A stretch of 64,000 bases of DNA from an uncultured Pseudomonas sp. (GTDB lineage Bacteria > Pseudomonadota > Gammaproteobacteria > Pseudomonadales > Pseudomonadaceae). The notes beneath the pieces were generated by a model. The model had not been told where the DNA came from. It made no database searches and saw only the letters and a program-made list of their open reading frames with translations. Where the stretch lies: the NCBI RefSeq assembly GCF_913777995.1, contig NZ_CAJYVE010000039.1, forward strand, positions 62,001-126,000. Reading direction: 5' to 3'. The position numbers and the translations under genes are program-made. Below are positions 1-64,000 of this stretch, piece by piece. How positions within the stretch are numbered: the stretch's first letter is position 1; every line of letters begins with the position of its first letter.

Positions 1-2188
1 CGATGAAGCTGCCGCGCTGCTTGGCCATTTCCTCGGGCTTCTTCTTGCCCATGGCGCGGCGCAGCATGTCCGCACCACCGAGGGTATAGCCGGCCATGAC
101 CTGGGCGATCTGCATCACCTGTTCCTGGTACAGGATGATGCCGTAGGTCGGTGCCAGTACCGGTTGCAGGCCTTCGTACTGGTAGTCCGGGTGCGGGTAG
201 GCCAGCTCGGCACGACCGTGCTTGCGGTTGATGAAGTCGTCGACCATGCCCGATTGCAGCGGGCCGGGACGGAACAGCGCCACCAGTGCGATGAGGTCTT
301 CCAGGCAGTCGGGCTTGAGCTTCTTGATCAGCTCCTTCATGCCCCGCGATTCGAGCTGGAACACCGCCGTGGTTTCGGCACGTTGCAGCAGCTCGTAGGT
401 CGGCTTGTCATCCAGCGGAATGAAGGCGATGTCCAGCGGGTCCTGGCCATCGCGCTGGCGGTCGCGGTTGATGGTCTCCAGGGCCCAGTCGATGATGGTC
501 AGGGTCCGCAGGCCGAGGAAGTCGAACTTCACCAGACCCGCCGCCTCGACGTCATCCTTGTCGAACTGGGTCACCAGGCCATCACCGGCCTCGTCGCAAT
601 AGATCGGCGCGAAGTCGGTGAGCTTGGTTGGCGCGATCACCACACCACCGGCGTGCTTGCCGACGTTACGCACCACGCCTTCGAGCTTGAGGGCCATCTC
701 CCAGATTTCTGCCGCTTCCTCGTCGTTCTTGAGGAAGTCGCGCAGGATCTCTTCCTGCTCGTAGGCCTTCTCCAGGGTCATGCCTACTTCGAAGGGGATC
801 ATCTTCGACAGACGATCGGCCAGGCCATAGGACTTGCCCTGCACCCGCGCCACGTCACGCACCACCGCCTTGGCCGCCATGGAACCGAAAGTGATGATCT
901 GGCTGACCGCATTACGGCCGTACTTCTCGGCCACGTAGTCGATGACCCGGTCACGACCGTCCATGCAGAAGTCGACGTCGAAGTCGGGCATCGAGACCCG
1001 TTCCGGGTTGAGGAAACGCTCGAACAGCAGGTCGTAGGCCAGCGGGTCGAGGTCGGTGATCTTCTGCACGTAGGCCACCAGCGAACCGGCACCCGAACCC
1101 CGGCCCGGGCCGACCGGCACGCCGTTGCTCTTGGCCCACTGGATGAAGTCCATCACGATGAGGAAGTAACCGGGGAAGCCCATCTGGATGATGATGTCCA
1201 GCTCGAAGTTGAGCCGGTCGATATACACCTGCTTGCGTTCGAGGTAATTCTCCGAATCCGGCGGCAGCAGCACGGAAAGGCGCTCTTCCAGGCCGTCGAA
1301 GGACACCTTGCGGAAATATTCGTCGATGGTCATGCCATCGGGAATCGGGAAGTTGGGCAGGAAGTAGGTGCCCAGCTTGACGTCGATGTTGCAGCGTTTG
1401 GCGATCTCGACGGTGTTTTCCAGCGCCTCGGGCAGGTCGCTGAACAGCTCGGCCATTTCCGCCGCGCTCTTGAGGTACTGCTGGTCGCTGTAGTTGCGCG
1501 AGCGCCGCGGGTCATCCAGGGCCCGGCCCTCACCGATGCATACGCGGGTCTCGTGGGCCTCGAAGTCTTCCTGGCGCAGGAAGCGCACATCGTTGGTCGC
1601 CACCAGCGGCGCGCCATGACGGTCGGCCAGGGCTACCGCGGCATGCAGATGCTCTTCGTCGTTGACCCGATTGGTGCGCTGCACTTCGATGTAGAAGCGC
1701 TCGGGGAACACAGCCATCCATTCGCGCAGCAGCTCGTCGGCCTCACCGGGGTTCCCGGCGAGCAGCGCCATGCCGATCTCGCCCTCCTTGGCTGCGGAAA
1801 GCGCAATCAGGCCTTCGCTGGCCTGGGCCACCCACTCACGCTGGACAACGATCTGGCCATTGCTCTGCCCTTCGGTGAAACCACGGGAGATCAGCTCGGT
1901 GAGGTTGCGGTAGCCTTGCGGATTCATCACCAGCAGGCTCAGGCGGCTGAGCGGCGCATCGGCACTCTTGCCGGCCAGCCACAGGTCGGCGCCACAGATC
2001 GGTTTGATGCCCGCGCCCTGCGCCGCCTTGTAGAACTTGACCAGGGAGCACATGTTGCTCTGGTCGGTGACCGCCACGGCAGGCATGTTCATGCCGGCCA
2101 GCGCCTTGACCAGCGGCTTGACCCGGACCAGGCCGTCTACCAGCGAGTATTCGGTATGCAGGCGCAGATGAACGAAAGAAGCCGACAT
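1..2188 (-). CDS. dnaE: DNA polymerase III alpha subunit (5' part; 3' end beyond window)
   Basis: Catalytic subunit of the replicative DNA polymerase III holoenzyme. The visible 729 codons cover the N-terminal PHP domain (start [19 protein letters not shown]) and much of the palm. The catalytic acidic motif PDFDVDF is present with D402 and D404, matching the D401/D403 pair of E. coli DnaE in position. The glycine-rich [12 protein letters not shown] motif lies just before it. The reading frame is open to base 1, so the fingers end, beta-binding region and C-terminal domains are outside the window. The ATG at 2188 is 66 bp after the rnhB stop, so dnaE is the last gene seen of the long rpsB-to-dnaE run. 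A 1,125-codon open frame on the opposite strand (164-3541) is only a high-GC shadow. Confidence 0.98.
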
Positions 2189-2254
2189 GAAGATCCTATA
2201 GCGCGTGGACAGGTGAAACGAAGGTCGGGATTGTACCCAGCCCGGCGGGAAACG

Positions 2255-2896
2255 TCAGTCCTGCAGCAAGCCGGCCGAACTGAGCGGTGCGGCCACCGCC
2301 AGCGCCTCCCAAGCGGCACGCACCGGAGCGAACGAGCGCCGATGGATCGGCGTGGGGCCCAGACGCGCCAGGGCTTCCAGATGAACGGGTGTCGGGTAGC
2401 CCTTGTGCCCGCCCATGCCATAGCCGGGATAGACCAGCTCCAGCTCGGCCATTTCCCGGTCACGACTGACCTTGGCCAGGATCGACGCCGCCGCGATGGC
2501 TGGCACCCTGGCGTCACCCTGCACCACCGGCGCACTGGGCACCGCCAGCTTCGGACAGCGGTTGCCGTCGATCAGCGCCAGTTTCGGCGTGACGCTCAGC
2601 CCCTCGACGGCGCGCTGCATGGCCAGCATGGTGGCATGCAGGATGTTCAAGCGGTCGATCTCCTCCACCTCGGCACGAGCGATGCACCAGGCCAGGGCCT
2701 TTTCACGAATTTCGTCGAACAGCTTCTCGCGGCGCGCCTCAGTGAGCTTTTTCGAGTCGTTGAGACCCAGAATCGGCCGCGCCGGGTCGAGAATCACCGC
2801 CGCCGTGACCACCGGGCCACACAAAGGCCCGCGGCCGACTTCGTCGACACCGGCAACCAGGTCTTCGACCAGGGTGAAATCCAGGCCCATCTGCAT
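2255..2896 (-). CDS. rnhB: Ribonuclease HII
   Basis: Endonuclease that cuts the RNA strand of RNA-DNA hybrids and starts removal of single ribonucleotides from DNA. The protein is 213 residues. The active-site motif [12 protein letters not shown] supplies D18 and E19, followed by LIDGN around residue 110 and the [12 protein letters not shown] helix, all typical of type 2 RNase H. I chose the ATG at 2896 (MQMGLDF) over an upstream TTG at 2911 because GAGGGAG lies 6 bases before the ATG. The gene starts 18 bp after lpxB stops and is followed by dnaE, the usual gammaproteobacterial order. Confidence 0.97.
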
Positions 2897-2914
2897 GCTG
2901 CGCTCCCTCAAGGT

Positions 2915-4054
2915 TCAGGGTTCAGGGTTACGGCCGACCAGCTCGAGCACCGCGCGGGCCGCCTGGTTCGAGGCGTCGAGACGCAAGGTGCGGTGGATCT
3001 GGTCGAAGCCTTCGGTCTGCCCGAGGCCGCCATCGATCAACGGCAGCATCTGCCGGGCGAGCGCCTCTGGGGTCGCGTCGTCCTGCAACAGCTCAGGCAC
3101 CAGCAGGCGGCCGGCCAACAGGTTGGGCAACGACACGTAGGGACTTTTCACCAAGCGCTTGAGAATCCAGAAGGTCAGCGGCGCCAGGCGGTAGGCAACG
3201 ACCATCGGACGCTTGTACAGCAGGGCTTCGAGGGTCGCCGTGCCCGAAGCGATCAACACGGCGTCGCAGGCGGACAGGGCGAGGTGCGAACGGCCATCGA
3301 GCAGGGTCAGCGGCAAGTCTCGCCCCTGCAACAGCTGCTCGATCTGCGCACGCCTGGCAGCACTGGCACAAGGCAACACGAAGCGCAGGTCAGGACGTTC
3401 GGCGAGCAGGCGCTGTGCGGTATCGAAGAACAACGCGCCAAGGCGCCCTACTTCGCCACCGCGACTGCCCGGCATCAAGGCCACCAGCGGCCCGTCACCC
3501 AGCCCCAGCTCGGCGCGGGCGGCGGCTCGGTCGGCTTCTAGGGGAATGGTGTCGGCCAACGGATGGCCGACAAAGCGTACCGGCACGCCCTGTTCTTCGT
3601 AGAAGCGCGCCTCGAACGGCAGCAGGGTCAGCATCAGGTCGCAGCCTTCGCGGATCTTCAGCACCCGCTTCTGGCGCCAGGCCCATACCGACGGGCTGAC
3701 ATAATGCACGGTCTTGATCCCGACACGGCGGAGCTGCAGTTCGATATTGAGGGTGAAATCCGGCGCATCGATGCCGATGAACACATCAGGGCGTTCGGCG
3801 ATCAAGGTCTTGATCAGTTCCTTGCGCTTGGCGAGCAGCTCACGCAGACGCCCGAGCACCTCCACCAGGCCCATGACCGACAGACGCTCCATGGGGAAAT
3901 AGGACTGCATGCCCTCGGCTTCCATCAGCGGCCCGCCGACGCCAATGAACGTGGCGTCGGGGTAGCGCGTCTTGATGGCGCGCATCAGGCCGGAGCCGAG
4001 GATATCACCGGACGCCTCGCCGGCGACCAGAGCGATACGCAATGCCTGGCTCAT
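2915..4054 (-). CDS. lpxB: Lipid-A-disaccharide synthase
   Basis: GT19 glycosyltransferase that joins UDP-2,3-diacylglucosamine to lipid X to make the tetraacyl disaccharide of lipid A, at the inner face of the cytoplasmic membrane. The protein is 379 residues. Visible hallmarks are the N-terminal [11 protein letters not shown] motif, the conserved [13 protein letters not shown] segment in the middle, [12 protein letters not shown] (family PGSR..E motif) and [10 protein letters not shown] near the C terminus. It begins 2 bp after lpxA ends and is followed at 18 bp by rnhB, so it is very probably cotranscribed with lpxD-fabZ-lpxA. Confidence 0.98.
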
Positions 4055-4056
4055 GG

Positions 4057-4833
4057 TCAGCGCGTGATGCCGCGGGTCGAGGACTGAATCGACTGCAGGA
4101 ACATCGCCACCTCAGGGTGCGCGGCGGCGAGGTCGGCCAGGCCGATGATCGCCTGTTCGACGGTCAGCCCCTGGCGGTAGACGATCTTGTAGGCCTTGCG
4201 CAGCGCGTGAATGGCCTCTTCCGAGAAACCACGCCGGCGCATGCCTTCGAAGTTCATGCTGCGCGCCTCGGCGGGGTTGCCGAACACGGTGACGAACGCT
4301 GGAACGTCCTTGCCGATGGCCGTGCCCATGCCGGAGAAGCTGTGGGCACCGATGTGGCAATACTGGTGGACCAGGGTGTAGCCGGACAGGATGGCCCAGT
4401 CATCGACGTGCACATGCCCGGCCAGCGCGGTGTTGTTGACCAGAATGCAGTGGTTGCCGATCACGCTGTCGTGGCCGATGTGGGCATAGGCCATGATCAG
4501 GTTGTGGTCGCCCAGGGTGGTTTCGGCGCGATCCTGCACGGTGCCACGGTGAATGGTCACGCCTTCGCGGATCACGTTGTGATCACCGATCACCAGGCGC
4601 GTGTCTTCACCCTTGTACTTGAGGTCAGGGGTGTCTTCACCGACCGAGGAGAATTGGTAGATGCGGTTGTGCCGACCGATACGCGTCGGGCCACGCACGA
4701 TCACGTGGGGGCCGATCACTGAACCCTCGCCGATTTCCACACCAGGTCCGATGATCGACCACGGGCCGACCTCCACGTTGTCAGCCAGGATGGCCGTCGG
4801 ATCGATGATGGCGCGAGGGTCGATCAAACTCAT
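4057..4833 (-). CDS. lpxA: UDP-N-acetylglucosamine acyltransferase
   Basis: First enzyme of lipid A synthesis: it transfers a hydroxyacyl chain from ACP to the 3-OH of UDP-GlcNAc in the cytoplasm. The protein has 258 residues, the normal family size. The N-terminal two thirds are hexapeptide repeats of a left-handed beta helix (runs such as [17 protein letters not shown]), and the catalytic histidine is H121 in [11 protein letters not shown]. The C-terminal third is the helical ACP-binding part. Its ATG overlaps the fabZ stop by 4 bp, which indicates translational coupling. Confidence 0.98.
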
Positions 4834-5270
4834 AGTTCGCGTTCCGCACAGATGATTTCAGCCGAGCAGACCGACTTGCCATCGACCGAAGCCTGGCATT
4901 CGAATTTCCAGATCTGCCGCTTGCGGCTGACGAACTTGGCTTCCAGGGTCAACTGGTCGCCTGGCACCACCGGCTGGCGGAAACGCAGTTTGTCCGAACC
5001 CACGAAGTAGTAGAGCGTGCCATCGGATGGCTTGGCATCAAGCATCTTGAAACCCAGGATACCTGCCGCCTGGGCCATGGCCTCGATGATCAGCACGCCC
5101 GGCATGATCGGGTGCTGAGGGAAATGGCCATTGAAGAAGGGCTCGTTGACGCTGACATTCTTGTAGGCGCGAATGCTCTGGTTCTCGAGATCCAGCTCCG
5201 CCACACGATCCACCAACAGGAACGGGTAACGATGAGGCAGGTATTCGCGAATTTCGTTGATGTCCATCAT
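4830..5270 (-). CDS. fabZ: (3R)-hydroxyacyl-ACP dehydratase
   Basis: Hot-dog-fold dehydratase of type II fatty acid synthesis. It turns (3R)-hydroxyacyl-ACP into trans-2-enoyl-ACP and so competes with LpxA/LpxD for hydroxyacyl-ACP. The protein is 146 residues with the catalytic pair H49 ([12 protein letters not shown]) and E63 ([12 protein letters not shown]). It lies between lpxD and lpxA as in most Proteobacteria, which balances lipid A and phospholipid precursor use. A 105-bp gap rich in inverted repeats separates it from lpxD, while it overlaps lpxA by 4 bp. Confidence 0.98.
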
Positions 5271-5297
5271 TTCGAGGGGAAGCCTGTAGTAAAGAAA

Positions 5298-5365
5298 GAG
5301 AGCGCTCTCAGGGCGCCCTTCTACAAATATCAGGGGCCAGCCTAGCAGCCAGGCCCGCCTGATAT
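5298..5365. repeat. Three consecutive inverted repeats between lpxD and fabZ
   Basis: The 105-bp lpxD-fabZ gap holds a perfect 12-bp palindrome GAGAGCGCTCTC at 5298-5309, an abutting 10-bp palindrome AGGGCGCCCT at 5310-5319, and the arms ATATCAGG (5327-5334) and CCTGATAT (5358-5365) with a 23-bp loop. No T-run follows, so this is not a standard terminator. RNA hairpins that adjust downstream expression or protect an mRNA end are possible. What it does is not known. Confidence 0.5.
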
Positions 5366-5375
5366 GAAAAAGATA

Positions 5376-6431
5376 TCAGCCATCAGATGAAGCATTGGCG
5401 TCGCAGGTCACGGTCTCGACGATCTTTTCCAGTTTCTGCAGCCGACGCGCCATGTCGTCGAGCTTGCGGATGCGCGCGGCACTCTTGCGCCATTCGGCAG
5501 CCGGCTGCATGGCCGTACCCGACGAATAGGAGCCGGGCTCGGTGATCGAATGGGTCACCATGGTCATGCCAGTGATGAACACACCGTCGCAGATATCGAT
5601 ATGGCCGACCAGCCCGACACCGCCGGCCAGCATGCAGTGCTTGCCGATACGGGTGCTGCCGGAGATGCCAACACAGGCGGCCATGGCCGTGTGGTCTCCC
5701 ACCTGGACGTTGTGGGCGATCTGGATCTGGTTGTCCAGTTTCACGCCATTGCCGATCCGGGTGTCGGCCAGCGCACCGCGGTCGATGGCGGTATTCACGC
5801 CGATCTCCACGTCATCACCGATCACCACGCCACCAATCTGGGCAATCTTCTGCCATACGCCTTTTTCGTTGGCGAAGCCGAAGCCTTCACCACCGAGAAC
5901 GGCGCCAGACTGGATGACCACCCGCTGACCGATGCGCACGTCGTGGTACAGCGTGACGCGCGGCGCCAGCCAACCGCCTTCGCCGATCACACTGCGCGCG
6001 CCGATGAAGCAATGCGCGCCCAGGGTGACACCGGCACCAATGCGCGCGGCGCTTTCGATCACCACGTACGGGCCGATACTCGCCGTAGGGTCGACCTGCG
6101 CATCTTCCGCCACACAGGCCGTCGGGTGGATACCGGCCGCCGCCTTGGGCTTGGGATCGAACAGGTGCGAGATGCGCGCATAGGCCAGGTAAGGGTCGGC
6201 GATCAGCAGCGCGTCACCGGCGTAGCCTTCGGCATCGGCCGGCTTGAGCAGCACGGCACCGGCCTGGGTGTCGGTGAGGAACTTGCGGTACTGGGGATTG
6301 GCCAGGAAGCTGAGCTGAGTCGGGCCGGCCTCTTGCAGCGTGGCCAGCCCGTCGATGTCCTTGTCCTTGTCGCCACGCAGCGTGGCGCCCAGGAACTCGG
6401 CCAGCTGGCCGAGCTTGATGGGGGCGCTCAT
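5376..6431 (-). CDS. lpxD: UDP-3-O-(hydroxyacyl)glucosamine N-acyltransferase
   Basis: Third committed enzyme of lipid A synthesis: it adds the N-linked hydroxyacyl chain to UDP-3-O-acylglucosamine. The protein is 351 residues with an N-terminal uridine-binding domain (about 1-100), a left-handed beta-helix of hexapeptide repeats (about 100-290) and a C-terminal helical ACP-binding extension. The catalytic histidine is H240 in NQIQIAHNV, equivalent to H239 in E. coli. The start is 2 bp after the ompH/skp stop, which suggests coupling to the upstream chaperone gene. The C-terminal tail after about residue 320 (CDANASSDG) is low-complexity and lineage-variable. Confidence 0.98.
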
Positions 6432-6433
6432 GG

Positions 6434-6937
6434 TTACTTCAGCTGGTTCATACGCTCGATGACCTGGCGGGTCACGTCGTACTGAGGCTTGACGTCGATG
6501 ACGGCGCCACGCTCGAACACCAGGTCATAACCGCCTTTCTTGATCACTTCTTCGACGGCCTGGTCCAGCTTGGGCTTGAGCTGCTTGAGCATTTCGCGGT
6601 CAGCCACAGCCTTGGCTTCGTTCAGTTCCTTGGACTGGAACTGGAAGTCACGGGCCTTCTGCTTGAATTCCAGCTCCAGGCGCTCGCGCTCCTGCTGGGC
6701 CATCTTGTCACCGCCGCTTACCAGACGGTCCTGGATGCCCTTGGCGCTGGTTTCCAGGCTCTTGAGCTTGGTCAGTTGCGGGCCGAACTTCTTCTCGGCA
6801 TCCACGGCGTACTTCTTCGCTGCGTCGGACTCCAGCAGGGCCATCTGGTAGTTCAGCACGGCAATCTTCAGGTCGGCGAATGCCGGAGTTGCAACCAGAA
6901 CGGTGGCCAGCAGGGCCAATTGGGTCAACTTACGCAC
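6434..6937 (-). CDS. skp: Periplasmic chaperone Skp/OmpH
   Basis: Periplasmic chaperone that holds unfolded outer-membrane proteins on their way to the BAM complex. The protein is 167 residues. It starts with a clear Sec signal peptide ([21 protein letters not shown], cleavage after AFA near residue 21). The mature part is charged and helical, matching the long coiled-coil tentacles of Skp (OmpH family): about residues 40-130 are rich in K, E and Q with heptad-like spacing. It sits between bamA (43 bp upstream) and lpxD (2 bp downstream), the conserved arrangement. Confidence 0.95.
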
Positions 6938-6980
6938 GATACACTCCTACAGAATTCGTTATCGTTTCGCGAACCAGACC

Positions 6981-9371
6981 TTAGAAGGTCTGGCCCAGGG
7001 AGAATTGGAAGACCTGGGTTTCGGCTTGATCATCCGGTTTCTTGATCGGCATCGCCAGGGCGAAGCTGAGCGGGCCCAAGGCGGTGATCCAGGTCACGCC
7101 GACGCCAACGGAACTGGCCATGCCGGAGAAGTCGATATTGCGGCACTCGACTTTCTGCCCGGTGCTTGGAACCGTACGGTTGGAGTCGCAGTTGGTGTCG
7201 AAGACGTTACCCACGTCCCAGAACAGCGAGGTGCGCAGCGAGCGCTGGTCCTTGATGAACGGCAGCGGGAACATCAGCTCCACACCACCCTGCACCAGGG
7301 CGTTACCACCGAATGGCAGCGGATCCTGATCCGGGTCACGAATAGTTCCCGGCCGGCCGCCCTCGTCGGCACCACGACTAGGCGTACTGCGCGGCCCGAG
7401 GGTGCTGTCCTTGAAGCCACGCACCGAGTTGAAGCCACCGGCGTAGTAGTTCTCGTAGAACGGCAGGCCGTCTGTGGAGCCATAACCGTCACCGTAGCCC
7501 AGCTCGGTGTGCAGGCGCAGGGTGTAGGTGTCGTTGATCGGATAGAAGTACTGGCCACGGTAGTCGAGTTTGAAGAACGACAGGTCGCTGCCCGGAATGG
7601 TCGATTCCAGCACCAGACTCTGGGAGTGGCCACGGGTCGGCAGCACGCCCTTGTTCAGGGTCGACTCGGACCAGCCGATGGACGCCTTGAAGTTCAGGAA
7701 GCTGGTGCCTTCACGGTCGATGAAGTCGAAGATCTCGTCGACGGTGTACTTGCCGGTCTTGATCTTGTCCTGCTGGACGTTCAGGCCGTAGGTCAGGCGC
7801 GAGGTCTCGCTGATCGGGTAGCCGAGGCTGACACCGGCGCCCAGGCTGTCTACGGCGTAGCTCGCCACATCGACGTCGAGGTCGTCGTAGTTGGTGCTGC
7901 GATAGAAGGCGTTGTAGCCCAGGCTGACACCATCCGGTGTCCAGTATGGATCGACGTAGCTGAAGTTGTAGCGGCTTTGGTATTCGCTGCGGGTCAGGCC
8001 GATGCTGACCTTGTTACCGGTGCCGAGGAAGTTGTTCTGGCTGATCGAACCACCGAGGATCAGGCCGGCGCTCTGGGCGAAACCGACGCTGGCGGTGATC
8101 GAGCCGGAAGCCTGTTCTTCAACCGCGTAGTTCACGTCTACCTGGTCATCGGTACCCGGCACGGCCGGGGTTTCGACGTTGACTTCCTTGAAGAAGCCCA
8201 GGCGATCCAGACGGGTTTTAGACTGGTCGATCAAATAAGTCGAGGCCCAGCCGCCTTCCATCTGGCGCATTTCGCGACGCAGCACTTCGTCGGCGGACTT
8301 GGTGTTGCCGCGGAAGTTGATGCGGTTCACATAGGCACGCTTGCCCGGATCGACGACGAAGGTGATGTCGACGGTGTGATCTTCGTCGTTGGGCTTGGGC
8401 ACGCCGTTGACGTTGGCGAAGGTATAGCCTTCGTTGCCCAGGCGCCGGGTGATCAGCTCGGAGGTGGTGGTCATCACCTTGCGCGAGAACACCTGGCCAG
8501 GCTGCACCAGCATCAGGGACTTGACCTGATCTTCCGGCACCTTCAGGTCGCCGCTGAGATTGACCGACTTGACGCTGTACTTCTCGCCTTCGTTGATGTT
8601 GACGGTGATGTACACGCTTTTCTTGTCGGGCGTGATGGACACCTGGGTCGAGGCGATGTCCATGTTGATGTAGCCGCGATCGAGGTAGTAGGAACGCAGG
8701 CGCTCCAGGTCACCGGAGAGTTTTTCGCGGGCGTACTTGTCGTCGTTCTTGAAGAACGACAGCCAGTTGGTGGTCTTGAGTTCGAACAGGTCGATCAGGT
8801 CCTGGTCGGGGAATACGGTATTGCCCACCACGTTGATGTGCTGGATGGCCGCCACGGTGCCTTCGTTGATGTTGATCTTCAGGCCAACGCGGTTACGCGG
8901 CTGGGGCACGACTTCGGCATCGACTTCGGCAGAGTAGCGGCCTTGGGCCACGTACTGGCGCTGCAGCTCGTTGCGCACGCCTTCGAGGGTGGCGCGCTGG
9001 AAGATCTCGCCTTCGGCCAGGCCGGACTGTTTCAGGCCCTTCATGAGGTCTTCGGTAGAGATCGCCTTGTTGCCTTCGATCTCGATGCTGGCAACCGAAG
9101 GACGCTCGACTACAGTGATAACCAGCACGTTGCCATCACGGCCCAGCTGGATGTCCTGGAAAAAGCCGGTCTTGAACAGCGCACGGGTCGCTTCCACCAG
9201 ACGGCCATCATCCGCCTGCTCACCGACGTTCAATGGCAGTGCGCCGAAGACGCTGCCGGCGGAAACCCGCTGCAGGCCATTGACACGGATATCGGAGATG
9301 GTGAAGGACTCGGCGTGAACTTCAGCAATCATCAGTACGGCAAGAGCCGCAGTTAGCAGCAGACGTTTCAT
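6981..9371 (-). CDS. bamA: Outer membrane protein assembly factor BamA
   Basis: Core of the BAM complex that inserts beta-barrel proteins into the outer membrane. The protein is 796 residues with a signal peptide (cleavage near residue 20, VHAESFTISD), five POTRA domains (about 21-420) and a C-terminal Omp85 16-stranded barrel. The barrel has the lid-lock motif of the family, NSVRGFKDSTLGP, near residue 640, and the protein ends in phenylalanine (FSLGQTF) as expected for an outer-membrane barrel. The upstream gene is rseP, a sigma-E-type stress protease, and the downstream gene is its chaperone partner skp. Confidence 0.98.
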   Translation of the reverse strand: MKRLLLTAALAVLMIAEVHAESFTISDIRVNGLQRVSAGSVFGALPLNVGEQADDGRLVEATRALFKTGFFQDIQLGRDGNVLVITVVERPSVASIEIEGNKAISTEDLMKGLKQSGLAEGEIFQRATLEGVRNELQRQYVAQGRYSAEVDAEVVPQPRNRVGLKININEGTVAAIQHINVVGNTVFPDQDLIDLFELKTTNWLSFFKNDDKYAREKLSGDLERLRSYYLDRGYINMDIASTQVSITPDKKSVYITVNINEGEKYSVKSVNLSGDLKVPEDQVKSLMLVQPGQVFSRKVMTTTSELITRRLGNEGYTFANVNGVPKPNDEDHTVDITFVVDPGKRAYVNRINFRGNTKSADEVLRREMRQMEGGWASTYLIDQSKTRLDRLGFFKEVNVETPAVPGTDDQVDVNYAVEEQASGSITASVGFAQSAGLILGGSISQNNFLGTGNKVSIGLTRSEYQSRYNFSYVDPYWTPDGVSLGYNAFYRSTNYDDLDVDVASYAVDSLGAGVSLGYPISETSRLTYGLNVQQDKIKTGKYTVDEIFDFIDREGTSFLNFKASIGWSESTLNKGVLPTRGHSQSLVLESTIPGSDLSFFKLDYRGQYFYPINDTYTLRLHTELGYGDGYGSTDGLPFYENYYAGGFNSVRGFKDSTLGPRSTPSRGADEGGRPGTIRDPDQDPLPFGGNALVQGGVELMFPLPFIKDQRSLRTSLFWDVGNVFDTNCDSNRTVPSTGQKVECRNIDFSGMASSVGVGVTWITALGPLSFALAMPIKKPDDQAETQVFQFSLGQTF

Positions 9372-9443
9372 GAAGTCCTTTTATTCCAACTGGCAATAAA
9401 CAAACTGCCGCGTAAAGCGGCAGATTCGCTACGGAGCGAAGCT

Positions 9444-10796
9444 TTACAGTCGACCCAGATCGTTGACCAGTGCGAGCAACATCACGCCCACCACCAGACT
9501 GATACCAATCTGAACCCCCCAACCCTGTACCCTTTCCGACAGCGGCCGACCACGGGCCCACTCGATCAGGTAGAACAGCAAATGCCCACCATCCAGTACA
9601 GGGATGGGCAGCAAATTGAGAACCCCCAGGCTTATGCTCAGATAGGCCAGGAAATTCAGGAAGTCGCCCACGCCCGACTGGGCTGAAGCGCCCGCCACTT
9701 TAGCAATGGTTATCGGTCCACTCAAGTTTTTTACCGAGAGCTCCCCGAAGAGCATTTTCTTCAACGATTCGAGGGTCAGCACACTCATGTTCCAGGTGCG
9801 CTTGAAGCCTTCGGCCACAGCCTCCAGGGGCCCGTAGCTGACTTCACGAAGCATTTGCGCCGGCCATTCGCCAGCCTTCACACCAGCCCCCAGATAACCG
9901 GTAGCCGACTTGCCCTCGCCACGTACGGCGAGGGTCAGCGGCACGTCCAACTGCACGCCGTCGCGCTCGACGCGCAGCTCTACTTTCGCATCGGGTCGCT
10001 CGCGCACCCAGTCGACTACCTGCTGCCATTCGCTGACCGGCTGGCCATCGAGTGCCAGCAGGCGATCGCCGGTCTTCAGTCCCGCGCCCTGCGCCGGGCC
10101 ATTGGGATCCAGCTCGGCAAGCACCGGCGCCAGGGCCGGGCGCCACGGCTGGATACCCAGAGAACGGATAGGGTCTGGCTCGTCGGCCCCTTTTAGCCAG
10201 TCCTTGAGCACCAACTGACGGGAGAGCTCGGCGCTCGGCCCCTCGTCACGCACCTTGAGTTCCACGGTGCCGGTTTCGCCGAGGCGGCGCACCAGTTGCA
10301 GATTCACCGCCGACCAGCCGGTAGTCGCCTTGCCGTCGACTGCGACGATTTCCTCGCCTGCGGTCAGGCCGGCCTGCTGCGCGATGCTGCCCGGCTCGAC
10401 ACTGCCGATGACCGGACGCACCTGCTGGCTGCCGAGCATGGCCACGGCCCAGAAAAACACGATGGCAAGGATGAAGTTGGCCGCAGGGCCGGCGATGACG
10501 ATGGCAATGCGCTGACCGACCGTCTTGCGATTGAACGATTGCCCGAGCAGCTCAGCTGGCACATGGCCTTCGCGCTCGTCGAGCATCTTCACGTAGCCGC
10601 CCAGAGGAATGGCCGCAACCACGAACTCGGTACCGTGCCGGTCATGCCAGCGGACCAGCGGCGTACCGAAGCCTACCGAAAACCTCAGCACCTTCACGCC
10701 ACAGCGACGCGCCACCCAGAAGTGACCGAACTCGTGAAAGGTTACCAACACCCCCAGGGCCACCAGGGTCCCGAGGATCATATATAAAGCACTCAT
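9444..10796 (-). CDS. rseP: Site-2 zinc metalloprotease RseP/MucP
   Basis: Inner-membrane M50 protease that cuts the anti-sigma factor within the membrane and releases an ECF sigma factor (AlgU in Pseudomonas). The protein is 450 residues from the chosen start. The zinc motif HEFGH lies at residues 21-25 in the first membrane segment, two PDZ domains occupy about 115-310, and the second zinc-site motif LLPIPVLDGGH is in the C-terminal membrane part. I chose the ATG at 10796 over the in-frame ATG at 10802 because GGAGA ends 6 bases before it, while the upstream ATG would touch that site. It lies 98 bp after dxr. Confidence 0.97.
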   Translation of the reverse strand: MSALYMILGTLVALGVLVTFHEFGHFWVARRCGVKVLRFSVGFGTPLVRWHDRHGTEFVVAAIPLGGYVKMLDEREGHVPAELLGQSFNRKTVGQRIAIVIAGPAANFILAIVFFWAVAMLGSQQVRPVIGSVEPGSIAQQAGLTAGEEIVAVDGKATTGWSAVNLQLVRRLGETGTVELKVRDEGPSAELSRQLVLKDWLKGADEPDPIRSLGIQPWRPALAPVLAELDPNGPAQGAGLKTGDRLLALDGQPVSEWQQVVDWVRERPDAKVELRVERDGVQLDVPLTLAVRGEGKSATGYLGAGVKAGEWPAQMLREVSYGPLEAVAEGFKRTWNMSVLTLESLKKMLFGELSVKNLSGPITIAKVAGASAQSGVGDFLNFLAYLSISLGVLNLLPIPVLDGGHLLFYLIEWARGRPLSERVQGWGVQIGISLVVGVMLLALVNDLGRL

Positions 10797-10894
10797 CTTC
10801 ATTCTCCGGGGACCGGCTCGCCGGCCAGCGTGTCAATCATCGCAGGCCTGGCGCCTGCCCCTGATGCCGCACAGCACCCCAACCGTCCGTGGAT

Positions 10895-12085
10895 CTATCG
10901 TCCGTTGCGTTCCAGCCACTGCCCGGCCAGAACTCGCGCCCTGGCATCCATGGCGAATACGACCTCCAGGTCATCGACCGGCACCACCGGCTCCTGACCC
11001 AGTACGCTCTCGATCATACCCGCGATATCCAGGTAGCCGATACGCCCTTCGAGAAACGCCGCCACAGCCACTTCGTTGACCGCATTGAGTACCGCCGGAG
11101 CACTGCCACCGGCCTCCGCCGCCTGGCGCGCCAGGCGCAGGCATGGAAAGCGTTGTTCATCAGGCGCTTCGAAATTCAACTGACCGATACGGAACAGGTC
11201 CAGCGGCGCCACCCCCGAGTCGATGCGCATCGGCCAGGCCAGCGCATTGGCGATAGGTGTGCGCATGTCGGGATTACCGAGTTGAGCCAACACCGAGCCG
11301 TCGACGTAATCCACCAGCGAATGAATCACGCTCTGAGGGTGGATGACCACTTCGACCTGCTCGGGCCGCGCATCGAACAACCAGCAGGCCTCGATAAGCT
11401 CAAGCCCCTTGTTCATCATGGTCGCCGAGTCGACGGAAATCTTGCGCCCCATCGACCACACCGGATGAGCACAGGCCTGTTCGGGGGTCACCGCCTGCAA
11501 TTGCCCCAGCGGGGTCTGGCGGAACGGCCCGCCCGAGGCCGTCAGCAGAATGCGTCGCACGCCGACAGTCTGCAGGCCACGAGCGTAGTCGCCAGGCAGG
11601 CACTGAAAAATCGCGTTGTGCTCGCTATCGATAGGCAACAGCACGGCACCGTGACGCTTCACCGCCTGCATGAACAGCGCCCCGGACATCACCAGGGCCT
11701 CCTTGTTGGCCAGCAGCACTTTCTTGCCAGCCTCCACCGCAGCCAGTGTCGGACGCAGTCCCGCAGCGCCGACGATGGCCGCCATGACTGCATCGACCTC
11801 CGGGTGAGCCGCCACTTCGCAAAGACCGCCCTCCCCTGCCAGCACCCGGGTCGTCAGACCAGCCTCCGCCAGGGTGGCCTGCAGGCTGGCGGCAGCCTGT
11901 GCATCAGGTACGACGGCGAAACGCGGACGATGCTCGATGCACAGTTGCGCCAACGCATCGAGACGGCTGAAGCCAGTCAGTGCGAACACCTGGTAAAGCG
12001 AAGGGTGGCGAGCGATGACATCCAGGGTGCTCAGACCGATGGAACCGGTCGCCCCCAGCACCGTGACCTGCTGCACCTCGCTCAC
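10895..12085 (-). CDS. dxr: 1-deoxy-D-xylulose 5-phosphate reductoisomerase
   Basis: Second enzyme of the MEP isoprenoid pathway: NADPH-dependent conversion of DXP to 2-C-methyl-D-erythritol 4-phosphate. The protein is 396 residues. The nucleotide-binding loop [10 protein letters not shown] lies at 11-20, and the metal/substrate motif [17 protein letters not shown] is near residue 225. The start overlaps the cdsA stop by 4 bp. With uppS it supplies and uses isoprenoid precursors for the undecaprenyl carrier, which fits the clustering with envelope genes. Confidence 0.98.
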
Positions 12086-12897
12086 ATCACACCCCAGTCA
12101 GCGGCCCAGAGCAGCACAGCGAACACCGGGATGGCCGCCGTCAGGCTGTCGATACGATCCAGAACACCACCATGGCCTGGCAACAGGTTGCTGCTGTCCT
12201 TGAGGCCGGCCTGACGCTTGAACATGCTCTCGGTCAGATCGCCCACCACGGAAATCACCACCACCACGGCCGCCGCCGCCAGACCGGCGATGAACTCGCC
12301 CAGCGACCAGCCGCGCAGCACACCGACCACGAAGGTAATTACCAGGCAAACTGCCAGCCCACCGTAGAAGCCTTCCCAGCTCTTGCCAGGACTGACCTTC
12401 GGCGCCAGCTTGCGCTTGCCGATGGCCTTGCCGGTGAAGTAGGCGCCGATATCGGCTGCCCAGACCAGTATCATCACCGAGAGGATCAACCAGTTGCCCA
12501 GCGGCCACTGCTTGATCAGCACCAGCCCCTGCCATGCCGGCAGCAGGATCACCAGGCCGATGGCCAGCTTGCACAAGGCGCTGGCCCAATGCTCGCTGGA
12601 CGCGGGAAAGGTCAGCACCAGCCAGGTAGCCAACAGCCACCAAAGCACGGCAGCCGTCAGCACCCAGGGCGCCAGCCCCGGCAGCAGGTAAAGCAGGAAC
12701 AGCAGCACGCCAACCACAGCGGCATAGGCGATGCGCATCGGCTGGCTGGCCAGCCCGGCCATGCGCGCCCATTCCCAGGCGCCAAGGACGACTACCAGAC
12801 CGATGAACAGGGCAAAATTCGCCCCCTTGAGCAGGAAGAATCCGCACAGGGCGATCGGCAGGAGGATGAGGGCGGTAATGATCCGTTGTTTGAGCAT
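12082..12897 (-). CDS. cdsA: Phosphatidate cytidylyltransferase
   Basis: Integral membrane enzyme that makes CDP-diacylglycerol from phosphatidic acid and CTP, the branch point to all phospholipids. The protein is 271 residues with about eight hydrophobic segments. The family signature is near the C terminus ([20 protein letters not shown], then [10 protein letters not shown]) and carries the metal-binding aspartates. Its first base is the last base of the uppS stop, and it overlaps dxr by 4 bp, so the three genes look translationally coupled. Confidence 0.98.
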
Positions 12898-13652
12898 CAG
12901 GCACGGGCTCCAGCTTCAACCTGTTCGCTGGTTCGACCGAAGCGACGTTGGCGTGAAGCGAAATCGGCCAGCGCTGCGCGCATGGCGTCGTGTTTGAAGT
13001 CCGGCCAGTAGAGGTCGGAGAAGTACAACTCGGCGTAAGCCATCTGCCAGAGCAGGAAGTTGCTGATACGGTGCTCGCCACCAGTACGGATGCACAGGTC
13101 GGGCAACGGCAGGTCACCGGTCGCCAGACAGGATTGCAGCAAACCTGGGGTAATGTCTTCCGGCTTGAGATGACCGGCCTGAACTTCGCGAGCCAGACGC
13201 TGCGCAGCCTGGGCGATATCCCATTGGCCGCCATAGTTGGCTGCTACCTGCAGGACGAAACGATTGTTGCCGGAAGTGGCCTGCTCGGCCTCGCGCATGG
13301 CCGCCTGCAGCTCCGGATGGAAGCGCGTGCGATCACCGATGATCCGCAGGCTGATGTCGTTCTCGTTGAGTCGCTTGGTTTCCCGGCGCAAGGCGCTGAG
13401 AAAAAGCTCCATCAGTGCACCGACCTCATCGGCCGGGCGCTGCCAGTTCTCGCTGGAGAAGGCGAACAGGGTCAGCACCTCGACCCTGGCCTCGGCACAC
13501 ACCTCGATCACCGCACGCACGGCATCCACGCCCGCCTTGTGCCCGGCCACACCGGGCAACAGGCGCTTCTTCGCCCAGCGATTGTTACCGTCCATGATGA
13601 TCGCGACATGGCGCGGCACCGAAGACAGTGCCGCCTGCTTGTTATTTTCCAT
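12897..13652 (-). CDS. uppS: Di-trans,poly-cis-undecaprenyl diphosphate synthase
   Basis: Cis-prenyltransferase that adds eight isopentenyl units to farnesyl diphosphate to form the C55 lipid carrier for peptidoglycan and O-antigen. The protein is 251 residues. The signature HVAIIMDGNNRWAKKR places the catalytic aspartate at D21, and the C-terminal family motif is visible as DLCIRTGGEHRISNFLLWQ. It lies 14 bp after frr and abuts cdsA. Confidence 0.98.
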   Translation of the reverse strand: MENNKQAALSSVPRHVAIIMDGNNRWAKKRLLPGVAGHKAGVDAVRAVIEVCAEARVEVLTLFAFSSENWQRPADEVGALMELFLSALRRETKRLNENDISLRIIGDRTRFHPELQAAMREAEQATSGNNRFVLQVAANYGGQWDIAQAAQRLAREVQAGHLKPEDITPGLLQSCLATGDLPLPDLCIRTGGEHRISNFLLWQMAYAELYFSDLYWPDFKHDAMRAALADFASRQRRFGRTSEQVEAGARA

Positions 13653-13666
13653 TAAAAGCCCCGACC

Positions 13667-14224
13667 TCAGACGGCCATCAGGTCTTTTTCCTTGGCTTCC
13701 AGCGCCTTGTCGACTTCGGCCACGAACTTGTCGGTGAGCTTCTGCAGCTCATCGGCGGCGCGACGCTCTTCGTCTTCGCTGATTTCCTTGTCCTTGGAGA
13801 GCTTCTTCAGGTCGGCCAGTGCATCACGACGCACGTTGCGCACCGCTACCTTGGCGTCTTCGGCCACGCCGCGCGCCTGCTTGGTGTAACCCTTGCGGGT
13901 CTCTTCGGTCAGGGCTGGCATCGGTACGCGAATGGTGGTGCCGGCACTGCTGGGGTTCAGACCCAGGTCGGAGGTCAGGATGGCCTTCTCGATGGCGGCA
14001 CTGAGGTTCTTGTCGTGAGCGACGATCTTCAGGGTACGAGCATCTTCCACGGTGACCGCGGCGACCTGGTTCAGCGGCATCTCGCTGCCCCATGCCGGAA
14101 CCTTGATGCTGTCGAGGATGCTCGGGTGAGCACGGCCGGTACGGATCGAAGCCAGGTTGCGCCCCAGGGCCTCGATGGACTTGCCCATGCGCTCCTGGGC
14201 ATCTTTCTTGATGTCGTTGATCAT
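13667..14224 (-). CDS. frr: Ribosome recycling factor
   Basis: Splits post-termination ribosomes together with EF-G. The protein is 185 residues, the standard length. It shows the N-terminal helix [20 protein letters not shown], the [17 protein letters not shown] segment, and a long C-terminal helical bundle rich in K, E and D. Its ATG overlaps the pyrH stop by 4 bp, so pyrH and frr should be translationally coupled. Confidence 0.98.
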
Positions 14225-14964
14225 TGTTGAACTTCCTCGATCAGGGTTCCTTCAGCGCCACCTTGCACGATATTGAGCAGGGCGCCAGGCTTGTTCATGT
14301 TGAAGACGCGCAACGGCATCTTGTGGTCGCGGCACAGGCAGATAGCCGTCAGGTCCATCACACCCAGCTTGCGATCCAGCACCTCGTCGTAGGACAGACG
14401 CTCGAACTTCTCGGCATTCGGATCCTTGAACGGATCGGCGGTGTAGACGCCATCGACCTTGGTGGCCTTGAGCACGACGTCGGCATCGATCTCGATGGCA
14501 CGCAGGCAAGCTGCCGAATCGGTAGTGAAGAACGGGTTGCCGGTACCGGCCGCGAAGATGACGACTTCCTTGGAGTTCAGGTGGCGCATGGCCTTGCGAC
14601 GATCGTAATGATCGGTCACGCCAGTCATCGAGATGGACGACATCACGATGGCGGTGATATTGGCGCGCTCCAGGGCATCGCGCATCGCCAGGGCGTTCAT
14701 CACCGTGGCCAGCATACCCATGTGGTCACCGGTGACACGGTCCATGCCGGCCGCGCTGAGCGCCGCACCGCGGAACAGGTTGCCGCCGCCGATCACCAAG
14801 CCGACCTGGACGCCGATGCCGACCAGTTGACCGACTTCCAGCGCCATGCGATCGAGCACCTTGGGATCGATGCCGAACTCTTCGGAGCCCATCAGGGCCT
14901 CGCCGCTAAGCTTGAGTAGAATGCGTTTATAGCGAGCCTGGTGACCACTGCTCTGCTGAGCCAT
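14221..14964 (-). CDS. pyrH: UMP kinase
   Basis: Hexameric bacterial UMP kinase of the amino-acid kinase fold; it phosphorylates UMP to UDP and is typically regulated by GTP and UTP. The protein is 247 residues from the chosen ATG at 14964. An upstream in-frame start at 14985 is less likely because AGGAGAG lies 7 bases before 14964. Visible motifs are [14 protein letters not shown] (P-loop-like lysine region), [10 protein letters not shown], and the C-terminal [15 protein letters not shown] segment. tsf ends upstream with its own terminator, so pyrH probably starts a new transcript. Confidence 0.97.
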
Positions 14965-15110
14965 TGCGAATCTCTCCTGCGGCATTACGTGATGATGGAA
15001 TCCATGCAGGCCCCAAGGCCTGCGTCAACTTTAGCCCGGCACTAACGCGACGCCAGGAAAAGCTGTTTTGCAGACTGCGCCTGCGGGGAAAAAATTCCCA
15101 TGTCGCTTTT

Positions 15111-15147
15111 TGAAAAAGAGGCTGCGCGCGTAAGCGGGCAGCCTCTT
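15111..15147 (-). terminator. Rho-independent terminator after tsf
   Basis: Read on the minus strand, the 10-bp arms AAGAGGCTGC (15147-15138) and GCAGCCTCTT (15125-15116) form a perfect stem around a 12-base loop, and the sequence continues as TTTC. It lies 24 bp past the tsf stop and should end the rpsB-tsf transcript before pyrH. Confidence 0.85.
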
Positions 15148-15170
15148 CGGGTCGACAGAACGAATCCGTC

Positions 15171-16037
15171 TTATTGCTTCTTGGCAGCAGCCACTTGAGC
15201 AGCAACTTCGGCAGCGAAGTCGTCTTCTTTCTTCTCGATGCCTTCACCGACTTCGTAGCGAACGAAGGAAACCACTTCGGCACCGGCTTTCTTGGCCAGC
15301 TCGCCGACCTTGATTTCCGGATCCATGACGAAGGCTTGCTCGACCAGGCTGGCTTCGCTCAGGAACTTGGCGATACGGCCCTTGACCATGTTCTCGACGA
15401 TGTTCTCTGGCTTGCCGGCGATCTTGTCGGCGTTCAGCTGCAGGAAGATTTCCTTCTCTTTGGCGACCAGCTCTTCGGATACGTCTTCTGGACGTACGAC
15501 AGCCGGGTTGGAAGCGGCCACGTGCATGGCGATCTTCTTGGCCAGGTCTTCGTCGCCGCCCTTCAGGACAACTACGACGCCGATGCGGTGACCGTGCAGG
15601 TAGGTACCGATGGTCTCACCCTGAACAGCAGTCAGACGACGGATGTTGACGTTCTCGCCGCACTTGGCAACCAGGGCTTCACGAGCCGACTCGCGGGAAG
15701 CGATCAGCGGAGCGGCTTCGGTCAGGTTCTGCTCGAAAGCTTCGTTCAGGCTGTCTTTGACGAACGCCTTGAAGTCGTCCTGCAGAGCCAGGAAGTCGGT
15801 CTGCGAGTTGACTTCGATGATCAGCGCGCGGCCACCTTCGGCACGCACGGCGATGGAACCTTCGGCAGCGATGTTGCCAGCCTTCTTGGCAGCCTTGATG
15901 GCGCCCGAGGCACGCATGTCGTCGATGGCCTTCTCGATATCGCCACCAGCGGCAACCAGTGCCTTCTTGCACTCCATCATGCCCTGGCCGGTACGCTCAC
16001 GCAGTTCCTTGACCAGCGCTGCAGTAATTTCTGCCAT
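15171..16037 (-). CDS. tsf: Translation elongation factor Ts
   Basis: Guanine nucleotide exchange factor for EF-Tu. The protein is 288 residues. It has the N-terminal UBA-like domain (MAEITAALVKELRERTGQGM), the EF-Ts core signature region (EVNSQTDFLALQDDF, near residues 75-90), and the coiled-coil and C-terminal modules ending in a lysine/alanine tail. It follows rpsB after 182 bp, with a strong hairpin in that gap, and is followed by a good terminator. Confidence 0.98.
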   Translation of the reverse strand: MAEITAALVKELRERTGQGMMECKKALVAAGGDIEKAIDDMRASGAIKAAKKAGNIAAEGSIAVRAEGGRALIIEVNSQTDFLALQDDFKAFVKDSLNEAFEQNLTEAAPLIASRESAREALVAKCGENVNIRRLTAVQGETIGTYLHGHRIGVVVVLKGGDEDLAKKIAMHVAASNPAVVRPEDVSEELVAKEKEIFLQLNADKIAGKPENIVENMVKGRIAKFLSEASLVEQAFVMDPEIKVGELAKKAGAEVVSFVRYEVGEGIEKKEDDFAAEVAAQVAAAKKQ

Positions 16038-16161
16038 TTCAAAAATCCTCTTGGATAGGTCTTAGCCACACCACCCGAACACGGGCGTTCAAATTCTTGG
16101 AAATCCATGATGGCAGCAGCAGATGACAACAAGGCCGCGCCATCGGATGTTTTCCGAGGTG

Positions 16162-16190
16162 GCAAAAAGGGGGCCTAGCCCCCTTTTTGC
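16162..16190 (-). terminator. Perfect hairpin in the rpsB-tsf gap (attenuator or terminator)
   Basis: A perfect 13-bp stem (GCAAAAAGGGGGC paired with GCCCCCTTTTTGC) closes a 3-base loop, 30 bp after the rpsB stop. The right arm supplies its own five-T run in the minus-strand RNA. E. coli is known to carry a partial terminator between rpsB and tsf, so read-through that sets the S2 to EF-Ts ratio is a reasonable inference here. Confidence 0.8.
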
Positions 16191-16219
16191 GTACTGAGTC
16201 AACGCCTGGCGTCGATTAC

Positions 16220-16957
16220 TCAGCCTTCTACAGCGGTAGCCGGAGCTTCTTCGTAGACTTCGGTGCCGCCAGCAACGTTGTTGCGGCCGCGGATGACGGC
16301 GTCAGCCATCGAAGTCATGTACAGCTGGATGGCGCGGATGGCGTCATCGTTACCTGGGATCACGTAGTCAACGCCTTCAGGGCTGCTGTTGGTGTCGACA
16401 ACGCCGATGACCGGGATGCCCAGCTTGTTCGCTTCGGTGATAGCGATGCGCTCGTGCTCGACGTCGATGACGAACAGAGCATCAGGCAGGCCGCCCATGT
16501 CCTTGATACCACCCAGGCTGCGATCCAGTTTTTCCAGGTCGCGGGTGCGCATCAGGGCTTCTTTCTTGGTCAGCTTGGCGAAGGTACCGTCTTCAGCCTG
16601 GGTTTCCAGCTCGCGCAGACGCTTGATCGACTGACGGATGGTCTTGAAGTTGGTCAGCATGCCGCCCAGCCAGCGGTGGTCGACGTACGGCGAACCGCAA
16701 CGTGCTGCTTCTTCAGCGACGATCTTACCGACGGAACGCTTGGTGCCGACGAACAGGATCTTGTTCTTGCCCGAGGCCAGACGCTCTACGAACGACAGGG
16801 CGTCGTTGAACATCGGCAGGGTTTTTTCCAGGTTGATGATGTGAATCTTGTTGCGCGCACCGAAAATGAACTTGCCCATTTTCGGGTTCCAGTAACGGGT
16901 CTGGTGGCCGAAGTGCACACCGGCCTTCAGCATATCGCGCATATTGACTTGGGACAT
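16220..16957 (-). CDS. rpsB: Small ribosomal subunit protein uS2
   Basis: Ribosomal protein S2 of the 30S subunit. The protein is 245 residues from the ATG at 16957 ([20 protein letters not shown]), which is the universal S2 N terminus. The frame stays open upstream to 17149, but that extension does not resemble S2 and would put coding sequence in the leader. Further family segments are [17 protein letters not shown] and [16 protein letters not shown]. It is divergent from map across a 300-bp region. Confidence 0.98.
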
Positions 16958-17257
16958 GATAGTTCCTTGATAAGTCGGGTTAGGCCTCCACGCATCCCAA
17001 TGACCAACCAGAGGCATTCGCCAAAGGCACCCAGGCCATCGTGTCGATACGTGTGTGGGTTTGTGCTCCAGGGCCGAGCCCTGCAAAGCGGCGCACTTTA
17101 TATCACACAAAGCCACGAAGAGAAACCCGCATCTATCGCTCGCCCGCACCTTTCACCCACCCGACCATGGCGTGCAAGGGTCACTCCACGCCCGGCTGTC
17201 TGTTAGAATCGCGGTTTTCCGTATTCGAGCCGTGCGCGGCTGTGCCGAGAGACCCGT
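16958..17257. promoter_or_regulatory. Divergent regulatory region between rpsB and map
   Basis: This is a 300-bp non-coding stretch. On the minus strand a TATAAA (17102-17097) could be the rpsB -10, with only a weak TTTCTC 17 bp upstream. That would leave a leader of about 130 nt containing a 6-bp perfect stem (CAGGGC/GCCCTG, 17069-17083). Leaders of gammaproteobacterial rpsB are known to carry S2 autoregulation, which fits in position but not proven in structure here. A candidate map promoter lies on the other side, at 17181-17209. Confidence 0.45.
17181..17209 (+). promoter_or_regulatory. Candidate map promoter
   Basis: TAGAAT at 17204-17209 is a good sigma-70 -10 element, about 48 bp before the map ATG. 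The -35 position 17 bp upstream reads TCACTC and matches poorly, so the call rests on the -10 and its location. Confidence 0.35.
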
Positions 17258-18043
17258 ATGACCGTCAGCATCAAGAACCACGAAGACATCGAGAAGATGC
17301 GCATCGCCGGCCGCCTGGCCGCCGAAGTCCTGGAGATGATCGAGCCGCACGTCAAGGCCGGCGTCACCACCGAAGAACTGGACCGCATCTGCCACGACTA
17401 CATCGTCAACGTCCAGCAGGCCATCCCTGCCCCGCTGAACTACAAGGGCTTCCCCAAGTCGATCTGCACCTCCATCAACCATGTGGTGTGCCACGGCATT
17501 CCGGCGGACAAGGCGCTGAAGAACGGCGACATCCTGAATATCGACATCACCGTGATCAAGGACGGCTATTACGGCGACACCAGCAAGATGTTCCACGTCG
17601 GCAAGGTGCCGGAGTGGGCCGAGCGCCTGTCGCGTGTCACCCAGGAGTGCCTCTATAAAGGCATCGAGGTGGTGCGCCCCGGCGCACGTCTGGGCGATAT
17701 CGGCGAAGTGATCCAGAAGCACGCCGAGAAGAACGGCTTTTCCGTGGTACGCGAGTTCTGCGGCCACGGCATCGGCAAGGTCTTCCACGAGGAGCCGCAG
17801 GTCCTGCATTATGGCCAGGCCGGCACCGGACTGGAGCTCAAGGAAGGCATGACCTTCACCATCGAGCCGATGATCAACCAGGGCCGCCCCGAGACCAAGA
17901 TCCTCGGCGACGGCTGGACCGCCATCACCAAGGACCGCAAGCTCTCGGCACAGTGGGAGCACACCCTGGTGGTCACCGCCGACGGCTACGAAATCTTCAC
18001 CCTGCGCAGCGATGACACCATCGCCCGCACCAACGCCGGCTGA
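17258..18043 (+). CDS. map: Type I methionine aminopeptidase
   Basis: Removes the initiator methionine from nascent proteins. The protein is 261 residues with the pita-bread fold and all five metal ligands visible: D96, D107, H170, E203 and E234, with substrate histidine H79 in VVCHGIP. There is no N-terminal zinc-finger extension, so it is type Ia. It is divergent from rpsB and followed 41 bp later by glnD, as in other Pseudomonas. Confidence 0.98.
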
Positions 18044-18084
18044 TCGTCGGCGTTCGCCCTCAACCCAGAAGGAAAGCGCGCCCC

Positions 18085-20781
18085 ATGCCGCAGGTGGACC
18101 CCGAATTGTTCGATCGCGGCCAGTTCCAGGCGGAACTGGCCCTGAAAGCCAGCCCAATCGCCGCTTTCAAGAAGGCCATCCGCCAGGCCGGAGAAGTGCT
18201 GGACCAGCGTTTTCGTGCCGGCCGAGACATTCGCCGACTGATCGAGGACCGCGCCTGGTTCGTCGACAACATCCTCCAGCAGGCCTGGAGCCAGTTCGAC
18301 TGGCAGGGCGACGCCGACATCGCCCTGCTCGCCGTGGGCGGCTACGGGCGCGGCGAACTGCACCCCTATTCGGACATCGACCTGCTGATCCTGCTGGGCG
18401 GCGACGACCACGAGACCTTCCGCGACTCCATCGAACGCTTCCTGACCCTGCTCTGGGACATCGGCCTGGAAGTGGGCCAGAGCGTGCGCTCGGTGGGTGA
18501 ATGCGCAGTCGAGGCCCGCGCCGACCTGACGGTGATCACCAACCTGATGGAAAGCCGCACCATCGCCGGAGCCGAACACCTGCGCCAGCGCATGCTGGAT
18601 GTCACCAGCACCGCGCACATGTGGCCGAGCAAGGACTTCTTCCTGGCCAAACGCGCCGAGCAGAAGGCTCGCCACCACAAGTACAACGACACCGAGTACA
18701 ACCTGGAGCCCAACGTCAAGGGCTCGCCGGGCGGGCTGCGCGACATCCAGACCATCCTCTGGGTGGCACGCCGCCAATATGGCACCCTCAACCTCAAGGC
18801 CCTGGCCGGCGAAGGGTTTCTGCTGGAAACCGAAAACAATCTGCTGGCCTCTTCGCAGGAATTCCTCTGGAAGGTGCGCTATGCCCTGCATATGCTCGCC
18901 GGACGCGCCGAAGACCGTCTGCTGTTCGACCACCAGCGCAGCATTGCCGCCCTGCTCGGCTACGAGGACACCGAGTCCAAGCGTGCGATCGAAAGCTTCA
19001 TGCAGAAGTACTACCGGGTGGTGATGAGCATCGCCCAGCTGAGCGACCTGATCATCCAGCATTTCGAGGAAGTCATCCTCAGCGAGGACGACGGCAGCAC
19101 CCAGCCGCTCAATTCGCGCTTCCAGCTGCACGACGGCTACATCGAGGCCACCCACGCCAACGTGTTCAAGCGCACGCCGTTCGCGATCATCGAGATTTTC
19201 GTGCTGATGGCGCAGAACCCCGAGATCAAGGGCGTGCGGGCCAATACCATTCGCCTGCTGCGTGAACACCGCCACCTGATCAACGACGAGTTCCGCCACG
19301 ATATCCGCAACACCAGCCTGTTCATCGAGCTGTTCAAGTGCGAGATCGGTATCCACCGCAACCTGCGGCGCATGAACCGCTACGGCATCCTTGGCCTGTA
19401 CCTGCCGGAATTCGGGCACATCGTCGGGCAGATGCAGCATGACCTGTTCCACATCTATACCGTGGACGCCCACACCCTCAACCTCATCAAGCACCTGCGC
19501 AAGCTGCAGTACACCGAGGTCTCGGAGAAATTCCCGCTGGCCAGCAAGATCATGGGGCGGCTGCCCAAGCCGGAACTCATCTACCTGGCCGGCCTGTACC
19601 ACGACATCGGCAAGGGCCGCGGCGGCGACCATTCGGAACTCGGCGCCGTGGACGCCGAGGCCTTCGGCATCCGCCATCAGCTGCCGGCCTGGGACACCCG
19701 GCTGATCGTCTGGCTGGTCAGCCATCACCTGGTAATGTCCACCACCGCGCAGCGCAAGGACCTCTCCGACCCGCAGGTGATCCACGACTTCGCGCTGTTC
19801 GTCGGCGACGAGGTGCACCTGGACTACCTCTACGTGCTGACAGTGGCCGACATCAACGCCACCAACCCGACGCTGTGGAACTCCTGGCGCGCCAGCCTGC
19901 TGCGCCAGCTCTACACCGAGACCAAGCGTGCCCTGCGCCGCGGCCTGGAGAACCCGGTGGACCGTGAAGAGCAGATCCGCCGCACGCAGACCGCCGCCCT
20001 GGACATTCTGGTGCGCAACGGCACCGACCCGGACGACGTCGAGCAACTGTGGTCCGGGCTGGGCGACGACTACTTCCTGCGTCACACGGCGGGCGACGTG
20101 GCCTGGCACAGCGACGCGATCCTCCAGCAACCCGCCGACGGCGGCCCGCTGGTACTGATCAAGGAAACCACCCAGCGCGAGTTCGAAGGCGCCACGCAGA
20201 TCTTCATCTATGCCCCGGACCAGCACGACTTCTTTGCCGTGACCGTGGCGGCCATGGACCAGTTGAACCTCAACATCCATGACGCGCGGATCATCACCTC
20301 CAGTAGCCGCTTCACCCTCGACACCTACATCGTGCTGGACAGCGACGGCGGCTCGATCGGCAACAACCCAGAACGCATCGAAGAGATCCGCCTGGGCCTG
20401 ACCGAAGCGCTGCGCAACCCGGACGACTACCCGACCATCATCAAGCGTCGCGTGCCTCGGCAGCTCAAGCATTTCGCCTTCGCCCCGCAGGTGACCATCC
20501 ACAACGACGCCCAGCGCCCGGTTACCGTGCTGGAGCTGCTGGCGCCGGATCGACCGGGCCTGCTGGCGCGGGTCGGCAAGATTTTCCTGGAATTCGACCT
20601 GTCGCTGCAGAACGCCAAGATCGCCACACTGGGCGAGCGGGTGGAAGACGTGTTCTTCATCACCGATGCCGACAACCACCCGCTCTCCGACCCGCAGCTG
20701 TGCGCCCGACTACAGGACGCCATCGTCAAGCAACTGAACGTCAACAGCGAACCGGACGGCGGCTTCCGCCTGAGTATCTGA
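18085..20781 (+). CDS. glnD: Bifunctional uridylyltransferase/uridylyl-removing enzyme
   Basis: Nitrogen sensor that uridylylates PII (GlnB/GlnK) under nitrogen limitation and removes UMP when glutamine is high. The protein is 898 residues. The nucleotidyltransferase domain is at about 60-330 with [19 protein letters not shown] (catalytic D97/D99). The HD hydrolase domain carries HDIGKG with H506-D507, and two ACT domains follow from about 700 (one starts near [14 protein letters not shown], the second near [18 protein letters not shown]). All parts needed for both activities are present. Downstream, 53 bp separate it from dapC. Confidence 0.97.
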
Positions 20782-20792
20782 CCTGATTCGAA

Positions 20793-20812
20793 GGCGCCCG
20801 GCGGCGGGCGCC
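20793..20812 (+). other. GC-rich hairpin after glnD
   Basis: GGCGCCCG and CGGGCGCC form an 8-bp perfect stem with a 4-base loop, 11 bp past the glnD stop. No T-run follows, so it may stabilise the mRNA or mark a weak or Rho-assisted end rather than act as an intrinsic terminator. Confidence 0.4.
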
Positions 20813-20834
20813 CTGCACCCTCGAGACCTGCCTC

Positions 20835-22028
20835 ATGAACAACGCGATGCAACAGCTCCAGCCCTACCCGTTCGAAAAGCTGCGCGCCCTGCTCGGCAGC
20901 GTGACGCCCAACCCGGACAAGCGCCCTATCGCCCTCTCTATCGGTGAGCCCAAGCACAAGTCGCCCGACTTCGTCGCCAAGGCCCTGGCCGACAACCTCG
21001 ACCAGATGGCCGTGTACCCGACCACCCTGGGCCTGCCGGCGCTGCGCGAAGCCATCGGTCACTGGTGCGAGCGGCGCTTCGGCGTACCGGCCGGCTGGAT
21101 CGACCCGGCCCGCCACGTCCTGCCGGTCAACGGCACCCGCGAGGCGCTGTTCGCCTTCACCCAGACCGTGGTGCAGCGCGAGGCCAACGGCCTGGTGGTC
21201 AGCCCCAACCCCTTCTACCAGATCTACGAAGGCGCGGCGTTTCTCGCCGGCGCCCAGCCGCACTACCTGCCGTGCCTGAGCGAAAACGGCTTCAACCCGG
21301 ACTTCGACGCCGTGTCGCCGGAAACCTGGCAACGCTGCCAGATTCTCTTCCTGTGCTCGCCGGGCAACCCCACCGGTGCCCTGGTACCGCTGCCCACCCT
21401 GAAAAAGCTGATCGCCCTGGCCGATCAGTACGACTTCGTGATCGCCGCCGACGAATGCTACAGCGAGCTGTACTTCGACGAGCAGAGCCCGCCGCCGGGC
21501 CTGCTGAGCGCCTGCGCTGAACTGGGCCGCCAGAACTTCAAGCGCTGCGTGGTGTTCCACAGCCTGTCCAAGCGCTCCAACCTGCCCGGCCTGCGCTCCG
21601 GCTTCGTGGCCGGCGACGCCGAAATCCTCAAGGCCTTCCTGCTGTACCGCACCTACCACGGCTGCGCCATGCCGGTGCAGACCCAGCTGGCCAGCATCGC
21701 CGCCTGGAACGATGAGGCCCACGTACGTGCCAACCGCGACCTGTACCGCGAAAAGTTCGACGCCGTGCTGGACATCCTCGGCCCGGTGATGGACGTGCAG
21801 CGCCCCGACGGCAGCTTCTACCTGTGGCCTTCGGTCGGCCAGGACGACGCTGCGTTCTGCCGCGACCTGTATGCCGAACAGCACGTTACGGTGGTACCGG
21901 GCTCCTACCTGTCGCGCGACGTCGACGGCTTCAACCCCGGCGCCGGCCGCGTGCGCATGGCCCTGGTCGCACCGCTGGCCGAGTGCATCGAGGCCGCCGA
22001 ACGGATCCGTGCGTTCGTCCAACGCTGA
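20835..22028 (+). CDS. dapC: Succinyldiaminopimelate aminotransferase
   Basis: Class I/II PLP aminotransferase that makes N-succinyl-L,L-diaminopimelate in the lysine/meso-DAP pathway. The protein is 397 residues. The PLP region is clear: LCSPGNPTGAL, AADECYSELYF and the Schiff-base lysine in FHSLSKRSNLPGLRSGF. The DapC assignment over other class I aminotransferases rests on similarity to the proteobacterial DapC type and on its neighbours, with dapD downstream and dapE further on. Confidence 0.9.
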   Translation: MNNAMQQLQPYPFEKLRALLGSVTPNPDKRPIALSIGEPKHKSPDFVAKALADNLDQMAVYPTTLGLPALREAIGHWCERRFGVPAGWIDPARHVLPVNGTREALFAFTQTVVQREANGLVVSPNPFYQIYEGAAFLAGAQPHYLPCLSENGFNPDFDAVSPETWQRCQILFLCSPGNPTGALVPLPTLKKLIALADQYDFVIAADECYSELYFDEQSPPPGLLSACAELGRQNFKRCVVFHSLSKRSNLPGLRSGFVAGDAEILKAFLLYRTYHGCAMPVQTQLASIAAWNDEAHVRANRDLYREKFDAVLDILGPVMDVQRPDGSFYLWPSVGQDDAAFCRDLYAEQHVTVVPGSYLSRDVDGFNPGAGRVRMALVAPLAECIEAAERIRAFVQR

Positions 22029-22170
22029 CAGCCTGCGCGCACCACGGTACAGGCGCTGCCGTGGTGCGCCGTGCGGATTGTCAGACAGATCGCCACGCGC
22101 CTCGGGCACAGTGGCGTTTGCCATGGCATAATCACCGGCTGTTTTCAGCGATGCATGGGAAATACCGGCA

Positions 22171-22542
22171 ATGGCCACAACCGCCAAAGACAGCAACAGC
22201 GTGCGCATCTACGGCATCAAGGCCTGCGACACGATGAAGAAAGCCCGTACCTGGCTCGAAGAACACGCCGTGAGCCACGATTTCCACGACTACAAGACTC
22301 AGGGCATCGACCGTGAGCACCTCACCCGCTGGTGCGACGAACACGGTTGGCAAGTGATCCTGAACCGCGCCGGCACCACCTTTCGCAAGCTCGACGAGGC
22401 GCAGAAAGCCGACCTCGACCAGGCCAAGGCCATCGAGCTGATGCTGGCGCAACCGTCGATGATCAAGCGCCCGGTGCTCGATCTCGGCGAGCGAACCCTG
22501 ATTGGCTTCAAGCCCGAACTCTATGCGGCAGCGTTGCAGTAG
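22171..22542 (+). CDS. ArsC/Spx-family protein (YffB-like)
   Basis: Small thioredoxin-fold protein of 123 residues in the ArsC/Spx/YffB superfamily. It has a single N-terminal active-site-type cysteine, C19 in YGIKACDTMKKAR, and the conserved C-terminal IKRPVLDLG segment, but lacks the full catalytic set of true arsenate reductases. YffB-type proteins are structurally known but poorly understood. It lies between dapC and dapD, a conserved neighbourhood in Pseudomonas, which suggests a housekeeping rather than an arsenic role. No ars genes are nearby. Confidence 0.85.
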   Translation: MATTAKDSNSVRIYGIKACDTMKKARTWLEEHAVSHDFHDYKTQGIDREHLTRWCDEHGWQVILNRAGTTFRKLDEAQKADLDQAKAIELMLAQPSMIKRPVLDLGERTLIGFKPELYAAALQ

Positions 22543-22586
22543 GCCCTTGCGCCACTGACGCCCCCGATCACTCAAGAGGAATCTGC

Positions 22587-23621
22587 ATGTCCACTACCCC
22601 ATTCAGCCTGGCCTTCGGTGTCGGCACCCAGAACCGCCAGGGCGCCTGGCTGGAAGTCTTCTACGCCCTGCCCCTGCTCAAGCCATCGGCCGAGCTGGTC
22701 GCCGCCGTAGCGCCGCTGCTGGGCTACACCGGTGGTAACCAGGCCATCGCCTTCAATACCGACCTGGCAGCGAAACTGGCCGAAGCGGTCAAGCCGGTGG
22801 ACGCCGCCCAGGCTGCCCTGCTGACCCGCCTGGCGGAAAGCCACAAACCGCTGGTTGCCACCCTGCTGGCCGAAGACGCCGCCCTGACCTCCACCCCCGA
22901 AGCCTACCTGAAGCTGCACCTGCTCTCGCACCGCCTGGTCAAGCCACACGGCCTGAGCCTGGCCGGTATCTTCCCGCTGCTGCCGAACGTGGCCTGGACC
23001 AACCAGGGCGCCGTCGACCTGGCCGAGCTGGGCGAGCGCCAGCTCGAAGCTCGCCTGAAAGGCGAACTGCTGGAAGTCTTCTCGGTGGACAAGTTCCCGA
23101 AAATGACCGACTACGTGGTGCCGGCCGGTGTGCGTATCGCCGACAGCGCCCGTGTGCGCCTGGGCGCCTACGTGGGTGAAGGCACCACTGTGATGCACGA
23201 AGGTTTCGTCAATTTCAACGGCGGCACCGAAGGCCCTGGCATGATCGAAGGCCGTGTATCGGCGGGCGTATTCGTCGGCAAGGGCTCGGACCTGGGCGGT
23301 GGCTGCTCGACCATGGGCACCCTGTCGGGCGGCGGCAACATCGTCATCAGCGTGGGCGAAGGCTGCCTGATCGGCGCCAACGCCGGTATCGGCATCCCGC
23401 TGGGTGACCGCAATACCGTCGAAGCCGGCCTGTACATCACCGCTGGCACCAAGGTGGCCCTGCTCGACGAGAACAACCAACTGGTGCGCACGCTCAAGGC
23501 CCGCGACCTGGCCGGCCAGCCTGACCTGCTGTTCCGCCGCAACTCGCAGACCGGCGCCGTGGAGTGCAAGACCCACAAGTCGGCCATCGAGCTGAACGAA
23601 GCCCTGCACGCCCACAACTGA
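22587..23621 (+). CDS. dapD: 2,3,4,5-tetrahydropyridine-2,6-dicarboxylate N-succinyltransferase
   Basis: Transfers succinyl from succinyl-CoA to tetrahydrodipicolinate in the succinylase branch of lysine/DAP synthesis. The protein is 344 residues from the ATG at 22587, preceded by AAGAGGA. The N-terminal part is the longer version typical of pseudomonads. The central left-handed beta helix is visible in runs such as GVRIADSARVRLGAYVGEGT and GCLIGANAGIGIPLGD. It is 44 bp after the YffB-like gene and 59 bp before csdA. Confidence 0.96.
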   Translation: MSTTPFSLAFGVGTQNRQGAWLEVFYALPLLKPSAELVAAVAPLLGYTGGNQAIAFNTDLAAKLAEAVKPVDAAQAALLTRLAESHKPLVATLLAEDAALTSTPEAYLKLHLLSHRLVKPHGLSLAGIFPLLPNVAWTNQGAVDLAELGERQLEARLKGELLEVFSVDKFPKMTDYVVPAGVRIADSARVRLGAYVGEGTTVMHEGFVNFNGGTEGPGMIEGRVSAGVFVGKGSDLGGGCSTMGTLSGGGNIVISVGEGCLIGANAGIGIPLGDRNTVEAGLYITAGTKVALLDENNQLVRTLKARDLAGQPDLLFRRNSQTGAVECKTHKSAIELNEALHAHN

Positions 23622-23680
23622 TGCCGTGTTCGGGTCCGGGCGCTGCCGCCTGGACCCGCCTGACCGAACCGGACTGACCC

Positions 23681-24886
23681 ATGCCCCTCATTTCGCCCTG
23701 GCGCGCCGACTTTCCAGCCATCGACGCCCTGCTTCGGCAAGGCCAGACCTATCTGGACAGCGCCGCCACCACGCAGAAACCCCAGGCATTGCTCGATGCC
23801 CTGACCCGTTACTACGCCACCGGCGCCGCCAACGTGCATCGGGCCCAGCACCTGCCGGGCGCGCATGCCACCCAGGCATTCGAGGCCTCGCGGCAGAAGA
23901 TCGCCCATTGGCTCAATGCCGACGCCGGCGGCCAGATCATCTTCACCCATGGCGCCACCTCGGCGCTCAACCTGCTGGCCTATGGCCTGGAGCCACGCTT
24001 CGTCGCTGGCGACGAGATTGCCATCAGCGCCCTGGAGCACCATGCCAACCTGCTGCCCTGGCAGCAGCTGGCGCAGCGCCGTGGCCTGAAGCTGGTGGTG
24101 CTGCCACTGGATGGCCACGGCCTGATCGACCTCGACGCTGCCGCGACGCTGATCGGCCCGCGCACCCGTCTGCTGGCAGTCAGCCAGTTCTCCAATGTGC
24201 TGGGCGCCTGGCAACCGCTGCAACGCCTGCTGGCCCTGGCCCGCGGGCAAGGTGCACTGACCGTGGTCGACGGCGCCCAGGGCGTGGTGCATGGCCGGCA
24301 TGACGTGCAGGCGCTGGGTTGCGATTTCTATGTGTTCTCCAGCCACAAACTGTACGGCCCGGAAGGCCTCGGCATTCTCTACGCCCGCAATTGGGCGCTG
24401 GAACAGCTGGCGCACTGGCAGTTCGGTGGCGAGATGGTCCTCGACGCCGATTACCACCAGGCCCAGTTCCGCGCCGCGCCACTGGGTTTCGAGGCCGGCA
24501 CGCCGCCGATCGCCAGCGTCATCGGCCTGGGTGCCACCCTCGACTACCTCGACAGCCTGGATAACCAGGCACTGGCCGAGCATGAAGCGCGCCTGCACAA
24601 ACGCCTGCTCGAAGGCCTGCAGCAACGCGAGCGCATCCGCATCCTCGGAGCACCCGAGCTGGCGCTGGTCAGCTTCGTCGCCGAAGGCATCCACAGCGCC
24701 GACCTGGCCCACCTGCTCACCGAACAAGGTATCGCCGTACGCGCCGGCCATCACTGTGCGATGCCGCTGCTCAAGAGCCTCGGCCTGCCCGGTGCCATCC
24801 GCGTATCGCTGGGGTTGTACAACGACTCGGACGACCTGCTGCGCTTCTTCGCCGCCCTGGACCAGGCCCTGGAGCTGCTGGCATGA
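23681..24886 (+). CDS. csdA: Cysteine desulfurase CsdA (SufS class)
   Basis: PLP enzyme that removes sulfur from cysteine as a persulfide. The protein is 401 residues. The N terminus has the YLDSAATTQKP motif of class II desulfurases, the Schiff-base lysine is K223 (SSHKLYGPEG), and the catalytic cysteine is C359 (AGHHCAMP). csdE overlaps its end by 4 bp and tcdA is convergent just beyond. In E. coli the CsdA-CsdE-TcdA (CsdL) set acts in sulfur transfer and cyclic t6A formation, so this is a physical version of that module. Confidence 0.93.
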   Translation: MPLISPWRADFPAIDALLRQGQTYLDSAATTQKPQALLDALTRYYATGAANVHRAQHLPGAHATQAFEASRQKIAHWLNADAGGQIIFTHGATSALNLLAYGLEPRFVAGDEIAISALEHHANLLPWQQLAQRRGLKLVVLPLDGHGLIDLDAAATLIGPRTRLLAVSQFSNVLGAWQPLQRLLALARGQGALTVVDGAQGVVHGRHDVQALGCDFYVFSSHKLYGPEGLGILYARNWALEQLAHWQFGGEMVLDADYHQAQFRAAPLGFEAGTPPIASVIGLGATLDYLDSLDNQALAEHEARLHKRLLEGLQQRERIRILGAPELALVSFVAEGIHSADLAHLLTEQGIAVRAGHHCAMPLLKSLGLPGAIRVSLGLYNDSDDLLRFFAALDQALELLA

Positions 24887-25290
24887 GCCTGTCGCCTGAG
24901 GCCCAGGCGGCGCTCGACGCTTTCGCTGGCCAACCGGGCTGGGAACAGCGCGCACGCCTGCTGATGCAGTGGGGCGAACGCCTGCCAGCGCTCGGCGAGG
25001 CGCAGCGCACGGAACAGCATCGGGTGCACGGTTGCGAAAGCCAGGTCTGGCTGCTGGGCGAATGTCACGATGGGCGCTGGCAATTCCGCGCCAGCAGCGA
25101 TGCGCGCCTGCTACGCGGCCTGCTGGCGCTGCTGCTGGTGCGGGTCAACGACCTGCCGGCCGAGCAGTTGCAGCAGGTCGACGTGGCGCAGTGGTTCGAC
25201 AGCCTGGGCCTGGGCCGTCAGCTTTCTCCGTCGCGCAGCAACGGCCTGAATGCCGTACTGCAGCGCATGCGCGAGCTGACTCAGGCCTGA
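24883..25290 (+). CDS. csdE: Sulfur acceptor CsdE (SufE family)
   Basis: SufE-like acceptor of persulfide sulfur from CsdA. The protein is 135 residues with the acceptor cysteine C51 in HRVHGCESQVWL. The ATG overlaps csdA by 4 bp, so the pair is coupled. Its last 10 bp overlap the 3' end of tcdA on the opposite strand. Distinguishing CsdE from SufE rests on the csdA and tcdA neighbours. Confidence 0.92.
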   Translation: MSLSPEAQAALDAFAGQPGWEQRARLLMQWGERLPALGEAQRTEQHRVHGCESQVWLLGECHDGRWQFRASSDARLLRGLLALLLVRVNDLPAEQLQQVDVAQWFDSLGLGRQLSPSRSNGLNAVLQRMRELTQA

Positions 25291-26102
25291 TCGGCTGCCG
25301 CCCGCAGGCGCTCGGCCGGGCGCCGCGCACCGGCTACCAGCTTGTCTACCGCCTTGCTCGCCGCGACCATGCCGAAGGTCGCGGTGACCATCATCACCGC
25401 GCCGAAACCACCGGCACAGTCCAGGCGCACCCCCTCACCGACGAAGGTCTTGCTCTGGCACACGCTGCCGTCGGGCATCGGGTAGCGCAACTGCTCGCTG
25501 GAAAACACGCAGGGCACGCTGTAGTGACGGTTCGGAGTGCGTGAGAAGCCGTAGTCGCGGCGCAGCGTGGAGCGCACCTTGGCGGCCAACGGGTCATTGA
25601 AGGTGCGGTTCAGGTCGCAGACCTGGATCTGCGTCGGGTCGATCTGCCCGCCGGCACCGCCGGTGGTCACCAGTTGAATCTTGCGCCGTTTGCACCAGGC
25701 GATCAGCGCCGCCTTGGCCTTGACGCTGTCGATGCAATCGACGACGAAGTCCAGCGCTTGAGTGATGTATTCGGCCAGGGTGTCCTGAGTGACGAAATCC
25801 GCCACGGCATGCACCACGCAATCGGGATTGATGGCGCGGATGCGTTCGGCCATGACCTCGACCTTGGCGCGCCCTACGGTGCCCTCCAGCGCATGCAGCT
25901 GGCGGTTGGTGTTGCTGACGCAGACGTCGTCCAGGTCGAACAGCGAGATTTCGCCGACCCCGGAGCGCGCCAGCGCTTCCGCCGCCCAGGAGCCCACCCC
26001 GCCGATGCCGATGACTGCCACATGGGCGGCACGCAGACGCGCCAGCCCCTCGTTGCCGTACAACCGGGCGATACCTGCGAAACGTGGATCTGCTGTGCTC
26101 AT
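25281..26102 (-). CDS. tcdA: tRNA threonylcarbamoyladenosine dehydratase
   Basis: E1/ThiF-like enzyme that uses ATP to cyclise t6A37 to ct6A in ANN-decoding tRNAs. The protein is 273 residues. The nucleotide-binding motif VIGIGGVGSWAAEALARSG is near residues 30-48, with an E1-family core (SLFDLDDVCVSNTNRQ, VVDCIDSVKAK). It lies tail to tail with csdE, sharing 10 bp. The genomic link with csdA-csdE matches the known functional link. Near-consensus promoter elements lie just upstream. Confidence 0.93.
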   Translation of the reverse strand: MSTADPRFAGIARLYGNEGLARLRAAHVAVIGIGGVGSWAAEALARSGVGEISLFDLDDVCVSNTNRQLHALEGTVGRAKVEVMAERIRAINPDCVVHAVADFVTQDTLAEYITQALDFVVDCIDSVKAKAALIAWCKRRKIQLVTTGGAGGQIDPTQIQVCDLNRTFNDPLAAKVRSTLRRDYGFSRTPNRHYSVPCVFSSEQLRYPMPDGSVCQSKTFVGEGVRLDCAGGFGAVMMVTATFGMVAASKAVDKLVAGARRPAERLRAAADQA

Positions 26103-26128
26103 GCGCGGGACCTCGAAAACCGGCGCGC

Positions 26129-26157
26129 AGTATACGCCCTGCGCGGTAATTGGTCAG
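26129..26157 (-). promoter_or_regulatory. Candidate tcdA promoter
   Basis: On the minus strand CTGACC (26157-26152) and TATACT (26134-26129) are separated by 17 bp, a good sigma-70 pair, and the -10 is 26 bp before the tcdA ATG. Confidence 0.55.
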
Positions 26158-26261
26158 CGCCGCGACCATCCGTCGATGTTGGCAAGCAGGCAGTTCTGCC
26201 AGTGTTCGACGCATGACACCAGGCCGCATGCTGACGCCCGACGGTTTATTCACTTCCTCTG

Positions 26262-28796
26262 ATGCCTCGCGCCATGACACTACTGATCGTGCTTTGCCTG
26301 GGGCTTCCCGGGCTGTTTCTACTCGGCCTGCTGCTGCGTCGGCAGCAGGACTTCCACGTCCCCGACTGGCCATCGTCCGTTCGAGGCCTGTGCTATGCGC
26401 CGTTTCGCCCCGGGCAGAGTCCCGATACATCCAGCCAGCCGGACAAGGCGCAGATACGCGAAGACCTGATGTTGCTGTCTTCGATGACCCGGCACATCAG
26501 GACCTATTCGGTCGAAGGCGCACTACGCTACGTCCCAGAGATCGCTGAGGAGCTGGGGCTTGAGGTCACGCTGGGCATCTGGATCAGTGAAGACAGCGCC
26601 CGCGACGCGGATGAAATCACCCAGGCCATCGAACTGGCCAAACGCTATCCCTGCGTCCGGCGCATCCTGGTCGGCAATGAGACCCTGTATCGCCACGACC
26701 TATCGCTCCGGCGCCTGCTCGATTGTCTCCAGCACGTCCGTGAGCAGGTCAAAATCCCGATCTCCACCTCGCAACAATGGCACTTGTGGCGCGACTATCC
26801 GGAACTGGCGCGGCATGTCGACTTCATCGCGGCCCACGTTCTGCCATTCTGGGAAGCCAAGGACTTCCAGCAGGCCGCAGCCCATGTGCTCGAACTGGCC
26901 GCACAACTGCAGACGTGGTTTCCCGACCAGCCTCTACTGATCTCGGAAGTTGGCTGGCCCAGCCAGGGCCAAGGCAGCAAGCGTTTGTTCACCTCGCACG
27001 AGGAACAAAGCATCAGCCTTAGATGCCAGGTCCGAAGCCTGGAAGAACATGGCTACGACTACTGCATCATCGAAGCCTTCGACCAGCCCTGGAAGACCAG
27101 CGAAGGGCTTAGCGGTCGTAGCTGGGGACTGTTCAGCGCCGAGCGTCGTCTGAAGATCCAGCAGCACGGTCCCGTGCGCCATCAGGGCAACTGGCGCAAC
27201 CGTCTCAGACAATGGCTGGGAGGGCCGCATCCCGACTCGCTGGGCAGGCGCCGGCTGCTGCTATTGGTCGGTGCGCTCTATCTGAGCCTGCTGCTGACCA
27301 GCCGCGGGCAATTACAGGCGCTTGCAGCTGCGCTTGCGTGGCCAATGAGCCTGGCCTGGGCGGGCTGGGCGTTGTCGAGCCTGTGGCTAGAATGCCGGGA
27401 AAACCTGGAAAGCGCCTGGCTGCCTGAAAAATCCAGATCGTTCCGACCGATCCGCGACACGCAGGCCTGGCGCCCGCCCGTCGCTATCCATCTGGCGTGC
27501 CATGATGAGCCCCCAGCCATGGTCATCCAGACCCTCGACAGCCTGGCAAGCCTGCACTACCCGGACTTCGAAGTGCTGGTGCTGGACAACAACACGCCGC
27601 ATCCGGACACCTGGCGACCGGTGCAAGAGCACTGTCGCCGGCTAGGCCCGCGATTTCGCTTCCTCCACAGCGATGACCTGCCGGGTTTCAAGGCTGGCGC
27701 ACTCAATCATCTGCTCGACCAGACCTCTCCCGAGGTTCAGGTCATCGCCGTCATCGATGCGGATTACCAGGTCTTCGCAGAGTGGCTTTATGAAATGGTC
27801 CCGCACCTGCAGGATCCTGCCGTGGCACTGGTGCAGTCGCCCCAGGACTACCGAGACAGCCGGGAGAGTCTGTTCAAGACATGCTGCCATGCCGAATACC
27901 GGGGCTTCTTCAACCTGGGCATGGTCTTGCGTAATGAGCACGATGCAATCATCCAGCACGGCACCATGACCCTGATCCGGCGCTCGGCCCTGGACGCGCA
28001 GCGCTGGTCCACAGCATGCATTTGCGAAGATGCCGAACTGGGCCTGCGCTTGCTGGAGCGCGGCTACCATAGCGGCTATCGCAATGCCAGCTATGGCAGA
28101 GGCTTGACCCCCGACTCCTTCCTGGCTTTCAAGCAGCAGCGCTATCGCTGGGTATACGGCGCCATGCAGATCATCCGTGACCACGCCGCCGCCTTGATCC
28201 TTGGCCATCGCACGCAACTGAGTGCCGCGCAGCGCTATCACTTCCTCGCCGGTTGGGCCGCCTGGCTGCTGGAAGGCTGCAACACCCTGCTGCTGGGCGC
28301 AGCCGTGCTCGTCTCGCTGGCGATGCTTCTCTGGCCCCAGGCAGTCGCGGCGCCGCCCCTGTTGATCAGCGCCGTGCCGGTGGCGGTGTTCGGCGTACGC
28401 CTGGTGCGTCTGGCCTATCTGTATCGAGTCCATGGTCCGCGGCCATGTCGTGAAGGCCTGGCGGCGACCCTGGCCGGCGTCGCCCTGTACCCGACCATCG
28501 GTCGTGCGGTGCTGGCGGGGCTGTGCACCCGCTACCGGCCGTTTCTGCGCACGGCCAAACAGGACCGGGCACCGGGCCTGGCCAGGGCCATCGGCCATGC
28601 CCGCGAAGAACTGGGCCTGCTGGCGGTCATCTGGGCGCTGCTCGGCGCGCTGCTGCTGCGGCGTGGCTGGGAAGACCCGGACATGATGATGTGGACTCTC
28701 ATGCTGGCGGTGCAGTCACTGCCCTGCCTGGCCGCCCTGGCCATGGCGCTTCTGTCCTGCTGGCACCCCGAACAGCGGCGTTTTGCTTTAAGATAA
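26262..28796 (+). CDS. ndvB: GH17-GT2 fusion beta-glucan synthase (NdvB-like)
   Basis: Inner-membrane protein of 844 residues that joins a periplasmic GH17 glycosidase-type domain to a processive GT2 glycosyltransferase. One N-terminal membrane helix (about 6-26) precedes the GH17 domain, with the acid/base glutamate E140 (VGNE) and nucleophile E229 (ISEVGWPSQG). Helices at about 330-375 lead to the GT2 domain with D499/D501 (DAD), E589-D590 (ED) and QRYRW at 626-630, then several C-terminal helices. In P. aeruginosa the gene next to dapE is ndvB, needed for periplasmic beta-1,3-glucans and biofilm tolerance. The product here is inferred from that homologue. No clear ribosome-binding site precedes the ATG at 26262; 26274 is an alternative start. 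Confidence 0.88.
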   Translation: MPRAMTLLIVLCLGLPGLFLLGLLLRRQQDFHVPDWPSSVRGLCYAPFRPGQSPDTSSQPDKAQIREDLMLLSSMTRHIRTYSVEGALRYVPEIAEELGLEVTLGIWISEDSARDADEITQAIELAKRYPCVRRILVGNETLYRHDLSLRRLLDCLQHVREQVKIPISTSQQWHLWRDYPELARHVDFIAAHVLPFWEAKDFQQAAAHVLELAAQLQTWFPDQPLLISEVGWPSQGQGSKRLFTSHEEQSISLRCQVRSLEEHGYDYCIIEAFDQPWKTSEGLSGRSWGLFSAERRLKIQQHGPVRHQGNWRNRLRQWLGGPHPDSLGRRRLLLLVGALYLSLLLTSRGQLQALAAALAWPMSLAWAGWALSSLWLECRENLESAWLPEKSRSFRPIRDTQAWRPPVAIHLACHDEPPAMVIQTLDSLASLHYPDFEVLVLDNNTPHPDTWRPVQEHCRRLGPRFRFLHSDDLPGFKAGALNHLLDQTSPEVQVIAVIDADYQVFAEWLYEMVPHLQDPAVALVQSPQDYRDSRESLFKTCCHAEYRGFFNLGMVLRNEHDAIIQHGTMTLIRRSALDAQRWSTACICEDAELGLRLLERGYHSGYRNASYGRGLTPDSFLAFKQQRYRWVYGAMQIIRDHAAALILGHRTQLSAAQRYHFLAGWAAWLLEGCNTLLLGAAVLVSLAMLLWPQAVAAPPLLISAVPVAVFGVRLVRLAYLYRVHGPRPCREGLAATLAGVALYPTIGRAVLAGLCTRYRPFLRTAKQDRAPGLARAIGHAREELGLLAVIWALLGALLLRRGWEDPDMMMWTLMLAVQSLPCLAALAMALLSCWHPEQRRFALR

Positions 28797-28835
28797 CGGC
28801 CTTTTCGCCCCCGCCCAGCAACCGGAGTCCTGTTC

Positions 28836-29987
28836 ATGACGGCCCCAGCCGACCTCTCGCCCACCCTCCAACTGGCCTGCGACCTGATCCGTCGGCCGTC
28901 GGTCACGCCGCTCGATGCCGATTGCCAGGCAGTGATGATGCGACGCCTGGGCGCGGTCGGTTTCAAGCTCGAACCGATGCGCATCGAAGACGTCGACAAC
29001 TTCTGGGCCACCCACGGCAACGGCGACGGCCCGGTGCTGTGCTTCGCCGGTCATACCGACGTAGTGCCTACCGGCCCGGTGCAGGCCTGGCAGAACGACC
29101 CCTTCGAGGCGCTGATCGACGAGCAGGGCATGCTCTGTGGCCGTGGTGCAGCAGACATGAAAGGCAGCCTGGCGTCGATGGTGGTGGCCACCGAGCGTTT
29201 CGTCGCCGACTACCCCGACCACAAGGGCTCGATCGCCTTTCTGATCACCAGTGACGAAGAAGGCCCGGCGCACCACGGCACCAAGGCGGTGGTCGAGCGC
29301 CTGGCGGCGCGCAACGAGCGTCTGGACTGGTGCATCGTCGGCGAACCGTCGAGCACCACACTGGTCGGCGATGTGGTCAAGAACGGTCGCCGTGGCTCGC
29401 TGGGCGCCACGTTGCACGTGCGCGGCAAACAGGGCCACGTGGCCTACCCGCACCTGGCCAAGAATCCCATCCACCTGGCCGCCCCGGCCCTGGCCGAGCT
29501 GGCTGCCGAGCACTGGGACGAAGGCAACGCGTTCTTCCCTCCGACCAGCTTCCAGATTTCCAACATCAATTCCGGCACCGGCGCCACCAACGTGATTCCT
29601 GGCGAGCTGGTCGCGGTGTTCAACTTCCGCTTCTCCACCGAATCGACGGTGGAAGGTCTGCAACAGCGGGTCGCGGATATCCTCGACAAGCACGGCCTGG
29701 ACTGGCATATCGACTGGGCGCTGTCGGGCCTGCCGTTCCTCACCGAGCCGGGCGCGCTGCTCGACGCCGTGTCGGCGAGCATCCGCGAGGTCACCGGCCG
29801 CGAAACCCAGGCCTCGACCAGCGGTGGCACCTCCGATGGCCGCTTCATCGCCACGCTGGGCACCCAGGTGGTCGAGCTGGGCCCGGTGAATGCGACCATT
29901 CACCAGGTCAACGAACGCATCCTGGCCAGCGACCTCGACGTGCTGACCGAGATCTACTACCAGACCCTGGTGAAGTTGCTCGCCTGA
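28836..29987 (+). CDS. dapE: Succinyl-diaminopimelate desuccinylase
   Basis: Zinc-dependent M20 amidohydrolase that removes succinate from N-succinyl-L,L-DAP. The protein is 383 residues. Metal-site motifs are [12 protein letters not shown] (H73, catalytic D75), [10 protein letters not shown] (D107) and TSDEEGPA (catalytic E141, ligand E142). It follows the ndvB-like gene by 39 bp and its stop overlaps the rlmA start (TGATG). With dapC and dapD in the same window it covers three steps of the succinylase route. Confidence 0.98.
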
Positions 29988-30796
29988 TGCTGACCTGCCC
30001 GATCTGCAGCGCTGCGCTGGCGCCTGTCGACAACGGTGTGGCCTGCCCGGCCAACCACCGCTTCGACCGCGCCCGCCAGGGCTACCTGAACCTGCTGCCA
30101 GTGCAGCACAAGAACAGCCGCGACCCGGGCGACAACCAGGCCATGGTCGAAGCGCGGCGGCGTTTCCTCGACGCCGGGCACTACGCCCCGGTGGCCCGCC
30201 GACTCGCCGAGCTGGCCGCCGAACGCGCCCCGGCGCGCTGGCTGGACATCGGCTGCGGCGAGGGTTACTACACCGCGCAGATCGCCGAGGCGCTGCCCAA
30301 GGCCGACGGTTATGCCCTGGATATCTCCCGCGAGGCGGTCAAGCGCGCCTGTCGGCGCCAACCTGGCCTGACCTGGCTGGTGGCGAGCATGGCGCGCATC
30401 CCGCTGCCCGACGCCAGCTGCCAGTTCCTTGCCAGCGTGTTCAGCCCGCTGGACTGGCAGGAGGCCAAGCGCCTGTTGACGCCCGGCGGCGGCCTGCTGC
30501 GCGTTGGCCCCACCCGCGGCCACCTGATGGAAATGCGCCAGAAGCTTTACGACGAGGTCCGCGACTATGCCGACGACAAGCACCTGGCCCTGGTCCCGGA
30601 AGGCATGCAGCTGGACCATAGCGAGACCCTGACCTACACCCTCAAGCTGATCGACGGTCAATCGCGCGCCGACCTGCTGGCCATGACCCCGCACGGCTGG
30701 CGCGCCAGCGCCGAGCGCCGCACGGCGCTCATCGAGCATCCCGGGCCATTCAAGGTCACCGTCTCCATGCGCTACGATCATTTCGTCCTGCGCTGA
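29987..30796 (+). CDS. rlmA: 23S rRNA (guanine745-N1)-methyltransferase
   Basis: SAM-dependent methyltransferase for G745 of 23S rRNA. The protein is 269 residues. The N terminus is a zinc-binding module (CPIC at 4-7, then C19 and H23), followed by the RlmA signature DRARQGYLNLLPVQHKNSRD, and the SAM motif WLDIGCGEGYYTAQIAE. The ATG at 29987 shares its A with the dapE stop, so the frame that stays open further upstream inside dapE is not used. Confidence 0.93.
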   Translation: MLTCPICSAALAPVDNGVACPANHRFDRARQGYLNLLPVQHKNSRDPGDNQAMVEARRRFLDAGHYAPVARRLAELAAERAPARWLDIGCGEGYYTAQIAEALPKADGYALDISREAVKRACRRQPGLTWLVASMARIPLPDASCQFLASVFSPLDWQEAKRLLTPGGGLLRVGPTRGHLMEMRQKLYDEVRDYADDKHLALVPEGMQLDHSETLTYTLKLIDGQSRADLLAMTPHGWRASAERRTALIEHPGPFKVTVSMRYDHFVLR

Positions 30797-30815
30797 ACAT
30801 TCAATCGAGGCCATC

Positions 30816-31193
30816 ATGCGTCAACCCGATATCGAGATTTACCTCAAGGACGAAGACGTCGATCACAAGGCCATTACTGCCTGGCTGAGCAACGCCCTGG
30901 GCCCTTGCAGCGAATGGAAGCAGAAAGGCCAGACCTGGAAATGCAGCGCTGGCGACATCCCGGTCACCTGGGTGCCCAAGGCGGTCGGCAAATGGAACAG
31001 CCTGTTCCTGGAAAGTGACCAGACGCCATGGGACGACGACATCGCCTGCGCCCGCGCCGCCTTCGCCGCCCTGGGCGTGGAAGTGCGCTGCGCACCGGGC
31101 ACCTGGGTCGAGGACGACGGCGAAGACGACGCCGACCGCTGGATCCGTGTCAGCGCCGATGGCGAGCAGGAAATCGTCTGGCGCACCTCCTGA
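30816..31193 (+). CDS. Conserved protein of unknown function
   Basis: A 125-residue soluble, acidic protein starting MRQPDIEIYLKDEDVDHKAI. It is rich in W, D and E, with the pattern WKQKGQTWKCSAGDIPVTWVPKAVGKW and an acidic loop VEDDGEDDADRW before a C-terminal strand. There is no signal peptide or membrane segment. It follows rlmA by 19 bp, with a GAGG sequence before the ATG, so it is probably the last gene of the dapE-rlmA transcript. I do not recognise the family; a small alpha/beta adaptor-like domain seems likely. Confidence 0.8.
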   Translation: MRQPDIEIYLKDEDVDHKAITAWLSNALGPCSEWKQKGQTWKCSAGDIPVTWVPKAVGKWNSLFLESDQTPWDDDIACARAAFAALGVEVRCAPGTWVEDDGEDDADRWIRVSADGEQEIVWRTS

Positions 31194-31365
31194 TCCTGAC
31201 CCACCTTGCCCTGAGCACCGGCCGCCCGCTGACGCGGCCGGATCAAGCGGCGAACTTTCCCACGGCTTCGCGCATCAATGAACCACACCGGTCCTTTTGC
31301 CGATACCTGGCAGATACGGCACACTGTCGCCCCGGCCAGACCCGCCCACTCTCAGCAGACTACGT

Positions 31366-33840
31366 ATGACCCGATCTCCCTTGCGCCGCCTCGTATTCGG
31401 TGCCCTGCGCCGTGTGCTGTTCCTCTGGGTTCGCTCGGAAACCATCAACCAGTCTTCCCTGAAGCTGGACCTGGACCGCAGCAGACCGGTGTTCTACGCC
31501 CTGCAGTCGCCGGCCCTGAGTGACCTGGCCGTGGTCGACCGCGAGTGCACCAAGGTCGGCCTGCCGCGCCCGGTGCTGGAGGTGCAGGTGGGCGACCACC
31601 TGGAGCCGGCCGGTTTCTTCTACCTTACTCCCGAGCCCGACTGGCTGGGCCGCCACGACAAACGCGGTGCGCCGCCGGTGCTGGAGCGGCTGATCGACAG
31701 CCTCGGCGAGCAACCGGGCGAAGACGCGCAGATCATCCCGGTCAGCGTGTTCTGGGGGCAGTCGCCGGATCGTGAATCCAGCGCCTGGAAACTGCTGTTC
31801 GCCGACAGCTGGGCGGTTACCGGGCGCCTGCGGCGGCTGGTCACCATCCTGATCCTGGGGCGCAAGACCCGCGTGCAATTCTCCCCGCCCATCCACCTGC
31901 GCGACCTGCTGGCACAGAACAAGGGCCCGGCACTGACCCTGCGCCTGACCCAGCGCCTGTTGCGCGTGCATTTCCGCCATGTGCGCAGCTCCGTGATCGG
32001 CCCTGACGTTTCGCACCGCCGCAACCTGGTCAAGGACCTGGTGCGCGCCCCGCTGGTGGTCGAGGCCATTCGCGAAACCGCCGAACGTGACAATATCTCC
32101 CCGGAAAAAGCCCGGGAACAGGCCCTGAGTTACGCCAACGAGATCGCCTCCGACTACACCTACACGGTGATCCGCTTCCTGGAAGTGGTGCTCAGCTGGT
32201 TCTGGAACAAGATCTACGACGGCATCAAGGTCAGCCACATCGACAACGTACAGAAGGTCGCGCCCGGCCACGAGGTGGTCTACGTACCCTGCCATCGCAG
32301 CCACATCGACTACCTGCTGCTCTCCTACCTGCTGTTTCGCAACGGTCTGACCCCACCGCACATCGCTGCCGGGATCAACCTCAACATGCCGGTGGTCGGT
32401 GGCCTGCTGCGCCGCGGCGGGGCGTTCTTCATGCGCCGCAGCTTCAAGGGCAACCCGCTTTACAGCGCGGTGTTCAACGAATACCTCAACACCCTGTGCA
32501 GCAAAGGCTTCCCGGTGGAGTACTTCGTCGAGGGCGGCCGCTCGCGCACCGGGCGCATGCTGCAGCCCAAGACCGGCATGCTGGCCATCACCCTGCGCAG
32601 TTTCCTGCGCAACTCGCGCAGGCCACTGGTCTTCGTACCGGTGTACATCGGCTACGAACGCGTGCTGGAAGGCCGTACCTACCTGGGTGAGCTGCGTGGC
32701 AAGGCGAAGAAGAAAGAGTCGGTATTCGACCTGTTCAAGGTGTTCAGCGCCCTGAAGAAGCGTTTCGGCGAAGTGGCGGTGAACTTCGGCGAGCCCATCC
32801 ACCTGGCCGCCTTCCTCGACCAGCAGCAGCCCGACTGGCGCAGCCAGGCGATCGGCCCTCAGGACCGCCCGCAATGGCTGAGCACCGCCACCAGCCAACT
32901 GGCCGAGCGCGTCGCCCAGCGCATCAACGAGGCGGCGGCGGTCAACCCGGTCAACCTGGTGGGCCTGGCGCTGCTGTCCACCCCGCGCCTGGCCCTGGAC
33001 GACCTGGCCCTGGAACGCACCCTCGACCTGTTCCTCGACCTGCTGCGCCAGGTGCCCTATTCGGCGCACACCACCCTGCCCGAGGGCGACGGCAAGGCGC
33101 TGATCGCCCACGTCAAGAGCATGGAGCTGCTGGCCGAACAGAAAGACGCCCTGGGGCGTATCTACTACCTGGACGAGCAGAACGCGGTACTGATGACCTA
33201 TTACCGCAACAACGTACTGCACATCTTCGCCCTGCCGTCGCTGCTGGCCTGCTTCTTCCAGAGCTGGTCGCGAATGAGCCGCGAGCTGATCTTCCGCTAC
33301 ATCCGTGCCCTGTACCCCTACCTGCAGTCCGAGCTGTTCATCCGCTGGTCGCTGGACGAACTGGACGCGGTCATCGAGCAGTGGCTGGCGGCCTTCGTCG
33401 AGCAGGGCCTGCTGCGCCAGGAGAACGACGTCTACATTCGCCCGGAACCCAGTTCACGGGAGTTCGTGCAGCTGACCCTCCTGTCGCGGGCCATCGCCCA
33501 GACCCTGCAACGCTTCTACATGGCCACCGCCCTGCTGCTCAACAGCGGCCAGCACAGCCTCAGCGCCGAAGAACTGGAAGACCTGTGCACGGTCATGGCC
33601 CAGCGCCTGTCGATCCTGCATGGCCTCAATGCTCCGGAGTTCTTCGACAAGAGCCTGTTCCGCCACTTCATCCAGACCCTGCTGGACCAGGGTGTGCTGA
33701 GCAAGGACGGCAACGGCAAGCTCGGCTACCACCCACTACTGGGCGAAATGGCCGAAGGCGCGGCCAAGCGGGTGCTGACCGCCGAGATCCGCCTGTCGAT
33801 CCATCAGGTCGCCTTGCAGGGCAGTGACGACGAAGCCTGA
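31366..33840 (+). CDS. plsB: Glycerol-3-phosphate 1-O-acyltransferase
   Basis: Membrane-associated acyltransferase that makes lysophosphatidic acid from glycerol-3-phosphate, the first step of phospholipid synthesis. The protein is 824 residues from the ATG at 31366 ([16 protein letters not shown]), which matches the pseudomonad PlsB start; the frame is open upstream to 31297. The catalytic HX4D motif is H310-RSHI-D315. Further acyltransferase motifs follow: [16 protein letters not shown] and [24 protein letters not shown]-like element begins at the base after the stop codon. Confidence 0.97.
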
Positions 33841-33986
33841 CTAGGTTTTGTACGAAAAGTGCCTGCGCTCGGCCATGCTGCGTTAAAAACCGGCTCGGAA
33901 TGCTCATTTACTCCAGTAAACTGCGCTTCCTCGCCTATTTTTGCCTTGCCTGACCTTCGCTCGCCGACTTTTCGTACAAAACCTAG
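33841..33986. mobile_element. 146-bp MITE-like element with perfect 20-bp terminal inverted repeats
   Basis: The ends CTAGGTTTTGTACGAAAAGT (33841-33860) and its exact reverse complement (33967-33986) flank a non-coding interior of 106 bp. The outermost four bases on each side are CTAG, so they may be part of the repeat or a target-site duplication; YTAR duplications are typical of some IS5-family elements. The interior contains TTTACT-CC-AGTAAA (33907-33920). No transposase frame is present. The element starts immediately after the plsB TGA. Transcribed, the two ends would form a long hairpin that could act as an mRNA 3' end. Confidence 0.75.
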
Positions 33987-34041
33987 TTTCTAAGTGAAGC
34001 TGCCCGCGCCCTGCGGGCGGTCAGTGCATGGAGAGCACGGC

Positions 34042-34449
34042 ATGAATGCCATCCGCCTTATTCCCATCACCCTGCTGGGCAGCCTGCTGGTTGCCTGCAG
34101 CAACACCGACACACGCACCGCCAGCCTCGCTGGCGAAGTCTTCTATCTGCAGCGCAGCGCCCTGCCGTCGGCGGCGACCTTGAGTGTCAGCCTGCAGGAC
34201 GTCTCCCGCGCCGATGCCTCGGCACTGTCCCTGGCGCAGCAGAACACCCCCATCAATGGCCAGGTGCCGCTGCCCTTCCGGCTCGAATACGATCCGCGCC
34301 AGGTTTTGCCTGGCCACTCCTACGCCGTCAGTGCACGGATCGAAGCCAATGGCCAGCTGCTGTTCATCAGCACCGAGCGCCATACCGTGAAGCTCAATGG
34401 CAGCGACCCGCAGCCGCTGCGCATCCGGGTCAAGCCGGCGCAACCCTGA
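34042..34449 (+). CDS. YbaY-family lipoprotein
   Basis: A 135-residue predicted outer- or inner-membrane lipoprotein. The signal MNAIRLIPITLLGSLLVACS ends in the lipobox LVAC with C19. The rest matches the YbaY/YscW-type beta domain: VFYLQRSALPSAATLSVSLQDVSR, then PLPFRLEYDPRQVLPGHSYAV. I chose the ATG at 34042, preceded by GGAG at 34031, over the frame open from 33994. Its role is unknown; it sits between the MITE-like element and a DUF4197 gene. Confidence 0.88.
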   Translation: MNAIRLIPITLLGSLLVACSNTDTRTASLAGEVFYLQRSALPSAATLSVSLQDVSRADASALSLAQQNTPINGQVPLPFRLEYDPRQVLPGHSYAVSARIEANGQLLFISTERHTVKLNGSDPQPLRIRVKPAQP

Positions 34450-34511
34450 TACTCTTGCCCGAACGCGCCGCCAGGCGCGGCCCCCATTCCGTATCGCAGA
34501 AGGAAGCCGCC

Positions 34512-35201
34512 ATGTTTCGCCCCTCGTTCACCTTCGCCAGCCTGTGCGCCGGCCTGTTGCTGTCGGCCAGTGCCTTCGCCTTGTCGCTGAACGACCTCTC
34601 TCAGTCCGATGCCACAGGCGGGCTCAAGGATGCCCTGACCCAAGGCGCGCAGATCGCCGTCAAGCAACTGGGCACGCCAGGCGGATTCAGCAACAACCAG
34701 GACGTGCGCATCGAGCTGCCGGGCAACCTGGGCAAGGTGGCGAAGAAAATGCGCCAGTTCGGCATGGGCGCCCAGGTCGACCAGTTGGAAACCAGCATGA
34801 ACCAGGCTGCCGAGGCTGCCGTGCCGCAGGCCCAGGCGCTGCTGGTGGATGCCGTGAAGAAGATGAGCGTCTCCGACGCCAAGGCGATTCTCAGTGGTGG
34901 CAAGGATTCCGCCACCCAGTACCTGGACAAGAGCAGCCGCGAGGCGATTCGAGCCAAGTTCCTGCCGATCGTCAAGCAAGCCACCGACAAGGTCGGCGTG
35001 GCACAGAAGTACAACGCCTTCGCCGGCCAGGCTGCCGCCCTGGGCGTGGTGGATGCCAAGAGCGCCAATGTCGAGAACTACGTGACCGAACAGGCGCTCA
35101 ACGGCCTGTTCGAGATGATCGCCAAACAGGAAGAAGGCATTCGCGCCAACCCGGCGGCAGCGGCCACCAGCCTGGCCAAGAAGGTGTTCGGGGCGCTTTG
35201 A
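34512..35201 (+). CDS. DUF4197 domain protein, exported
   Basis: A 229-residue protein with a Sec signal peptide (MFRPSFTFASLCAGLLLSAS, likely cleavage after AFA near 24). The mature part is mostly helical and matches the DUF4197 family: GLKDALTQGAQIAVKQLG near its start, KFLPIVKQATDKVGVAQKYN in the middle and a C-terminal KQEEGIRANP. Function unknown. The ATG at 34512 has AGAAGGA just upstream, and the frame open from 34455 lacks a signal at its own start. It is convergent with the RND pump gene, 18 bp apart. Confidence 0.88.
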   Translation: MFRPSFTFASLCAGLLLSASAFALSLNDLSQSDATGGLKDALTQGAQIAVKQLGTPGGFSNNQDVRIELPGNLGKVAKKMRQFGMGAQVDQLETSMNQAAEAAVPQAQALLVDAVKKMSVSDAKAILSGGKDSATQYLDKSSREAIRAKFLPIVKQATDKVGVAQKYNAFAGQAAALGVVDAKSANVENYVTEQALNGLFEMIAKQEEGIRANPAAAATSLAKKVFGAL

Positions 35202-35219
35202 GGCGCCCCCAAGGCCTCA

Positions 35220-38200
35220 TCAGCCTTCCTTCCTGACCCTGAACCACGCCGCATACAAGGCCGGCAGGAACAGCAGGGTCAGGGCGGTGGCGACGATCAG
35301 ACCGCCCATGATCGCCACCGCCATGGGGCCGAAGAACAGGCTGCGCGACAGCGGAATCATCGCCAGCACCGCCGCCAGGGCGGTGAGCACGATGGGCCGG
35401 AAGCGCCTGACCGTGGCTTCGACGATCGCTTCCCAGGCCTGATGCCCCGCCGCGATGTCCTGCTCGATCTGATCGACCAGAATCACCGAGTTGCGCATGA
35501 TCATCCCCGACAGGGCGATAGTGCCCAGCATGGCGACGAAGCCGAACGGTTGGTTGAACACCAGCAGGAACAGCGTTACGCCAATCAGCCCCAGCGGCGC
35601 GGTGATGAACACCATGAACATCCGCGAAAAGCTGCGCAGTTGGATCATCAGCAGCGTCAGCACCACGACGATGAACAAGGGCACGCCGGCGTTCACCGAG
35701 TTCTGCCCACGCTCGGCATCTTCCACTGTGCCGCCGACCTCCAGCAGATAACCATCAGGCAGCTCGCTGCGGATGCCCGCCAGGTTCGGGAGGATTTCCT
35801 TGACCAGGCTGGCCGGTTGCTGCGGGCCGTAGATGTCGGCACGCACCGTGACGGTCGGCAGGCGATTGCGGTGCCAGATGATGCCCTCCTCGAAGCCGTA
35901 CTCCAGAGTGGCGACCTGCGACAGCGCGACACTGGTGCCATTGCCGGTCGGCACCGCCAGGCTGGCCAGGTCCTGCAGGCGCTCACGCTCACTGCGGGTG
36001 CCGCGCAGCACGATATCGATCAGTTCGTCATCCTCGCGGAACTGGCTGACCGCCGCGCCGGTGAGCGAAGACTGCAGGAACCTGGCCACATCGGCACTGC
36101 TCACGCCCAGCGCCCGGGCACGGTCCTGGTCGATGTTCAGGTGCACGACCTTGCTGGGTTCTTCCCAGTCCAGGTGCACGTTGGTCACGTACGGGTTCTC
36201 GCGCACCTTGGCCTGCACCTGACGCGCCAGGGCGCGGACTTCGTCGATGTGCTCGCCGGTCACGCGGAACTGGATCGGGTAGCCGACCGGCGGGCCATTT
36301 TCCAGGCGCGTGACCCGCGAGCGCAGGGCCGGGAAGCGTTCGTTGAGGTTGCTGATCAGCCAGGTACGCAGCGCCTCGCGGTCTTCGATGCTCTTGGCCA
36401 GCACCACGAACTGCGCGAAGCTCGCCGCCGGCAGTTGCTGGTCCAAGGGCAGGTAGAAGCGCGGCGAGCCGGTGCCCACGTAGGCTACGTAGTTGTCGAT
36501 ACCGTCGTGTTCGCGCAGCATCGCTTCCAGGCGCTTGACCTGCTCGGTGGTGTTGAGCAGCGAGGCGCCTTCGGCCAGCTTCAGGTCGACCATCAGTTCC
36601 AGCCGGCCCGAGGCCGGGAAGAACTGCTGCGGCACGAAACGGAACATCGCCACCGACAGCACGAACAACGCCAGGGTGGCCACCAGTACCGTCTTGCGCC
36701 GCCGCACGCACCAGGCCACGGTGGCGCGCACCCGGCGGTACAGCGGCGTGGCGTAGGGATCATGCTCAGCCTGCCCGTGACGCTCGGCATGCCGCCGCGC
36801 GAGGTCCGGCAGCAGCTTCTCGCCCAGCCAGGGCACGAACATCACGGCGGCGACCCACGAGGCCAGCAGCGCAATGGTCACCACTTGGAAGATCGAGCGG
36901 GTGTACTCGCCAGTGCTCGACTGCGCCGTGGCGATGGGCAGGAAACCTGCCGCCGTGATCAGCGTGCCAGTGAGCATCGGGAAGGCCGTGCTGGTCCAGG
37001 CGAAGCTGGCCGCCTTGAGGCGGTCGAAGCCCTGCTCCATCTTGATGGCCATCATCTCCACGGCGATGATCGCGTCGTCCACCAGCAGCCCCAGGGCCAG
37101 CACCAGGGCGCCGAGGGAAATCTTGTGCAGGCCGATGCCCAGGTAGTACATGGTGGCGAAGGTCATCGCCAGTACCAGCGGAATCGCCAGGGCCACGACC
37201 ATGCCGGTGCGCACGCCCAGCGAGAAGAAACTCACCAGCAGAACGATCACCAGCGCCTCAGCCAGCACCTGGACGAACTCACCGACCCCGGTCTTCACCG
37301 CTGCCGGCTGGTCAGACACTTTGTGCAACTCCATGCCCGCCGGCAGGTTGGCCTGCAGGCGGGCGAACTCGGCCTCCAGCGCCTTGCCCAGCACCAGGAT
37401 GTCTCCGCCGCTCTTCATCGCCACGGCCACGCCAATGGCATCTTCAGCCATGTAGCGCATGCCCGGCGCCGGCGGCTCGTTGAAGCCGCGATGCACGTCG
37501 GCCAGGTCGCCGATGCGCAAGGTGCGGCCATCGACCCGAATGGGGAAATCGCGAATCTCGTCCACGGAAAGGAAGCGCCCGCTGACCCGCAGGTGAATGC
37601 GTTCCTGAGGGGTCTCGAAGAAGCTCGCCGACGCCACCACGTTCTGCGCTTCCAGCGCCTGCTGCACCGCCTGCATCGACACCCCCAGGGTGGCGAGCTT
37701 GACGTTGGACAGCTCGATCCAGACCTTTTCGTCCTGCATGCCGAGCAGTTCGACCTTGCCGACGTCCTTGACCCGCTGCAGGCGGATCTGGATGCGTTCG
37801 GCGTAGTCCTTGAGCACCGCGTAGTCGAAGCCCTTGCCGGTCAGCGCGTAGATATTGCCGAACGTGGTGCCGAACTCGTCATCGAAGAACGGCCCCTGTA
37901 CCCCGGCCGGCAAGGTGTGGCGAATATCGCCGACCTTCTTGCGCACCTGGTACCACAGCTCGGGCAGAAACGCAGAGAACAGCGAGTCGCGGGCCATGAA
38001 GATCACCGTCGATTCACCCGGCCGCGAGAACGAGGTCATGCGCTCGTATTCGCCGGTCTCCATGAGTTTCTTTTCGATCCGGTCGGTGACCTGGCGCGCC
38101 ACCTCTTCGGCACTGGCGCCCGGCCACAGGGTACGCACCACCATGACCTTGAAGGTGAACGGGGGGTCTTCACTCTGCCCCAGCTTGGTGTACGAAAAGG

Positions 38201-38282
38201 CCCCGACCACGGCCAGGACGATCATCAGGTACAGCACCACCTGGCGGTGCCGCAACGCCCATTCGGAAAGGTTGAAGTGCAT
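35220..38282 (-). CDS. mexK: RND multidrug efflux transporter (MexK-like)
   Basis: Inner-membrane proton-driven pump of 1,020 residues in the HAE-1 RND family. It has the usual two-fold layout: helix 1, a large periplasmic loop (about 40-330), helices 2-6, a second periplasmic loop and helices 8-12. Conserved charged residues of the proton relay are visible in ALGLLVDDAIIAVEMMAIKME. It starts 6 bp after the adaptor gene. The order plsB, DUF4197, pump, adaptor, divergent TetR, rsmJ matches the mexJK-mexL locus of P. aeruginosa, so I name it by position as well as similarity; TriC-type pumps are close relatives. No outer-membrane channel gene is adjacent, which also fits MexJK, known to borrow OprM. 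Confidence 0.8.
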   Translation of the reverse strand: MHFNLSEWALRHRQVVLYLMIVLAVVGAFSYTKLGQSEDPPFTFKVMVVRTLWPGASAEEVARQVTDRIEKKLMETGEYERMTSFSRPGESTVIFMARDSLFSAFLPELWYQVRKKVGDIRHTLPAGVQGPFFDDEFGTTFGNIYALTGKGFDYAVLKDYAERIQIRLQRVKDVGKVELLGMQDEKVWIELSNVKLATLGVSMQAVQQALEAQNVVASASFFETPQERIHLRVSGRFLSVDEIRDFPIRVDGRTLRIGDLADVHRGFNEPPAPGMRYMAEDAIGVAVAMKSGGDILVLGKALEAEFARLQANLPAGMELHKVSDQPAAVKTGVGEFVQVLAEALVIVLLVSFFSLGVRTGMVVALAIPLVLAMTFATMYYLGIGLHKISLGALVLALGLLVDDAIIAVEMMAIKMEQGFDRLKAASFAWTSTAFPMLTGTLITAAGFLPIATAQSSTGEYTRSIFQVVTIALLASWVAAVMFVPWLGEKLLPDLARRHAERHGQAEHDPYATPLYRRVRATVAWCVRRRKTVLVATLALFVLSVAMFRFVPQQFFPASGRLELMVDLKLAEGASLLNTTEQVKRLEAMLREHDGIDNYVAYVGTGSPRFYLPLDQQLPAASFAQFVVLAKSIEDREALRTWLISNLNERFPALRSRVTRLENGPPVGYPIQFRVTGEHIDEVRALARQVQAKVRENPYVTNVHLDWEEPSKVVHLNIDQDRARALGVSSADVARFLQSSLTGAAVSQFREDDELIDIVLRGTRSERERLQDLASLAVPTGNGTSVALSQVATLEYGFEEGIIWHRNRLPTVTVRADIYGPQQPASLVKEILPNLAGIRSELPDGYLLEVGGTVEDAERGQNSVNAGVPLFIVVVLTLLMIQLRSFSRMFMVFITAPLGLIGVTLFLLVFNQPFGFVAMLGTIALSGMIMRNSVILVDQIEQDIAAGHQAWEAIVEATVRRFRPIVLTALAAVLAMIPLSRSLFFGPMAVAIMGGLIVATALTLLFLPALYAAWFRVRKEG

Positions 38283-38288
38283 CGCCCG

Positions 38289-39389
38289 TCACTCCTTGCC
38301 GGTCAGCTTGACCGCGCGATTGTCGCGGTCTACCGGGCGGATGCGCTCGCCTTCAAGCAGCACGTGGACCCCTGCCGCCACCACCCAGTCACTGGCACTC
38401 AGGCCCTCGAGGACCGGCACCGTTTCCTGACCCCACGGGCCGAGCCTTACCGGTACGCGCTTGAGCCTGCTGTCCGGCTCGACCCGCCATACATAGCTGA
38501 CACCCTGCTCGGCGGTGACCGCCGACAGCGGCACCGACAGCACCACGGCCTGACCATCAGCGATGTACACCCGCGCGCTCTGCCCCAACTCCACCGGGAC
38601 CCGGCCAGCGTCGAAGGCCACCCGGGCGGCAAAGGTGCGCGAGCGCGGGTCGGCGGCCGGTGACAGTTCACGGATACGACCCGGCAGGCGCTGGTCGCGC
38701 TGGCTCCAGAGTTCCACGGTGACCGGCTGGCCGATGCGGTAGCGAGTGAAGTTGTATTCCGGCAGGCTGATGGCCACTTCCCGCTCGCCGTCGGCCGCCA
38801 GGGTGAATACCGTCTGTCCCGCCGCCACCACTTGGCCAACCTCCACCTGCCGCCGCGCGATCACGCCATCCTGAGGCGCCCGTAGCACGGTGTAGTCGGC
38901 CTGGTTGTCGGCCACGGTCAGCTCGGCGCGCGCCTGCTTGAGCCGCGCCTCACCGGCACGGAACTGGTTTTCCGCGTTGTCGTACTGCGACTGGCTGACC
39001 ATCTGCCGACCCAGCAGGGTCTTGTAGCGGTCACGTTCACTGCGGGCCAGTTGCAGGTTGGCCTCGGCGGCCGCCACCTGGGCACGCATCGCCTCACGCT
39101 GCAGACGCACGTCCTGCGGGTCCAGCTCGGCCAGCGGCTGGTTGGCCTTGACCCGCTGCCCTTCCTCGACCATCCGGCGATTGACCTTGCCGGCGATACG
39201 GAAAGCCAGCTCAGGCTCGAACCGAGCCCGTACTTCACCGGGAAAGCTGTCCTGGGATTTCGTCGACGGCAGTGGCTGAACCACCATGGCCGGACGCGAC
39301 TCGGCCGGCGCAGGGTCCTGCGGGCCACAGCCGCTCAGCAGCGCAGTCAGGCCGAGAAGCACAAGCGGGAAACGGAAGGGATGGGACAT
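38289..39389 (-). CDS. mexJ: RND periplasmic adaptor lipoprotein (MexJ-like)
   Basis: Membrane-fusion protein of 366 residues that links the pump to an outer-membrane channel. The signal ends in a lipobox (LLSG-C21), so it should be lipid-anchored. The order of parts is barrel-sandwich half (FRIAGKVNRRMVEEGQRVKANQPLAELD), alpha-hairpin (about 95-165) and the second lipoyl half (VLRAPQDGVIARRQVEVGQVV), then beta-barrel and membrane-proximal domains. It is the first gene of the two-gene pump operon, divergent from the TetR gene across a 93-bp operator region. Confidence 0.82.
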   Translation of the reverse strand: MSHPFRFPLVLLGLTALLSGCGPQDPAPAESRPAMVVQPLPSTKSQDSFPGEVRARFEPELAFRIAGKVNRRMVEEGQRVKANQPLAELDPQDVRLQREAMRAQVAAAEANLQLARSERDRYKTLLGRQMVSQSQYDNAENQFRAGEARLKQARAELTVADNQADYTVLRAPQDGVIARRQVEVGQVVAAGQTVFTLAADGEREVAISLPEYNFTRYRIGQPVTVELWSQRDQRLPGRIRELSPAADPRSRTFAARVAFDAGRVPVELGQSARVYIADGQAVVLSVPLSAVTAEQGVSYVWRVEPDSRLKRVPVRLGPWGQETVPVLEGLSASDWVVAAGVHVLLEGERIRPVDRDNRAVKLTGKE

Positions 39390-39429
39390 GATGGCAGCGG
39401 ACTCGTCCGTGATGAGTGCTTGGAATATT

Positions 39430-39472
39430 TGTACCGGCGAGTATATTAAAAATTATCGAACTCACCAGTACA
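39430..39472. promoter_or_regulatory. Operator-like dyad between pump operon and tetR gene
   Basis: The half sites TGTACCGGCGAG (39430-39441) and CTCACCAGTACA (39461-39472) are inverted copies that agree at 10 of 12 positions, with a 19-bp AT-rich spacer containing TATATT. Centre-to-centre spacing is 31 bp, about three helical turns. Lying in the divergent promoter region, it is the probable binding site of the adjacent TetR repressor. MexL is known to repress both mexJK and itself. Confidence 0.6.
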
Positions 39473-39482
39473 CAAATTAAAA

Positions 39483-40151
39483 ATGCCTGATAACGCCACC
39501 CACTCCGGTCCTGGACGTCCCAAGGACCCGGAAAAGCGCCGCGCCATCCTCGACGCCGCGAAGAACCTGTTCATCCAACATGGTTACCAAGGCACCAGCA
39601 TGGACACCGTCGCCAGCCTGGCCGGCGTATCCAAGCTCACCGTATACAGCCATTTCAGCGACAAGGAGCGGTTGTTCATCGAAGCGGTGATGGCCAGCTG
39701 CGAGGAGCTGTTGCCAGCTCCCTGCTTCGAATTCCGCGATGACCTGTCGCTGCGCAGCATGCTGCTGACCATCGCCCGAGCCTTCGAGCACCTGATCAAC
39801 AGCCCCGAATCGCTGCAACTGCATCGCCTGATGGCCACCCTGGGCACCCAGGACCGGCAGTTGTCGCAGACGTTCTTCGATGCCGGCCCGCAGCGCATCC
39901 TCGATGACATGGAACGCTTCATGGTGCACGCCGCCGCCAGCGGTCAGTTGCACATCCCATCACCGCGCAGCGCCGCCGGGCATTTCCTCAGCCTGATCAA
40001 GGGCATCGATCACTTCCGCCTGCTGGTCGGCTGCTGCGAACCGCTAACCCCAGCACAGGTCGAGGCGCATGTGCAGGAGGTGGTCGAACTGTTCATGCGC
40101 GCCTACGGCGATCACACCGTCAGTCAGGCGCAGCCCCCGCACAGCAACTGA
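39483..40151 (+). CDS. mexL: TetR-family repressor (MexL-like)
   Basis: A 222-residue one-component repressor. The N-terminal helix-turn-helix (TSMDTVASLAGVSKLTVYSH, about 38-57) is standard TetR, preceded by the typical GRPKDPEKRRAILDAA helix. The C-terminal ligand domain resembles those of efflux repressors. It is divergent from the MexJK-like operon, so it very likely controls it and itself. There is no recognisable Shine-Dalgarno sequence before the ATG at 39483 and the upstream bases are AT-rich, which suggests weak or leaderless-type translation that keeps repressor levels low. Confidence 0.8.
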   Translation: MPDNATHSGPGRPKDPEKRRAILDAAKNLFIQHGYQGTSMDTVASLAGVSKLTVYSHFSDKERLFIEAVMASCEELLPAPCFEFRDDLSLRSMLLTIARAFEHLINSPESLQLHRLMATLGTQDRQLSQTFFDAGPQRILDDMERFMVHAAASGQLHIPSPRSAAGHFLSLIKGIDHFRLLVGCCEPLTPAQVEAHVQEVVELFMRAYGDHTVSQAQPPHSN

Positions 40152-40162
40152 CGTCCTGCCCG

Positions 40163-40945
40163 TCAGGGCTTCAGGGCTTTCTTGGGGTAGATGTCGTAGC
40201 GGCTGGATTTACCATCCAGGGTATAGCCGGGCTTGGCACCCTCGATAGGCGGTGCCTTGCGCGGGCGCTTGACCACCACCCGATGGCTGGCCAGGGTCAG
40301 GGCGGCCTCCAGCAGCGCCGGTGCGTCAAGGTCGTCGCCCACCAAGGGACGGAACAGGCGCATCTCCTTCTTCACCAAGGCACTCTTGTCGCGATGGGGG
40401 AACATGGGGTCCAGGTAGATGACCTGTGGCGGCTCGTACTGCCAGCCGCGCATCACCTCGATGGCATTGCCATGCAGCAGCTGCATGCGCCGCGCGATCT
40501 CCGCCACCTGCTCATCCAGGCAAGCCCGCGCCAGGCCATCCTCCAGCAGCGCGGCGATGATCGGCTGGCGCTCGATCAGTTGCATCTGACAACCCAGGCT
40601 GGCCAGCACGAAGGCATCCTTGCCCAGGCCGGCCGTGGCGTCGAGCACCTGCGGCCGCACACCGGGTTGCAGCCCGACCGCCTTGGCGATCATCTGCCCG
40701 CTGCCGCCGCCGAACAGCCGCCGGTGCGCAGCGGCCCCTTCGACGAAATCCACCCGCACCGGCCCCGGCGCATCCTTACCCAACTGCTGCAGGCGCAGGC
40801 CATCGGCTGCGACCTGCAGGGCGAATTCGGCCGTCTCGGCGTCAATGGGCAACCCCAGGCGCTCGGCCCAGTAGCTGCTACGTTCCTGCCCCGGCGCATC
40901 CAGGGCTTCGACCCGGATGACGCAGCCATTTTGCTGATCGCTCAT
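40163..40945 (-). CDS. rsmJ: 16S rRNA (guanine1516-N2)-methyltransferase
   Basis: SAM-dependent rRNA methyltransferase for m2G1516 of 16S rRNA (YhiQ family). The protein is 260 residues from the ATG at 40945 ([16 protein letters not shown]). The SAM-binding motif [19 protein letters not shown] and the catalytic-type motif [20 protein letters not shown] identify the family. It is convergent with the tetR gene with an 11-bp gap. Confidence 0.93.
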
Positions 40946-41044
40946 TGCACCCACACACTCGAAAAATAATTCAAAGAACGGCCAGGCCGGCCGATAGCTT
41001 GTTTGTCAGGCATTTTGCCAGAGCCAAGGTCAGTACTGATCGCC

Positions 41045-41665
41045 ATGTCAGAGAATGTTCAATCCATCGGCTACTTGTCGCACATCGGCGACTTCAGCCT
41101 GCGCAACAACCAGGCCCTGGGTGGTGTTACCCAGCTCTGGTCCGATGCGTTCGCCCGGGCGATGGCCGAACAACTGGCCGACGGCAAACCGGTGGCTGCA
41201 CCGGCACTGCCCGAAGTCACCGACCAGGCCACCGGCGAACCCCTCACCGGTGCACAGGCCCTGGCGCAGATCGTCGAACAGCGCGCCTGCCCGGTCACCG
41301 AGACTCAAGTACGGCCGCCCGAACCCCTGTTCCTGCCCATCGCCGAATTCGAACTCGACCTGCTGCCACCGGCCGCGGAGCCGTTCGGCGCCCTGGAGCT
41401 GATCGAACAACAGCGCGGCCTGGAATTCGACACCCAGTGGGTACGCCCGACGGTATTCCACGACTACGACCTCAAAGGCGAGCCCGGCCCCGCCCCGGCA
41501 CGTCGCCCGCTGCACCTGCCGATCGCCGAGCTGGAATGGGATCTGGCCGAGAAGCCCGCGCAGCCTTATGACGAGGCGACCCTGGTGGCGCAGCAGCGCG
41601 CCCTGGACTTCGACAACGGCTGGGCCCGCCCACTGATCCTGCAGAACCTGCGCCAGGCCGCCTGA
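41045..41665 (+). CDS. Protein of unknown function with an internal 42-residue duplication
   Basis: A 206-residue acidic, proline-rich protein without signal peptide or membrane helix. Residues 94-135 and 155-196 are two copies of the same 42-residue unit, aligned without gaps and identical at 22 of 42 positions by my count. Shared landmarks are LPIAE, then QQR, then FD, then W.RP. A 19-residue linker rich in G, P and A separates them. The N-terminal 90 residues do not show the repeat. I do not recognise a named domain. It is divergent from rsmJ and convergent with the extensin-like gene. Confidence 0.75.
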   Translation: MSENVQSIGYLSHIGDFSLRNNQALGGVTQLWSDAFARAMAEQLADGKPVAAPALPEVTDQATGEPLTGAQALAQIVEQRACPVTETQVRPPEPLFLPIAEFELDLLPPAAEPFGALELIEQQRGLEFDTQWVRPTVFHDYDLKGEPGPAPARRPLHLPIAELEWDLAEKPAQPYDEATLVAQQRALDFDNGWARPLILQNLRQAA

Positions 41666-41677
41666 CCCGCTCGCGCT

Positions 41678-42367
41678 TCAGCGACAGACCCGCCACATGC
41701 CCATGTCCAGATGAAAGTGATTACGGTGCGCCGCATTGTAGTCCGGCCCCAGCACGGTATTGAAATGCGTGCAGGCGGCCTGCCGGACCTCGCGCAGGAA
41801 ACGGCCCTTGGGGCCGGTGTCATCCCAGTCGCGCAGCAGATCGACACGCGAACCGTCAGCCAGGCGGAAGGCCGCGATGTCCAGGGCGTTGGCCGTGGCG
41901 TGCTGGCTCAGCCGCCCCTCACTGCGGTTGTAGACGTTACGGCAGGCGAAACTGCCCAGGTGATCGATGCGCACCACCCGCTGGCCCAGGGTCGCCTGCG
42001 CGGCCACTTGCAGGCCGTGATGCTCGAACAGCGCATAGGCCACCGCCAGCGGGCAGCTGGCAAGGAAGCTGCTGCTCAGCGCCACTTCTCCGCCGCTGAT
42101 GCGCAGAGCGTTGGTCAGTGGGCAACGCGCCGATGCCGGGCTGTCCGCCTGACGGCTGTAGCGCAGCGCCGAAGTGGCCAATGTCTGGTCACACAGCGCC
42201 GGGTCATTCTGCAGACGCCAGAGCTTGAACGAAGTCAGCAGGTTGGGCGCGGCCTGGATATCCAGAGGCGCCCAGGGGTTCCAGCGCGCAGGCAGGTCAA
42301 GCCAGCCGCGCCATACGGCCACGCCCAGCAGCAACAGACATGACAGGATGATCAGCAAAGGTCGCAT
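41678..42367 (-). CDS. Extensin-like C-terminal domain protein, membrane anchored
   Basis: A 229-residue protein with one N-terminal membrane helix (MRPLLIILSCLLLLGVAVW) and a periplasmic extensin-like domain (PF06904 type). The zinc-ligand-like motifs of LAS-type peptidases are present: SQHATANALDIAAF and HRNHFHLDMG, with conserved cysteines around them (AACTHF, ACRNVYN). A peptidoglycan peptidase role is an inference from the fold. I chose the ATG at 42367, preceded by GAGG. It is the last of three minus-strand genes after the small unknown gene and the DUF72 gene. Confidence 0.85.
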   Translation of the reverse strand: MRPLLIILSCLLLLGVAVWRGWLDLPARWNPWAPLDIQAAPNLLTSFKLWRLQNDPALCDQTLATSALRYSRQADSPASARCPLTNALRISGGEVALSSSFLASCPLAVAYALFEHHGLQVAAQATLGQRVVRIDHLGSFACRNVYNRSEGRLSQHATANALDIAAFRLADGSRVDLLRDWDDTGPKGRFLREVRQAACTHFNTVLGPDYNAAHRNHFHLDMGMWRVCR

Positions 42368-42403
42368 GACGGGCCTCGACAGCACAGCTCATCATCATGG
42401 ACC

Positions 42404-43267
42404 TCAGAGAAGCCCCAACTGCTCCACCTGCGGGCCACGATCGATCTCGGGCAGGGGTGGCAGGTCCGGCAGGCGCGTCATCAGCCGCGCATGAAAGCGC
42501 TGGGCCAGCGCCGGCGCGCGGTGGTTGTCCGGAGTGTGCAGGTACACGTAGGGCGTGCGGCCCTCTTCGATCCAGGTCGCGACCTTCTCCACCCAGGGGG
42601 TCAACCAGGGATCGTTGGCGTCCAGCGCCGGTTGGCCAATGAAGCGCACCTGCGGTGCCTGAGTCAGAGCGGCCGGGCGCACCGGCACCTTGGGTTTTTT
42701 CGATTGCGCGTGCAGCACCGCCGGGTCACTGGACAGGCAACTGAACAGCGAGCGGGAGTCCAGGCAGATGCGTTCGACACCTCGGTCAAGCAGCAGACGG
42801 TTGAGCATCCGCTCTTCATCGCCTTTCTGGAAGAACGCCAGGTGACGCACCTCCACCGCCAGGGGCACCTGGACTTCGTCGATGAACATCGCCAGTTCTG
42901 CCAGGCGCTGCGGGCCGAAGCTGGCCGGCAGTTGCAGCCAGAACGGCGTCACTCGCTCGCCCAGCGGCGCCAGCAGTTGCACGAAGGCACGCGCCGCGTC
43001 CAGTTGCAGGCGCAGGTCGCCGTCATGGCTGATATCGCGATGAAACTTGGCCGTGAAGCGAAAGTCCGCCGGCATGACCTGCGCCCAGCGCTGCACGGTG
43101 GCCGCATTCGGACGGGCATATAGGGTGGTATTACCTTCCACCGTATTGAACACCTGGCAGTACAGGCCCAGGAAATCGGTGCTGGCGGCATCTGGCGGGT
43201 AGAAGAACTCGCGCCAGGCGTTATCGCCCCATGACGGGCAACCGAGGAAATAAGGTAGACGGGACAC
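42404..43267 (-). CDS. DUF72 (YecE-like) protein
   Basis: A 287-residue cytoplasmic protein of the DUF72/YecE TIM-barrel family. The N terminus YFLGCPSWGDNAWREFFYP and the VFNTVEGNTTLYARP segment are typical, as are FRFTAKFHRDISHD and the C-terminal TPYVYLHTPDNHRAPALA. The molecular role of the family is unknown. It starts 3 bp after the small unknown gene ends and 36 bp separate it from the extensin-like gene, so these three form an operon. Confidence 0.93.
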   Translation of the reverse strand: MSRLPYFLGCPSWGDNAWREFFYPPDAASTDFLGLYCQVFNTVEGNTTLYARPNAATVQRWAQVMPADFRFTAKFHRDISHDGDLRLQLDAARAFVQLLAPLGERVTPFWLQLPASFGPQRLAELAMFIDEVQVPLAVEVRHLAFFQKGDEERMLNRLLLDRGVERICLDSRSLFSCLSSDPAVLHAQSKKPKVPVRPAALTQAPQVRFIGQPALDANDPWLTPWVEKVATWIEEGRTPYVYLHTPDNHRAPALAQRFHARLMTRLPDLPPLPEIDRGPQVEQLGLL

Positions 43268-43270
43268 AGG

Positions 43271-43576
43271 TCAGACGTGCAGGTCGAGCCCCGACACTTC
43301 CAGTTCCCAATCCACGAAACTGGCGGTGGTCAGATAGCTGGCCAGCGCAGTGGCCACGCGAGAACTCATCGAGCGGGGGAAGATCATGTCCTGCTGGCGT
43401 GCAGGTACATTGGGCGTAGGCAGGTCGTCGGCTTCGCGACGCGGCGTTCGCGCCTCGTGCACAGGCAGTTCGATATCGCTGTCGACTTCCTCGAAGGTAC
43501 CCTCCACCGTCGCAGGGCTCTTGCGAGGCTTGCGCTTGATGGGATACGTGCGTGATGAAGGACCGTCTATGCGCAT
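43271..43576 (-). CDS. Small protein of unknown function
   Basis: A 101-residue protein, first gene of the DUF72 operon. Residues 1-68 are polar, rich in P, R, K and E, and look disordered. Residues 70-86 form a likely helix (SSRVATALASYLTTASF), and the chain ends in WELEVSGLDLHV. There is no signal peptide. A sigma-70-like promoter lies 29 bp upstream of the ATG. The order unknown-DUF72-extensin gives no function. I do not recognise the family. Confidence 0.7.
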   Translation of the reverse strand: MRIDGPSSRTYPIKRKPRKSPATVEGTFEEVDSDIELPVHEARTPRREADDLPTPNVPARQQDMIFPRSMSSRVATALASYLTTASFVDWELEVSGLDLHV

Positions 43577-43604
43577 CGATACTTACTCGGCGTCTGTAGT
43601 GGCA

Positions 43605-43634
43605 ATTTAACGTCACAGATGGGCGCCTTGGCAA
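43605..43634 (-). promoter_or_regulatory. Candidate promoter of the unknown-DUF72-extensin operon
   Basis: On the minus strand TTGCCA (43634-43629) and TTAAAT (43610-43605) are separated by 18 bp and match sigma-70 at 5 of 6 and 4 of 6 positions. The rest of the 247-bp gap up to tsaB (43577-43823) shows no gene. It includes a GC-rich hairpin around the tsaB stop with no T-run after it. Confidence 0.45.
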
Positions 43635-43823
43635 ACGCCCGAACGTTAACTAGACCACACAAATTGCAAGTTATTCGGCACGCGTCACTTTTCCATAGAC
43701 TTTGGCGATGAATGGTAGATGGCTAGTTGACTTCATCGATAGAGCGATCAGCCCTCGCCCAGCCCGTTCAGCGGCGTGCATATCCTTGTATCGCCCGCGT
43801 TACAGCTTTCTTGAAGCGCCTGG

Positions 43824-44498
43824 TCAGGCGCCTTTGGGTGTCGCCACCTTGTCGCGCAGGTACACCGGCTGCGCATCGTCGGCCGCCACTGCTTCGCCGC
43901 GGTGCCAGGCAAAGGTCGCCAGGGCCAGCAGATCCTGCGCGTCGGGCAGCATGCTGGCATCACAGCCGCTGAGCGACACCGGCAGGCGCGGTGCATAACC
44001 CCAGCCAGTGCCGGCACCGAACCACGGGCCTGCGGCATCGATGGGCAGCGCCACTTGCTCGGGCGGCAGCACGGCTTCCTGGCCAGCCAGGCGCATCTCC
44101 CCTTCGCTGGCGCGGTAGCAACCCCAGTAGACCTCGTCCATGCGTGCATCGATGGCTGCGGCCACCTGGCTGGCGCCCTGCTCACGCAGGGCACGCTGGG
44201 CCAATGCGGCCAGGTTGGAGACCGGCAACACCGGACGGTCAAGGGCGAAGGCCAGCCCCTGGACCACGCCGATGGCAATGCGCACACCGGTGAAAGCCCC
44301 CGGGCCACGGCCGAAGGCAATGGCATCGAGCGCCGAGCGCGGCAACTGCGCCTGGGCCAGCAGGTCCTGAATCATCGGCAGCAGCTTCTGGGCATGCAGG
44401 CGCGGGGCCACCTCATAGTGGCTCAGCACCTTGCCGTCGTGCAGCAGGGCGACCGAGCAGGCTTCAGTGGCAGTATCCAGGGCCAGCAAGGTGGTCAT
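43824..44498 (-). CDS. tsaB: tRNA t6A biosynthesis protein TsaB
   Basis: ASKHA-fold partner of TsaD in the TsaBDE complex that attaches threonylcarbamoyl to A37 of tRNA. The protein is 224 residues with the N-terminal LLALDTATEACSVAL and the FGRGPGAFTGVRIAIGVVQGLA motif that is diagnostic of TsaB. The order tsaB-adk-ppc on this strand is that of other Pseudomonas. With tcdA in the same window, two genes of the t6A/ct6A pathway lie about 18 kb apart. Confidence 0.96.
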   Translation of the reverse strand: MTTLLALDTATEACSVALLHDGKVLSHYEVAPRLHAQKLLPMIQDLLAQAQLPRSALDAIAFGRGPGAFTGVRIAIGVVQGLAFALDRPVLPVSNLAALAQRALREQGASQVAAAIDARMDEVYWGCYRASEGEMRLAGQEAVLPPEQVALPIDAAGPWFGAGTGWGYAPRLPVSLSGCDASMLPDAQDLLALATFAWHRGEAVAADDAQPVYLRDKVATPKGA

Positions 44499-44539
44499 CG
44501 GGGTATCCGTCGTGAGTGAACAAGGGGAAAAGGGGCGCA

Positions 44540-44576
44540 GTATAAAGACAAATGGCCCGCAAGCGGGCCATTTGTC
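44540..44576 (-). terminator. Terminator after adk
   Basis: GACAAATGGCCCG and CGGGCCATTTGTC form a perfect 13-bp stem with a 4-base loop (44547-44576), followed on the minus strand by TTTATA. It lies 18 bp past the adk stop and should separate adk from tsaB transcription. Confidence 0.8.
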
Positions 44577-44594
44577 GGATGAAACGGGCGGCGA

Positions 44595-45470
<876 letters not shown>

Positions 45471-48107
45471 TCAGCCGGTATTGCGCAAGCCGGCGGCTAT
45501 GCCCGCCACCGACACCAGCAGGGCCAGTTCCAGTGGGCTGTCCAGGCGCGCTTCGCGGCTGCGCGAACGGGCCAGCAGCTCGGCCTGCAGCAGGTGCAGG
45601 GGGTCCAGGTAGGTATTGCGCAGGCTGATGAACTCCAGGGTTTCCGGGCTGTGCGCCAGCAGCCGGTCCTGCCCGGTCAGCCCCAGCACCACCCGACAGG
45701 CCTGCGACAATAGGTCGCGTAAATGCGCCCCCAAATGATGCAACTGCGGGTCGACCAGACGCTCGTCGTACAGCTGGGCGATGTCGATGTCGGCCTTGGC
45801 CAGGACCATTTCCAGCATGTCGATGCGGGTGCGGAAGAACGGCCACTGCTCGCGCATCTGCGCCAGCAATTCGCCCTCGCCACGCGCCAACGCATTGCTC
45901 AATGCCGCCTCCCAGCCCAGCCAGGCGGGCAGCATCAGGCGCGTCTGGGTCCAGGCGAAGATCCATGGAATGGCCCGCAGGCTCTCCACCCCGCCTTCAC
46001 GACGCTTGGCCGGACGACTGCCCAGCGGCAGGCGTCCCAGCTCCTGCTCTGGCGTGGCCTGGCGGAAGTACTCGACGAATTCCGGGTGCTCGCGCACCAC
46101 GGTGCGGTAGGCCTTCACCCCGTCCTCGGCGAGGCGGTCCATCATCTGCCGCCAGGCCGGCTCCGGCGGTGGCGGCGGCAGCAGGGTCGCCTCCAGCACG
46201 GCGGCCAGGTAGAGGTTGAGGTTCTGCTCGGCGATGCCGGGCAGGCCGAACTTGAAGCGGATCATCTCGCCCTGCTCGGTGGTGCGGAAGCGCCCCGCCA
46301 CCGACCCCGGTGGCTGCGACAGGATGGCCGCATGCGCCGGCCCGCCGCCACGCCCCACCGTGCCGCCGCGGCCGTGGAACAGCAGCAGTTCCACCTGGCG
46401 CTCACGGCAGATGCCCACCAGTTTCTCCTGCGCCCGGTACTGCGCCCAGGCCGCCGCCGTGGTGCCGGCGTCCTTGGCCGAGTCGGAATAGCCGATCATC
46501 ACTTCCTGCGGACCTTGCAGGCGGGCACGGTAACCGGGCAGTTCCAGCAACCGCTCGATCACCGGCCCGGCGTTGTCGAGGTCGGCCAGGGTTTCGAATA
46601 GCGGCACCACCCGCATGCGCCGCTGCAGCCCGGCCTCCTTGAGCAACAGCTGCACCGCCAGTACGTCGGAAGCGGCACCGGCCATGGAGATGACATAAGA
46701 GCCCAGCGAGGCCGCCGGTGCCGCTGCCACTTCTCGGCAGGTGGCCAGCACTTCGGCGGTTTCCGCCGAGGGGCGGAAGTAGCCTGGCAGCAAGGGCCGG
46801 CGGTTATCCAGCTCGCGGGTCAGGAAGGCGATGCGCGCGTCTTCGTCCCAGTCCTCGTAACGTCCCAAACCCAGGTAGTCGGTGATTTCGCTCATCGCCG
46901 CGCAGTGCCGGCCGGAATCCTGGCGCACGTCCAGGCGCACCAGGAACAGGCCGAAGGTCACCGCGCGGCGCAGGCAGTCGAGCAGCGGCCCGTCGGCGAT
47001 CACGCCCATGCCGCATTCGTGCAGGGACTGGTAGCAGACCTGCAAGGGTTCGAGCAGCTCGCGATTGTCGTGCAGCACCTCCTCACCTGCCGGCTGGGGC
47101 GCCGCCAGGCAAGCCTGCGCCCAGTTGCGCGTGGCACGCAGGCGTTCACGCAGACGCTTGAGCTCGGCCCGGTACGGCTCGGCGCTGTCACCGACCCTGG
47201 CACGCAGTTCGGCGCTGGCCTGCTGCATCGACAGGTCGGCGGCCAGGCTGTCGACATCGCGCAGGTACAGGTCGGCGGCCATCCAGCGCGCCAGCAGCAG
47301 CACTTCACGGGTGACCTTGGCGGTGACGTTGGGGTTGCCATCGCGGTCGCCGCCCATCCACGAAGCGAAGCGGATCGGCGCGGCGTCCAGCGGCAGCCGA
47401 AAACCGGTGGCGGCGTGCAACACCTGGTCGGCCTTGCGCAGGTAACTGGGTACCGCCTGCCACAGCGAGTGCTCGATCACCGCGAAGCCCCACTTGGCTT
47501 CGTCCACCGGGGTCGGCCGGGTGCGGCGGATCTCTTCGGTGTGCCAGGCCTCGGCGATCAGGCGCTGCAGGCGGGTGACGATCTGCTCGTATTCCTGGCT
47601 GTTCAGGTCACGGTGGTCGAGGGCGGCCAGCTGTTCGGCAATGGCGTCGTACTTCTGGATCAGCGTGCGCCGCGCCACTTCAGTGGGGTGCGCGGTCAGC
47701 ACCAATTCGATGTCCAGCTTGCCGATCTGCCGCGCCAGGGCCTCGCTGCCGTGCCCGGCGCGCTGCAGGCGCTCGAGCAGCTCGGGCAGCACCCGGGCTT
47801 CGAAGGGTTGTGGCTGGGTGTCGTCACGTCGGCGCAGCAACTGGTACTGCTCGGCGATGTTGGCCAGGTTGAGGAACTGGTTGAAGGCCCGGGCCACCGG
47901 CAGCAGTTCGTCTTCGTCGAGGCTGGCGACACTGGCGCTGAGCTGTTCGCTGCCCTCGGCCGAGCCGCGCCGACCGGCCTTGGCGGCCTTGCGGATGCGT
48001 TCGATGGTGTCGAGGAACTCGGCGCCGCGCTGTTCGCGAATGGTGTTGCCCAACAGCTCGCCCAACAAGTGGACGTCTTCCCGCAAGCGGGCATCTATAT
48101 CGGCCAT
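45471..48107 (-). CDS. ppc: Phosphoenolpyruvate carboxylase
   Basis: Anaplerotic enzyme that carboxylates PEP to oxaloacetate. The protein is 878 residues, the normal bacterial length. Catalytic motifs are [15 protein letters not shown] with H140, [16 protein letters not shown], and the mobile loop [16 protein letters not shown]. It ends in the invariant-type NTG, which contributes to allosteric inhibition by aspartate in the family. It lies upstream of adk on the same strand and is divergent from the small 106-residue gene. Confidence 0.98.
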
Positions 48108-48235
48108 CCCTCACCCTCCGGTCTGTTGTTGTACCCCGCACACTGCACGAAAACCGCCACGCTGCCAAACCCGACAGCGAACACTGCGGCGCGCGGGCAG
48201 TCGAAAAACCGTAACCCACCGCAACCGGAGGCACC

Positions 48236-48556
48236 ATGAACAGTTTCCAGGCCCTGCTCAACGACTGGGAAAACCACGCTCGTCAGGCACAGGAACGCAG
48301 CCAGGTCACCCTCAGCCTGTACCGCCACGATCAGGTGAAGATCAAGGCCCTCGCCGAAGCCTACGGGCTTGATGAAGCGACCGTCACCGAAGGCCTGCTG
48401 CACGCGGCCCTGCAAGAAGCCGAAGCCGCCATTCCCTACGTCAAAGGTGCCGAAGTGATTCGGGTGGAAGAAGGCGAACCGGTGTACGACGACGCCGGGC
48501 GAACCCCCGCGTTCGTGGCCGCCGAACAGCGGATTCTCAAGGCTCAGGACCATTGA
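48236..48556 (+). CDS. Small conserved protein of unknown function
   Basis: A 106-residue soluble acidic protein (MNSFQALLNDWENHARQAQE at the start). The first 35 residues look like an amphipathic helix, then LDEATVTEGLLHAALQEAEAAIPYV may form a ribbon-helix-helix-like or short helical unit, and the tail is charged. No motif that I recognise. It is divergent from ppc across 128 bp, and the same position next to ppc holds an uncharacterised gene in P. aeruginosa. The ATG has GGAGG-type sequence (accggaggcacc) upstream. Confidence 0.78.
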   Translation: MNSFQALLNDWENHARQAQERSQVTLSLYRHDQVKIKALAEAYGLDEATVTEGLLHAALQEAEAAIPYVKGAEVIRVEEGEPVYDDAGRTPAFVAAEQRILKAQDH

Positions 48557-48785
48557 GGCACGCGCTCACCGCGCTGCCAGCGGCCCTGCAACAGGGCCTG
48601 CACCTGGCTGACCGGCGCCCGCAGTACTGGCTGAACGGAACGGAAATTTCTCTGAACTATTCAAAAAAGCGTCAGGTCCCAGCCAATAGCCATTACAGGA
48701 AAGACCGTGAGTGGCAGGCAAGCCGTCTGGCATCTCACTTCCCGGCCGCAACTGTCATGGAAAACCAAGAACCTGGAGTTAAACA

Positions 48786-49199
48786 ATGGAGTTGATGACC
48801 ATGAACAACCTCACTGCCAAAGCCACGTTCGCCCCCGTGCGTGGACTCAAACTGGCTGCGTTGGCCCTGGGTAGCGCCCTGGTACTCGCCGGTTGTGCCG
48901 GTAACCCGCCGTCGGAGCAGTATGCGGTCACCCAGTCTGCGGTGAACAGCGCGGTCAGCGCGGGCGGCACCGAATACGCCGCTGTCGAAATGAAGTCGGC
49001 CCAGGACAAGCTGCGTCAGGCTGACGTGGCCATGCAGGATCATCGCTACGACGAAGCCCGCCGCCTGGCTGAACAGGCCGAGTGGGACGCGCGCGTCGCC
49101 GAACGCAAGGCTCAGGCTGCCAAGGCGCAGAAAGCCGTACAGGACGCTCGCCAGGGTGTGAACGAACTCCGTGAAGAAAGCCAGCGCCAGGTCCAGTAA
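48786..49199 (+). CDS. DUF4398-family lipoprotein
   Basis: A 137-residue lipoprotein with the lipobox LAGC (C37 from the first ATG). The mature part is helical, with SAQDKLRQADVAMQDHRYDEARRLAEQAEWDARVAERKAQ, a TPR-like or coiled-coil stretch typical of DUF4398. An alternative ATG at 48801 also has GGAG at suitable spacing; either gives a workable signal peptide. The next gene, 53 bp on, is an OmpA-type lipoprotein. The pair is conserved in Pseudomonas and probably acts at the outer membrane-peptidoglycan interface. Confidence 0.88.
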   Translation: MELMTMNNLTAKATFAPVRGLKLAALALGSALVLAGCAGNPPSEQYAVTQSAVNSAVSAGGTEYAAVEMKSAQDKLRQADVAMQDHRYDEARRLAEQAEWDARVAERKAQAAKAQKAVQDARQGVNELREESQRQVQ

Positions 49200-49252
49200 T
49201 CCGGCCCTTTCACCTTTCACGCATTCGACATTGATTTAAGGACGACAAGACC

Positions 49253-50035
49253 ATGCGCAAACAAGTGATGATCCCTGCCCTGCTGGCTGTTAGCGTGGCC
49301 CTCGGGGCCTGCGCCACCAAGCCCAACCCAAGCCTGGAACAGGCGCGCACCAATTTCTCGGCGCTGCAGAGCAATCCTGACGCCAGCAAGGTCGCGGCAC
49401 TGGAAACCAAGGATGCCAGCGACTCGCTGGACAAGGCCGACAAGGCCTTCCGTGATGGCGAAGACGCCAAGAAAGTCGACCAGCTGGCCTACCTGACCAA
49501 CCAGCGTATCGAAGTCGCCAAGCAGACCATCGCCCTGCGTACCGCCGAGGCTGACCTGCAGAAAGCTTCCGCCGACCGCGCCCAGGCGCGCCTGGACGCC
49601 CGTGACGCGCAGATCGCCAAGCTGAAGGAAAGCCTCAACGCCAAGCAGACCGAGCGCGGCACCCTGGTGACCTTCGGCGACGTGCTGTTCGACTACAACA
49701 AGGCGGAGCTGAAACCCGGCGCACAAGGCAACATCTTCAAGCTGGCGCAGTTCCTTCAGGAGAACCCTGACCGCAAGGTGATCGTCGAGGGCTACACCGA
49801 CAGCACCGGTTCGGCCTCCTACAACCAGCAACTGTCCGAGCGCCGCGCCGACTCGGTGCGCGCCGCACTGGTACGCGCTGGCGTCGACCCGACCCGCGTC
49901 GTCGCCCAGGGCTATGGCAAGGAATATCCGGTGGCCGACAATTCCAGCAACTCCGGTCGTGCCATGAACCGTCGTGTGGAAGTGACCATTTCCAACGACA
50001 ACCAGCCGGTAGCGCCACGTTCAAGCATGCAGTGA
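49253..50035 (+). CDS. lptF: OmpA-domain lipoprotein (LptF-like)
   Basis: A 260-residue outer-membrane lipoprotein. The signal ends in LGAC with C20. A helical region (about 25-135, with A/K/D-rich coiled-coil character) precedes a C-terminal OmpA domain (about 140-248) that has the diaminopimelate-binding pattern YTDSTGSASYNQQLSERRAD and NRRVEVTI. In P. aeruginosa the gene at this position downstream of ppc is lptF (lipotoxin F), a cell-wall-associated lipoprotein under AlgU control. A terminator follows at 22 bp. Confidence 0.83.
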   Translation: MRKQVMIPALLAVSVALGACATKPNPSLEQARTNFSALQSNPDASKVAALETKDASDSLDKADKAFRDGEDAKKVDQLAYLTNQRIEVAKQTIALRTAEADLQKASADRAQARLDARDAQIAKLKESLNAKQTERGTLVTFGDVLFDYNKAELKPGAQGNIFKLAQFLQENPDRKVIVEGYTDSTGSASYNQQLSERRADSVRAALVRAGVDPTRVVAQGYGKEYPVADNSSNSGRAMNRRVEVTISNDNQPVAPRSSMQ

Positions 50036-50056
50036 TCGCTTGACTCGCGCCTTATG

Positions 50057-50091
50057 AAGCCCCGCCAGCCTGCGTGCTCGCGGGGCTTTTT
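50057..50091 (+). terminator. Terminator after lptF-like gene
   Basis: The stem GCCCCGC/GCGGGGC (arms at 50059-50065 and 50080-50086) is followed by five T residues. It ends the DUF4398-OmpA pair. Confidence 0.85.
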
Positions 50092-50239
50092 GATGAGGCT
50101 GCCAATACTACGCGCGTGAGCATCATCGGGCCGCAGCCGGACCTGCGCCGCGTGCCCGCACCCGCCTGGCCAAGACACCAGCGGACGTGATCAGGATCCG
50201 AATGCATCAGAAATCCGCTTTACAGGAGACAACTCCCCC

Positions 50240-52210
50240 ATGGGCACCAAGAACGAGCCACCCATCAAGTCGGCCCTCAACCCGCCCGTATTCTGGACCT
50301 CTGCAGTTCTGCTGCTGATATTGGTGGTGTTCACCAGCACCCTCCAGAGCACTGCCCAAGACCTGTTCGGCTTCATCCAGGGCTGGATCATCACCAATGC
50401 GAGCTGGTTCTACATCCTCGCCGTGGCAGTGATCCTCGGCACCGTGGTGTTCCTCGGCGTCAGCCGCTACGGCGACATCAAGCTCGGCCCGGACCACAGT
50501 ACCCCCGACTACAGCAACACCACCTGGTTCGCCATGCTGTTTTCCGCCGGCATGGGCATCGGCCTGATGTTCTTCGGCGTCGCAGAACCTGTGATGCACT
50601 TCATCAACCCGCCCTTCGGCGACGGCAATACCGTCCAGGCGGCGCGCGAAGCGATGAAGATCACCTTCTTCCACTGGGGCCTGCATGCCTGGGCGATCTA
50701 CGCCATCGTGGCGCTGATCCTGGCCTACTTCAGCTACCGCCACGGCCTGCCCCTGACCCTGCGCTCGGCGCTGTACCCGCTGATCGGCGAGCGCATTCAC
50801 GGCCCCATTGGCCATGCCGTGGACATCTTCGCGATCATCGGCACCGTGCTGGGCGTGGCGACTTCCCTGGGTTTCGGAGTGGCGCAGATCAACACCGGCC
50901 TGAATGCCATGTTCGGGGTCCCGGTGAACACAGGCGTGCAGATCATGCTGATCATCGGCACCACGGCTCTGGCCACCTTGTCGGTGGTCTCGGGCCTGGA
51001 CAAGGGCGTGCGGCGTCTGTCGGAACTCAACCTCGGTCTGGCGGCGCTGCTGATGCTGATGGTCGTGCTGCTCGGTCCCACCGTGCTGATTCTGCAAACC
51101 TTCGTGCAGAACACCGGTGGCTACCTGAGCGAAATCGTCAGCCGCACCCTGAACCTCTATGCCTATGACCCCACCGACTGGATCGGCGGCTGGACACTGT
51201 TCTACTGGGGCTGGTGGCTGGCCTGGTCGCCCTTCGTGGGGCTGTTCATCGCGCGTATCTCACGCGGGCGAACCATCCGCGAGTTCGTCAGCGGCGTGCT
51301 GCTGGTGCCCACCGCGTTCACCCTGCTGTGGATGACGGTATTCGGCAACACCGCGATTCACCTGATCCTCGATCAAGGCGTCAGCGACCTGGCCGCCGCC
51401 ATCAACCAGGACACCGCCCTGGCGCTGTTCGCTTTCCTTGAGCACTTCCCGTTCGCCAGTTTCATTTCGGTGCTGGCGATCATCATGGTGGTGGTGTTCT
51501 TCGTCACCTCGGCCGACTCCGGCGCCATGGTGGTCGACATGCTCGCCTCGGGCGGTAACGACCGCACCCCGGTGTGGCAGCGCATCTTCTGGGCCACGAG
51601 CATGGGTGTCGTGGCCATCGCGCTGTTGCTGGCCGACGGCCTGAAAGCCCTGCAGACCGCGACCATCGCCAGCGCCCTGCCCTTCACCATCGCCCTGCTG
51701 TGCAGCATGCGCGGCCTGATGAAGGCACTGAAGCTCGACGCCACCAAGCGTGGCCTGCGTCATTACAGCCTGTCGCCATCCACCTCACGCGGCCCCGGCA
51801 GCTGGCAGCGCCGCCTGCGCAACCTGGCGATGTTTCCGCGCCGCGCCCATGTGGTGCGCTTCATCAGCGAAGTGGCCAAACCCGCCTGCCTGTCGGTGGC
51901 CGATGAATGGCGCCGCCAAGGCTATCAATGCCAGGTGGACGACGGCGAGGACGGTAGCGTGCGGCTGACGGTCGGCCCTACGGACAACCCCGAGTACCTC
52001 TACCAGGTGGTGCCCAAGGCCTACGCCATGCCCAGCTTCGTGCTCAGCGACAGCCAGAGCGACGAACGCAAGTACTTCCGTGCCGAGGTCTACCTGCGCG
52101 AGGGCGGCCAGGACCACGATGTGATGGGCTGGTCCAGGGAAGACGTGATTGGCGACATTCTCGATCAGTACGAACGGCACATGCACTTTCTGCATCTGGT
52201 CAGCGAGTGA
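50240..52210 (+). CDS. betT: BCCT-family choline transporter (BetT-like)
   Basis: Secondary transporter of 656 residues for a quaternary amine, most likely choline. The first 500 residues are the BCCT core of about 12 helices, with FSAGMGIGLMFFGVAEP near residue 100 and the signature GWTLFYWGWWLAWSPFVGLF around 315. The long cytoplasmic C-terminal tail (about 505-656) is the BetT-type osmosensing extension. No bet oxidation genes are adjacent, so the substrate is inferred from similarity. The start has TTTACAGGAGACAAC just upstream. Confidence 0.9.
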   Translation: MGTKNEPPIKSALNPPVFWTSAVLLLILVVFTSTLQSTAQDLFGFIQGWIITNASWFYILAVAVILGTVVFLGVSRYGDIKLGPDHSTPDYSNTTWFAMLFSAGMGIGLMFFGVAEPVMHFINPPFGDGNTVQAAREAMKITFFHWGLHAWAIYAIVALILAYFSYRHGLPLTLRSALYPLIGERIHGPIGHAVDIFAIIGTVLGVATSLGFGVAQINTGLNAMFGVPVNTGVQIMLIIGTTALATLSVVSGLDKGVRRLSELNLGLAALLMLMVVLLGPTVLILQTFVQNTGGYLSEIVSRTLNLYAYDPTDWIGGWTLFYWGWWLAWSPFVGLFIARISRGRTIREFVSGVLLVPTAFTLLWMTVFGNTAIHLILDQGVSDLAAAINQDTALALFAFLEHFPFASFISVLAIIMVVVFFVTSADSGAMVVDMLASGGNDRTPVWQRIFWATSMGVVAIALLLADGLKALQTATIASALPFTIALLCSMRGLMKALKLDATKRGLRHYSLSPSTSRGPGSWQRRLRNLAMFPRRAHVVRFISEVAKPACLSVADEWRRQGYQCQVDDGEDGSVRLTVGPTDNPEYLYQVVPKAYAMPSFVLSDSQSDERKYFRAEVYLREGGQDHDVMGWSREDVIGDILDQYERHMHFLHLVSE

Positions 52211-52236
52211 ACAGGAAAAATTTGTTACAAGCACAA

Positions 52237-52262
52237 ATTATTGGCAATAAATCACCAATAAT
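52237..52262. repeat. AT-rich inverted repeat between betT and araC-type gene
   Basis: ATTATTGG and CCAATAAT are perfect 8-bp inverted arms with a 10-bp spacer, 27 bp after the betT stop and about 80 bp before the regulator start. It may be an operator for the downstream AraC-type regulator or part of the betT transcript end. There is no T-run to support a terminator. Confidence 0.5.
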
Positions 52263-52342
52263 ACGTTAATCGCGAGCATGCTTAGCAAACTTTTCTCCGC
52301 CGGTGCTGCGTACACTGCCACGCAGCCCGAGCGGAGGAACCC

Positions 52343-53050
52343 ATGCAGACACTCACCCAGGATTATCGGCATGGCGACGTGGTCGCCAGCCACTGCCACG
52401 CCCAGGCGCAACTGATCCACGCCAGTGCCGGGGTGATGCTGGTGGGCACCGAACAGGGTGACTGGGTGATACCCACCGGCCATGCGCTGTGGGTACCCGC
52501 CGGGGTCGCCCACGAGGTGCGCATGACCGGTGCGGTGAGCATGCGCACGCTGCTGGTCCCCACGCACCACTCGAACCAGTGCCGGGTCATCGAAGTCAGC
52601 ACCCTGCTGCGTGAACTGATTCTGGCGGCTTCGATCCGGCCGGTGGACCCCTTGCGCCAGCAGCACCTGCTGGCGCTCATCGACCTGGAGCTGCAAGCGG
52701 CCCGCCAGGTGCCCGCCTACATCCCCCTGCCCCGCGACCGGCGCCTGCGCCGCCTGTGCACCGAGCTGCTCGACGAACCGGCCCGCGAGATGACCCTGGA
52801 ACAGTGCGGGCAGCGCCTGAACATGAGTGCCCGTACCCTGGCGCGTGGCTTTCAGCGTGAGCTGGGCATGTCGCTGGGTGAATGGCGCACCCGTACGCGG
52901 ATGATCCTCAGCCAGCAGCGCCTGCTGCGCGGCGTGCCGATCATCGAGGTGGCGCTGGAGCACGGCTACCAGAGCCCCAGCGCCTTCGCCGCGACCTTCA
53001 AGCGTGTGCTCGGCCACAGCCCGCGCCACTGTCAGGCCCGCGCCGGCTGA
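52343..53050 (+). CDS. AraC-family transcriptional regulator with cupin sensor
   Basis: A 235-residue regulator. The N-terminal cupin-like half has HCHAQAQLIHASAGVMLV, the binding pocket type found in many AraC proteins. The C-terminal half carries the two helix-turn-helix motifs: EQCGQRLNMSARTLARGFQR and PIIEVALEHGYQSPSAFAAT. It is preceded by CGGAGGAACCC. It lies 99 bp upstream of the efflux operon on the same strand, so control of that operon is likely but unproven. Confidence 0.9.
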   Translation: MQTLTQDYRHGDVVASHCHAQAQLIHASAGVMLVGTEQGDWVIPTGHALWVPAGVAHEVRMTGAVSMRTLLVPTHHSNQCRVIEVSTLLRELILAASIRPVDPLRQQHLLALIDLELQAARQVPAYIPLPRDRRLRRLCTELLDEPAREMTLEQCGQRLNMSARTLARGFQRELGMSLGEWRTRTRMILSQQRLLRGVPIIEVALEHGYQSPSAFAATFKRVLGHSPRHCQARAG

Positions 53051-53149
53051 ACTGTCCCGATCGCACGCGCGGTTGTCCGCTTCACGAGCGAGCAGCCGCG
53101 CCCTGCACGGTAGCCTGAGTGACTCGATTGATCCTGCGAAGTCCTCTCC

Positions 53150-54583
53150 ATGCGTGTGCCCGCCCCGTTGTTCATATCCGTCGCCCTGCTCGTGCTCGGC
53201 GGCTGCCAGGCCCAGGCGCCGACGCCGCCGACGGCCCCCCTCTCAGCCGCCGAAACGAGCCTGGGCGTCCTGCCTGATGGCGTCGACCACCAGCCACTGC
53301 CCGACCGCTGGTGGTCGCTGTACCGCGACCCGCAGCTCGACCAGCTGGTAGAACGCGCCCTGCAGCACAATCAGGATCTGGCCCAGACCGATGCGCACCT
53401 CAAGGCACTGATGGCTGGCGTTCGCCAGCAACAGGCCGCGCTGTGGCCGAGCACCGAGGTGCAGGCCGGCGTGCCGTATGGGCGCAGCAGCGATGACCAG
53501 GTGCTGGCCGAGGCTCGCGACGGCCATGCCGCCAATCACTGGGAGACCGCGCTCGGCTTCGACCTGGCCTGGCAGCTGGACCTGTATGGGCAACTGCACG
53601 CCGCTATCGCTGCCGCCCAGGCCAGCGTCGAAGCCCAGACCGCCGCCCGCGACCAATTGCGCCTGGGCATCGCCGCGCAGACCAGCCAGGCCTATATCGA
53701 CCTGTGCAGTTTCACGGCACGGCAGGCGGTGTTGCAGCAGTCGCTGGACAACCTCGCCAGCAGCCTGCGGCTCACCGAACGCCAGCACCAGGGCGGGGTA
53801 GCCACCGCCCTCGACAGCCACCGCCTGCAGGTGTTGGCCAGCCGCACGCGTGCCGAGCTGCCGTGGCTGCAGGCGCGCCAGCAGATGGCAGCATTCAGCC
53901 TGGCTCAGCTTACCGGGCAGGCCAATGCCCCTGCCGAACCTTGCCAGCAGCTGCCCAGCCTGAACGCTGCACTGCCCAGCGGCGAGGCCTGGCACCTGCT
54001 GCAACGCCGCCCCGACATCCGCCAGGCCGAACGCCAGTGGCTGGCGGCGCACTGGCGCGCCGAGCAGGTGCGCGGCGACCTGTACCCGCAAGTCAGCCTG
54101 GGCGCGACGCTGAACACCGCCAGCCAGCACCTCGACGGTCTGGGTGACAGCCGCGCCCTGAGCTTCGGCGTCGGGCCGCTGATCCGTTGGCGCTTCCCCA
54201 ACCGGGCCGCCAACCGCGCGCGCCTGGCCGCAGCCGACGCCGAGCGCGAGGCCAGCCTGGCGGCATGGCGCAGCAGCGTACTGAGCGCGCTCAAGGACGT
54301 GCGCAGCGCCCTGGCCCGTTATGCCGGCGAACGCCAGCGCGCCCAGACCCTGGACCAGGCTGCGCAACAGAGCCACGAAGCCTTCGAACTGGCCGAGCGT
54401 GGCTACCGCGCCGGCAGTCTCGACGGCCTGCAGCAACTCGACGCGCAACGTGAACTGATCGCCGCCCAGGCCCAGCAGGTCGAGGCCCGCCAGCGCCAGG
54501 CACACAGCGAGATCGCCCTGTTCCAGGCGCTGGGCGGCGGCTGGCAGGCACCGGACTCATTGACCCCCAAGGAACACCCGTAA
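53150..54583 (+). CDS. Outer-membrane efflux lipoprotein (OprM/NodT type)
   Basis: Outer-membrane channel of 477 residues in the TolC/OMF group. The signal ends in a lipobox (LGGC, C19). The mature part shows the two repeated alpha-barrel segments of OMF proteins, for example LDQLVERALQHNQDLAQTDAHL and the later RRPDIRQAERQWLAAHWRAEQV motif. Its stop overlaps the emrA start (TAATG), so the three efflux genes are coupled. The set would span both membranes as an OMF-HlyD-MFS tripartite pump. Confidence 0.92.
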   Translation: MRVPAPLFISVALLVLGGCQAQAPTPPTAPLSAAETSLGVLPDGVDHQPLPDRWWSLYRDPQLDQLVERALQHNQDLAQTDAHLKALMAGVRQQQAALWPSTEVQAGVPYGRSSDDQVLAEARDGHAANHWETALGFDLAWQLDLYGQLHAAIAAAQASVEAQTAARDQLRLGIAAQTSQAYIDLCSFTARQAVLQQSLDNLASSLRLTERQHQGGVATALDSHRLQVLASRTRAELPWLQARQQMAAFSLAQLTGQANAPAEPCQQLPSLNAALPSGEAWHLLQRRPDIRQAERQWLAAHWRAEQVRGDLYPQVSLGATLNTASQHLDGLGDSRALSFGVGPLIRWRFPNRAANRARLAAADAEREASLAAWRSSVLSALKDVRSALARYAGERQRAQTLDQAAQQSHEAFELAERGYRAGSLDGLQQLDAQRELIAAQAQQVEARQRQAHSEIALFQALGGGWQAPDSLTPKEHP

Positions 54584-55719
54584 TGAACATCGCCATCGAC
54601 GAACAGACCCGTGCCGAACAGGCGCAGATCCTTGCCGCACAACGGCGCAAGCGCCAGCGAGTGGCCGCCAGCGCCCTGCTGGGGGCTATGGCGCTGCTGG
54701 CCGTGGGGGCCTGGTGGCTGCTGTGGGGGCGCTTCTTCGAGAGCACCGACGATGCCTACGTGCGCGCCGACTGGGTCGCGGTCAGCGCGCGAGTCAACGG
54801 TTACGTGGCGCAAGTACTGGTCGAAGACGACCAGCCGGTGCAGGCCGGCCAGGTGCTGCTGCGCATTCGCCAGGATGACTACCAGGCGCATGAGCAACGT
54901 GCCAGTGCCGGCTTGCAGGAGGCCCGTGCCGCGCTGTTGGCGGCCCAGGCCGAACGGCAGGTGGCCGAAGCCGCCGTGGCGCACCAGCGGCAGGCCATCG
55001 ACCAGGCGCGCGCGGCCCTCACCGCCAGCGAGGCCGAGCAGCGTCGCAGCGACCTCGACCTGCGCCGCTACCAGGGTCTGGTACGCGACCAGGCCGCCAC
55101 CACCCAACGCCTGGAAAGCGCCCAGGCCAGCGCGGCCCAGGCCCGTGGCGCGCGGCAGGCGGCGCAGGCGAGCCTGGCCGGCGAACAGCGGCGCCTGGAC
55201 ATGCTGCAGGCGCAGATCGCCCAGGCCGATGCCCACATTGCCCAGGCCCAGGCGGCACGCCAGGCTGCCGAGGCCGACCTGCAACTGGCCGAGCAAGCGT
55301 TGCACGACACCGAGGTGCGCGCCCCGGTCGCCGGCGTGGTCGGCCAGCGCCGCGTGCGCGAGGGCCAGTACCTGGTACCCGGTCAGCCGCTGCTGGCCGT
55401 GGTGCCGGTGGACCAGGCCTACGTGGTGGCCAATTTCAAGGAAACCCAGCTGCAACACATGCGCCCCGGCCAACCGGTGAGCATTCAGGTCGACAGCTAC
55501 CCCGACACGCCGCTGCATGGCCAGGTCAGCAGCGTCTCGCCGGCCTCGGGCAGCGTCTTCGCCCTGCTGCCGTCGGATAACGCCACCGGCAACTTCACCA
55601 AGATCGTGCAGCGCTTCCCGGTGCGCATTCGTCTCGACGCCGGTACGTCGCAGCCGATTCTTCCGGGCATGTCGGTGATCGCCACGGTCGACACGCATCA
55701 GCGCGAGGTGCACCGATGA
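54583..55719 (+). CDS. HlyD-family adaptor (EmrA-like)
   Basis: Membrane-fusion protein of 378 residues with a cytoplasmic N-terminal tail, one membrane helix (about 28-49, VAASALLGAMALLAVGAWWL) and a long coiled-coil hairpin (about 100-240) between two lipoyl halves (DDAYVRADWVAVSARVNGYV, then VRAPVAGVVGQRRVREGQ). That is the EmrA layout rather than the RND adaptor layout. Its ATG abuts the channel gene stop and its end overlaps the MFS gene by 4 bp. Confidence 0.92.
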   Translation: MNIAIDEQTRAEQAQILAAQRRKRQRVAASALLGAMALLAVGAWWLLWGRFFESTDDAYVRADWVAVSARVNGYVAQVLVEDDQPVQAGQVLLRIRQDDYQAHEQRASAGLQEARAALLAAQAERQVAEAAVAHQRQAIDQARAALTASEAEQRRSDLDLRRYQGLVRDQAATTQRLESAQASAAQARGARQAAQASLAGEQRRLDMLQAQIAQADAHIAQAQAARQAAEADLQLAEQALHDTEVRAPVAGVVGQRRVREGQYLVPGQPLLAVVPVDQAYVVANFKETQLQHMRPGQPVSIQVDSYPDTPLHGQVSSVSPASGSVFALLPSDNATGNFTKIVQRFPVRIRLDAGTSQPILPGMSVIATVDTHQREVHR

Positions 55720-57221
55720 GCGCCGAGCGGGTGTCGGCCAAAGCCTGGGTGGCGGTGCTCGGTGGGCTGTTCGGCTGTTTCATGGCGGGGATGAACGTGC
55801 ATGTCACCAGTGCCGCGCTGCCGCAGATCCAGGGCTCGCTGGGCGCCACCTTCGAGGAAGGCTCGTGGATCTCCACCGCCTACCTGGTCGCGGAAATCGT
55901 CATGATCCCGCTGACCGCCTGGCTGGTGCAGGTGTTCTCCCTGCGCCGGGTCATGGGCCTGGGCGCCCTGGTGTTCCTGATTGCCTCGGTGGCCTGCTCG
56001 CTGGCCCCGAACCTGGCGGTGATGATCACCCTGCGGGTCATTCAGGGCGCCGCCGGTGCCGTACTCATCCCGCTGTCGTTCCAGTTGATCATCACCGAGC
56101 TGCCGGCCAGCCGCATGGCCATGGGCATGGCGCTGTTCAGCCTGGCCAACAGCGTGGCCCAGGCCGCCGGCCCCTCGATCGGCGGCTGGCTGACCGATGC
56201 CTGGTCGTGGCGCTGGATCTTCTACCTGCAGCTGTTCCCCGGTATCGCCCTGCTGGCCGCCATCGCCTGGTCGATCGAGGCGCGACCGATGAACCTGGCA
56301 CTGCTGCGGCGTGGCGACTGGCTGGGCATCGCGGCGATGATCCTCGGCCTGGGCGGCCTGCAGATCGTACTGGAGGAAGGCGGCCGCCAGGACTGGTTCG
56401 CCTCACCGTTCATTTTCTGGACCAGCGTGGCTTCGGCCATCGGCCTGGCGGTGTTCATCGCCACCCAGCTATGGGGCGGGCGCAGCTTCATCAACCTGCG
56501 CCTGCTGGGCCGCTACAACTTCGGCGTGGCCAGCGCGGCGATGTTCGTGTTCGGCGGGGCGACCTTCGGCCTGGTGTTCCTGGTACCCAACTACCTGTCG
56601 CAACTGCAGCACTACAGCGCTCACGAGATCGGCGTCAGCCTGATCGCCTATGGCGTCGTGCAGCTGCTGCTGGCGCCGCTGATGCCGCGCCTGATGGGCT
56701 GGAGCAGCCCGAAGATCATGGTCGCCACGGGCTTCGTGATCATGGCCGCCGGCTGCTGGCTGGCCGTGCACCTGGACGCTGACAGTGCGGCCAACGTGAT
56801 CATTCCCTCCACGGTGATTCGTGGCATCGGCCAGCCGTTCATCATGGTCGCCCTGTCGGTGCTGGCGGTGGCCGGGCTGGCCAAGGCCGAGGCCGGCTCG
56901 GCTTCGGCGGTGTTCTCCATGCTGCGCAACTTAGGCGGCGCGGTGGGCACCGCCGTGCTGACGCAATGGGTGGCCAGCCGCGAACGCCTGCATTCGGCGC
57001 GCATCCACGAAACCGTCAGCGTCTTCGAACCGGGCATGCAGGAACGCCTGGGCAGCGTGCTGCACAGCTGGCTACCGGCCGGCCAGGAACAACTGGAAGG
57101 ACTGGCCCGCACCATCCGCCGCGAGGCGTTCCTCATGGCCTATGGCGACGCCTTCTACCTGGCGTGCCTGGCGCTGCTGGCCTGCGCCGTGGCGACCCTG
57201 GCGATGCGCAGCCGCACCTAG
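55716..57221 (+). CDS. DHA2-family MFS efflux transporter (EmrB-like)
   Basis: Inner-membrane drug:proton antiporter of 501 residues with 14 predicted helices. The family motifs are visible: GSLGATFEEGSWISTAYLVA near the start, RVIQGAAGAVLIPLS (motif C-like arginine) around residue 108, and ANSVAQAAGPSIGGWL. It completes the AraC-OMF-EmrA-EmrB unit. Substrates cannot be read from sequence. It is followed by a REP-type inverted repeat. Confidence 0.92.
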   Translation: MSAERVSAKAWVAVLGGLFGCFMAGMNVHVTSAALPQIQGSLGATFEEGSWISTAYLVAEIVMIPLTAWLVQVFSLRRVMGLGALVFLIASVACSLAPNLAVMITLRVIQGAAGAVLIPLSFQLIITELPASRMAMGMALFSLANSVAQAAGPSIGGWLTDAWSWRWIFYLQLFPGIALLAAIAWSIEARPMNLALLRRGDWLGIAAMILGLGGLQIVLEEGGRQDWFASPFIFWTSVASAIGLAVFIATQLWGGRSFINLRLLGRYNFGVASAAMFVFGGATFGLVFLVPNYLSQLQHYSAHEIGVSLIAYGVVQLLLAPLMPRLMGWSSPKIMVATGFVIMAAGCWLAVHLDADSAANVIIPSTVIRGIGQPFIMVALSVLAVAGLAKAEAGSASAVFSMLRNLGGAVGTAVLTQWVASRERLHSARIHETVSVFEPGMQERLGSVLHSWLPAGQEQLEGLARTIRREAFLMAYGDAFYLACLALLACAVATLAMRSRT

Positions 57222-57266
57222 GCTGCTGCAAGAGCGACTTTCGCCGCAATACAGTTCAGTTAGACC

Positions 57267-57352
57267 GTTGGAGCGAGCTTGCTCGCGATGGCTGCGTCGC
57301 GTTCACAACAGATGCATGAGGTTTGCCAGCCTCTTCGCGAGCAAGCTCCAAC
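57267..57352. repeat. REP-type inverted repeat pair, imperfect
   Basis: GTTGGAGCGAGCTTGCTCGCGA (57267-57288) faces TCGCGAGCAAGCTCCAAC (57335-57352). The right arm is the reverse complement of the left except that it lacks one GAGC unit. The same core recurs in the second pair at 62976-63064, so these are copies of one repeat family of the REP/BIME type common in Pseudomonas. It sits between convergent genes. Confidence 0.85.
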
Positions 57353-57421
57353 AAAGCCGCAAAGCACTTGACCGAACAGTATTGCGGCTGAGGCCGGTCC
57401 TAGCGCTGAATGACGAGGCGC

Positions 57422-59854
57422 TCAAGCCAGCTGCAACTGGCCGTCGCGCAGAATCACTTCACGGCCCAGCCAGCCGGCATCCACCTGCGGCAGCACCGCC
57501 GACGGCTTGCGCAACTCGCGCAGCAGGGTCGAGCCATGCGACAGCCGCCCGCCCATCCGCGCCACCACGCCCCGGGCGGCCTGGTACTGCGCATGCCGGC
57601 CGGGGTCGAGGCTGTCTTCCAGGAGGATGTCCTGGCCGAGGACGCCGCGCACCTCACCGGGGTAGATCATGAACCCGGCCGCCAGCTCGTCACCTTCGCG
57701 GCCATCCTGCCAGAAGCTGCCATCGCGGCTGCGCACATGAGGATATGCCGCGAACCAATGACCGCGCTCGGCCTCGGGCATGGCGTGGTGCAGGCGAAAG
57801 AACACCCGCATCAGGTTGTCGCGGTACCACTCGCGCACCTGCAGGTAGTAGCCGCGCATACCCGGCAGGCCCGCTGCATGCGCCAGGCGGATCAAACGCG
57901 GCCAGGTCGGAAAGGCCTGCAACGGCAGATCGGTCAGCGGCGGCCGTGGCGTGCCGGGGTCGGTTTCCCACGGCAGGCGGTGCGGGCAGTCATCCAGGCT
58001 GCCGTAGGCGGTGGGCGGACGGCCCAGACGGTCACCGCCACTGCTGGCCAGGGCGGTGGCGATGCACAGATTGCCCTGCACCACGAACACATAGAAACGG
58101 CTGAACCAGTCAGCCAGTTGCTGGCCGCTGGCGCCCTGCTCGACCAGTTGCGCCAGCTCACGATCGAAGCGCCGCAGTTGGCGCTCCAGATGCGGCAACT
58201 GGCCCCTGGCGATGCGTTGCATGCGCAGGAACACCGGCAGCGAGCGCAGCACACGCCATGGCCGCAGCGGCAGGTGTGGCGCGGCACCGCCCACCTCGCC
58301 AGCGTATTGGCTGGAGGGAATGCCCCAGTCGGCCAGACGCGCCAGGAACAGGTCGTTGTTGATGTACGAGGCGCCGTCGTACACCGCCGTGAAGGGTTCG
58401 TTGTCCTGCAGCACGCGGGTATCCCAGCGCGCCATGATCGCCGGAATGCTCGCCGCAGCGCGGCGCTGGCCGTACTCGACGAAGCGGCTGGGCTGTGGCG
58501 GCAGGATCTCGGCGATGTTGGCCGCCGTGAGGTGGCGGCGCCAGCCGTAGTCGCTGATCGGCCGATACTGCAGCAGCCACAGCTGCTGGCCGTCCCAGGC
58601 CCACTCCACATCGCCCGGCACATAGTGGAAGACCCGCAGCACGCCCTGCAGGAAGTCCCACAGGCGGACCTGGGTCAGGCCGTGCACGGTAGGGAACTGG
58701 CCACTGCTCCAGGCCTCGCCCAGGCGCGACAGCACCGCCCGCTGCGGGCTGACCAGGCCATCGGCCAGGGCCGCCAGATGCCCCTCGACCCATTCCAGCT
58801 CCACGGCCAGATGGCGCACGAAACCGATGCCGGACACCCGAGGCTCGATGAAGCGCTGCACCACCACCTGCTCGACCCCGGCCCCCAGCAGGTCCTCGAC
58901 CCGGGCATGGACCTCGGCGCCCGGTACACGCAGGTACGTGGTATTCAGCCCGGCATTGGCCGCATCGGCCTGGTCTTCGCCGAAACTGGACGAGCGCACC
59001 GCCCACAAGGCTTGTGGGGCATCGGCCAACAGCGCAGGCAGCCTGGGGTCGGCGGCCTGCTCCAGGTTCAGCGCCATCGGCACCGGCTGCCCGGCCAGTT
59101 GCGCCAGGTGCAGTCGGCCGCCCTTGGTGTGGGCGATAAAACCTGGCTCGCGCGCTTCCAGCCAGGCGGCGAAGCCGGCCGGATCGTCGATCCAGGGGTA
59201 ATGCCCCCACCCCGGCTGCAGGCTGATGCGCAGGTCGGCGCGGGCGAGGATCGCCGACCAGGCGGCCGCCTGCTCACTGCCCAGCAGGCCGTCCTGGTCG
59301 CCCCACACCAGCTCCAGCGGGTCTTCGATCCACTCCAGCAAGGGCAAGGCGGTGTCGGCGCGCAGCAGGTCCCAGTACGGCACGAAGGCCCGGCAGCGCG
59401 CGTAGCCCTCGCCCATGCGCCGATACTGCGCGGCGCTCCAGCGCTGGCGGGAGAACTTGCGGGCGAACAACGTGGGGCGGTGCGCCAGCAGCCAGTGGAT
59501 GGCCTTGCGCACCGGCAACGGCGACATCAGTGCCGGCAAGCGGCGTTGCCAGAGAAAGGCACCCACCGGCGACAACAATACGCTACGCGAGAAATGCCCC
59601 GGCTGGCGTTGCAGCGCGTGCAGCACCAGCAAGGCACTCACCCCGGTGGCGAGGATCGCGCTGCCGCGCCGGGTGGCGGCCAGCAGCGCGCGGGCGTAAC
59701 CGGCCAGGTCGCTGCACGGCGGCTCGGGGTTGTCGCCGAAGCCTGGCAGCTCCAGCGGCACCACCTGGTAATGCTGGAAGTGCGGCAGCACGTCGTCCCA
59801 CCAGCGCGCGCAGCTGCCGTTGCCGGCCAGCAGGTACAGCAACGGCTTGCTCAT
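57422..59854 (-). CDS. Alpha/beta hydrolase fused to a PEP-synthase-like dikinase
   Basis: An 810-residue fusion, second gene of a coupled pair. Residues 1-240 form an alpha/beta hydrolase with a likely triad: S73 in GVSAL (an atypical elbow), D186/D188 in WGDQDGL and H218 in GWGHYPW. Residues 243-432 match the ATP-grasp domain of PEP synthase and rifampin phosphotransferase: KGGRLHLAQLAGQPVP (K244), VRSSSFGEDQADAA (R287), VQRFIEPRVSGIGF and the closing DVEWAWDGQQLWLLQYRPI. Residues about 435-725 are unlike PEP synthase and may bind the substrate. Residues 730-806 are a swivelling phosphohistidine domain with MGGRLSHGSTLLRELRKPSAV, catalytic H773. The order ATP-grasp, middle domain, histidine domain is that of rifampin phosphotransferase. 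The PEP-binding barrel is absent. The substrate is unknown. Confidence 0.85.
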   Translation of the reverse strand: MSKPLLYLLAGNGSCARWWDDVLPHFQHYQVVPLELPGFGDNPEPPCSDLAGYARALLAATRRGSAILATGVSALLVLHALQRQPGHFSRSVLLSPVGAFLWQRRLPALMSPLPVRKAIHWLLAHRPTLFARKFSRQRWSAAQYRRMGEGYARCRAFVPYWDLLRADTALPLLEWIEDPLELVWGDQDGLLGSEQAAAWSAILARADLRISLQPGWGHYPWIDDPAGFAAWLEAREPGFIAHTKGGRLHLAQLAGQPVPMALNLEQAADPRLPALLADAPQALWAVRSSSFGEDQADAANAGLNTTYLRVPGAEVHARVEDLLGAGVEQVVVQRFIEPRVSGIGFVRHLAVELEWVEGHLAALADGLVSPQRAVLSRLGEAWSSGQFPTVHGLTQVRLWDFLQGVLRVFHYVPGDVEWAWDGQQLWLLQYRPISDYGWRRHLTAANIAEILPPQPSRFVEYGQRRAAASIPAIMARWDTRVLQDNEPFTAVYDGASYINNDLFLARLADWGIPSSQYAGEVGGAAPHLPLRPWRVLRSLPVFLRMQRIARGQLPHLERQLRRFDRELAQLVEQGASGQQLADWFSRFYVFVVQGNLCIATALASSGGDRLGRPPTAYGSLDDCPHRLPWETDPGTPRPPLTDLPLQAFPTWPRLIRLAHAAGLPGMRGYYLQVREWYRDNLMRVFFRLHHAMPEAERGHWFAAYPHVRSRDGSFWQDGREGDELAAGFMIYPGEVRGVLGQDILLEDSLDPGRHAQYQAARGVVARMGGRLSHGSTLLRELRKPSAVLPQVDAGWLGREVILRDGQLQLA

Positions 59855-60300
59855 GCGCCACTCCGGTCATGACGGTACAGCCACAGCAGGGGTGGCAACA
59901 GGGCCAGCAGCGCCAGGGCGTCGATCAACAGGTGCGACCAGAGGCTGGCCTGCAGCGAGATGAGCATGTCCTGCGGCGCCCAGAGCAGCAGGCCGGCGAT
60001 CAGCCAGCCCCATACCCGCGGCTGGCGCAGGCGGCTGCCGATGTGCACCAGCGCCAGCATGTACAGCGAGTAGGCCTGCAGGGTCGCGCCGAACAGCGCC
60101 AGCCACCAGGTCTGCTGGGCCCGCGCCGGGGCCGGCGCCAGGCCACCCCAGAAGGCCTGCTCCAGCGAGGTCAGGTAGGCGTCGAACAGGCCGCTGTGGC
60201 CGGCCCAACTCAACAGCACACCACCGCCCAGATGCGCGGCGGCCACCAGATACAGCCAGCGGACCAGCGCCTGGCGTCGAGCAACGGAAGAAGACCGCAT
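59851..60300 (-). CDS. Small four-helix membrane protein of unknown function
   Basis: A 149-residue protein with likely membrane helices at about 12-32, 64-86, 97-116 and 122-142. Loops are short and positively charged on the inside (RHDRSGA tail). The stop overlaps the start of the hydrolase-dikinase gene by 4 bp, so the two are translationally coupled and probably act together. I chose the ATG at 60300; the frame is open to 60387, but the extra 29 residues are polar and extend into the promoter region shared with the TonB receptor gene. No family that I recognise. Confidence 0.75.
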   Translation of the reverse strand: MRSSSVARRQALVRWLYLVAAAHLGGGVLLSWAGHSGLFDAYLTSLEQAFWGGLAPAPARAQQTWWLALFGATLQAYSLYMLALVHIGSRLRQPRVWGWLIAGLLLWAPQDMLISLQASLWSHLLIDALALLALLPPLLWLYRHDRSGA

Positions 60301-60474
60301 GGCGAATTCCGAAATCCTGCCGGGAAAGCTGGCGAGTGTACCCGTTTTCCGGCGCGGCTCAGCAGCCTGCGAATGCACCGCAGACAATCGTGAGATTTTT
60401 TCCGCCAGGTCTGTCCCCTTTTCCTCGCTGGCGTGTCATGAGGGTTAACAGCATCCAGAAAAGAGAGCACCGCA
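60301..60474. promoter_or_regulatory. Divergent promoter region: membrane/hydrolase pair versus TonB receptor
   Basis: This 174-bp region must hold promoters for both transcription units. AGAGAG before 60475 serves as the receptor ribosome-binding site. I looked for a Fur box and found only a weak partial match around GACAATCGTGAGATT (60382-60396). No promoter pair is strong enough to name. Confidence 0.35.
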
Positions 60475-62892
60475 ATGCCTGCACTGCCACGCCGCCGTTC
60501 GCTCCTGGCGTCTTCGATCTCCCGCTCGACCCTGTACCTGAGCCTGGCCCTCGGCCTGCCAGCCACCCTGCCGGAGCTGGCCCTGGCCGAGACACGCAGC
60601 TTCGAGGTACCGGCCGGAGACCTCGGCTCGGCGCTGACCCGTTTCGCCGGCCAGGCCGGGGTCAGCCTGTCGGTGGACCCGGCGCTGATTCAGGGCCGCC
60701 ACAGCGCCGGGCTGTCGGGCAGCTATGGCGTGGAGGAAGGCTTCCAGCGCCTGTTGCAGGGCAGCGGCCTGCAGCTGCAGGCGGTGGGTGGCGGCTACAC
60801 CCTGGTGCCGGTACCGCAGCGCAGCGGCGCTCTGGAGCTGGGCAGCACCGACATCGTCAGCACCAGCATCCTGTCGTTCAACGGCGACGGCGAGCGCTAC
60901 GCCGGCAACCAGGTGGCGCGGCGTGGCTCACTGGGCCTGCTGGGTTCGCGGGACTTCATGGATACCCCGCTGAGCAGCACCACCTACACCAGCGAAACCG
61001 CCAAGAACCAGCAAGCCCGCACCTTGGGCGACCTGGTGGCCAGCGACCCGTCGGTACGCACCACCAACCCGGCGGGTGGACGCTTCGAGCAGTTCATCAT
61101 CCGCGGCTTCAGCCTGTTCAACACCGATGTGTCCTATAACGGCCTGTACGGCGTGCTGCCCACCTATTCCATCGACATGGAAATGGCCGACCGGGTCGAC
61201 GTATTCAAGGGCACCAACCAACTGCTCAACGGCATTTCGCCGCGCGGCAGCATCGGCGGTGGCGTCAACGTGGTAGCCAAGCGCGCCACCGACAAGCCGA
61301 TCACCGAGTTCACCGGCAGCGTGGCTTCCGACAGCCAGGTCGGCGGCGCCGTGGATGTCGGTCGGCGCTTCGGTGACAACAACGAATACGGCATCCGCTT
61401 CAACGGCGTGAAGCAGTCCGGTGACACCGAGTGGGATCACCAGAACGTCGACCGCGAGCTGTCGGTACTGGGCCTGGACTTCCGTGGCGAGCGCCTGCGC
61501 GTGTCGGCGGACATCGGCCGAACCGAACGCGACACCGATGCCCCGCAGGAGCGTATCCAGGTCGGCGCCAACGCCCAGGTGCCGAGCGCCAGCTCGATCC
61601 ACAAGAACTACGCCCAGGCCTGGAGCTGGGCGAGCACCAACGACACCTTCGGCGACCTCAATGCCGAATACGACATCAGCGATTCCTTCATGGTCTATGG
61701 CGCGGTAGGTGCGCGCGAAAGCAACCATGAGTTCATGCGCCACGCCGTGAGCGTGACCAACAACGCGGGCGACTTCACCATTTCGCCACGCTACTTCACC
61801 CGTGATGAAAGCGTGCGTACCGCCACTGTGGGCGCGCGCAAGTGGTTGCAGACAGGTCCCGTCAGCCACGAGCTGAACATCTCGGCCACGCATTTCTACA
61901 TGGACTTCACCAACGGTGGGGCGCGCTATGCCACCGCTGCCGGCAATATCTACAACCCGGTGCAACGGCCCTTGCCCAATGCGCCGACGCGCCTGGATTC
62001 GAAGGACTACACCGAGAACCGCTTCGACAGCCTGGGCCTGGCCGACACCCTGGGCTTCTTCGATGACCGCCTGCTGGTCACCCTGGGCGGGCGCTTCCAG
62101 CGCGTGCAGGTGGATGACTGGAGCGATGGCGTCAAAGGCGCCACCGCCTACGACGAGAAGAAGTTCTCGCCCTCCGGCGGGGTGGTCTACAAGGTCACCG
62201 ACCAGTGGTCGCTGTATGCCAACTACATGGAAGGCCTGAGCCTGGGCAAGGTGGCGCCTTCCACCTCGATCAATGAAAACCAGATCTTCGCGCCCTTCAT
62301 CAGCCGCCAGATCGAGGTGGGCAGCAAGTACGACCTGGGCAACCTGGCCTTCACCGCCAGTGTGTTCCGGGTCAAGCAGCCGGCCTACGAGACCAACGCC
62401 ACCACGCGGGTCTTCGGCCCCAGCGGCAAGCGCGAGAACACCGGCGTGGAACTGAACGTGTTCGGCGAACCCCTGCAGGGCGTGCGCCTGCTCGGCGGGG
62501 TGATGTACATCCACAGCGAGCTGACCGACACCGTCAACGGTGTCTACGACGGCAACCGTGCACCGGCCACGCCCAAGTACAACGTCAACCTGGGCGGCGA
62601 ATGGGACGTACCGGGCCTGCAGGGCGTGACCCTTACCGCACGCGGTATCTACTCCAGCTCGCAGTACCTGGACCAGGCCAACAGCAAATCCATCGACAGC
62701 TGGGAGCGCTTCGACCTTGGCGCGCGCTATGCCTTCAAGATCAACAGCACGGACGTGACCCTGCGCGCCAATGTCGAGAACGTACTGGACAAGGCCTACT
62801 GGGCCTCGGCCGGCGCCTCCGACGACAGCGAGCCGGGCCTGACCCTGTCGACGCCACGCACCTACCTGTTGTCGGCCACCGTCGGGTTCTGA
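60475..62892 (+). CDS. TonB-dependent siderophore receptor with N-terminal STN domain
   Basis: An 805-residue outer-membrane transporter. A twin-arginine-rich long signal region (MPALPRRRSLLASSISRS, cleavage near ALAE around 39) precedes a secretin/TonB short N-terminal domain (about 41-95, RSFEVPAGDLGSALTRFAGQ) of the transducer type, a plug (about 125-260, with FIIRGFSLFNTDV) and a 22-stranded barrel ending in phenylalanine (LLSATVGF). It looks like hydroxamate/catechol siderophore receptors; the exact siderophore is not readable. STN receptors normally signal through a FecI/FecR pair, and none lies within the window on either side. Confidence 0.92.
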   Translation: MPALPRRRSLLASSISRSTLYLSLALGLPATLPELALAETRSFEVPAGDLGSALTRFAGQAGVSLSVDPALIQGRHSAGLSGSYGVEEGFQRLLQGSGLQLQAVGGGYTLVPVPQRSGALELGSTDIVSTSILSFNGDGERYAGNQVARRGSLGLLGSRDFMDTPLSSTTYTSETAKNQQARTLGDLVASDPSVRTTNPAGGRFEQFIIRGFSLFNTDVSYNGLYGVLPTYSIDMEMADRVDVFKGTNQLLNGISPRGSIGGGVNVVAKRATDKPITEFTGSVASDSQVGGAVDVGRRFGDNNEYGIRFNGVKQSGDTEWDHQNVDRELSVLGLDFRGERLRVSADIGRTERDTDAPQERIQVGANAQVPSASSIHKNYAQAWSWASTNDTFGDLNAEYDISDSFMVYGAVGARESNHEFMRHAVSVTNNAGDFTISPRYFTRDESVRTATVGARKWLQTGPVSHELNISATHFYMDFTNGGARYATAAGNIYNPVQRPLPNAPTRLDSKDYTENRFDSLGLADTLGFFDDRLLVTLGGRFQRVQVDDWSDGVKGATAYDEKKFSPSGGVVYKVTDQWSLYANYMEGLSLGKVAPSTSINENQIFAPFISRQIEVGSKYDLGNLAFTASVFRVKQPAYETNATTRVFGPSGKRENTGVELNVFGEPLQGVRLLGGVMYIHSELTDTVNGVYDGNRAPATPKYNVNLGGEWDVPGLQGVTLTARGIYSSSQYLDQANSKSIDSWERFDLGARYAFKINSTDVTLRANVENVLDKAYWASAGASDDSEPGLTLSTPRTYLLSATVGF

Positions 62893-62975
62893 TCGCCCCA
62901 GCCCCACAGCTGCTCGCTCACAGGTGCGAGCAGCTTCGACTGCCAGGACGTTTCCCGGCTGATAGCAATACCGTT

Positions 62976-63064
62976 GTGGGAGCGAGCTTGCTCGCGAAAT
63001 GGCCGGTAGGTCACCCCATTTGTTGTGAGCATGACGCCGCCTTCGCGAGCAAGCTCGCTCCCAC
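62976..63064. repeat. REP-type inverted repeat pair, perfect
   Basis: GTGGGAGCGAGCTTGCTCGCGA (62976-62997) and its exact reverse complement (63043-63064) enclose a 45-bp spacer, in the 275-bp gap between the convergent TonB receptor and UvrA-like genes. Its core is shared with the pair at 57267-57352. A Pseudomonas REP/BIME unit is the likely identity. It could also end transcription from both sides. The remaining gap sequence shows no gene. Confidence 0.88.
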
Positions 63065-63167
63065 GGTCTATCTACTGTGAACAGGCGGTCGCTTCGCGGC
63101 TGAAGCCGCGCCTACGGCAGCGCAAGGGGGCGCTGGCGCTGAGTTCTCGAACCGGCAGTCCCTCGCG

Positions 63168-64000
63168 TCACTGCCCTTGCAGCGCCCGCGCCAGGAACGG
63201 TGCCGTGCGACTCTCGGCGCAGGCGGCCACCTCCTGCGGCAGGCCGCTGACCACCACCCGACCACCGGCATCCGCCGCGCCGGGGCCGATGTCGATTACC
63301 CAGTCACTCTGCGCCACCACGCGCATGTCGTGTTCGACCACCACCACGCTGTGTCCGGCATCCACCAGGCGGTTGAGTTGCAGCATCAGCCGATCGATGT
63401 CCTGCGGGTGCAGGCCATTGGTGGGTTCGTCGAGCACGTAGAGGGTGGCACCGCGAGCACTGCGTTGCAGCTCGGTGGCCAGCTTGATGCGCTGCGCCTC
63501 ACCGCCAGACAGCTCGGTGGCCGGCTGCCCGAGGCGCAGGTAGCCCAGGCCCAGTTCGCTGAGCACCTGCAGTGAGCGGCGCACCGGCGCCTGCTCGGCG
63601 AACACCTCACAGGCCTGCTCGACGGTGAGCTGCAAGACCTCGGCGATGTTCAGGCCATTCCAGGCCACCTGCAGCGTCTGCGGGTTGTAGCGTGCGCCAT
63701 GGCAGGTCGGGCACGGGGCATAGACGCTGGGCATGAACAGCAGTTCGACGCTGACGAAGCCCTCGCCCTCACATTGCTCGCAACGTCCCTTGGCCACGTT
63801 GAAGGAAAACTGCCCGGCGTCGAAGCCCAGCGCCTGAGCCTGTGAGGTGGCGGCGAACAGCTTGCGTACGTGGTCGAACAGCCCGGTGTAGGTCGCCAGG
63901 TTGGAACGTGGCGTGCGGCCAATGGGTTTCTGATCCACCTGGACCAGACGCTTGAGCTGCTCGACCCCAGCACTCACCCGCCCGCCGCTACGCGGCTGCG
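63168..64000 (-). CDS. UvrA-family ABC ATPase (3' part; paralogue-like)
   Basis: The last 277 codons of a UvrA-type protein; the frame is open to base 64000, so the start lies beyond the window and the in-frame GTG at 63977 is not the real start. Visible parts are QKPIGRTPRSNLATYTGLFD, the zinc finger CEQC ... CPTC, the ABC signature ATELSGGEAQRIKLA, Walker B LYVLDEPTNGLHPQD and the switch histidine VVVVEHDM. Features such as LDEPTNGLHPQD, and a neighbourhood without uvrA partners such as ssb, suggest the class II paralogue (UvrA2-like) rather than the main repair subunit. Confidence 0.9.
   Translation of the reverse strand, partial: QPRSGGRVSAGVEQLKRLVQVDQKPIGRTPRSNLATYTGLFDHVRKLFAATSQAQALGFDAGQFSFNVAKGRCEQCEGEGFVSVELLFMPSVYAPCPTCHGARYNPQTLQVAWNGLNIAEVLQLTVEQACEVFAEQAPVRRSLQVLSELGLGYLRLGQPATELSGGEAQRIKLATELQRSARGATLYVLDEPTNGLHPQDIDRLMLQLNRLVDAGHSVVVVEHDMRVVAQSDWVIDIGPGAADAGGRVVVSGLPQEVAACAESRTAPFLARALQGQ

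Follow-up and report, generated by a model that had tools for sequence, protein, structure and literature searches.

A conserved Pseudomonas fusion of a nucleophile-less hydrolase-like domain to a dikinase resembling rifampin phosphotransferase

The locus and its relatives

The window, a 64,000-nucleotide stretch of a contig from an uncultured Pseudomonas sp., carries on its minus strand, at 57422..59854, a single unbroken frame of 810 codons. From the frame, Pfam and homologues, its 810-aa product, here called FUS, reads as a pseudo-alpha/beta-hydrolase joined to a dikinase of the rifampin phosphotransferase (RPH) type. A Pfam search placed Abhydrolase_1 at residues 4-223, PPDK_N, and PEP-utilizers at 741-786 (E 5e-6), all above their Pfam cut-offs. 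Residues 1-237 (59144..59854, minus strand, as are all FUS segments) are predicted to adopt the alpha/beta-hydrolase fold, and residues 238-436 (58547..59143) make up an ATP-grasp domain by Pfam and conserved residues. Residues 437-735 (57650..58546), for which the Pfam search gave no family, are a mostly helical middle domain in the structure model and presumably bind the acceptor; residues 736-810 (57425..57649) are the swivelling phosphohistidine domain with H773. The stop codon of the preceding gene overlaps the FUS start (ATGA); this gene (59851..60300, minus strand) encodes MEM, a 149-aa membrane protein with, by eye, about four hydrophobic helices. FUS has one copy in its own genome (4.76 Mb, 54 contigs). 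An 820-codon plus-strand frame at 57410-59872 was rejected as a gene, since it lies antisense to the conserved coding frame; long antisense frames opposite coding frames are usual in GC-rich DNA.

A tripartite efflux system of EmrAB type (53150-57221), with genes for an outer membrane factor, an adaptor and an MFS pump, is convergent with FUS. Divergent from MEM-FUS is a TonB-dependent siderophore receptor gene with an STN domain (60475-62892), whose start on the opposite strand lies 174 bases away from MEM. This siting, together with the phosphorylation of an antibiotic by RPH (excerpt of PMC4844700), would suit a kinase that inactivates an antibiotic or siderophore. However, when flanks of up to 6 kb were compared across 80 FUS loci, only two had EmrA/B-like genes, and a receptor-like match was likewise limited to two, with identities of 85% and 23%; MEM and a reductase recur instead. 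The efflux and siderophore neighbours were thus rejected as an explanation of FUS, and we regard an inactivating kinase as quite improbable.

The 80 loci come from scanning GTDB species genomes with a pattern; 138 of the 149 candidate stretches encode a relative, and the best 80 of these 138 were kept as rows. They are mostly from Pseudomonas, with 8 from Burkholderia and one each from Rhodoferax, Chitinimonas and a further gammaproteobacterium, and their identity to the window FUS is 70-83%. All but one, L110, which is truncated by a contig end, span at least residues 6-807. A chance join was rejected, as was an assembly join, which the original prediction had named as a way to be wrong: because Pseudomonas, Burkholderia, Rhodoferax and Chitinimonas all have fusion homologues at this level of identity, FUS is an intact, conserved and genuine fusion. 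It is also found on three Burkholderia plasmid records, annotated as 'PEP-utilizing enzyme' in two and unannotated in one.

Within the genus Pseudomonas the distribution of FUS is patchy, since it was found in only 16 of 95 genomes (its own and 94 relatives). In this survey 32 of the 95 genomes matched at E 0.001, and 16 of the matches, short and hydrolase- or kinase-like, were excluded from the count. Besides its own genome, 12 encode FUS as one full-length frame and 3 in two pieces. The two-piece versions, all in Pseudomonas relatives (L014, L015 and L016, in G034, G007 and G010), have three different break points and reflect decay or sequencing error. FUS profile searches of 321 class genomes (1e-12) and 398 phylum genomes (1e-8) each returned its own genome alone, with 2-3 candidates scored per genome and rare relatives possibly missed. 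Neither FUS nor MEM had a PADLOC match at E up to 1, and among the open-access literature matches listed, no title or abstract start describes a hydrolase-dikinase fusion.

The two halves of the chain

The dikinase half retains the residues expected of its type. K244, R287, T306, E417, R431, R674, E675, R678 and H773 are present in every row (best 80 of 138) and Q429 in 79 of the 80, so that the ATP-grasp Lys/Arg/Thr/Glu/Gln/Arg set of RPH-type dikinases is complete and the C-terminal phosphohistidine domain carries its catalytic His. In RPH the key residues are Lys22, Arg117, Thr136 and His825, with Arg666, Glu667 and Lys670 at the acceptor/phosphate site (excerpt of PMC4844700). The ATP-grasp domain is 27-35% identical to 14 PEP-synthase-type ATP-grasp fragments, and the PEP-synthase motifs and H773 domain first read from the window have held up. 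At position 361 (58772-58774), the Glu of the GLGE motif in 78 of the 80 rows, the window FUS and the Chitinimonas protein (L109) have Ala; this substitution could weaken the kinase of the window FUS.

Structure comparison pointed in the same direction. The first model was poor past residue 237 (mean pLDDT 60.5), and the matches listed in searches with it were hydrolase-fold chains. An AF2 model of residues 236-810 reached a mean pLDDT of 74.9, with segments 709-732 and 767-787, the latter including H773, below 50. In a Foldseek search of the PDB with this model, the four best matches were all RPH (E 1.3e-9 to 9.2e-9, 809-888 columns), and the HpeI structure 9goj ranked 19th. Superposition of the whole chain on RPH gives an rmsd of 21 A, so that the likeness of the middle domain comes from its order in the Foldseek match and from its motif rather than from a clean superposition; the R674-E675-x-x-R678 element is invariant in all 80 rows. 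The FUS family profile matches RPH chains weakly, at 281-315, 386-435 and 740-787 alone, with no sequence match in the middle domain. Against the NCBI RPH model NF041857, FUS scores 21.5 bits (cut-off 999) and thus fails as a rifampin phosphotransferase proper. The same model matched 125 of 185 class genomes, never over the cut-off and nearly always at model positions 1-311; we take these matches for PEP-synthase-type proteins from their frame lengths and motifs. The likeness to RPH proposed at the outset is nevertheless supported by domain order, motif residues and fold ranking, and the C-terminal 570 residues of FUS look like a complete RPH-type dikinase.

Swivelling His domains are common to PTS enzyme I (excerpt of PMC4844700), and FUS could be imagined as part of a PTS-like protein or regulatory phosphorelay rather than as a small-molecule kinase. 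We consider this most improbable, given the invariant RPH-type R-E-x-x-R site and the recurrence of MEM and a reductase as upstream partners.

The original prediction read the N-terminal half as a hydrolase with a plausible S73-D186/D188-H218 triad, in which S73 of the G-V-S-A-L segment would be the nucleophile. In three MAFFT modes, however, the nucleophile serines of 11 of 11 GxSxG hydrolases from related genomes align to G71, and S73 falls on the elbow-glycine column. Once an Asp-nucleophile relative is included, the 12 hydrolases have 11 Ser and one Asp at column 71 and, without exception, Gly at column 73. In FUS, G71 is invariant (80/80 rows, best 80 of 138), leaving the elbow with none of the Ser, Cys or Asp nucleophiles of catalytic alpha/beta hydrolases. 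One HMMER alignment sets the elbow differently, with a gap; the G71 register is an alignment result, and under either register no conserved nucleophile is present. Ala10 of the window FUS stands where the HG oxyanion motif has its His. In contrast, the catalytic acid and His are retained: D188 and H218 occur in all 80 rows, and the aligned hydrolases have Asp in 10 of 12 and His in 12 of 12 at these columns.

Residue 73 itself varies. Among the 80 rows (best 80 of 138) it is Asn in 67, Ser in 12 and Gly in 1, encoded by AAT (41), AAC (26), AGC (9), AGT (3) and GGC (1), the Ser and Asn codons being one base apart. Asn occupies the site in 7 Burkholderia rows, in those from Rhodoferax and Chitinimonas, and in L093 and L107. 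The distribution of Ser and Asn requires 5 changes on the tree, compared with a minimum of 9 and a mean of 11.5 in 100 shuffles; the state is clustered yet has changed repeatedly. A Ser73-D188-H218-type triad was therefore rejected, residue 73 being mostly Asn and the GxSxG serines aligning to G71. A bifunctional enzyme, in which one substrate is shared by a kinase and an active serine hydrolase that uses S73 as its nucleophile, would account for the Ser of the window FUS, the invariant D188 and H218 and the predicted hydrolase fold. We find it very improbable, since neither the Asn in 67 of 80 rows nor the Gly of column 73 in hydrolases agrees with a nucleophile at this site.

The fusion and its ATP-grasp and phosphohistidine domains stand as originally described, and the proposed triad does not. 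The hydrolase had also been suspected of being altered or degenerate for want of the final elbow glycine; it does appear altered, by the invariant G71. The suggestion that FUS hydrolyses or esterifies the molecule that it phosphorylates loses its serine mechanism with G71. For 12 chosen pairs the median dN/dS of the four FUS domains is 0.087, 0.098, 0.083 and 0.078, the hydrolase-like domain having 0.087, so that selection holds this domain as tightly as the kinase. Because D188 and H218 are invariant, selection is purifying and Gly occupies the nucleophile column, the domain is best read from its sequence as retained and non-hydrolytic. A serine-hydrolase reading is a likely mistake that annotation could spread, and the G71 alignment corrects it.

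Partner genes

In the survey of the fusion and its partner, the MEM profile was present in exactly the 16 of 95 genomes that carry FUS; the functional unit is wider than FUS, and MEM belongs to it. Within 2.5 kb upstream of FUS and on the same strand, MEM and/or a TIGR01777-type reductase occur at 72 of the 80 loci (best 80 of 138), the reductase being added at 49. MEM stands alone at 23 loci; at 25 it is followed by a reductase with a membrane domain, here called XTM, and at 22 it accompanies a reductase-like stretch without XTM, as a single chain in L035. One locus (L096) has the reductase stretch only and one, the Chitinimonas L109, the XTM-reductase only. The reductase name rests on NCBIfam and Pfam for L035 and L036 and on similarity for the remaining loci. 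Since 8 loci, all from Burkholderia, have neither gene, the partners are not strictly needed. At the window locus MEM is the sole recurring partner; in its genome the XTM domain was absent at 1e-5, and the reductase part is matched elsewhere by hits of 43% and 25% only.

Pfam listed no match for the XTM part of the reductase (L036:4537-5091 and relatives). Thirteen of its residues are invariant in 8 rows (D28, H32, H33, E34, E48, H52, H68, E86, D93, E97, D98, E107 and H111), and from these acidic and His positions XTM could be a metal-binding membrane enzyme.

XTM was found in 6 of 321 class genomes, all among those in which the FUS search found none. In the six regions fetched, DUF4166 lies beside the XTM-reductase in three and about 2.1 kb off in one, two contigs ending close by; a DCC1-like gene is beside it in two, and one region has a Pfam-checked MarR-type regulator. 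Four of these regions (L177, L178, L180 and L182) have the XTM-reductase beside or near DUF4166, two of them with the DCC1-like gene, in genomes where FUS was not found. We know of no description of an XTM-reductase/DUF4166/DCC1-like gene set. In Chitinimonas both kinds of gene set come together, in the order MarR-type regulator, SDR-DoxX_3, XTM-reductase, DUF4166, polyketide-cyclase-like gene and FUS, and in Rhodoferax the order is DCC1-like, MEM, XTM-reductase and FUS. DUF4166 occurs in 2 of the 95 surveyed genomes, neither of the genus Pseudomonas. Because XTM-reductase sets exist without FUS, and given the Chitinimonas and Rhodoferax arrangements, FUS-MEM appears to be an addition to, or a substitute within, a wider membrane-reductase gene set.

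These neighbours bear on a further possibility, namely that FUS is a ligase or condensing enzyme that depends on ATP, of the prodigiosin-ligase type (PigC/RedH). The dikinase would phosphorylate one partner and so create a leaving group, and the other partner would be bound or joined by the hydrolase-like domain. NCBIfam gave weak matches to PigC (E 1.8e-5) and RedH (7.3e-4), both at the DVEW...RP segment. A retained His-Asp pair that lacks a nucleophile would be apt for binding or for acid-base chemistry, and the reductase, with the polyketide-cyclase-like and DUF4166 neighbours in Chitinimonas, would fit a biosynthetic pathway. However, the PigC match spans only about 27 residues, no NRPS/PKS or pigment genes were noticed by eye at 13 loci, and the window locus has MEM alone. 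We judge such a ligase rather unlikely.

Proposed function and likeness to known systems

We favor, with a probability of roughly 0.6, a model in which FUS is a small-molecule dikinase of RPH architecture with a substrate-binding pseudo-hydrolase domain. ATP would be held by residues 238-436, and its beta-phosphate would pass to H773 of the swivelling domain at the C-terminus, yielding AMP and Pi. Phospho-H773 would then swing across to an acceptor that R674, E675 and R678 of the middle domain may position for phosphorylation. The N-terminal domain, having lost its nucleophile, would not cleave esters by the usual mechanism and may be retained for substrate binding or for a non-hydrolytic acid-base role of H218 and D188. 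In Pseudomonas, FUS would act with MEM, often together with the membrane-linked TIGR01777-type reductase; because of these partners, a small and probably hydrophobic alcohol or enol, processed at the inner membrane, is the most likely acceptor. Sequence evidence carries the domain assignments, the conserved residues, the missing nucleophile and the co-occurrence with partners; the catalytic cycle, the task of the hydrolase-like domain and a membrane substrate are inferred. Within this model we place most trust in the dikinase step and least in the membrane substrate. A more specific version, which would be a new enzyme type and which we regard as doubtful, has the hydrolase-like domain carry or prime the acceptor, a membrane-borne metabolite of MEM and the reductase, with phosphorylation coupled to an acid-base step of H218/D188 (condensation, elimination or isomerisation).

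With a small membrane protein as its usual gene neighbour, FUS points to an undescribed small-molecule kinase that works with membrane proteins. MEM is present wherever the searched Pseudomonas relatives carry FUS, which makes the pair a concrete, testable gene set for a phosphorylated metabolite. FUS is unusual in its architecture and partner set, but probably not in its phosphotransfer chemistry.

Among known systems, BioH and other esterases of the alpha/beta-hydrolase group share with FUS the fold, D188 and H218, whereas FUS has Gly at the nucleophile column and Ala10 in place of the HG His. PigC resembles FUS weakly where the ATP-grasp domain ends, scoring 22.9 bits (cut-off 1300) with no full-length match. 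PEP synthase and pyruvate phosphate dikinase also combine ATP-grasp and phosphohistidine domains; their His domain is central and followed by a pyruvate-binding domain, whereas that of FUS is last, and Pfam, searched at E up to 1, gave FUS no match to the PEP/pyruvate-binding C-terminal domain. HpeHI, CreHI and PpsAB, two-component phenolic dikinases described as RPH-like small-molecule dikinases in the excerpted text of PMC12167813, share the three functional parts of FUS. They consist of two chains with RPH-like domains only, whereas FUS combines its parts in a single chain that includes a hydrolase-like domain. By motif, a frame pair in a class genome (L155:16-2593), one frame with a late GGVMSHA motif and the other ATP-grasp-like, resembles HpeHI. 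Because HpeHI and its kin phosphorylate phenols (excerpt of PMC12167813) and other members antibiotics, the acceptor of FUS is not to be guessed from its fold.

The closest counterpart is RPH of Listeria monocytogenes (PDB 5FBS), in which, as far as the excerpt of PMC4844700 goes, an ATP-grasp domain, a middle acceptor domain and a C-terminal phosphohistidine domain follow in the same order. By motif the two share the Lys/Arg/Thr/His set and an R-E-x-x-(K/R) element, which is R-E-x-x-K in RPH and R-E-x-x-R in FUS. The spacing from R287 to T306 in FUS equals that from R117 to T136 in RPH (19 in both), whereas the Lys-to-Arg spacing in the ATP-grasp domain is 43 in FUS and 95 in RPH, and the middle domain has about 300 residues compared with 428 (327-754) in RPH. 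The 237-residue pseudo-hydrolase in front belongs to FUS alone; to the RPH-type dikinases, so far known to act on antibiotics and, from the excerpted source, phenols, FUS adds a nucleophile-less hydrolase domain.
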